A DNA stretch of 32,036 nt. It comes from Caulobacteraceae bacterium (lineage in GTDB: Bacteria; Pseudomonadota; Alphaproteobacteria; Caulobacterales; Caulobacteraceae). Below, piece by piece: positions 1-32,036 of the stretch (the stretch's first letter is position 1; each line of letters begins with the position of its first letter). The notes below the pieces were generated by a model. That model searched no databases. It was not told where the DNA came from and was given only the letters and a program-made list of their open reading frames with translations. The stretch lies in assembly GCA_003164925.1 (NCBI GenBank), contig PLRV01000024.1, forward strand, positions 41,357 to 73,392, in the 5' to 3' direction. The translations under genes were made by a program, and so were the position numbers.

Positions 1-117
1 GGCGCGCCGATCGATCCCAAGCTTGGGCGCAAGGCTTTCACCACCACCTGGGTGTCGGCCATCGTGTTCGCCATCGGCTGGCTGGTCTGGCATTTCCACC
101 TGATCAAGCTGGGCTAG
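1..117 (+). CDS. 3' end of a small membrane protein, DUF1467-like (partial)
   Basis: The frame is open from the first base and ends at TAG 115-117, giving 38 C-terminal residues. The visible part has a basic, proline-containing stretch (DPKLGRK) followed by one hydrophobic helix rich in V, I, A and W, then a short polar tail. DUF1467 proteins are short two-helix membrane proteins, and in alphaproteobacteria they often lie just upstream of proS and lolC, as here. The family call rests on that context and on the helix pattern, because the N-terminus is outside the window. Function is unknown. Confidence 0.6.
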   Translation, partial: GAPIDPKLGRKAFTTTWVSAIVFAIGWLVWHFHLIKLG

Positions 118-152
118 CCAACAGGGTCCCGGCAAGGCTAACTGCGCGCCCT

Positions 153-201
153 GGAGCACGATGGGGCTGGATGGAATCATCCAGCCGTTGAATCGTGCTC
201 C
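153..201. repeat. Composite palindrome downstream of the DUF1467-like gene
   Basis: There is a 10-bp outer stem (GGAGCACGAT 153-162 with ATCGTGCTCC 192-201) and a separate perfect 9-bp inner stem (GGCTGGATG 165-173 with CATCCAGCC 178-186) around the loop GAAT. The outer arm shares AGCACGAT with the palindrome at 4886. It could fold as a strong RNA hairpin and end transcription, but no U-run follows. It is probably a member of the dispersed palindrome family seen elsewhere in the window. Confidence 0.7.
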
Positions 202-214
202 AGCATCATAAATT

Positions 215-265
215 TAGAGCCTGTTGTACGGCGAAACCGCCCACACTTTCGCCTAACAGGCTCTA
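215..265. repeat. Composite palindrome with TAGAGC/GCTCTA tips upstream of proS
   Basis: There is an 11-bp outer stem (TAGAGCCTGTT 215-225 with AACAGGCTCTA 255-265) and a 7-bp inner stem (GGCGAAA 230-236 with TTTCGCC 247-253). It lies 19 bp before the proS start, immediately after the palindrome at 153. Possible roles are a terminator for the upstream gene or a structured proS leader. The tips match those of the elements at 4886 and 30040. Confidence 0.75.
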
Positions 266-284
266 GTCACGCACGGATTCCCTC

Positions 285-1604
285 ATGCGCCTGTCGCGCT
301 TCTTTTTGCCTGTCCTGAAGGAAACCCCCTCCGAGGCCCAGATCGTCTCGCACCGGCTGATGCTGCGCGCGGGTCTGATCCGGCAGGAGGCCGCCGGCAT
401 CTACGCCTGGCTGCCGCTCGGCTTTCGGGTGCTCAAGAAAATCGAGCAGATCGTACGCGAGGAGATGAACCGGGCCGGCGCGATCGAGCTTCTGATGCCC
501 ACCCTGCAGCTAGCCGACTTGTGGCGGGAATCGGGGCGGTACGACGCCTACGGGCCGGAGATGCTGCGCATCCTGGACCGGCACGAGCGCGAGCTGCTGT
601 ATGGGCCGACCAATGAAGAGATGATCACAGAGATCTTTCGGTCTTCTGTCCGCTCTTACAAGGACTTGCCGAAGAATCTTTATCACATTCAATGGAAATT
701 CCGCGACGAGCAGCGCCCCCGGTTCGGCGTGATGCGCGGACGCGAGTTCCTGATGAAGGACGCCTATTCCTTCGACGTGGACGAGGCGGGCGCCCGCCAC
801 AGCTACAACCAGATGTTTGTGGCCTACCTGCGCACCTTCGGCCGGATGGGCCTGAAGGCCATTCCCATGCGGGCCGAGACCGGTCCGATTGGGGGCGACC
901 TGTCGCACGAGTTCATCGTGCTGGCGGAAACAGGCGAGTCCGGCGTGTTTTGCGACCGGCGGGTGCTCGACCTGCCCATACCCGGTGAGGACGTGGACTA
1001 CGACGGCGACCTGTCGCCCGTCATCGAGCAATGGACCAACCTGTACGCCGCCACCGAGGACGTGCATGAGCCAGCCCGCTATGAGCGCGAGACCCGGCCG
1101 GAAGACCGTCTGCAGACCCGCGGCATCGAAGTGGGCCAGGTGTTTTATTTCGGCGACAAATATTCCAAGCCCATGAAGGCCTTGATCACAGGTCCCGATG
1201 GCGTGGAGCGGCCGGCCCAGATGGGCTCCTACGGCGTGGGCGTCTCGCGCCTGCTGGGCGCCATCATCGAGGCCAGTCATGACGACAAGGGCATCGTCTG
1301 GCCAGACGCCGTGGCGCCGTTCGGCGTGGGCATCGTCAATCTGAGGCCCGGCGACGGGGCCGTGGACGCGGCCTGCGCCCAGGCCTACGCCGCGCTGAGC
1401 AAGGCTGGGCTTGATCCGCTGCTGGACGACACCGACGAGCGGGTGGGCGCCAAGTTCGCGGTCATGGACTTGATCGGCCTGCCCTGGCAGCTGATCATTG
1501 GCCCCAAAGGCCTGGCGGACGGGGTGGTCGAACTCAAGCGCCGGTCATCTGGCGACAAACAATCCCTGCCTCTGGCAGAGGCCCTAAAGGTGCTTGGAGC
1601 GTGA
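285..1604 (+). CDS. proS: Proline--tRNA ligase (short alphaproteobacterial ProS)
   Basis: This cytoplasmic class II aminoacyl-tRNA synthetase charges tRNA-Pro with proline. The 439-residue protein has the catalytic core with GPTNEE at 107-112, motif 2 (FRDEQRPR, 139-146) and motif 3 (GSYGVGVSR, 314-322). It ends in a C-terminal anticodon-binding domain of about 100 residues ([16 protein letters not shown]). E. coli-type ProS is about 570 residues and carries an editing insert between motifs 2 and 3. That insert is missing here, as is usual in alphaproteobacteria. The start is ATG 285, with no strong Shine-Dalgarno sequence and a palindrome just upstream. The stop TGA overlaps the GTG start of lolC, so the genes are probably co-translated. 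Confidence 0.96.
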
Positions 1605-2890
1605 AGGAGGGCCTTCGCCCCGCGGGCGCCTTCAGCGGCTGGGAGCGCGCCATCGCCGGACGCTACCTGCGCGCCAAGCGCAAGGACGGCGGCGTGGCGA
1701 TCATTTCGCTTATTTCCTTCATCGGCATTACCCTGGCCGTGGCGGTCCTGATCATCGTGATGTCGGTGATGAACGGCTTTCGCGCCGAGCTGCTCGACCG
1801 CATTCTGGGCTTCAATGGCCATGCCTATGTGGGCGGCCCTCCGCTCAACAATCCGGCAAGCCGCGAGCAGGTCCTTCGCGCGGTGCGGCAGGTCCCGGGG
1901 GTGGTTCAGGCCGTGCCCATGGTCGAAGCTGAAGCCCTGGCTCAGGGTCCCGACAACATCACCGGCGCGGTGGTGCGCGGCGTCACGCCATCGGATCTGA
2001 AGTCGATCAAGATCGTGTCCGGCAACATCAAGCACGGTTCGCTCGACGGTTTTGGCGCAGGCGACTACGGCGGGGACCTTGTGTTGTTGGGCGATCGTCT
2101 GGCCAATCAGCTGGGGGTGCAGGCCGGCGATCCGGTGACCCTGGTCTCGCCCAGCGGCTCATCCACGGCGTTCGGCTCGGTCTCGGCCGAGAAGAAGACC
2201 TACACGGTGGGCGGGATCTTCAGCGTGGGCATGTCCGAATACGATCAGACCTTCATCTACATGCCCCTGGCCCAGGCCCAGCTGTTCTTTGGCCGCGACC
2301 AGGGCGTGGATGTGATCCAGATCATGCTGGACGATCCTGACCGGATCGGCGCGGTCAAGCCGCTGATCGCCCAGGCCGCCGGGCCCGGCGCCGCGGTTAC
2401 CGATTGGCGAGACAAAAACCAGAGCTTCTTCAACGCCCTGCAGGTTGAACGCAATACGATGCGGCTTATCCTGCTGCTGATCGTGGCCATAGCCGCGGCC
2501 AACATTATTTCGGGCTTGGTCATGCTGGTGAAGAACAAGGGCCGGGATATCGCCATCCTGCGCACCATGGGCGCCAGCCGGGGCGCGATCTTGCGAATCT
2601 TCTTCCTTTCGGGCGCCACGGTAGGGGCGCTCGGAACCCTGGCGGGGCTGATCTTAGGCGTGCTGTTTTGCGCCTATATCGAGCGGATCCAGAAGTTCGT
2701 GGAGTGGGCTACAGGCTCGGACGTGTTCAACGCCGACGTTTACTTCCTGGCGCACATTCCGGCCAAGATCGACTGGTCCGAGGTGGCTTTCATCACCCTT
2801 CTGTCCCTGGCCATGTCGTTCCTGGCCACTTTACCGCCCGCTTGGCGCGCCTCGCGCCTCGATCCGGTGGAGGCCTTGCGCTATGAGTGA
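1601..2890 (+). CDS. lolC: Lipoprotein-releasing ABC transporter permease (LolC/LolE family)
   Basis: This inner-membrane permease of the Lol system moves outer-membrane lipoproteins from the inner membrane to LolA. The 429 residues show a MacB/FtsX-type layout: a first membrane helix at about 35-57, a large periplasmic domain, and three C-terminal helices near 288-310, 330-352 and 393-413. It ends in the family-typical [11 protein letters not shown]. Many alphaproteobacteria have one such permease in place of separate LolC and LolE, and only one is present here. The GTG start overlaps the proS stop by 4 nt. An AGGAGG lies just inside the gene (1605-1610) with no start codon behind it, so GTG 1601 with AAAGG at 1586-1590 is preferred. 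It overlaps lolD by 8 nt. Confidence 0.93.
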
Positions 2891-3572
2891 CCCGGTCCTG
2901 TCCTTGCGTGGGCTGGAGCGCTCCTATCTGTCCGGCGGTCGCACGCTCGAGGTGCTGCGCGGGGTGGATTTGGACGTCTATCCGGGCGAACTGGTGGGGC
3001 TCATCGGGCCGTCCGGGTCGGGCAAGTCCAGCTTGCTCCACGCCGCCGGGCTCCTCGAGAAACCTGACGCCGGGCTGATCGCCATCGACGGGCGCAATTG
3101 CGCCAAGCTGAACGAGACGGCGCGGACGCGCCTTCGGCTGGGCCATATCGGCTTTGTCTACCAGTTCCACCACCTGTTGCCGGAGTTCTCGGCCCTGGAC
3201 AATGTCGCCTTGCCCCAGCGCATCGCCGGCAAGAGCAAGGGCCAGGCGCGCGCTCGGGCCCAGGCCCTGCTGGAGCAGCTCGGTCTGGGGCAGCGCCTGA
3301 CCCACCAGCCGGCCCAGCTTTCCGGCGGGGAGCAGCAGCGGGTGGCCTTCGCCCGGGCCCTGGCCAACGATCCCTTGATCGTGATGGCCGATGAGCCCAC
3401 GGGCAATTTGGATCCGCACACCTCCGCGGCGGTGTTCGACAACCTGCACCAGCTTTGCCGTTCCCATGGAGTGGCGGCCTTGATCGCGACCCACAATCTG
3501 GAGTTGGCGCGGCATATGGACCGCGTGTTCAGCCTGGTTGACGGACGCCTGGTTCAACAAAGCTTCAGCTAG
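2883..3572 (+). CDS. lolD: Lipoprotein-releasing ABC transporter ATPase LolD
   Basis: This cytoplasmic ATPase powers the LolC-type permease encoded just before it. The 229 residues contain Walker A GPSGSGKS (42-49), the Q-loop at Q94, the ABC signature LSGGEQ (146-151), Walker B ending in MADE (168-171) and the H-loop H204. YQFHHLLPEFSALDNV, after the Q-loop, is the usual LolD pattern. ATG 2883 lies inside the end of lolC, which implies translational coupling within the proS-lolC-lolD operon. The TAG stop is the first of several TAG-tipped palindromic sequences. Confidence 0.96.
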   Translation: MSDPVLSLRGLERSYLSGGRTLEVLRGVDLDVYPGELVGLIGPSGSGKSSLLHAAGLLEKPDAGLIAIDGRNCAKLNETARTRLRLGHIGFVYQFHHLLPEFSALDNVALPQRIAGKSKGQARARAQALLEQLGLGQRLTHQPAQLSGGEQQRVAFARALANDPLIVMADEPTGNLDPHTSAAVFDNLHQLCRSHGVAALIATHNLELARHMDRVFSLVDGRLVQQSFS

Positions 3573-3640
3573 GGCCGGATTTTCGGCTAGAGCCATTTCC
3601 GATCTGATCGATTCGATAGGATCGAACAAAAATGGCTCCA
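3570..3640. repeat. Palindromes at the lolD 3' end
   Basis: A short imperfect hairpin starts with the lolD stop codon (TAGGGCCG 3570-3577, CGGCTA to 3589). It is followed by a larger element whose arms GAGCCATTT (3590-3598) and AAATGGCTC (3630-3638) pair perfectly, with an inner CGATC/GATCG stem (3600-3604 and 3620-3624). It is a likely transcription terminator for the proS-lolCD operon. It is related to the elements at 215, 3652, 4886, 7215 and 30040. Confidence 0.7.
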
Positions 3641-3651
3641 CTTCATATAGT

Positions 3652-3703
3652 TAGAGCATTTTTTGATCCGATAACCGCGTCACGCTTATCGGAAAATTCT
3701 CTA
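3652..3703. repeat. TAGAG/CTCTA palindrome with inner stem
   Basis: The outer arms TAGAG-C-ATTTT (from 3652) and AAAAT-T-CTCTA (ending 3703) pair with one mismatch. The inner arms CCGATAA (3668-3674) and TTATCGG (3686-3692) are perfect. It is a tandem partner of the element ending at 3640. It lies between lolD and the ParA-like gene and is probably untranslated. Confidence 0.7.
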
Positions 3704-3865
3704 GGCGATTGCGGCTAAACCCGCTGTGCTCCAGCCGCCTCAGCTGTGCCCAAAAAGATATCAAGCAGCCTTGGGGCCCGGTGTTTCATTATCCGAATCT
3801 TACCTCTAGTCTTGACGGCACATGTCAAGGCGCGCTTTTTGCCCGGATAGCTCGGGGAGGGCGCG

Positions 3866-4579
3866 GTGCGAACTTTAGCAATTCTGTCGCAAAAGGGCGG
3901 AACGGGGAAGACGACGGTGGCGATTCATCTCGCCGTCGCGGCCCACGAAAAAGGCCGACGCACGCTGATCGCCGATCTTGATCCTCAGAGATCCGCCACC
4001 GAGTGGCGGAGGATGCGCGAGGCGGAGTCCCCCGCCCTGATCGAAGCCAAGGCGGGCACCCTGTTTGTGGCCAGCCATACGGCCGAACGCACCGGCGTGG
4101 ATCTGATGGTCCTCGACACGCGCCCTGCGCAGGACAGCGACGTTGCCGAAGCGGTGCGTCTGGCCGACCTCTGCCTTCTGGTCCTGCGTCCATCCTTTTT
4201 CGACATCAAGGCCATCGGCCGTTCCCTCGAGATGGCGCGCGCCATGGGCAAGCCGGCGATGTTTGTGGTCAATCAGGCCCCGCCGCAGCGGGAGCATCGC
4301 GAGCCGCCAGCAGTCTTAGAAACGGTCGCGGCCCTGCGCGAAATGGGCGCGCCTTTGGCTCCGGTGGGCCTGCGATCCCGCAACATCTATCAAAGCGCCG
4401 TGGCCAAGGGCCTGACGGCCCAGGAGATGGCGACCGACAGCACCGCGGCCCAGGAGGTCAACCTGCTTTGGGCGCACATCGAGCAGGCGCTGTGGCCTTC
4501 AGCCGACAGTCGGCAGACCTCCAAGGCCGCGCCGCTGGTGAGGCGGCCGAGCCTGAGCGAAACCATGGCTGCTCAATAG
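3866..4579 (+). CDS. Orphan ParA-family ATPase
   Basis: This 237-residue P-loop ATPase belongs to the ParA/MinD superfamily. It has the deviant Walker A motif KGGTGKTT (10-17), with the signature lysine K10 and catalytic-loop lysine K15. It also has the A' region ADLDPQRSA (36-44) and a Walker B-like LMVLDTRP (80-87). The C-terminal 30 residues are polar and look disordered. No parB gene and no obvious parS site are adjacent, so it is not the main chromosome segregation operon. A GGGGAGG at 3854-3860, 5 nt upstream, supports the GTG start. It precedes the Flp pilin gene by 132 bp. It could position a surface structure or a protein cluster, but its cargo is unknown. Confidence 0.85.
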   Translation: MRTLAILSQKGGTGKTTVAIHLAVAAHEKGRRTLIADLDPQRSATEWRRMREAESPALIEAKAGTLFVASHTAERTGVDLMVLDTRPAQDSDVAEAVRLADLCLLVLRPSFFDIKAIGRSLEMARAMGKPAMFVVNQAPPQREHREPPAVLETVAALREMGAPLAPVGLRSRNIYQSAVAKGLTAQEMATDSTAAQEVNLLWAHIEQALWPSADSRQTSKAAPLVRRPSLSETMAAQ

Positions 4580-4616
4580 ACAGCTTGCGGCTGCATAGGT
4601 CGGCGACCGAGTTTCG

Positions 4617-4632
4617 TTAGGCGAAGTTTAAC
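4617..4632 (+). promoter_or_regulatory. Candidate CtrA-binding site upstream of the Flp pilin gene
   Basis: TTAG at 4617-4620, seven bases, then TTAAC at 4628-4632 match the CtrA consensus TTAA-N7-TTAAC with one mismatch. The site is 80 bp before the pilin ATG, a reasonable place for a cell-cycle-controlled activator site. In Caulobacter crescentus the main pilin gene pilA is CtrA-activated. The match is visible in the sequence; binding is inferred. Confidence 0.5.
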
Positions 4633-4711
4633 CAGCTTTTCCTATTCTGAAGCTGATGGGCGGCGCTTAAAAAGCAACGCAGCGGCCCTCTATAGTGTGA
4701 GAGGGACTGGG

Positions 4712-4888
4712 ATGGCGCGTTTTTTGGCTCGTTTCCGCAAGGATTGTTCCGGCGCGACCGCCATTGAGTACGGTTTGATCGCCTTTTTGGTCGCCGTGGC
4801 GATCATCAGCGGCGCGAGCGCCATTGGCGCCGCCGTGAACAGCACGCTGCAAACCGATAGCGCCAAAGTCGCCGCAGCCGGATCCTAG
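4712..4888 (+). CDS. Flp/type IVb pilin subunit, solitary
   Basis: This 58-residue pre-pilin has a short basic leader (MARFLARFRKDCSG) followed by ATAIEYGLIAFLVAVAIIS, the Flp pilin N-terminal helix. TadV/CpaA-type peptidases cleave after the glycine, here G14, which leaves glutamate at position 5 of the mature chain (E19) next to a tyrosine, as in all Flp pilins. The tail (AVNSTLQTDSAKVAAAGS) is short and polar. ATG 4712 with an upstream GAGAGGG is preferred to an in-frame GTG at 4697. No tad/cpa assembly genes are nearby, so it would need a Tad machine encoded elsewhere. The TAG stop is the left tip of a palindrome. Confidence 0.9.
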   Translation: MARFLARFRKDCSGATAIEYGLIAFLVAVAIISGASAIGAAVNSTLQTDSAKVAAAGS

Positions 4889-4935
4889 AGCACGATTCAG
4901 CGTTTAGGCGATTCCGCCTAAACCCATCGGCTCTA
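4886..4935. repeat. Palindrome between convergent genes that supplies both stop codons
   Basis: The tips TAGAGC (4886-4891) and GCTCTA (4930-4935) flank an inner perfect 9-bp stem, GTTTAGGCG (4902-4910) with CGCCTAAAC (4915-4923), around the loop ATTC. The TAG of the left tip is the stop of the plus-strand pilin gene, and the TAG of the right tip, read on the minus strand, is the stop of the epimerase gene. A bidirectional terminator is the simplest reading. Confidence 0.8.
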
Positions 4936-5838
4936 GCCGACCAGGGCTATGCTCATGGACAGCGCTGCGGTCTGGGCCGGCCCGATCGTCATGATGCCGG
5001 GTTTGGCGTCGAGGTCGCCCAGAAAATCTTTCGGGTCGGCCACGCCATGCCAGGGCTCGATGCAGACGAAGCCGGCGCCGGGCTTGCTCCACACGCCCAG
5101 ACGGCGGGTTTGCGGGAAGGCGATTTCCAGTTGCGGACCGGTCCGCGCGCCGTAGCGGAGCTTTGCGCTGCGAACCGGGTCGAAGATGACGGCGTCCGCG
5201 GCGAACAGCGCGTCGCCCAGCGGCAGGTCGCATCCCCGCACCGGCGTGGCGAACGGCGTCGGCAGCACCAGGCCGTCTTGGCTCAGCCGACGGATGGGCT
5301 CCGGCTCAGGCTCGTCGAACGCCAATCGGTGCTCCGATCGCGGCTGGCCATAAGGCAGTGGCCAGCGAAAGGCCGGGTGAAATCCGAAACTGGCCAGCAT
5401 CGGCCCGTTCGTGTCCAGATTGCCGATGAGCACGCCGATGGTCAGCGTGCGTTCGCTTATGGAAAAGCGGATGTCGAGCTGAAAGCGGAAGGGATAGACG
5501 GCGAAGGTCGCGGGGCTCCAATTCAGCCGGAACGTGGCGGCGTCCGTCCGCTGCTCCATAATCTCGAACAGGCTGCGCCGGGCAAAGCCGTGCCGGGACA
5601 GGGCATAGCTCTGGCCTTGCCAACGGAAGCGGCCGCCCGCCAGCTCGCCGACGATGGGGAACAGGACCGGCGCCCTTCCGGTCCAGACGGCGGCGTCGCC
5701 GTTCCAAAGCAGATCTCGCCCCGCTACGTCCTGCAGCCCATGCAGTTCAGCGCCCATGGGATCGATTTGGGCGGCTAAGCCGTTAGAGCCTATCGACACC
5801 AGGCGACGGTTATCGGCTATCGTCGTTTGATCGACCAA
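4933..5838 (-). CDS. Aldose 1-epimerase family protein
   Basis: This galactose-mutarotase-like beta-sandwich protein (COG2017) of about 301 residues probably interconverts anomers of a hexose or hexose-6-phosphate in the cytoplasm. The expected features are an N-terminal IDPMGAELHGLQD, then LFPIVGE, SRHGFARR (H83), FGFHPAFRWP (H154) and CIEPWHGVAD (E261, the usual catalytic glutamate), counted from the chosen start. That start is TTG 5838, with GGAGG (plus-strand CCTCC 5846-5850) at 7-nt spacing. The frame is open to a GTG at 5883, which would add 15 residues without family resemblance. It is divergent from the Nramp gene, so both promoters must lie in the short gap. Substrate specificity cannot be read from the sequence. 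Confidence 0.88.
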   Translation of the reverse strand: MVDQTTIADNRRLVSIGSNGLAAQIDPMGAELHGLQDVAGRDLLWNGDAAVWTGRAPVLFPIVGELAGGRFRWQGQSYALSRHGFARRSLFEIMEQRTDAATFRLNWSPATFAVYPFRFQLDIRFSISERTLTIGVLIGNLDTNGPMLASFGFHPAFRWPLPYGQPRSEHRLAFDEPEPEPIRRLSQDGLVLPTPFATPVRGCDLPLGDALFAADAVIFDPVRSAKLRYGARTGPQLEIAFPQTRRLGVWSKPGAGFVCIEPWHGVADPKDFLGDLDAKPGIMTIGPAQTAALSMSIALVG

Positions 5839-5903
5839 ACCGGGGCCTCCAGCGTCGCCGTCATTCGCGCCGGCCACGTTCACTATCAGCCACGCGAGCC
5901 TGC

Positions 5904-7217
5904 ATGAAGTCTCCTCAGCGCGACCCCGATCAATCGCCGGCGACCAGCCGGCTTCAAATCTTCTGGGATCGCGTTAAGGAACATCCCCTGGCGCGCGTCG
6001 GCCCGGGGCTGATCACGGGCGTCGCCGACGACGATCCCAGCGGAATCGCCACCTATTCGCAGGCAGGGGCCCAGTTCGGCCTCAATATGCTGTGGACCAT
6101 GCCGCTGTGCTTTCCACTGATGGCGGCCATTCAGTCCATTTGCGCGCGGATTGGCCGGGTGACCGGCAAGGGTCTGGCGGCCAACATCAAGACGGCGTTC
6201 CCGCCCGTGGTGTTGCGTTCGGTCATCCTGCTCCTGCTGGTGGCCAACACCCTCAATATCGCCGCCGACGTCGCGGCCATGGGCGAGGTGGGCGAACTGG
6301 TCACCGGCGTGAACCGACATTTCATGACCCTGGTGTTCGTGATCGGCTCGCTCGTCCTGCAGGTGTTCGTGCCCTACCACCGCTATGTGGCGTTCCTGAA
6401 GTGGCTCACCCTGTCGTTGCTCGCCTATGCGGCGGTGCTGTTCACGGTGCACGTTCCGTGGGGCCAGGTCGCGCTGCGCACGGTCTGGCCGAAATTCACC
6501 CTCAACGCCACGTCCGCGGCGGTTGTCGTGGGCGTGTTCGGCACGACCATCAGCCCCTACCTGTTTTTCTGGCAGGCCTCCGAAGAGGTGGAGGACATGC
6601 GCCGTTCAGGCGGGCAGGCGCTCATCAACAAACGCTCCGTGGCCAAGGCGGAGCTGCGCCGCATCAAATGGGACACCTGGAGCGGGATGTTCTACTCCGA
6701 CATCACCGCCTTTTTCATCATCCTGGCGACGGCGGTGACGCTCAATGTGCACGGCATTACCAACATCAACACGGCGGCGCAGGCGGCGACGGCGCTTCGG
6801 CCCCTGGCGGGTCAGTTCGCCTTTTTGCTGTTTACGATCGGCCTGCTGGGCGTGGGTCTGATCGGTGTTCCGGTGCTGGCCGGCTCAGGCGCCTACGCCC
6901 TGGCCGAAGCCATGGGCTGGAAGGAGGGGCTGGAACGCAAGACGGCGGACGCCCGCGGGTTCTACAGCGTCATCGCGGTCAGCGTCCTGCTGGGCCTGGT
7001 GATCCAGTATTCCCCCATCAGTCCGATGAAGGCCCTGTTCTGGAGCGCGGTGATCAACGGCGTCGTCGCGGTTCCATTGATGGCCGTCATCATCCTTCTC
7101 GCCTCGAAAAAGAGCGTCATGGGCCCGTACACCGCCAGCCGCACCCTGGTGGTCCTGGGCTGGATCGCCACAGGCGTGATGGGCATAGCCGCCTGCGCGA
7201 TGTTCATCCCCAGCTAG
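5904..7217 (+). CDS. Nramp-family divalent metal ion transporter with non-canonical metal site
   Basis: This 437-residue protein has a LeuT-like fold of about 11 membrane helices and belongs to the Nramp group (COG1914). Helix 1 carries GVADDDPSGIATYSQAG: the aspartate-proline (D44-P45) and T50 of the DPGNxxT motif are kept, but glycine and asparagine become S46-G47. Helix 6, where classical Nramps have MPH, reads TTISPYLFFWQASEE (214-228), so the metal-binding methionine is missing. Classical Mn/Fe transport is therefore uncertain, and another cation such as Mg is possible. No SLC11-type regulator or metal-responsive element is visible. The TAG stop begins a palindrome. It is divergent from the epimerase gene. 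Confidence 0.88.
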   Translation: MKSPQRDPDQSPATSRLQIFWDRVKEHPLARVGPGLITGVADDDPSGIATYSQAGAQFGLNMLWTMPLCFPLMAAIQSICARIGRVTGKGLAANIKTAFPPVVLRSVILLLLVANTLNIAADVAAMGEVGELVTGVNRHFMTLVFVIGSLVLQVFVPYHRYVAFLKWLTLSLLAYAAVLFTVHVPWGQVALRTVWPKFTLNATSAAVVVGVFGTTISPYLFFWQASEEVEDMRRSGGQALINKRSVAKAELRRIKWDTWSGMFYSDITAFFIILATAVTLNVHGITNINTAAQAATALRPLAGQFAFLLFTIGLLGVGLIGVPVLAGSGAYALAEAMGWKEGLERKTADARGFYSVIAVSVLLGLVIQYSPISPMKALFWSAVINGVVAVPLMAVIILLASKKSVMGPYTASRTLVVLGWIATGVMGIAACAMFIPS

Positions 7218-7258
7218 AGCATTTTCCGATGAGTGTGACGCGCCGATTGGAAATGCTG
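7215..7258. repeat. Degenerate TAGAGC palindrome at the Nramp gene 3' end
   Basis: TAG 7215-7217 is the stop codon of the transporter gene. AGCATTT (7218-7224) pairs with AAATGCT (7251-7257), extended by CC/GG after one bulged T. The right tip has lost its CTA. It is a probable terminator, standing between the transporter gene and the convergent tRNA-Thr. Confidence 0.6.
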
Positions 7259-7273
7259 CTGGGTTTTCGGGCC

Positions 7274-7349
7274 TGGCGCCGGTTGCAGGATTCGAACCCG
7301 CGACCTTCGCTTTACAAAAGCGCTGCTCTACCAGCTGAGCTAAACCGGC
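7274..7349 (-). tRNA. tRNA-Thr (anticodon UGU)
   Basis: On the minus strand the 76 nt fold as a full cloverleaf. The acceptor stem GCCGGTT/AACCGGC is perfect, the D-arm is GCTC...GAGC, the anticodon loop is TTTGTAA with anticodon TGT (Thr, codon ACA), and the T-arm is GCGGG-TTCGAAT-CCTGC. The CCA end is encoded at 7274-7276. The discriminator is G. The top anticodon-stem pair (27-43) is a G-A mismatch; the other four pairs are good. Confidence 0.95.
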
Positions 7350-7640
7350 GACCTTAGGCCCGTACTGTCAGGCGTATAGCGGCGCCCGCCGTCCAGGGAA
7401 AGCCGCAAGGCGGATAGGCCGGCTGATAGACAAGGGTATGCTCAACAGCCTGGTCGGCCGAACGGGGCGGCGGCCGTTGTCCAAAGCCCCGCGCGGACGC
7501 CTCTTGTCACCCACCTAAACCCAGGCTCAGATCAACCCAGGACTCTCGTTGTGGCTGGATGAGAAACGGGGGGGCAGGTCACCGGCAATTGCTGACTCTT
7601 TTGAGACTCTGGGAAGGTCTGCTCTCGAGCCGGCCGGAGC

Positions 7641-8150
7641 CTAGTCTGAAACCGCGTCCGGAGGAACTGCTGGTTGAGGGTGTCCTGGAGGATAGCGCCC
7701 CTCATTTCGTTCCCGATACCAGCGAAGAGCATCAGGTTCATTTATTGCAATGAAGTCCAGAGCGATATTTTGCAAATTCTTCTTAGCCTTACCAATCGCA
7801 CTGGTGTTCATTCCATGGAAGCGTGCCGCGCCATGGTACCAATTGGTCCAAACAGGGTCGTGGTCAACTGCCACACCGAGTGCTTGGGCCTGACGGACTG
7901 TGAACGTGGATGCACCCACCGCCCTTCCAACAGCAGGATAGAGGGAATCCGCTCGCAGTCCGTCTACGACTAACAGCTCTTCAAGATCGCCCGAAAGAGA
8001 ACGGTCCTTGGATGATGGTCCAAATGCCGCGGACGAAGCACGCCAACATTTCTGTTTTGCGTCGTAAACGACCTGATCGGGCGACTGTAGCGTTCGAACA
8101 AACCGCGAGTCAGGGCTGGAGAGCGCCTTGCGTCGACGAAATGCTTTCAT
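7641..8150 (-). CDS. Uncharacterised protein, third gene of the three-gene cluster
   Basis: I cannot name this protein. The chosen start, ATG 8150, gives 169 residues. The frame is open upstream to 8219, which would lengthen the overlap with the preceding gene from 41 to 110 nt. Visible parts are a basic N-terminus (KAFRRRK), a central stretch with AFGPSSKDRSLSGD, then AQALGVAVDHDPVWTNWYHG with histidines and a tryptophan pair, an alanine/lysine helix (SAIGKAKKNLQNIA) and a proline-rich tail. There are no membrane helices and no known catalytic motif. From memory, small uncharacterised proteins with a similar layout (FxPSxKD, then LSV, then LGLxVxxDP, then H) occur in several phyla. It is probably co-transcribed with the two genes before it. 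Confidence 0.65.
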   Translation of the reverse strand: MKAFRRRKALSSPDSRFVRTLQSPDQVVYDAKQKCWRASSAAFGPSSKDRSLSGDLEELLVVDGLRADSLYPAVGRAVGASTFTVRQAQALGVAVDHDPVWTNWYHGAARFHGMNTSAIGKAKKNLQNIALDFIAINEPDALRWYRERNEGRYPPGHPQPAVPPDAVSD

Positions 8151-8766
8151 CACCAGCATTGCGACGCGGCGAGGCGGCCCAGGGCGCCCAACTAAGGAAG
8201 AGATTCCGCGCCAGACCATCCTCCCCCTCGCACACCTTTCCGGCTGTATGATCGCGACTCCAAAACGACAGGTTGCCGTTCGGATCGACCGTCAATTCAA
8301 TCTCAGCGATCGTGCCGTGCCATTCAACTTGGACACTGCCGTCGCCCGCGGGAACAAGATAGGGCGGAAGGGCATCAGGCAGATCGGTCAGGGCATCGCG
8401 AGCGATTTGCTCGGCCTTGTAGAGGGCCACCTTCGAAGAGGGAACCGACCCCGGCCCGTCCCAGCCCGTCGGCAATGCTTGTAAGCGTTTGGAAGCAGCG
8501 GTGAAAATATCAAGCCAGACGGGGCGCGTGTATACATAGTTGAGCCCGGCGCACTCAGACGTCATCGCGACAGCATTGATCCATGACGCATGTGCGTTTG
8601 CGCTGCCTGAGCCAGGGTTATCCGATTCAATCATGGTAGCGCTTGAGATAGCGCTCATGGTGGCAGTGCCGCTCCCGAGCTGACGGGAGGCGCGTTCCCC
8701 CGCACCGTGAGTTGCACCCGAGTTAGCCGTGGGCCAACTGAAAAAGGAGATTTCGGCTGGGGGCAT
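8110..8766 (-). CDS. Uncharacterised protein with GWDG motif, second gene of the cluster
   Basis: This 218-residue protein has no family name that I recognise. The first 80 residues or so are rich in S, A, T and G and look disordered. The C-terminal half is compact: RLQALPTGWDGPGS, then a helix (SSKVALYKAEQIARDAL), then LPPYLVPAGDGSVQVEWHG, and beta-strand-like IAEIELTVDPNGNLSFWS. The order GWDG, P-x-DG, EWHG, strand recurs in uncharacterised proteins I have seen, but it has no assigned function. Its ATG directly follows the TAA of the upstream gene with no gap, which suggests termination-reinitiation. Its end overlaps the downstream gene. The real start could be an internal methionine in the disordered part. 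Confidence 0.7.
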   Translation of the reverse strand: MPPAEISFFSWPTANSGATHGAGERASRQLGSGTATMSAISSATMIESDNPGSGSANAHASWINAVAMTSECAGLNYVYTRPVWLDIFTAASKRLQALPTGWDGPGSVPSSKVALYKAEQIARDALTDLPDALPPYLVPAGDGSVQVEWHGTIAEIELTVDPNGNLSFWSRDHTAGKVCEGEDGLARNLFLSWAPWAASPRRNAGDESISSTQGALQP

Positions 8767-9543
8767 TTAAAAGGCGTCCAGAGCGATGGTGGCTGCGTAC
8801 ATAGCCCTAATATGGGTATGCACGGCGTCAGCGGTAGCAAAAACTGTGTCTGCAGACGTGCTAGGCGACAGGGGTGCCATAGCAGAAAAGTTAAAAATGA
8901 AGGCCGGCGTGGCCGGCGGGACGGTGCCTATCGTTGCCACGGCATCGACATAACCACCATCTGTATTTGGTACAAGCTCGCGCCATCCCAAGTGGAACTG
9001 TTCAAGCGGTCGATCGCCAAAACCTCCAAGTTTGAAGTACTGCGGAACGTGCAGCGATGATCCTTCTGGTTCCTCAATGGGGAACGCATTTTGGTAGCTG
9101 AATTCTAGGTGCCTAAGTAGCGGCACCCCGCCCAAATGATCGACGGACCATCGATTGAAGCGGTCGAGCAGCACTTGCCAACGCCCGCGCAACGCATCGT
9201 ATCCAGGATAGTTGGCTTCGTCGCCGACGGGCTCAGTTCGATGCCAGGCGAAGGCAAGCCGGTCGTGTTGGAAGACGAGATAATCACTCACGTTGTCGCC
9301 ACGAAGGAATATCCGGGGCATCTGCGACATGGGCCCGAGGATCAGCCCCTGAAACCCAGCTGTTTGCTGCCTCGCTGGGCTCCATTGGACCGTGGGCAAT
9401 GGTGCTTGCTGCTGCAGGTCAAGGCCGGCTTCCTTGAACGCCTCAACCCAAGAAGCTAGGTCCAGAACGTTGAAGGTTGGCGATGGCGCAAAATGAATGC
9501 CGAAGACGACATCCTGAAGCGTTCGGCTCGGCTGCGAGGCCAT
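8767..9543 (-). CDS. TIGR04255-like family protein, first gene of the cluster
   Basis: The 258-residue protein has the pattern of the sporadically distributed family TIGR04255. It has an N-terminal strand after a short leader (LQDVVFGIHF), then a strand-loop-strand around DYLVFQHDRLAFAWHR. A YPGYDALRGRW helix start follows, then a helix ending in FNRW and LLRHLEFSYQNAFPI, the usual strand after the helix. Function is unknown for the family. ATG 9543 is preferred over an in-frame TTG 9549 because GGAGA lies 9 nt upstream. No signal peptide or membrane helix is visible. The gene sits alone at the head of a minus-strand cluster, with about 200 bp of non-coding DNA before it that should hold the promoter. 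Confidence 0.75.
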   Translation of the reverse strand: MASQPSRTLQDVVFGIHFAPSPTFNVLDLASWVEAFKEAGLDLQQQAPLPTVQWSPARQQTAGFQGLILGPMSQMPRIFLRGDNVSDYLVFQHDRLAFAWHRTEPVGDEANYPGYDALRGRWQVLLDRFNRWSVDHLGGVPLLRHLEFSYQNAFPIEEPEGSSLHVPQYFKLGGFGDRPLEQFHLGWRELVPNTDGGYVDAVATIGTVPPATPAFIFNFSAMAPLSPSTSADTVFATADAVHTHIRAMYAATIALDAF

Positions 9544-9743
9544 CTGCAAGGGTCTCCAAAGCGGGCCAGATCGCCAGTCATTACCAACCTGCCAGCACTA
9601 TACAAGGTTCGTCAACGATGCCCCCTGTGCCAGCCACGGAACGGCGTGCTTCTTCGACCCTAACGGCGCCCGGATGTCTGGTTTCCGCAAGAAAGCCAAT
9701 GCCCGCTATTGGCGCTTCAGTCCCGGCACAGCGGCCGCATACG

Positions 9744-11012
9744 TCACGCAGCCTTCACGTCATAACCCAGGTAGCGCAGAGCTTTGGCCATGCGGCCGTT
9801 CATCGGCGGGCAGTCCTCAGGCTTTACGCTGCCGTAGAGCTCCAGCGCGCAGAAGAAGCCGAAGTACGCCAGCTTCATTCTCGGGTCGTAGAGCACATCG
9901 TGCAGACGCTCGATGAAATCGCCCGGCCCATGAATGAGATAGGCGAGGGTGCGCCGGACCTTTTCAACGTCGCCGCTGTTCGCCGACCAGAATGCCACCG
10001 GCAGGGCGGCAAGCCCGCCTTTGACGAACCGCAGCTGTTCGGTGAAGGCGTGCAGCGACATCAGGCCCTGGGTGATCTCCTCCTTAGATGCCGCCTCGAT
10101 CCCCGCAGCCGAGCTGAATACCCGCGCGATGGTCTGCAGCCACGCCACGTAGGTATCCGGCACCTTGCTGTCGGCGGCGGTCGCCCACTCGGCGCCCAAC
10201 CTTTCAATCAGCGCGCGACGGTCAGTCGGCGCACGCAGTGGGGCGGTCTGCCAAGCTTCCTCTCCGATGGCGTAGGTTCGGCGGACCCAGTTCAGGAAGC
10301 GATTGGTCTCGTTGGCCAGACCAATGACGGCGAGTTCGGGTCGGCGAAAGCCATGCTCCGCCAGGACGCTGCTGACCTCCGCGAAGGCCGGCCGGTACTG
10401 CTCATAGACTTGACGCTGAAGATCATCGAGGAATAGCCGTTCCCTGGACTTGGCGGCGCTGCCGACGGTGATGTTTCGCGGCTCAGCGCGCCCCACCGCC
10501 GCCTCGATCGTCTCGTCCGGGTCGGGGCCCTTCGGCCGGCTGCTGCGCCAGGCCCGGGTGAAGGTCTCCAGAACTGCCGGGGTGAGGACCTTGGCCTGCT
10601 CCCAGAGTTCAAGGAACAGGGCACGGACCTGCTCGACGGCCTCGAAGTCCTCCGGTTGGTCGAGGCAAATTACGGCTTCGCGATTAGCGAAGAGGCCGCC
10701 TTCCGTAAGATTGGCTGAGCCGAGGATTGCGCAGTCGTCGAAGAGGTAGATCTTGGCGTGGAAGCGATGGGTCAGGAAACGCACTGCGACGTTCGGCGCC
10801 TTGAAGGCCCCGGCGAGAGCGTCAGGATGGGTCGCGCTGTTCAAGCCGACAAGAAGCTGTACCGTCTTTCCGGAAGAGGCGGCGTCGACGATCGGCCCTG
10901 CGGCCGTGAAATAGGGTGCCGCCAGGTGCAGCCGCGAGGCCTTGGCGGCCAGCCGGTCGAAGGGATTGCGGACGTAGTCGAACTCGCCGCCGTTGGAAAA
11001 CACCCGCCTCAT
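9744..11012 (-). CDS. Phospholipase D-like (HKD) domain protein
   Basis: This 422-residue protein starts with an HKD-superfamily domain: NPFDRLAAKASRLHLAAPYF, a hydrophobic strand (VQLLVGLNSAT), then HAKIYLFDD (H85, K87, D92) and GSANLTEGG (G98, S99, N101), with E112 downstream. Only one HKD motif is present, so it probably works as a homodimer, as Nuc and BfiI nucleases do. The remaining 300 residues are helical and have no domain I can name. PLD-type folds of this sort include nucleases and defence proteins such as DrmC, but no partner genes are adjacent. AAGGGGG stands just before ATG 11012. It is divergent from sidA, and a minus-strand promoter candidate overlaps the LexA box. Confidence 0.8.
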   Translation of the reverse strand: MRRVFSNGGEFDYVRNPFDRLAAKASRLHLAAPYFTAAGPIVDAASSGKTVQLLVGLNSATHPDALAGAFKAPNVAVRFLTHRFHAKIYLFDDCAILGSANLTEGGLFANREAVICLDQPEDFEAVEQVRALFLELWEQAKVLTPAVLETFTRAWRSSRPKGPDPDETIEAAVGRAEPRNITVGSAAKSRERLFLDDLQRQVYEQYRPAFAEVSSVLAEHGFRRPELAVIGLANETNRFLNWVRRTYAIGEEAWQTAPLRAPTDRRALIERLGAEWATAADSKVPDTYVAWLQTIARVFSSAAGIEAASKEEITQGLMSLHAFTEQLRFVKGGLAALPVAFWSANSGDVEKVRRTLAYLIHGPGDFIERLHDVLYDPRMKLAYFGFFCALELYGSVKPEDCPPMNGRMAKALRYLGYDVKAA

Positions 11013-11219
11013 GCCGCCCCCTTGCGCCTGCCACCTTGCACTTCAATGCTACGATCCGTCGGCGCAAGAGGCGCCGTCGAACGTCCGCGAACTGGAGCGG
11101 ATCCAACGTCGGCTCCTGGCGCTCTTCGGTCACGTGACGAGCAATAGCATTTTGCAAGCGGCAGGCGGGTGTGGCGCTTTGCTGCTCGATCTTTTCCCAT
11201 CGTTATACCCCCCCCGTTG

Positions 11220-11248
11220 TTGACTCGGAACAAATCACGAACTAAGAA
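11220..11248 (+). promoter_or_regulatory. Candidate sidA-dnaE promoter
   Basis: TTGACT (11220-11225, five of six to the -35 consensus) and TAAGAA (11243-11248, three of six to the -10) are spaced by exactly 17 bp. The LexA box fills most of the spacer. A GACTC (GANTC, the CcrM methylation site) at 11222-11226 overlaps the -35. The -10 is weak, so the element is a candidate. Confidence 0.55.
11228..11242. promoter_or_regulatory. LexA (SOS) box, GAAC-N7-GAAC
   Basis: GAAC 11228-11231, seven bases, GAAC 11239-11242 is the reverse complement of the alphaproteobacterial LexA operator GTTC-N7-GTTC, with no mismatch. A third GAAC follows at 11246-11249. Its place between -35 and -10 would let LexA block RNA polymerase, so the downstream genes should be induced by DNA damage. 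Confidence 0.85.
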
Positions 11249-11280
11249 CAAATCAGCAACGTTTTTTGGAGAGCGATCTG

Positions 11281-11370
11281 ATGATCCGAGTGGCGCGTGA
11301 AGGTCTGGCGCTTGCGTCTGTGGCCGGGTTCGTTTGGATGATGTGTTCAGTGGCCCATCTGATCGCCTGA
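11281..11370 (+). CDS. sidA: SOS-induced cell division inhibitor SidA (29 residues)
   Basis: The open frame ATG 11281 to TGA 11370 encodes 29 residues: a basic start (MIRVARE), then a hydrophobic helix at about 8-28 ([20 protein letters not shown]), so one inner-membrane segment. GGAGAG at 11268-11273, 7 nt upstream, is a good ribosome site. In Caulobacter crescentus, SidA is a 29-residue, LexA-controlled inner-membrane peptide that halts division by acting on FtsW/FtsN after DNA damage, and its gene lies next to dnaE. Length, membrane helix, LexA box and neighbour all agree. The assignment is by these features and not by residue alignment. Confidence 0.85.
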
Positions 11371-11407
11371 GTCGCGGGCGGGGGAGGGTTCGAGGAGAAT
11401 TTCGGCC

Positions 11408-14400
11408 ATGGCTCAAGACGGCGGCGAGGGGTTTGTCCACCTGAGGGTGCGTTCGGCCTATTCCCTGCTGGAGGGCGCGATCAAGGCCGACGCCGTCGTC
11501 GCCCTGGCCGTCGCCAACGATATGCCGGCGGTGGGTCTGACGGACCGGGCCAATCTGTTCGGGGCGCTGGAATTCTCGGTGGCCGCCAAGGACGCCGGCG
11601 TGCAGCCCATCGTCGGGTGCGCCCTGCCCGTGTGCGGGATCGGCGAGGGGCCCGCCAATCGGTGGGCGCGCATTCCAACCGTGACGCTGCTGGCTCAGGA
11701 CGAGGTCGGCTATCGCAATCTGATGGTGCTGTCCTCGTCCGCCTTCCTGGACGTGGAGGCCGGGACCGATCCCCAGGTTCCTTGGGACAAGGTGCTGGCC
11801 CATGCCGAGGGCCTGATCCTGCTGTCGGGCGGTCCGGATGGTCCGGCCGATTCCCTGTTCGCGGCGGGCAGGACCGCGGAGGGCCAGGGGGTGCTGGCGG
11901 CCATGCAGGCGGGCTTTGGCGAACGGTTTTACGTGGAGCTGCAACGGCATGGCTTGGCCGCGGAGGCGGCGGCCGAGCCGGGACTGGTAGCCTGGGCCTA
12001 TGCGCACGACGCGCCGCTGGTGGCTGCCAACGACGTCTATTTCGCCCGGCGCGAACTGTACGAGGCGCACGACGCCCTGCTGTGCATCGAGCAGGGGGCC
12101 TTCATCGGCCAGGATGAGCGGCGGCGCGTCACGCCCGAACACTGGTTCAAACCGGCGCAGGAGATGCGCCGCCTGTTCGCCGACCTGCCGGAGGCCTGCG
12201 ACAACACCGTGGATATCGCCCGGCGCTGCGCCTTCATGGTCAAGAAGCACGACCCGATCCTGCCGCGCTTTCCCACCAGCGCGGGCCGTACCGAGGCTGA
12301 GGAGTTGGCGGTCCAGGCCGCCGAGGGCCTGAAGGCCAAGCTGGCGACGATGCCCCTGGCCGCGCCCGAACAGGCCTATTGGGACCGGCTGGAGCTGGAG
12401 ATCGGCGTCATCCAGAAGATGGGCTTCTCCGGGTATTTTCTGATCGTTTCGGATTTCATGAAATGGTCGGTGGCTCACGGCATTCCGGTCGGACCGGGCC
12501 GCGGATCGGGCGCCGGCTCGCTTGTGGCCTGGGCGCTGCTGATCACCGGGCTCGACCCTCTGCGATACGGTCTGATCTTCGAGCGCTTCCTCAATCCCGA
12601 GCGGGTGTCCATGCCCGACTTCGACATCGACTTCTGCCAGGAGCGGCGGGAGGAGGTGATCGCCTACGTCCAGGACAAGTACGGCAAGGACCGGGTCGCC
12701 CAGATCATCACCTTCGGCACCCTGCAGGCGCGCGCGGTGTTGCGCGACGTGGGCCGAGTGCTGCAACTGCCCTTGGGCATGGTCGACCGTCTGGCCAAGA
12801 TGGTCCCCAACAACCCCGCTGCCCCGGTCACCCTTGCCCAGGCCATCAACATCGAGCCGCGCCTGAAGGCGGCGCGCGATGACGATCCGGCTGTCGCGCA
12901 GCTGCTGCAGTTGGCCCTGCAGCTTGAGGGCCTCTACCGCAACGCCTCCACCCATGCGGCCGGCGTGGTCATAGCGGACCGGCCCCTGACCGAGCTGACG
13001 CCGCTTTATCGAGACCCCGGCTCCGACTTCCCGGCCACTCAGTTCAATATGAAATGGGTCGAGAGCGCCGGACTGGTGAAGTTCGATTTTCTCGGCCTGA
13101 AGACCCTGACGGTGCTCGACCGCATCCGTAAACACCTGATCAAGCGGGGCGCGGGGGTCGATCTGGCCACCCTGCCGCTGGACGATGCGCGCGCTTACGA
13201 GATCATGGCGGCCGGTCAGACGGTGGGGCTGTTCCAGCTTGAAAGCCAGGGCATGCGCGACACCCTGCGCAAGCTCAGGCCCTCGTCGCTGGAAGAGATC
13301 ACGGCCTTGATCTCGCTCTACCGGCCGGGCCCGATGGACAGCATCCCCGACTATGTGGAGTGCAAGTCGGGACGCAAGCCGATCAACGTCTACCATCCCC
13401 TGCTGCAGCCGGTGCTCGGCGATACCTATGGGGTGATCGTCTATCAGGAACAGGTGATGCAGATCGCCCGGATCATGGGCGGCTACTCCCTGGGCGAGGC
13501 GGATCTTCTGCGCCGGGCCATGGGCAAAAAGAAAAAGGAGGAGATGGATCAGCAACGCGCCCGGTTCACCTCCGGCGCCTTGGAGCGCGGCTTCGACGGC
13601 GATCTGGCGGGGCTTCTATTCGAACTGATGGCCAAGTTCGCCGGCTACGGTTTCAACAAATCCCACGCCGCGCCCTATGCCTTGATCGGCTACCAGACGG
13701 CCTGGCTCAAGGCCAACTGCCCCGTGGAGTTCTTCGCCGGCTCCATGAGCCTGGACATGTCCAACACCGACAAGTTGGCGGTGTTCTATCAGGACGCCAG
13801 GCGCTTCGGGGTGCCGGTGCGCTCGCCCGACGTCAATCGCTCGGGCGCCGACTTCGAGGTGGAGAACGCCGAAGTGCTCTACGCCCTGGGCGCGGTGCGC
13901 AATGTGGGCTTCGAGGCCATGCGGCATGTGGAGGCCGTGCGCGAGCAGGGCGGTCCGTTCAGGGATCTGTTCGATTTCGTCGAGCGCGTGGACCCCAGGT
14001 CCGTCAACCGCCGCGCCTTGGAAACCCTCGCCCGGGCGGGCGCATTCGACAGCATTCATCCCAACCGGGCTCAGATCGTGGCCGCGGCCGAATCCCTGGC
14101 CGCCTACGGCCAGAGCGTGGCCGCCGAGCGCGCTTCGTCCCAGCACAGCCTGTTCGCCGGCGATCACGCCGAGGCCGCCCGCCCGCGCCTGCCCAAGGTC
14201 GACCCATGGCCCCATGCCGAGCAGCTCGATCAGGAGCTGTCGGCCGTCGGCTTCTATCTGTCGGGCCATCCCCTGCAGGACATGGTGGAGGTGCTGCGCC
14301 GCAAGCGCGTGACGCTCTACGCGGATGCGGTGGGCTTGGCGGAAGGCGGGACCGAAGCCTTGCGCATGGCGGGGGTGGTGCGGCGCAAGCAGGAACGCGC

Positions 14401-14845
14401 CTCGGCCAAGAGCGGAGAGAAGTTCGCCTTCGTCACCCTGTCCGATCCTACCGGCGAATACGAGGTGCTGTTTCCGCCGGAGTCCCTGCGCCGGTGCCGA
14501 GAGGTGCTGGAGCCGGGACAATCGGTCTGCATCAAGGTGCGCACCAAGGCCAGCGAGGGCGAGGTGCGTTTCTTCGGCGACGACGCGGAGGCCATCGACC
14601 GCATCCTGGAAGGCGCGGTGGCGGGGCTACGCATCTATCTGGCGCCGCGGTCGGCGCAGATGGATGCGCTCAAGCGCCGCCTGGACACGGCCGCCTCGGG
14701 CCGGGGCGGGGAGGTGACCCTGGTGGCGGGCATGGAGGGGGGGCGCGAGGTCGAGCTGCGCCTGCCCGGCCGTTTCAACCTGGACGCCGCCCTGCGCGGG
14801 GCGCTGAAGACCGCGCCGGGGGTGATCCTCCTGGAGGACGTGTAA
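11408..14845 (+). CDS. dnaE: DNA polymerase III subunit alpha
   Basis: This is the catalytic subunit of the chromosomal replicase. The 1145 residues are close to the 1160 of E. coli DnaE. In order they show an N-terminal PHP domain ([16 protein letters not shown]), and a C-family polymerase core with catalytic aspartates D404 and D406 in PDFDIDFC and D560 in [10 protein letters not shown]. The tail carries helix-hairpin-helix and OB-fold regions (about 975-1050: [30 protein letters not shown]). Start ATG 11408 has GAGGAG at 11392-11397. It is 37 bp behind sidA with no terminator between, so at least part of its transcription may come from the LexA-controlled promoter. Confidence 0.97.
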
Positions 14846-14854
14846 ACCCACCCA

Positions 14855-14881
14855 TCATCCCCGGGCTCGACCGGGCGATGA
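14855..14881 (+). terminator. Hairpin downstream of dnaE
   Basis: TCATC (14855-14859) and GATGA (14877-14881) enclose CCCGG/CCGGG arms around a six-base loop, with one bulged C. No T-run follows, so it may be a palindromic intergenic element or a Rho-aided terminator. Confidence 0.5.
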
Positions 14882-14950
14882 CGGCGGGAAGCGTAAGCGC
14901 CCGCTTGCCTTTCCTCCCCCTTTCGCATAGGAAACGCGCCATCTCGCACG

Positions 14951-15022
14951 CAGACGTTCGGGGACGGCCGGGGAGACATCCCGCTCGTTTCCGTTCCGGG
15001 CCCCCAAAAGGGGTTTTGTCTG
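14951..15022 (+). promoter_or_regulatory. Possible structured leader of rpsB
   Basis: CAGAC (14951-14955) can pair with GTCTG (15018-15022) around a G/C-rich region. The inside includes CCCC-AAAA-GGGG followed by TTTT (15002-15017), which looks like a small terminator or attenuator 35 bp before rpsB. Ribosomal protein S2 is known to control its own mRNA in other bacteria. Whether this fold does so is a guess. Confidence 0.3.
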
Positions 15023-15052
15023 CGGAGGCCCACCGGAAAAAGGAGCAAAGCC

Positions 15053-15955
15053 ATGGCGCTTCCGGAATTCTCTATGCGTCAGCTGTTGGAAGCTGGCGCC
15101 CACTTCGGCCACCAGACCCACCGCTGGAATCCGAAAATGGACCGCTACATCTTCGGATCGCGGGCCAACATTCACATCATCGATCTGTCGCAGTCCATTC
15201 CGCTGCTTCACCAGGCCCTGGTGAAGGTGCGCGAAGTCGCCGCCTCCGGCGGACGGGTGCTGTTTGTCGGCACCAAGCGCCAGGCTTCCGATCCCGTGGC
15301 CGGCTCGGCCAAGCGTTGCGCCCAATACTTCGTCAACCACCGCTGGCTGGGCGGGACCTTGACCAACTGGCGCACCATCTCCCAATCGATCGCGCGTCTG
15401 CGCGAACTGGAAGGCGTGCTGGAGGGCGATCACTCAGGCCGCACCAAGAAGGAGCTGCTGCAGCTTACCCGCGAGCGCGATAAGCTCGAGCTGTCCCTGG
15501 GCGGGATCAAGGACATGGGCGGCATCCCCGACCTGATGTTCGTGATCGACACCAACAAGGAAGCCATCGCCATCCAGGAAGCGCGTAAGCTGAACATTCC
15601 GGTGGTGGCGATCTTGGACACCAATTCCGATCCGGATGGCATCAGCTATCCGATCCCGGGCAATGACGACGCCGCACGCGCCTTGCAACTGTACTGCGAC
15701 CTGGTGGCGGATGCGGTGCTCGACGGTCTGGCGGCTGGCCAAGCCTCTCTGGGCGTGGATCTGGGCGCCTCGGTCAATCCGAACGAGCCGGCCCTGCGCC
15801 GGTCGCGCGGCAAGGCCGCTCCCGCCGCCGCGGCGGCTGTCGAAGCGGAACCCACTGTCGAACTGTCGGCCGAGGAAACCGCCCAGGTGGCCGCCGAGCT
15901 GACCGGCGAAGCCGCCGAACCGGCGGTCGCGAGCGCCGAGCCGGTCGCCGAGTAA
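15053..15955 (+). CDS. rpsB: 30S ribosomal protein S2 (uS2)
   Basis: This is a small-subunit ribosomal protein needed for late 30S assembly. The first 225 residues have the standard pattern: [54 protein letters not shown] and [27 protein letters not shown]. The last 50 residues or so form an Ala/Glu-rich tail, common in alphaproteobacterial S2. AAGGAG upstream supports ATG 15053. It heads the translation/envelope block and is followed by a hairpin before tsf. Confidence 0.98.
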
Positions 15956-15959
15956 CCCC

Positions 15960-15989
15960 TCCGGTCCGTCCTTCACGGGACGGACCGGA
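15960..15989 (+). terminator. Strong hairpin between rpsB and tsf
   Basis: There is a 12-bp perfect stem, TCCGGTCCGTCC (15960-15971) with GGACGGACCGGA (15978-15989), with loop TTCACG, followed by CTTTCG. It lies in the rpsB-tsf gap, where partial termination is known in other bacteria, so an attenuator that lowers tsf relative to rpsB is likely. Confidence 0.65.
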
Positions 15990-16065
15990 CTTTCGCATAA
16001 ACGACATGGCGGCCCGGTATGCCTCGATGCGCCTGGGCCGCACACGCAATAGACGGAGTTAGACC

Positions 16066-17007
16066 ATGGCTGAAATCACGGCAGCGCTGGTGAAGGAACT
16101 GCGCGAGAAGTCCGGTGTCGGCATGATGGACTGCAAGAAGGCCCTGACCGAGAACGACGGCAATATCGAAGCCTCCCTCGACTGGCTGCGCGCCAAGGGC
16201 CTGTCCAAGGCCGCCAAGAAGGCTGACCGTGTGGCTGCCGAGGGCCTTGTGGCCGTCGCGCTGCGCAGCAACGGGCGCGGCATGACCGGCGCGGTGGTTG
16301 AACTCAACGCCGAGACCGATTTCGTCGCGCGCAACGAGATGTTCCAGAACGCCGCGCGCAAGGCGGCCAAGACGGCCCTGGATATCCAAGGCGATGTCGA
16401 GGCCTTGACCGGAGCCTCCACCGAGGACGGCGAGGTGCTGGGAGATACGATCACCCACCTCATCGCCACCATCGGCGAGAACATGCTGGTGCGCCGTTTC
16501 ACGACCTTCGATGTGGCTGAAGGCGCCGTCGCCGCCTACGTCCACGCCAAGGCGGAAGGCGCCACGGACCTGGGACGGATCGGTGTGCTGGTGGCCATCG
16601 AAGGCGCCGGAGATCAGGCTCAACTGCAGGAACTTGGCCGCAAGATCGGCATGCATGTGGCGGCCACCCAGCCCCTGTCCCTGTCGGTGGACGACCTGGA
16701 CCCGGCGGCTGTGGAACGCGAGCGCGCGATCTTCTCCGAGCAGGCCCTGGCCTCGGGCAAGCCGCCCCAGGTGGTGGAAAAAATGATCGAAGGCCGCATC
16801 CGCAAGTTCTACGAGGAAGTGGTGCTGCTCAAGCAGGCCTTCGTCATGAACCCGGACCTGACCGTCGAGCAGCTGGTGGCGGAAACCGCCAAGGCCTTGG
16901 GCTCGCCCGTCGCCGTGGTTGGCTTTGCGCGCCTGGCCCTGGGCGAAGGCGTTGAGAAAAAGACCGAGGATTTCGCGGCCGAAGTGGCTGCGGTCGCCGG
17001 CCATTAG
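16066..17007 (+). CDS. tsf: Translation elongation factor Ts
   Basis: EF-Ts is the nucleotide exchange factor that recharges EF-Tu. The 313 residues start with the UBA-like domain ([20 protein letters not shown]) and contain the EF-Tu-contact motif ETDFVARN near 85-92. Two core subdomains follow, with [11 protein letters not shown] and [22 protein letters not shown] 7 nt before ATG 16066 supports the start. It lies 110 bp after rpsB and 98 bp before pyrH, each gap with a hairpin. Confidence 0.98.
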
Positions 17008-17023
17008 GCGTTTAAAGGTCAAG

Positions 17024-17054
17024 GGGCGCGGACCGTTCGACGGACCCCGCGCCC
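17024..17054 (+). terminator. G/C-rich hairpin between tsf and pyrH
   Basis: GGGCGCGG (17024-17031) pairs with CCGCGCCC (17047-17054), and the interior forms CCGT/ACGG (17033-17036 and 17040-17043). TTCGG follows instead of a T-run. It may partly terminate rpsB-tsf transcripts or stabilise their 3' ends. Confidence 0.5.
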
Positions 17055-17105
17055 TTCGGCTATGGTGAGCGGCCGATTCCTCCGTACCCCGAGCCGGATG
17101 GCCCA

Positions 17106-17864
17106 ATGACCCAGCCCATCGCTAATCCCGCGAACCCAAGCCCGCGCTATCGTCGGATCCTGCTCAAGGTGTCCGGCGAGGTGCTCATGGGCGACAGCGG
17201 TTTCGGCATCGACATGAAAACCGTCGACGCGGTGGCGGAGGAAATTTCCCAGATCGTCGAGCTGGGCGTGGAGCTATGCCTGGTCATCGGCGGCGGGAAT
17301 ATCTTCCGCGGCATGGCCACCGCCGCCCGGGGAATGGAACGCGCCAGCGCAGACTACATGGGCATGCTGGGCACGATCATGAACGCCCTGGCCATGCAGA
17401 ACGCCCTTGAAAAGATCGGGGTGACCACGCGGGTCCAGTCGGCGATCCAGATGGACACGGTGTGCGAGCCCTATATCCGCCGCCGCGCTTTGCGCCACCT
17501 GGAAAAGGGCAGGGTGGTGATCTTCGCCGCCGGCACCGGCAATCCCTTTTTCACCACCGACACCGCCGCCGCCTTGCGCGCCGCCGAAATGGGCTGCGAC
17601 GCCCTGTTGAAGGGCACCAGCGTCGACGGCGTCTACACCGCCGATCCCAAGAAGGATTCGCAGGCGCTCCGCTACGAGCAGTTGAACTATCTTGAGGTCC
17701 TGGCCCAGGATCTTAAGGTGATGGACGCTTCAGCGATCAGCCTCATGCGGGATAACGGCATCCCCATCGTGGTGTTCTCGATCCGTCAAAGGGGCGAACT
17801 GATGCAGGTCGTGCTGGGCGGCGGCGTGCACACGGTGATCTGCGAAGACCGCCAAAACGATTAG
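17106..17864 (+). CDS. pyrH: UMP kinase
   Basis: PyrH phosphorylates UMP to UDP in pyrimidine nucleotide synthesis. It is a hexameric enzyme of the amino-acid kinase fold, unrelated to other NMP kinases. The 252 residues show [12 protein letters not shown] (18-29), the glycine loop [10 protein letters not shown] (60-69), the UMP-site region [17 protein letters not shown], and [18 protein letters not shown] 17106 follows the tsf hairpin and is 11 bp from frr, so pyrH and frr are probably one transcript. Confidence 0.98.
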
Positions 17865-17875
17865 GAAGACTGACA

Positions 17876-18442
17876 ATGGCCGCCGGCGAAAAACCTAATA
17901 TCTCCCGCCAGCGCGAACGCATGGACAAGTGCGTGGGCGCCCTCAAGGAAGAATTCTCGGGGCTGCGCACCGGCCGCGCGTCCGCGGGGCTTCTGGATCA
18001 GGTGATGGTCGAGGCCTACGGCGCCACGACGCCGATCAACCAGGTCGCGGCGGTCAGCGTGCCTGACCCTCGCTCCATTACGGTCAATGTGTGGGACCGG
18101 GGTCTGGTGGTCTCGGTGGAAAAGGCGATCCGCAATGGCGGGCTGGGCCTCAATCCCATGGTGGAAGGCCAGACTCTGCGTGTGCCTATTCCGCCCCTCA
18201 CGGAGGAACGGCGGCGCGATCTGGCCAAGCTGGCGGGGAAATACGCCGAACAGCAGCGCGTGGCGGTGCGCAATGTGCGGCGCGACGCCATCGACGAGCT
18301 GAAGAAGGCCGAGAAGGATGGCGTCCTCACCGAGGACGAACTCAAGCGCATGAGCGATGAGATTCAGGCTTTCACCGACCAGGCGATCAAGCGGGTCGAT
18401 GATCTGTTGAAAACCAAAGAACAAGAGATCATGCAGGTTTAA
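17876..18442 (+). CDS. frr: Ribosome recycling factor
   Basis: RRF, with EF-G, splits the post-termination ribosome. The 188 residues are family length (about 185) and show [21 protein letters not shown], the conserved N-terminal long helix. The hinge region [13 protein letters not shown] and [13 protein letters not shown] in the C-terminal helices are also present. ATG 17876 has AGGAAG upstream. It lies between pyrH and uppS, as in most proteobacteria. Confidence 0.98.
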
Positions 18443-18482
18443 GGCGGCAGCTTGGCGTCGCTCGCCCAACAAGGACTTTAAG

Positions 18483-19256
18483 ATGGCCCTCGCCCCGCCC
18501 GGCTTGAGATCTCGAGCGCAGTCCGCTCCCGACGGGGCGCCTGCCCACGTCGCCATTATCATGGACGGCAACGGGCGTTGGGCGAAGTCACGGGGGCTGC
18601 CGCGCAGCCTGGGCCACCGGGCCGGCGTGGCCGCTCTCAAGCGCACGGTTGAGGCGGCGCCGGATTTCGGCATCGGACGCATGACGGTGTTCGGTTTCTC
18701 GACCGAGAATTGGCGCCGCCCGGCCGGCGAGGTGTCGGAACTGATGCGGCTGATGAAAAACTATGTGCAGTCCGATCTGGCCCGCCTGGAAAAGGCCGGG
18801 GTGCGCGTGCGCATCATCGGCAGCCGTGAAGGCCTGACACCCGATATCCTCAGCATCATCGAACACGCCGAAACCCATACGGCCGGCAATGACCGGTTTC
18901 ACCTGCAGGTGGCCTTCAACTACGGCGCTCGGCCCGACATTGTGAATGCCGCGCAGCGCTTCGCCGCCAGGGTCAAGGCCGGCTTGGCTGAACCTGAAGA
19001 CCTGACTGAGGATAGTTTCCAGTCCTATCTTTCCACGGCCGATAGCCCGGCGCCGGATCTGATCATCCGGACCAGCGGCGAACAGCGTTTGTCGAACTTT
19101 ATGCTGTGGGAGGCAGCTTACGCCGAATTCGTGTTCCAGGATGTGCTCTGGCCCGACTATGGACGTGAACTGCTGAAGGCGGCGGTCGAAGAATTTCGGA
19201 CCCGCGAGCGGCGCTATGGCGGGGCGGATGTGAATGACGCCCTCGCCGCCGGCTAG
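18483..19256 (+). CDS. uppS: Isoprenyl transferase / undecaprenyl diphosphate synthase
   Basis: This cis-prenyltransferase makes the C55 lipid carrier for peptidoglycan and polysaccharide export from FPP and IPP. The 257 residues have the catalytic HVAIIMDGNGRWA (D28), SLGHRAGV, FSTENWRRP and the C-terminal RTSGEQRLSNFMLW. A non-conserved 20-residue N-terminal extension precedes the core. The 3' end overlaps cdsA by 23 nt. Confidence 0.96.
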   Translation: MALAPPGLRSRAQSAPDGAPAHVAIIMDGNGRWAKSRGLPRSLGHRAGVAALKRTVEAAPDFGIGRMTVFGFSTENWRRPAGEVSELMRLMKNYVQSDLARLEKAGVRVRIIGSREGLTPDILSIIEHAETHTAGNDRFHLQVAFNYGARPDIVNAAQRFAARVKAGLAEPEDLTEDSFQSYLSTADSPAPDLIIRTSGEQRLSNFMLWEAAYAEFVFQDVLWPDYGRELLKAAVEEFRTRERRYGGADVNDALAAG

Positions 19257-20076
19257 AGGATTCAACTGGTCGAACTTGGGCGTGCGCGTCCTGTCGGGGG
19301 TCATCCTGGCCCCCGGCGTGATCTATTGCGCCTTCCTCGGCGGTTGGGTGCTGATGGGGGTGATCGTCCTGGCGGTGGCCCTGATCGCCCGCGAATGGGC
19401 CAGTATGTGTGCGCCGGCGGCCCCCGCCCGGATCGCGGCGGCGGTAACGGTGGCCGTGCTCGCCGCCGCCACCACCGGCCAACTGGGGCATTATCGGATT
19501 GCGTGGATTGTGCTCGTGCTGGCGGCCGGCGGCTGCGCCCTGCTGTCGCGCGCGGTGGCGGCGCGGCCTTCCGATGCGGCCTTTGGCGCCCTATACATCG
19601 GCGCCCCGACCCTGGCCCTGATCTGGCTGCGTGCTTCGGGGCCGGCGGGCCAGATGTGGACCTTTCTGGTTCTGGCGTCGGCTTGGTCGGCCGACATCGT
19701 CGCTTTCCTGGCCGGCAATCTTTTGAAAGGGCCCAAGTTATGGCCGCAATTCTCGCCCAATAAGACTTGGTCGGGGTTCTTCGGCGGGCTCGTGGCCGCC
19801 ACCTTGGCGGCGGCGATTGTGGCCAGGGTGTGGGCGATGTTGCGCCCTGACGAATTGTCGACGGGAAAAGCCTTGCTGGTCGGCGCCTTCGCGGGCCTGG
19901 CCACGATGGCGGGCGATCTTTGGGAGTCGATGTTAAAGCGCCGGTTTGGCGTTAAGGATACGGGCGGATTGATCCCAGGACACGGCGGACTGCTGGACCG
20001 GGTCGATGGATTGATGTTCGCTCTGCTCGCCGTTGCGGCGGCGCGTTTGCTGGTTAATTTGGGGTGGCCTCGTTGA
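19234..20076 (+). CDS. cdsA: Phosphatidate cytidylyltransferase
   Basis: CdsA converts phosphatidic acid and CTP to CDP-diacylglycerol, the branch point for all phospholipids. The 280 residues form about eight membrane helices. They end in the family signature from S232 to D257 ([11 protein letters not shown], then [12 protein letters not shown]), which carries the metal-binding aspartates. ATG 19234 lies inside the end of uppS, and the stop overlaps dxr by 13 nt, so translation of all three is probably coupled. Confidence 0.96.
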
Positions 20077-21275
20077 CTCTGTCTCGCTCGGTAACAGTCC
20101 TTGGCTCCACGGGTTCGATCGGGGTGTCCACGCTCGATCTGCTGGAGGCGGCCCAGAACAGTGGCTCGGCCGAGGTCCAGGTCGTGGCTCTGACCGCCGG
20201 CCGCAACGTGGAGCGCTTGGCTGAGCAGGCGTTAAAGTGGCGGCCCCAGCGCGCGGTGATTGAGGATGAAAGCCGGCTGGAGGAGTTGCGTGATCGCCTC
20301 GCTGGCTCGGGCATCGCGGCGGCGGCCGGCCGCACGGCCGTGATCGAGGCGGCCCAGATGGAGGCGCCCTGGGTGATGTCCTCCATCGTCGGCTCGGCCG
20401 GTCTGGCCCCGACCTTGGCGGCCGCTCGCCAGGGCGCCATCGTCGCCCTGGCCAATAAGGAAAGCTTAGTGTGCGCCGGTCCGGCCCTGCTGGAGATCGC
20501 GCGTAAGCACGGCGGCGTAGTCGTGCCGGTGGATTCAGAGCATTCGGCCATCTTCCAGGCTCTTCAGGAGCACTGGTCGGACGCGGTCGGGCGCATCATC
20601 CTGACCGCTTCGGGCGGACCATTTCGCACCTGGACTCGCCAGGCGACGTCATCGGCCACGCCGGAACAAGCAGTCGCCCACCCGAACTGGAGCATGGGCG
20701 CCAAGATTTCGGTCGATTCCGCGACCATGATGAACAAGGCGCTCGAGATGATCGAGGCGGCCTATCTGTTCTCGGTGAGGGCCGACCAAATCGATGTCCT
20801 GGTGCACCCCCAATCGATCATCCATAGCATGGTGGAATATGTCGACGGCTCGACGCTGGCGCAGTTAGGTCCGCCCGACATGCGCACCCCCATCGCCTAT
20901 GCCCTGTCCTGGCCGGGCCGCATCCATTGGCCGGCCCCGCGCCTGGATCTGGCGACGATTGGCGCGCTCACTTTTGAACAACCCGACCTCGAGCGGTTTC
21001 CCGCGCTCGGTTTGGCGCGACAGGCCTTGAAAATCGGAGGCGGCGCGCCTGCGGCGATGAACGCCGCCAATGAGGCGGCGGTAGCCGCCTTCCTTGACCG
21101 CCAGATCGGCTTTCTTGATATTGCCGCGGTCGTGGCTCAGACCCTCGAGTGTATGGACGTCGCGGGCGAATTGGTTCCATACGGCGGCTCGGACATACTG
21201 GAAACCGCTACCGCCATCGATCGGAGGGCGCGGTCGGTGGCCGCAGGCTTCCTCCAGCATGCGCGCGCGCATTAG
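20064..21275 (+). CDS. dxr: 1-deoxy-D-xylulose 5-phosphate reductoisomerase
   Basis: Dxr makes 2-C-methyl-D-erythritol 4-phosphate with NADPH, the committed step of the MEP isoprenoid pathway. It supplies IPP for UppS, encoded two genes upstream. The 403 residues show the NADPH loop GSTGSIG (14-20), [23 protein letters not shown] and [23 protein letters not shown] 20064 is listed. TTG 20073, in frame, with GGGGTGG before it and a 4-nt overlap with the cdsA stop, is an equally good start. Confidence 0.96.
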
Positions 21276-21286
21276 GATTCTTCTCC

Positions 21287-22504
21287 ATGCTCTTTGTCCT
21301 ACATTACCTGCTGATCCACGTCCTACCGTTCGTGGCCGTGTTGGGGCTGGTGGTGACCATTCATGAACTTGGCCACTATCTCGCGGCCAAGGCGTGCGGC
21401 GTGGCGGTGGACCGCTTTTCAATCGGGTTCGGTCAGGCGTTGCTATCCTGGCGCGACGGCTCGGGCACCGAATGGCGACTGGCTTGGATCCCGCTCGGCG
21501 GCTATGTGCGATTCGCGGGCGACGAGAACGCGGCCAGCGTGCCGAACACCGAGGAACTCGAGGCGCTTCGCCAGGAGGTGTTGGCCCGCGACGGACCCAA
21601 GGCTCTGAACAGCTATTTCCACTTCAAGCCCGTCTGGCAGCGAGCCATCGTCGTGGCGGCGGGGCCCCTGGCCAATTTCGTTCTGTCGGCGGTGGTGATG
21701 GCCGCCCTTCTGGCGGCTATCGGTGACCGGACCTTGCCGGCTCGGGTCCAGGCGGTCAGTCAGGGCAAGCCCGCGGCCATGGCCGGGTTCATGCCGGGCG
21801 ACCTGATCGAACGCGCCGACAGCCAGGCCATCGACAGCTTTGAATCACTGCAGCAGTACGTGCAGATCAGGGCGGGGACCCCTATCCGGTTCCTGGTGGA
21901 GCGCGGCGGCCGCTCCGTGACGCTGACCGCCACGCCGGCGCTAAGCGATGTCGACAATGGCCTTGGCGGCCATCAGAAGGCGGGCCAATTGGGTATCATC
22001 GCCCGAGATCAGCCGGGCGACGTCATCTATCGCCGTTACGGGCCGATCCAGGCGGTTGGAGGGGGAATATCGCGGACGTGGGATATGCTGGGCTCGACGG
22101 TGGTCGTTGTCGAGCGCCTGCTGAGCGGAAAACTTCCGGCCGATCAGCTTTCCGGGCCGCTTGGAATCGCCGCGCTTTCCAGCGCTGTGGTTCACGCCGG
22201 CGCGGCGGGCGCCCCCACCCTTGCGATGAAATTGCTGGGCGCCGCCGCCAACCTTTTATCCCTGGCGGCGTTCTTGTCGGTCAGCGTGGGGTTCATGAAT
22301 CTTTTGCCCGTGCCGGTTCTGGACGGCGGACATCTGCTATTCTACGCCTATGAGGCGGCGGCGAGGCGGCCTTTGGGGGCTAGGGTCCAGGCGGCCGGCT
22401 ATCGGGTGGGGCTTGCCTTACTGCTCGGATTGATGTTGTTCGCCACCTGGAACGATCTACACCGGCTCCGCGTGTTTCAATTCCTTGGCGGGTTGTTTTC
22501 CTGA
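21287..22504 (+). CDS. rseP: RseP/MmpA-type site-2 zinc metalloprotease
   Basis: This intramembrane protease cuts transmembrane substrates after a first periplasmic cut. In Caulobacter the homologue MmpA degrades PodJ at the cell pole. The 405 residues show HELGH (26-30) in the first helix, a periplasmic PDZ domain (about 140-215, AAMAGFMPGDLIERADSQ) and a second metal ligand region PVPVLDGGH near the C-terminus. The frame is open from 21149, but only ATG 21287 gives a normal N-terminus, 11 bp after dxr. Beyond PodJ, roles in envelope stress signalling are known for the family. Confidence 0.95.
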   Translation: MLFVLHYLLIHVLPFVAVLGLVVTIHELGHYLAAKACGVAVDRFSIGFGQALLSWRDGSGTEWRLAWIPLGGYVRFAGDENAASVPNTEELEALRQEVLARDGPKALNSYFHFKPVWQRAIVVAAGPLANFVLSAVVMAALLAAIGDRTLPARVQAVSQGKPAAMAGFMPGDLIERADSQAIDSFESLQQYVQIRAGTPIRFLVERGGRSVTLTATPALSDVDNGLGGHQKAGQLGIIARDQPGDVIYRRYGPIQAVGGGISRTWDMLGSTVVVVERLLSGKLPADQLSGPLGIAALSSAVVHAGAAGAPTLAMKLLGAAANLLSLAAFLSVSVGFMNLLPVPVLDGGHLLFYAYEAAARRPLGARVQAAGYRVGLALLLGLMLFATWNDLHRLRVFQFLGGLFS

Positions 22505-22532
22505 ACCCGCCCTCACTTCACGGCTGATCTGA

Positions 22533-24953
22533 ATGCCCGCATCTCGCGTTCGTTGTCCTGCGCTGATTTCGACTGCGGTCATGGTCATCATGGCCCTGTC
22601 CTGCACAGCCGCCATGGCGCAGGGTCAGCCGGCGCCGCCCGCAGCAAGTTCGCCTCAGGCGTCGTCCGCCGCCCCTGCAACCCCGGCTCCCGCCTCCGCG
22701 CCGCAGACGGGCGTGGTGCAACGGATTGTCGTGCAGGGCGCCGAGCGGATCGAGGAAAGCACCATCCTGTCCTATCTGACGATCGCTCCGGGCGACCGTG
22801 TGGATGCGCAGAGGATTGATGACGCCCTCAAGACTCTCTTCCGCACCGACCTGTTCTCGGACGTGCAAATCGAGCTGCAGGGCACGGACCTGATCGTGAA
22901 GATTTCCGAGAACCCGATCATCAATCAGGTCGTGTTCGAGGGGAACCACAACCTCAAGGAAGAAAAGCTGCGCGACGAAGTTCAGGTGCGTCCGCGCGGG
23001 GTGTTCACCCGGTCCCGGGCTGAAGCCGACGTCCAACGCATTGTGGAGCTCTATCGACGTTCCGGCCGCGTCTCGGCCACGGTCATACCGGAGATCGTCC
23101 AACTGCCCCAGAAGCGTGTGGACTTGATCTTCAAGATCGATGAAGGGCCCAAGAGCGGCATTCTGAACATCAACGTCATCGGCAATAAGCAGTTCTCGGA
23201 CACCGCCTTGCGCGACGTGATCATCACCAAGGAGTCCAAGTGGTACCGGTTCTTCAGCAGCAACGACAACTACGATCCTGACCGTATCGACTACGATCGG
23301 GAACAACTGCGCAAATTCTACCGCAACCGCGGCTATTACGATTTTCACCTTCTGTCCGCGGTCGCTGAGTTGGCGCCGGACAAGAACGGGTTCGCCATCA
23401 CCTACACGATCGAGGAAGGCGCTCGGTACAAGTTCGGCAAGCTCACGGTCGACACCGACCTGAAGCGCCTGGACGCGAAGCGCCTGCAGCGCCTTTTGCC
23501 GATCAGGGAAGGCCAGACTTACCAAGACGACCAGATCGAGAAGGCCACCGACGCCCTGACCTTCGCCGCGGGGGCGGCCGGGTTCGCCTTCGTGGACGTG
23601 CGACCGCGCTACACAGCGAATCCCCAGACCCATACCGTCGACGTCAATTTCCAGGTCGTCGAAGGCCCTCGCGTCTACATCGAGCGCATCGACATCGTCG
23701 GCAACAACCGCACCATTGACCCTGTCATCCGGCGCGAGATGCTACTGACCGAAGGGGACGCCTACAACCGCGTGCTGGTCGACCGATCCAAGGTCAAGGT
23801 CAAGGCGCTGGGCTTTTTCAAGGACGTTGACATCCAACAACTGCCCGGCAGCGCCCCAGACAAGACGGTTCTGCAGGTTAAGGTGACGGAACAGCCCACG
23901 GGCGAGCTGTCCTTCAGCTTGGGTTATAGCTCCGTCGAGCAGCTTATCGCCGATATAGGCGTTACCGAACGCAACTTCCGCGGTCGCGGCCAGCAGCTCA
24001 CCTTGAAGGTTTCAGCCGGCTATCTGGAGCAGGGCGTCACGCTGGGCTTCACCGAGCCGCGCTTCCTGGGTCGCAACTTGGCGGCGGGCGTCAATCTGTA
24101 TTCGTCGCGCTACAATTTCTCGAGCTACGCCTCTTACCAGTCGGCCTCCACGGGCGCCTCATTGACCCTCGGCTTCCCGCTGACGGACTATTCGCACCTC
24201 GTGCTCAGCTACAGCCTTCACGCCGACAGTATCAGTGTTGACGCTTCGCAGTGCACCCCCGGTTACGAGTCCGTGTCGGCGGTGTTGTGCGAGGAGCGAG
24301 GGAACTACGTGACCTCCCAGGTTGGCTTGCAATACCGCTGGGACCAGCGTGATGACGCGGTCAAGCCGACGCGCGGCTTCTACGCCGACTTCAGCGAATC
24401 CTTAGCGGGTCTGGGCGGGACGGTGGATTATGCCAAGATCGAGATGGACGCGGCCATCTACCACACCATCGTTCCCAGCTGGGTGATGATGTTCAAGGCG
24501 GAGATGGGCGACATTCAGCCTTGGAATCAGGGCTACGTACGCATCAACGACCGCTTCTTCCGTGGGGGTGACACCTTCCGGGGCTTCCAATTGGCCGGCA
24601 TCGGGGCCCGAGACACGGTTTACAACGACGCTCTGGGCGGCGACTTCTACGCTCAAGGCACCATGGAGCTGACCGTGCCGAACGGCTTGCCCGAGCAATA
24701 CGGCATCAACACCGCCGTATTCACCCAATGGGGCACGCTGGGGTCGTTGGACAAGCAAGGTAAGGTCGACCCGACCACCGGATTGCAGGATACCGCCATC
24801 AACGACTCGCTCTACCTGCGCGGTTCGGCGGGGGTCAGCGTATTCTGGAAGTCGCCCATGGGGCCGCTGCGGTTCGATCTCAGCGACGTGATCGCCAGGG
24901 CGAAATTCGATAAGACGCAAAACTTCTACTTCTCCACCGCCACTAGGTTCTGA
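22533..24953 (+). CDS. bamA: Outer membrane protein assembly factor BamA
   Basis: BamA is the core of the BAM complex that folds and inserts beta-barrel proteins in the outer membrane. The 806 residues begin with a signal peptide (cleavage expected after AMA, 27-29), then a Pro/Ala-rich linker. Five POTRA domains follow at about 60-430, then the C-terminal 16-strand barrel with the conserved loop-6 RGF (683-685) and a final aromatic residue F. A small tandem cysteine pair sits in an extracellular loop (SQCTP, VLCEE). It is followed 4 bp later by the skp gene, its natural partner. Confidence 0.97.
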   Translation: MPASRVRCPALISTAVMVIMALSCTAAMAQGQPAPPAASSPQASSAAPATPAPASAPQTGVVQRIVVQGAERIEESTILSYLTIAPGDRVDAQRIDDALKTLFRTDLFSDVQIELQGTDLIVKISENPIINQVVFEGNHNLKEEKLRDEVQVRPRGVFTRSRAEADVQRIVELYRRSGRVSATVIPEIVQLPQKRVDLIFKIDEGPKSGILNINVIGNKQFSDTALRDVIITKESKWYRFFSSNDNYDPDRIDYDREQLRKFYRNRGYYDFHLLSAVAELAPDKNGFAITYTIEEGARYKFGKLTVDTDLKRLDAKRLQRLLPIREGQTYQDDQIEKATDALTFAAGAAGFAFVDVRPRYTANPQTHTVDVNFQVVEGPRVYIERIDIVGNNRTIDPVIRREMLLTEGDAYNRVLVDRSKVKVKALGFFKDVDIQQLPGSAPDKTVLQVKVTEQPTGELSFSLGYSSVEQLIADIGVTERNFRGRGQQLTLKVSAGYLEQGVTLGFTEPRFLGRNLAAGVNLYSSRYNFSSYASYQSASTGASLTLGFPLTDYSHLVLSYSLHADSISVDASQCTPGYESVSAVLCEERGNYVTSQVGLQYRWDQRDDAVKPTRGFYADFSESLAGLGGTVDYAKIEMDAAIYHTIVPSWVMMFKAEMGDIQPWNQGYVRINDRFFRGGDTFRGFQLAGIGARDTVYNDALGGDFYAQGTMELTVPNGLPEQYGINTAVFTQWGTLGSLDKQGKVDPTTGLQDTAINDSLYLRGSAGVSVFWKSPMGPLRFDLSDVIARAKFDKTQNFYFSTATRF

Positions 24954-24957
24954 TCCC

Positions 24958-25590
24958 ATGATGACTCCGTCCAAGACGCTCGCCCTTGCGACCGTCGCCA
25001 CTCTTTTCTGCGCCGCCCAGGCCAGCGCTCAGACCGCAAAGCCTGCCGCGGCGGCCAACGCGCCGATCCTCGTGACGGTTTCCATCCCCGGCATGTGCGT
25101 GCTTTCACGCGAGGGGCTGGTGACCAGCTCCACCGTCGGCGCCTTCGTGGGCGACCGCATGAAGCAGCTGAACGCCGTGGTTCAGGCGGAAGTCACCGGC
25201 GAGCAGACCGGGCTGGAAAATGACGCCAAGACCCTGGACGGCCAGAAGGCCACGCTGCAGCCCGACGTCTACCAGCAGCGCGGCCAGGCTTTGCAGCAAC
25301 GCTACGCCGCCTTCCAGCAGAAGGTGCAATTGCGTCAGCGTGAACTGGAATCCACGCAGCAAAAAGCCGTCAGCCGTATTCTGCAGGCGGCCGGTCCGCT
25401 GGTTGGCCAAGTGGTCGCCCAACGCCAGTGCGGCATCCTCGTGGACGCCAACTCCGTGATTGTCGCGAACCCCAACATGGATATCACCCAGACGGTGATC
25501 ACCCTGCTGAACGGCCAACTGACTCAGTTTGCGTTCGACCGCGAGCATCTGGATACACAGGGCGCAGGCGCAGGCGCAGGCGCACAATAG
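24958..25590 (+). CDS. skp: OmpH/Skp-family periplasmic chaperone
   Basis: Skp-type chaperones hold unfolded outer-membrane proteins on their way to BamA. The 210 residues have a signal peptide (ASA 22-24, then Q), a strand with IPGMCVLSR, a long coiled-coil region of about 85-145 with many Q, R and E, and a closing strand CGILVDANSVIVANP. Two cysteines, C47 and C158, lie in the two strands that pack together in Skp trimers and could form a disulfide, which E. coli Skp lacks. The C-terminal GAGAGAGA tail is encoded by a hexanucleotide repeat. Confidence 0.88.
   Translation: MMTPSKTLALATVATLFCAAQASAQTAKPAAAANAPILVTVSIPGMCVLSREGLVTSSTVGAFVGDRMKQLNAVVQAEVTGEQTGLENDAKTLDGQKATLQPDVYQQRGQALQQRYAAFQQKVQLRQRELESTQQKAVSRILQAAGPLVGQVVAQRQCGILVDANSVIVANPNMDITQTVITLLNGQLTQFAFDREHLDTQGAGAGAGAQ
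25561..25584 (+). repeat. Hexanucleotide tandem repeat (GGCGCA x4)
   Basis: Four perfect GGCGCA units lie at the end of the skp reading frame and add Gly-Ala pairs to the tail. A change in copy number would keep the frame. Confidence 0.85.
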
Positions 25591-25717
25591 GCCGCATTGC
25601 TGACGCTCCGCTCCGTCGCCGATACAGTGGGGGCGGAGCTTCTGCGGGGGGTGCGCCCTAAGCCGGCGGCTTGGCGATATGGATTGACCCAGGCTTTGGC
25701 GAGGGGTGCACAGACGA

Positions 25718-26740
25718 ATGCCTGACTCGCGTTTTTTTGAGGAATTGGGCCCGGTCGCCCTGGGCGAATTGGCCGTGATCACCGGGGCGCAGCTTGCGTG
25801 CGCCGAACATGCGGAGCGTCGCGTTTCTCATGTGGCGCCGCTGGTTCGCGGCGATCAGGCCAGCATCGGCTTCTTCAGCGACCGCCGCTATATCGACGAT
25901 CTCAAAGCGACTGTCTCCGGCGCCTGCTTCTTGACGGCAGAATACGCCGAGACCGCGCCTGCCGGCTGCGCTGTTCTGATAACGCCTCAACCTCAGGGCG
26001 CCTACGCCCAGGCCGCTGACCGCCTGCACAAGGCCCGGCGCCTAGCCGGCCAGGAATTGGCCATTCACCCCGCAGCCGAGCTTGAGGACGGCGTTTTCCT
26101 GGGACCGGGCGTGGTGATCGGGGCGGGGGCCAAGATCGGCCGGGGAACCAGCATCGGTCCCAATGCCATAATCGGCCCAGGTTGTGCGATCGGCCGAAAT
26201 TGCTCCATCGGCCCGCAGGTGACGATCGGCTTCGCCCTGATCGGAGACCGCGTGCGCATCCTGGCGGGTGCGTCGATCGGCGAGCCTGGGTTCGGCGTCA
26301 CGGCCGCCGACGGCAAGACGATGGACGTTCCGCAGTTGGGCCGAGTGATCATCCAGGACAATGTGAGCATAGGCTCCAACACCTGCATCGACCGCGGCGC
26401 CTGGGACGACACCGTCATTGGCGAGAACACCAAGATCGATAATCTGGTCCAGATCGGGCACAATGTACGCTTGGGTCGCGGCTGCCTGCTGGCGGCTATG
26501 ACCGGCATTTCGGGAAGCTGTATCGTCGGTGACGGCGTGGCTTTTGGCGGTGGCGCGGGCATCGCCGATCATATCAATATTGGCGACCGCGCCCGGGTTG
26601 CGGCCGACGCCGGGGTCATGCGGGACATTCCTGCTGGAGAGATGTGGGTGGGGTCGCCGGCTCGGCCGGTCCGCCAATACATGCGGGAAGTGGCTTGGCT
26701 GTCCAAAATGGCGACCACGCGCAAGGGAGGGGAGAAATGA
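25718..26740 (+). CDS. lpxD: UDP-3-O-(3-hydroxyacyl)glucosamine N-acyltransferase
   Basis: LpxD performs the third step of lipid A synthesis, adding the N-linked acyl chain from acyl-ACP. The 340 residues have the N-terminal uridine-binding domain (RFFEELGPVALGELA) and a left-handed beta-helix of hexapeptide repeats (IGPNAIIGPG, CSIGPQVTIG and others). The general base is probably H248 in IGHNVRLG. ATG 25718 is chosen, because it gives the family-typical start MPDSRFF. An in-frame GTG 25706 is four codons upstream. The stop overlaps fabZ by 4 nt. Confidence 0.97.
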   Translation: MPDSRFFEELGPVALGELAVITGAQLACAEHAERRVSHVAPLVRGDQASIGFFSDRRYIDDLKATVSGACFLTAEYAETAPAGCAVLITPQPQGAYAQAADRLHKARRLAGQELAIHPAAELEDGVFLGPGVVIGAGAKIGRGTSIGPNAIIGPGCAIGRNCSIGPQVTIGFALIGDRVRILAGASIGEPGFGVTAADGKTMDVPQLGRVIIQDNVSIGSNTCIDRGAWDDTVIGENTKIDNLVQIGHNVRLGRGCLLAAMTGISGSCIVGDGVAFGGGAGIADHINIGDRARVAADAGVMRDIPAGEMWVGSPARPVRQYMREVAWLSKMATTRKGGEK

Positions 26741-27243
26741 GCGCCGACGGGACGGCTTCGACGTCGCAAACCGACATCGACATCATCGAGGTCCTGTACA
26801 GGATCCCTCATCGCTATCCCTTCCTGCTCGTCGACCGGGCCGAGGATTACCGCGCCCACGAATCGATCGTGGGCATCAAATGCGTGACGGTGAACGAGCC
26901 GTTCTTCGCCGGCCATTTCCCCGGCAACCCGGTCATGCCCGGCGTGCTGATCGTGGAAGCGCTGGCCCAGACCGGGGCTGTGCTGATGTCCAAGTCGCTG
27001 GACGTGGATGTCTCCACAAAGACCATCATGTTCATGACGGTGGATCAGGCCCGATTCCGTAGTCCCGTCAGGCCGGGGGATGTGCTGCGCCTGTACGTCG
27101 AGGTGCTGCGTGCCCGTGGCGAAATCTTCAAATTCCGGGGCAAGGCCATGGTTGGCGACAAGGTGTGCGCCCAGTGTGATTTCGCGGCCATGGCCATTCC
27201 CAACACCGTCGGCGGCGCCGGCGAGACGCCCGGGGCTTTTTAA
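26737..27243 (+). CDS. fabZ: 3-hydroxyacyl-ACP dehydratase FabZ
   Basis: This hot-dog-fold enzyme dehydrates 3-hydroxyacyl-ACP in fatty acid elongation and so competes with LpxA and LpxD for 3-hydroxyacyl-ACP, which may explain the shared operon. The 168 residues have [15 protein letters not shown] and the active-site [23 protein letters not shown] region (H60, E74). The start ATG overlaps the lpxD TGA (ATGA), with a GGAGGGG just upstream. The open frame to 26644 is only a longer read-through. Confidence 0.97.
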
Positions 27244-28034
27244 TGAGTCAGGTTCATCCGACGGCCATCGTCCATCCGGGCGCCGAACTGGGCGTGGATG
27301 TACAGGTCGGCCCCTATTGCATCGTCGGTCCCCGCGTAGAGCTGGGTGATCGCACGCATCTGCTTTCCCATGTGGTGGTTGAGGGAACCACCCAGATCGG
27401 CGAAGACTGTGTTGTCCATCCCTTCGCCTATCTGGGCGGGCCGCCGCAGCATCTGGCGCACAAGGGCGAGGATACCCGCCTCATTGTCGGCGACCGCAAT
27501 CACATCCGAGAACACGTCACCTTCCACACGGGAACCATGCTCGATCAGGGCCTGACCCAGATCGGCTCCGACGGGCTCTATATGGTCGGCTGCCATGTGG
27601 CCCATGACTGCATCGTCGGCAATCGGGTCGTCGTGGCCAACAACGCCGCTATGGGCGGCCATGTGAAGGTGGGCGACAACGTCTTTATTGGCGGTCTGGC
27701 CGGCCTGCATCAGCACAGCCGCGTCGGCGGCGGAGCCTTCATCGGCGCCGGAGCGGTGGTCACCAAGGACGTCATCCCCTTCGGTTCGGTGTGGGGCAAC
27801 CATGCTCACCTGGAGGGCCTGAATCTGGTGGGCCTGCGCCGGCGCGGGTACACCCGCGAGGCCATCAACACCCTTCGCGCCGCCTACCGCCTGCTATTTG
27901 CCGATGAGGGCACCTTCCAGGAACGACTGGATGACACGGCGCAGACCTTCGCCGATGTGCCCGAAGTGATGGCGATCGTCGATTTCATCCGCGTCGATGG
28001 AACACGACCCCTGTGCCTGCCCAAGCTCGACTGA
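27243..28034 (+). CDS. lpxA: UDP-N-acetylglucosamine acyltransferase
   Basis: LpxA makes the first committed intermediate of lipid A by O-acylating UDP-GlcNAc. The 263 residues form the left-handed beta-helix with [17 protein letters not shown], the catalytic HVAHDC (H121, equal to H125 of E. coli), and a C-terminal helical domain ([22 protein letters not shown]). The start overlaps the fabZ TAA by one base (TAATG). Confidence 0.98.
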
Positions 28035-28038
28035 GCCC

Positions 28039-28872
28039 ATGGTCAAGCTGGGACTGATCGCCGGCGGCGGGCTCCTGCCTCTGGCTCTAGCGGACCAGTG
28101 CCAGAGCGTGGGCCGTCCTTTCTACGTCATCCGTCTCAAAGGGTTCGCCGATCCCGGCCTGATGGCTTACCCGGGCGCTGAGGTTGGTCTGGGCGAGTTG
28201 GGCAAGTGCTTCGACCTGCTGCGGGCGGCGGGTTGCGGGGCTATCTGCATGGCGGGCAAGGTCAGCCGTCCCGATTTTTCGGCGCTCAAGCCCGATCTGC
28301 GCGGGGTCAAGGCCCTGGGCGGCGCAATCCTGGCCGCGCGTAAGGGCGAGGACGCCATACTGCGCTATCTGGTCGGACTATTCGAACAGGAAGGCTTCGC
28401 GGTTGAGGGCGCCCACCAGGTCGCGGCCAGCCTGAGCCTGTCAGCTGGAGCCCTGGGCCGGCTGAGGCCTCAGGGCGAGGACCTGGAGGACATCGCTCAA
28501 GGCTTTCGCATTGCCGGAGAGATCGGCCGCCTGGACATAGGTCAGGGGGCCGTGGTCTGCCGCGGCCTGGTCTTGGCCGTTGAGGCCCAGGAGGGCACCG
28601 ACGCCATGTTGGCCCGCTGCGCCGGCCTGCCCCAGGCCCTCCGGGGTGATGAGGAACACCGCAGGGGCGTTCTCGTCAAACGGGCCAAGCCTACCCAGGA
28701 ACAGCGGGTGGATTTGCCCACCATCGGCATGGAAACGGTGGAAGGCGCCGCTCGCGCGGGGCTGGCTGGGGTGGTCGGCCAGGCTGGCCGCACGCTTCTT
28801 CTGGACCGGGAGGCGGTGATCGCCGCTGCGGACCGGCTTGGTCTGTTCGTCTATGGATATGAAGAAGGCTAA
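28039..28872 (+). CDS. lpxI: UDP-2,3-diacylglucosamine pyrophosphatase LpxI
   Basis: LpxI hydrolyses UDP-2,3-diacylglucosamine to lipid X and UMP. It is the alphaproteobacterial counterpart of LpxH and was first described in Caulobacter crescentus. The 277 residues begin LGLIAGGGLLPLALADQC and contain LRGVKALGGAILAARKGEDAIL in the middle, then KRAKPTQEQRVDLPTIG and the closing helical part (GLAGVVGQAGRTLLLD). ATG 28039 lies 4 bp after the lpxA stop. The upstream-open frame to 27997 runs back into lpxA. No LpxH-type metallophosphatase gene is present in the window. Confidence 0.95.
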   Translation: MVKLGLIAGGGLLPLALADQCQSVGRPFYVIRLKGFADPGLMAYPGAEVGLGELGKCFDLLRAAGCGAICMAGKVSRPDFSALKPDLRGVKALGGAILAARKGEDAILRYLVGLFEQEGFAVEGAHQVAASLSLSAGALGRLRPQGEDLEDIAQGFRIAGEIGRLDIGQGAVVCRGLVLAVEAQEGTDAMLARCAGLPQALRGDEEHRRGVLVKRAKPTQEQRVDLPTIGMETVEGAARAGLAGVVGQAGRTLLLDREAVIAAADRLGLFVYGYEEG

Positions 28873-28875
28873 GGC

Positions 28876-30042
28876 GTGAAACAGACCTGTATCATGCTTG
28901 TGGCTGCCGAACCCTCCGGCGACCTGTTGGGCGCACACCTGATGCAGGCCTTGCGCGGGCGTTTGGGCAGGAGCGTGCGTTTTGTCGGCGTCGGTGGTCC
29001 GCTTATGAAGGCCGAAGGGCTGGGTAGCCTGTTCGACATCACCGAACTGTCGATTTGGGGCTGGGCCGAAGGTTTGAAGGCCTATCCGAAAGTTGTCCGG
29101 CGCGCCGATCAAACGGCGGCCTTGGCCGTTCGCGAAAAGCCGGATGCGGCGGTGCTGATCGATTCCTGGGGCTTTACGTTGCGGGTCGGCCAGCGTCTGC
29201 GTCGACGCCTACCGCGTCTCCTCCTTATCAAATATGTGGGTCCCCAAGTGTGGGCGGCGCGCCCGGGCCGCGCCAAGACTCTGGCCAAAACCTTCGATCA
29301 TCTGCTGTCGATCCTGTCGTTCGACGCGCCCTATTTCGAGCGTCACGGTCTGGCGGTGACCAAGGTCGGCAATCCGCACCTCATGCGCTCGTTTGCGGCG
29401 GCCGACGCCGAACGGGCGCGCAAACGCCTGGGCGCGGACCGCGACGATCAGATCCTGCTGGTGCTGCCGGGAAGTCGGCTTTCGGAAGTCGAGCGCCTGA
29501 TGGCTCCCTTTGGCGAGGCTGTGACTCTGCTCAAGCGGGGCCGGCCTGGCTTGCAGGTCGTGCTTGCGGCGGCGCCCAGCGTGGCGGAGGCGATCAAGGC
29601 CAAGGCCGCCGAATGGGCATTTGCGCCTCACATCGTCGAAGGCGAGGGGCCGAAGTTGGACGCCATGAAGGCGGCCACTGTGGCGCTGGCTTGCAGCGGC
29701 ACGGTCACCACGGAACTGGCGCTCGCCGGTTGTCCGATGGTGGTCGCCTATAAAGTGAGCCGCCTAAGCGCCGCCCTGATCCGGATGGTGATCAAGACCC
29801 GGTTCATCACCCTACTGAATATCGCCGTGGGACGTGCGGTGGTCCCTGAACTGGTCCAGGACCAATGCCAGCCGACGGCGCTGGCCCAGGCCTTGGCCGC
29901 GCGCCTCGACGATCCGCACCTGCGTCAGGAGCAGATCGCAGCCCAGAATCAAGCGCTCGCCGCCATGGGCGCGAGGGACGGCCCGGACCCTTCGGAAAAA
30001 GCCGCCAAGGTGATCGTCGAGCTCCTGAACGGGTCCGCGTAG
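28876..30042 (+). CDS. lpxB: Lipid A disaccharide synthase
   Basis: LpxB joins UDP-2,3-diacylglucosamine to lipid X, the LpxI product, giving the lipid A disaccharide. The 388 residues, a GT-B-type glycosyltransferase, show AAEPSGDLLGAHLM at the N-terminus, LIKYVGPQVWAARPGRAK and LLVLPGSRLSEVERL in the centre, and SGTVTTELALAGCPMVVAYK toward the C-terminus. The GTG start is 3 bp after the lpxI stop. It is the last gene of the envelope block; its TAG stop is the left tip of the palindrome at 30040. Confidence 0.97.
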   Translation: MKQTCIMLVAAEPSGDLLGAHLMQALRGRLGRSVRFVGVGGPLMKAEGLGSLFDITELSIWGWAEGLKAYPKVVRRADQTAALAVREKPDAAVLIDSWGFTLRVGQRLRRRLPRLLLIKYVGPQVWAARPGRAKTLAKTFDHLLSILSFDAPYFERHGLAVTKVGNPHLMRSFAAADAERARKRLGADRDDQILLVLPGSRLSEVERLMAPFGEAVTLLKRGRPGLQVVLAAAPSVAEAIKAKAAEWAFAPHIVEGEGPKLDAMKAATVALACSGTVTTELALAGCPMVVAYKVSRLSAALIRMVIKTRFITLLNIAVGRAVVPELVQDQCQPTALAQALAARLDDPHLRQEQIAAQNQALAAMGARDGPDPSEKAAKVIVELLNGSA

Positions 30043-30080
30043 AGCCGGATGACCTCGTTTGAGGTCTGAATCCGGCTCTA
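30040..30080. repeat. Perfect TAGAGC palindrome at the lpxB 3' end
   Basis: The outer stem is perfect at 11 bp (TAGAGCCGGAT 30040-30050 with ATCCGGCTCTA 30070-30080), the inner stem is 6 bp (GACCTC with GAGGTC), and the loop is GTTT. The first TAG is the lpxB stop codon. It is a probable terminator for the whole rpsB-lpxB block or its last part. Confidence 0.8.
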
Positions 30081-30090
30081 ACTCAGACTC

Positions 30091-30160
30091 TAGTGTGGCG
30101 ATTCAGAAATTCGCCCCCGGCTTGTGGAGAGCGCGGGCGAACTTCAGATCCAGCACACTA
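30091..30160. repeat. Second palindrome type (TAGTGTG/CACACTA) ending at the gltA stop
   Basis: The tips TAGTGTG (30091-30097) and CACACTA (30154-30160) flank inner arms TTCGCCC (30110-30116) and GGGCGAA (30135-30141). The right-hand TAG, read on the minus strand, is the stop of gltA. The arms differ from those of the TAGAGC group, so it may be a second family. Confidence 0.65.
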
Positions 30161-31447
30161 GGCCCGCTTATCGACCGACACGAAGTCGCGGTAAGCGGGG
30201 CCCGTGTACAGTTGGCGGGGGCGGCCGATCTTCTGTTGAGGATCGGCGATCATTTCCTGCCACTGCGAGATCCAGCCCACGGTGCGGGCCAGGGCGAACA
30301 GCACGGTGAACATCTCGCTGGGGAAGCCCATCGCGCTCAGGGTGATGCCCGAATAGAAATCGATGTTCGGATAGAGCTTGCGGCTGATGAAGTAGTCGTC
30401 GCTGAGGGCGATCTTCTCCAGTTCCATCGCCACCTGCAGCAGCGGATCGTTGGCGTCGCCTACTTCCTTCAGCACCTCGTGGCAGGTCTCCTGCATCACC
30501 TTGGCGCGTGGGTCATAGTTCTTATAGACCCGATGGCCGAAGCCCATCAGGCGGTACTTGCGGTCTTTCACGCCCTGGACATAGGCCGGCACGTTCTCGG
30601 GTTTGCCGATTTCACGCAGCATATTGAGGGCTTCTTCATTGGCCCCCCCGTGCGCAGGTCCCCACAGGGCCGCGATACCGGCGGCGATACAGGCGAACGG
30701 ATTGGCCCCGGTGGAGCCGGCCAGGCGCACCGTGGAGGTCGAGGCGTTCTGCTCATGGTCGGCGTGCAGGATGAAAATCCGGTCCATGGCGCGCGCCAGA
30801 ATCGGGTTGCCCTTGTAGTCCTCAGCCGGCACGGCGAAGCACATGCGCAGGAAGTTTTCGGCGTAGCCAAGCTCGTTACGGGGACTGACGAAGGGTTGGC
30901 CGATGGAATATTTGAAGGTCCGAGCCGCGATCGTGGGAATCTTAGCGATCATGCGGATCATGGAAATCCGGCGGTGATCGGGATCGTTCACGTCCAGACT
31001 GTCGTGATAGAAGGCCGAAAGGGCGCCGACCGAAGCGGTCATCACCGCCATGGGGTGAGCATCCCGCCGGAAGCCCTGGAAGAACCGGTCGAACTGATCG
31101 TGCAGCATGGTGTGCGTGGTTATGCTGCGTTCGAACTCGACGTACTGGGCGGCGTTGGGCAGCTCGCCGTTGATCAGCAGGTAGCAGACCTCCAGGAAGG
31201 TCGACTGCTTGGCTAGCTGATCAATCGGATAGCCGCGGTACAGCAGCACGCCCTTGTCGCCGTCGATGTAGGTAATGGCGCTTTCGCAGGCTGCGGTGGA
31301 CGTGAACCCCGGGTCGAAGGTGAAACAGTCCGTCTCGGCGTACAGCTTGCGCACGTCGATGACGTCCGGCCCGATGGAGCCCTTGAGGATGGGTAGGCTA
31401 AGCGTCTTGTCGCCAATAGTCAGCGACGCGGAGCCGGTGTCAGTCAT
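30158..31447 (-). CDS. gltA: Citrate synthase
   Basis: This type II citrate synthase joins oxaloacetate and acetyl-CoA at the entry of the TCA cycle. The 429 residues carry the catalytic triad H266 (GPAHGG), H305 (GFGHRVYK) and D363 (NIDFYSG). The N-terminal part ([16 protein letters not shown]) is typical of gram-negative hexameric enzymes regulated by NADH. ATG 31447 is chosen, because the protein then has the usual length and a purine-rich GGGGA stands 9 nt upstream. In-frame starts at 31456, 31483 and 31507 exist. It converges on lpxB and follows gltX by 74 bp. Confidence 0.96.
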
Positions 31448-31521
31448 CTTGTCCATTCCCCAATGCCTCACGGGCTGTTCCATCGCCCTCCAGCGGCGAT
31501 GCTGCAATGCGTTATACCGTC

Positions 31522-32036
31522 TTAATGGCCGCCGAAAAGAGCATCCTTTAGACGACCCAAACTCTCTTCACGACCCAGAGCCGCCAGGGTGCTCGCAAGA
31601 TCGGGCGCCGTCGCGCCGCCACTGAGCACGCCCCGCAGCGCCGGGCCGAATTTTCCCAGGCCCAAGCCCTCGGCCGCAGCGAAGTCCTTCAGCGCAAGCT
31701 CCAGCGCAGACGAGTTCCAGTCGGCTGTTTCTTCTAGCCTTTTTTCAAGCCTAACCAGCCGCTGACGCGTTTCCTCGGTCAGAAGGCCAAGGGTTTTGAC
31801 GTCTAACGGCACGGGCCGGGTCATGAGCGCGAAGTGGGTCAGGTCGGCAAGCTCCAGCACGGTCTTTGCGCCTTCCTTGACCAGAGGAATGGCGTTTCGC
31901 AAACGATCAAGATCGTTCTTATTGTGCACTGCGCCCCGACTGACGTTGATTTGGGCCGTCAGCAGCGCCAATCGCTCGTCATCTGCGCGTCGGATGTAGT
32001 GGTTGTTGATGTGATTGAGTTTGGCCCAGTCCAGCC
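31522..32036 (-). CDS. gltX: Glutamate--tRNA ligase, C-terminal part (cut by the window end)
   Basis: GltX charges tRNA-Glu with glutamate. Only the C-terminal 171 residues or so are in the window. The frame is open from the right edge, starting [19 protein letters not shown], a hallmark of the GluRS anticodon-binding region. It then runs through the helical domain ([25 protein letters not shown]) to a normal end ([25 protein letters not shown]). The HIGH and KMSKS motifs would lie outside. It is probably the first gene of a gltX-gltA pair. Confidence 0.94.

What the first reader, a model, noticed from the sequence alone, without database searches (positions are those of the whole stretch)
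11220..11370. A 29-codon sidA-like gene behind a perfect alphaproteobacterial LexA box
The sequence shows GAAC-N7-GAAC exactly between a -35-like TTGACT and a -10-like hexamer, then GGAGAG and a 29-residue single-helix ORF, then dnaE. In Caulobacter crescentus, SidA has this length, SOS control, membrane helix and dnaE neighbour. Genes this small are usually missed by annotation.
Basis: partly seen in the sequence, partly recalled or inferred. Interest (0 to 1): 0.8.

Follow-up and report, generated by a model that had tools for sequence, protein, structure and literature searches.

The report
SOS cell-division inhibitor gene sidA
The window carries a 29-amino-acid membrane peptide gene of the known SidA type, which stops cell division when DNA is damaged, and similar overlooked peptide genes appear to sit in the same place, in front of the gene for the main DNA polymerase, in many other alphaproteobacteria.

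Summary
ORF 11281-11370 matches NCBI's curated SidA model end to end (67.7 bits, cut-off 35) and shares 22 of 29 residues with SidA of Caulobacter vibrioides DSM 9893. It lies 37 nt before dnaE, as in 114 of 114 loci tested (101 distinct), under purifying selection.

Two corrections. A perfect GAAC-N7-GAAC is at chance level here; the weight comes from position and conservation. The operator is double (11228-11242 and 11246-11260); two LexA-like sites occur in 97 of 100 distinct Caulobacteraceae upstreams.

The extension is the interesting part. Box, single-span micro-ORF and dnaE recur in 27 of 30 sampled genomes of three other families of the order (0 of 10 in a fourth), in 15 of 78 dnaE upstreams from the rest of the class, and in Sinorhizobium and Shinella. 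Profile comparison ties part of them to SidA; the curated model misses them. A published S. meliloti small-proteome study lists an unexplained sORF in the dnaE1 5'-UTR. Function outside Caulobacter is untested.

The parts
11220..11225 (+). -35-like hexamer TTGACT
   Evidence: read directly; a TTGAC- or TTGCAA-type hexamer stands a few nt before site 1 in many relatives (by eye)
11228..11242 (+). LexA operator site 1, GAACAAATCACGAAC (perfect)
   Evidence: In the 91 Caulobacteraceae upstreams with a 16-18 bp tandem the equivalent site is GAAC-N7-GAAT in 64 and fully perfect in 16
11242..11248 (+). probable -10 region (CTAAGAA), overlapping the end of site 1 and the start of site 2
   Evidence: inference from by-eye alignment with relatives that have GAATATAGAAC here; no consensus match
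11246..11260 (+). LexA-like operator site 2, GAACAAATCAGCAAC (7 of 8 consensus bases), starting 18 bp after site 1
   Evidence: second site 16-18 bp after the first in 91 of 100 distinct upstreams; perfect in 48 of those 91, ending CAAC as here in 23 of 91
11268..11273 (+). ribosome-binding site GGAGAG, 7 nt before the ATG
   Evidence: read directly
11281..11370 (+). sidA, 29 codons plus stop: single-span SOS-type cell division inhibitor SidA
   Evidence: NF033228.1 67.7 bits, cut-off 35; 22/29 identical to C. vibrioides DSM 9893; pN/pS 0.36 over 6421 pairs of 114 sequences
11408..14845 (+). dnaE, DNA polymerase III alpha subunit (1145 aa), 37 nt after sidA, same strand
   Evidence: its N-terminus finds a DnaE-like match in 112 of 115 class genomes; no terminator-like site between the two genes in the scan

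Best explanation
This is the sidA gene of a member of the Caulobacteraceae. In undamaged cells LexA sits on one or both of two neighbouring sites that cover the promoter and keeps the gene low. DNA damage activates RecA, LexA is cleaved, the promoter opens, and a 29-residue peptide is made. It inserts as one helix in the inner membrane and holds the FtsW/FtsI/FtsN septal wall-synthesis complex inactive until repair is done. Shown here: the gene, its family membership, the double site, its conservation, dnaE next to it, and LexA-type boxes before other SOS-type genes of this genome. Inferred from work on C. crescentus: SOS induction, binding to FtsW, division block. Further inference: because no separate promoter or terminator is evident before dnaE, the damage-induced transcript may run on into the replicative polymerase gene.
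For: Family model full length at nearly twice the cut-off. Matches in 20 of 22 genera of the family. dnaE motif downstream in 114 of 114 loci, window included, 101 distinct. Two LexA-like sites in 97 of 100 distinct upstreams (91 at 16-18 bp, 6 at 25-26 bp), against 5 cases of 16-19 bp tandems in 20,000 mononucleotide shuffles. A tandem pattern over 101 genomes gave 49 matches, 42 of them before sidA or a SidA-like gene (positions), and 2 for the reversed control. In this genome lexA has a perfect box about 43 bp before its start, and among 20 fetched box regions others lie before genes that read as recA, uvrA, ssb, imuA, comM and radC (names recognised by eye). FtsW of this genome is 75% identical (288 of 386) to that of C. 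vibrioides DSM 9893 and keeps A31, F145 and A246, residues whose mutation relieves SidA (A31) or SidA and DidA (PMC4211646, passages). Literature: SidA is a 29-residue inner membrane protein that acts through FtsW (PMC4211646, passages); filamentation of a lexA mutant is due to constitutive sidA (PMC12700426, passages).
Against: Nothing contradicts SidA identity. No expression or phenotype data exist for this organism here. The perfect box alone is at chance frequency. Site 2 is degenerate in this genome, and 3 of 100 upstreams show one site only. Co-transcription with dnaE is not shown. PMC12700426 (passage) states that about 97% of C. crescentus SOS promoters have one LexA box, so use of the second site is not established. 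Three Caulobacteraceae genomes (G018, G019, G033) have LexA and dnaE but no such gene there.
Confidence: 0.95

Rival explanations
1. The short ORF is a leader peptide (uORF) whose translation tunes dnaE, and the membrane helix is incidental.
For: It lies 37 nt before dnaE with no promoter or terminator found between. For S. meliloti the authors of PMC10117765 offer a uORF role for sORFs in 5'-UTRs and name sORF25 before dnaE1 (passage).
Against: Amino-acid sequence is held: pN/pS 0.02 in one genus of family f3, 0.27 in a genus of f5, 0.36 in Caulobacteraceae. Seven positions are invariant among 21 family members. The C. crescentus orthologue is an experimentally shown division inhibitor (PMC4211646). 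The distance to dnaE varies between relatives (39 to 280 nt to the motif), which a translational coupling device would not favour.
Confidence: 0.04
2. The SidA-like ORFs outside Caulobacteraceae are unrelated single-span peptides that arose independently behind the same operator.
For: Most do not beat shuffled copies against a Caulobacteraceae SidA HMM: 4 of 10 in f4, 0 of 4 in f3, 0 of 10 in f5 and 4 of 14 in the class set (two of these nearly identical) exceed all 100 shuffles. In one search, G491, G761, G743 and G445 are not clearly better than shuffles (647, 500, 110 and 65 of 1000 as good). None tested reaches the SidA cut-off.
Against: Same slot, same operator type, similar length (25-47 residues) and one hydrophobic span. 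A profile of 13 non-Caulobacteraceae peptides aligns with SidA at 96% probability, E 3.8e-9 for the pair. An HMM built from 21 non-Caulobacteraceae peptides ranks 73 of 73 SidA peptides above 99% of their pooled shuffles. In one search the 13-row profile hit sidA itself in the four Caulobacteraceae genomes listed with a match (how many others were searched is not shown, and in G022 another locus scored better).
Confidence: 0.25

Closest known systems
SidA of Caulobacter crescentus/vibrioides (NF033228)
   Same: 29 residues, one membrane span, LexA box in front, FtsW target residues conserved, dnaE behind
   Different: 7 of 29 residues differ from C. vibrioides DSM 9893; here site 1 is a perfect LexA box and site 2 ends in CAAC, whereas DSM 9893 reads as a perfect box followed by two imperfect ones (by eye)
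DidA of C. crescentus
   Same: small membrane inhibitor acting on the FtsW/I/N complex (PMC4211646, passages)
   Different: SOS-independent, binds FtsN; not compared by sequence here
YneA, SosA, ChiZ, DivS
   Same: small SOS-induced membrane inhibitors; YneA reported to act on FtsW (PMC13396833, title and passages)
   Different: from other phyla; yneA, divS, chiZ and sidA are called unrelated genes (PMC4211646, passage); not compared by sequence here
sORF25 of Sinorhizobium meliloti (PMC10117765)
   Same: sORF in the 5'-UTR of dnaE1 (passage); my candidate there is a 28-residue membrane ORF behind LexA boxes
   Different: its sequence, length and type of evidence were not in the text I saw, so identity with my ORF is likely but unproven; its authors suggest a possible uORF role

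Membership tests
SidA (NF033228) | match to the curated model over its cut-off | tested here: met
   67.7 bits, cut-off 35, positions 1-29 of 29
SidA (NF033228) | 29 residues, single membrane helix | tested here: met
   29 codons; mean hydropathy 1.84 over residues 11-29; no topology predictor was run
SidA (NF033228) | LexA operator in the promoter | tested here: met
   sites at 11228 and 11246; lexA of this genome carries the same kind of box. Binding itself was not testable
SidA (NF033228) | locus before dnaE, as in the family | tested here: met
   114 of 114 loci in which the script found the peptide, 101 distinct
SidA (NF033228) | damage-induced, recA- and lexA-dependent expression | not testable with these tools
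   needs RNA or reporter data
SidA (NF033228) | binds FtsW and blocks division | not testable with these tools
   only the target residues A31, F145, A246 were checked: conserved
SidA (NF033228), for the ORFs outside Caulobacteraceae | match to the curated model over its cut-off | tested here: not met
   11 peptides from outside Caulobacteraceae were scanned (4, 7): no match at all up to E 10. Two divergent Caulobacteraceae ones scored 20.5 and 17.4. The outside ones are therefore called SidA-like, not SidA
SidA-like slot gene (LexA box, micro-ORF, dnaE) | box, single-span ORF and dnaE in this order and strand | tested here: met
   27 of 30 in f3-f5 (23 with a perfect box, 4 with a one-base-off box: G062, G087, G091, G095), 0 of 10 in f2; 15 of 78 in the rest of the class, 14 by script and G491 by eye

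The most novel reading that the evidence does not exclude
SidA is only the Caulobacteraceae branch of an old alphaproteobacterial family of LexA-controlled, single-span division-inhibitor peptides encoded in the gap between lolD and dnaE and transcribed with dnaE. A single SOS promoter would thus stop septation and supply replicative polymerase together. Members outside Caulobacteraceae are not covered by the curated SidA model; the unexplained sORF25 of Sinorhizobium meliloti is one of them.
Probability: 0.65. Interest if true: 0.8.

Novelty: new member of a known kind. Interest (0 to 1): 0.6.

Why it matters
The window gene itself is an expected orthologue. What matters is where it leads. 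SOS division inhibitors are usually seen as lineage-specific inventions (my general knowledge), and in the listings of the ten full-text searches made here (several capped, not all aimed at this) I saw none reported for alphaproteobacteria other than Caulobacter. A class-wide family fixed at the dnaE locus would offer the missing inhibitor for genera such as Sinorhizobium, a role for an sORF of unknown function, and a direct test of a link between replicative polymerase supply and division arrest in tractable strains.

Tried and rejected
A perfect LexA box as evidence in itself was rejected: chance level. Pfam gave nothing for the peptide. A first script read minus-strand loci unturned and was redone. 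Weak SidA matches in genera g3 and g14 were suspected as chance, then shown by position and operator to be divergent SidA genes. G001's match (E 0.76) has no dnaE motif and was dropped. For G004 and G025 the dnaE query found only a 44% match, probably a paralogue, with nothing upstream. G018, G019 and G033 (Caulobacteraceae) have dnaE but no SidA-like ORF or box in 500 bp. Absence of LexA does not explain empty slots: 53 of 53 genomes chosen for the test (15 slot-positive, 38 negative) have a LexA match, 52 over the cut-off. Seven of the 49 tandem-pattern matches are not at dnaE (G072, G006:C94, G027:C4, G055:C41, G052, G029, G041); one is a lexA promoter (G055), the rest are unexplained or chance. 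In f2 one of 10 genomes (G093) has a perfect box without an ORF; in f3 G082 has a box without an ORF. Nine of 12 named dnaE loci from the plasmid collection had no box with an ORF; Methylorubrum extorquens AM1 has a lone box 524 nt upstream. Translated FtsW was in wrong frames; redone.

The class test read 78 of the 110 dnaE-bearing genomes outside the family: those of 2.0 Mb or more. The 32 smaller ones were dropped as likely reduced genomes, yet at least one small-genome family (f18: G445, G761) later proved to have the gene, so the share is not exact. For G441 the script read the wrong strand; neither strand has a box, so the count stands. The filter that left Caulobacteraceae rows out of the model also dropped four f12 and f18 rows by name, so that model holds 21 peptides, not 25.

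Full report
What is there. The window reads TTGACT (11220-11225), GAACAAATCACGAAC (11228-11242), GAACAAATCAGCAAC (11246-11260), GGAGAG (11268-11273), an ATG at 11281 and a stop at 11368-11370, then dnaE from 11408. The 29 residues are [29 protein letters not shown]. The box therefore gains meaning only from its place.

Identity. The peptide matches NCBIfam NF033228.1, cell division inhibitor SidA, over all 29 positions at 67.7 bits against a cut-off of 35; Pfam has no family for it. The model matches in 327 of 391 genomes of the same family at E 0.01 or better, 210 over the cut-off, 20 of 22 genera, and in one of 14 control genomes, Caulobacter vibrioides. A scan of named genomes found 162 relatives and kept the best 80, mostly labelled Caulobacter or Phenylobacterium; contig lengths and positions shared with G056, G007 and G040 show that this family is Caulobacteraceae. 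SidA of C. vibrioides DSM 9893 shares 22 of 29 residues with the window. In 21 aligned members seven columns are invariant: M1, S13, V14, F17, V18, W19, M20. A script recognised the peptide in 114 of the 130 loci then held, window included and 101 of them distinct, and all 114 have the dnaE start motif within 280 nt. The other 16 were looked at: in nine a divergent SidA ORF precedes the dnaE motif; for four only the peptide was read; L112 was resolved; in L111 the ORF lay outside the stretch printed; L120 (G001, E 0.76) is a chance match. Over 6421 pairs of 114 sequences pN/pS is 0.36.

Regulation. The genome encodes LexA, with a perfect box about 43 bp before its start. Of 100 perfect boxes 20 were fetched with their surroundings; beside lexA, six stand before genes that read as recA, uvrA, ssb, imuA, comM and radC (recognised by eye). 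The published C. crescentus consensus is GTTC-N7-GTTC, the same motif on the other strand (PMC12700426, passage; PMC9578287, passage). The operator at sidA is double. With a rule of at least 7 of 8 half-site bases, 91 of 100 distinct Caulobacteraceae upstreams have two sites 16-18 bp apart, six have two sites 25-26 bp apart and three have one. Mononucleotide shuffles gave the 16-19 bp arrangement in 5 of 20,000. Site 1 mostly ends in GAAT (64 of 91) and overlaps the presumed -10; in the window it is perfect while site 2 is the weaker one. A tandem pattern over 101 genomes gave 49 matches in 46 genomes against 2 for the reversed control; by position 42 of the 49 stand before sidA or a SidA-like gene. 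PMC12700426 says about 97% of C. crescentus SOS promoters carry one box; C. vibrioides DSM 9893 reads as a perfect box followed by two imperfect ones, so a motif finder may have counted one. That both sites are used is not shown.

Mechanism. For C. crescentus, SidA is a 29-residue inner membrane protein that interacts with FtsW, and mutations in FtsW or FtsI relieve it (PMC4211646, passages); the extreme filamentation of a lexA mutant is due to constitutive sidA expression (PMC12700426, passages). FtsW of the window's genome is 75% identical (288 of 386) to that of C. vibrioides DSM 9893 and has the same residue at A31, F145 and A246. I infer the same action here. The 37 nt to dnaE show no terminator-like site, so read-through into dnaE is plausible but untested.

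Beyond the family. The tandem pattern also hit genomes of other families of the order, and 11 of these places turned out to be LexA box, micro-ORF, dnaE. Anchoring on the dnaE N-terminus and reading 500 bp upstream gave for the 40 sampled genomes outside Caulobacteraceae: f4 10 of 10 (for example MRRVLQDVSAATAILGFAWMITLWGSVLGAA), f5 10 of 10 (six of the type MENETLRDVVGLGVLLTVIGAAQFWGALLGA, four others), f3 7 of 10 (five of the type MAQLQDAAAFAAILAFTLMAWGWGAVIG, two others), f2 0 of 10. Of the 27, 23 have a perfect box and 4 (G062, G087, G091, G095) only boxes one base off. Within Caulobacteraceae, five g14 genomes that the model had missed have a divergent copy, whereas G018, G019 and G033 have none. 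In one f3 genus the protein is kept while the DNA drifts: pS 0.466, pN 0.007 over 10 pairs.

Rest of the class. Of 110 genomes outside the family with a dnaE match, the 78 of 2.0 Mb or more were read. Fifteen have a perfect box on the dnaE strand, and 14 of these have a hydrophobic ORF of 20-50 codons between box and dnaE; the 15th, G491, has one too (MDWVKDAAGLAALVGLWGAFAAWAEIIGSVVGS), seen by eye after the script's threshold missed it. Of the 63 without a box, 4 have such an ORF (Fisher p 4e-11 for the script's 14 and 4). Seven of 78 have a box on the other strand, mostly close to dnaE. Twenty rounds of dinucleotide shuffles of all 78 gave a mean of 0.75 upstreams with a box (at most 3) and no ordered box-ORF case. 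All 15 genomes have LexA.

Homology. Against an HMM of 73 Caulobacteraceae SidA peptides, 4 of 10 f4 and 4 of 14 class peptides beat all 100 of their own shuffles; f3 (4 tested) and f5 (10 tested) did not. In the other direction the signal is clearer. A 13-row alignment of f4 and class peptides (A2), without any Caulobacteraceae, aligns with SidA at 96% probability and E 3.8e-9 for the pair (hhalign). An HMM of 21 non-Caulobacteraceae peptides scores 73 of 73 SidA peptides above 99% of pooled shuffles, the window at 18.3 bits. Searching 385 class genomes with A2 gave 35 with a match at E 0.05. Among matches at E 2.4e-4 or better in genomes not in A2, leaving out G539 (nearly identical to G439), eight remain: G584, G659, G755, G743, G664, G761, G726, G445. 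Seven of the eight have a perfect box upstream; six are followed by dnaE; G445 ends with its contig after a lolD-like gene and the ORF; G664 has lolC- and lolD-like genes in front but another gene behind and no box. G659's peptide equals one in A2, so these are not all independent. G675 (E 0.0016) also has box and dnaE. The weaker matches were mostly unrelated, five being the tail of a diacylglycerol-kinase-like protein (by eye).

A named case. In Sinorhizobium meliloti Ak57 (a 3.7 Mb record labelled plasmid) annotation shows a lipoprotein-releasing permease, an ABC ATP-binding protein (lolC and lolD by position), a gap, then dnaE. The gap holds GAACGGAAATAGAAC and GAACAAAAAGGGAAC and the 28-codon ORF MADFVRDLAAFASMSLFIVSISVIALGL; Sinorhizobium sp. 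K101 has the same peptide and Shinella sp. PSBB067 has MTDFLRDLAAFTSVAMFVASFSVILFGI behind GAACAAAAATCGAAC. Against the SidA HMM the S. meliloti peptide is equalled by 2 of 1000 full and 17 of 1000 pattern-keeping shuffles, the Shinella one by 1 and 1. The other nine of 12 named loci read have no such arrangement. PMC10117765 (passages), a ribosome-profiling and proteogenomics study, lists a novel sORF25 in the 5'-UTR of dnaE1 and suggests that some 5'-UTR sORFs act as uORFs. Its sequence is not in the text, so that it is this ORF is likely, not shown. If so, the dnaE1 transcript starts upstream of the ORF, where the LexA boxes lie.

Verdict. The window gene is SidA, a new member of a known kind. 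The strongest new point is that SidA-like genes with the same operator and the same neighbour extend far outside Caulobacteraceae, below the reach of the curated model. In the listings of the ten full-text searches made here (several capped) and the passages read I saw no paper that says so; the original SidA paper was not held, so what it says of conservation is unknown to me.

Noticed in passing
window 3573-11219: About 7.6 kb lies between lolD (2883-3572) and sidA: a ParA-like ATPase, an aldose epimerase, an Nramp-type transporter, three ORFs without Pfam match and a PLD-domain protein at 9744-11012. In 46 of 71 named relatives with 2 kb or more upstream, lolD lies within about 2 kb of sidA. 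A tRNA-Thr at 7274-7349 suggests that at least the part from there to 11012 is an inserted island.
   Followed up: partly
L310, L315, L318, L321, L322: The SidA-like profile A2 also matches, weakly, the last membrane helix of what look like diacylglycerol kinases (KDxxSAxV...W). Shared origin or convergence is open.
   Followed up: no
G439, G522, G525, G497, G435, G537: lexA lies about 24-28 kb from dnaE on the same contig in these genomes of five different families, a conserved neighbourhood of the SOS repressor and the sidA-dnaE slot.
   Followed up: no
L170, L171 (G006, G027); L137 (own genome): A tandem LexA-like operator stands between a coaBC-like gene and a divergent 182-codon lipoprotein-like ORF in L170 and L171; in the window's genome a perfect box also lies before a coaBC-like gene. 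A possible further SOS target; names by eye.
   Followed up: no
L133 (own genome); L174, L175 (G029, G041): In the window's genome a perfect box stands beside a mraZ-like gene (by eye); two relatives have tandem boxes before a similar downstream stretch. If real this would tie SOS to the division gene cluster.
   Followed up: no
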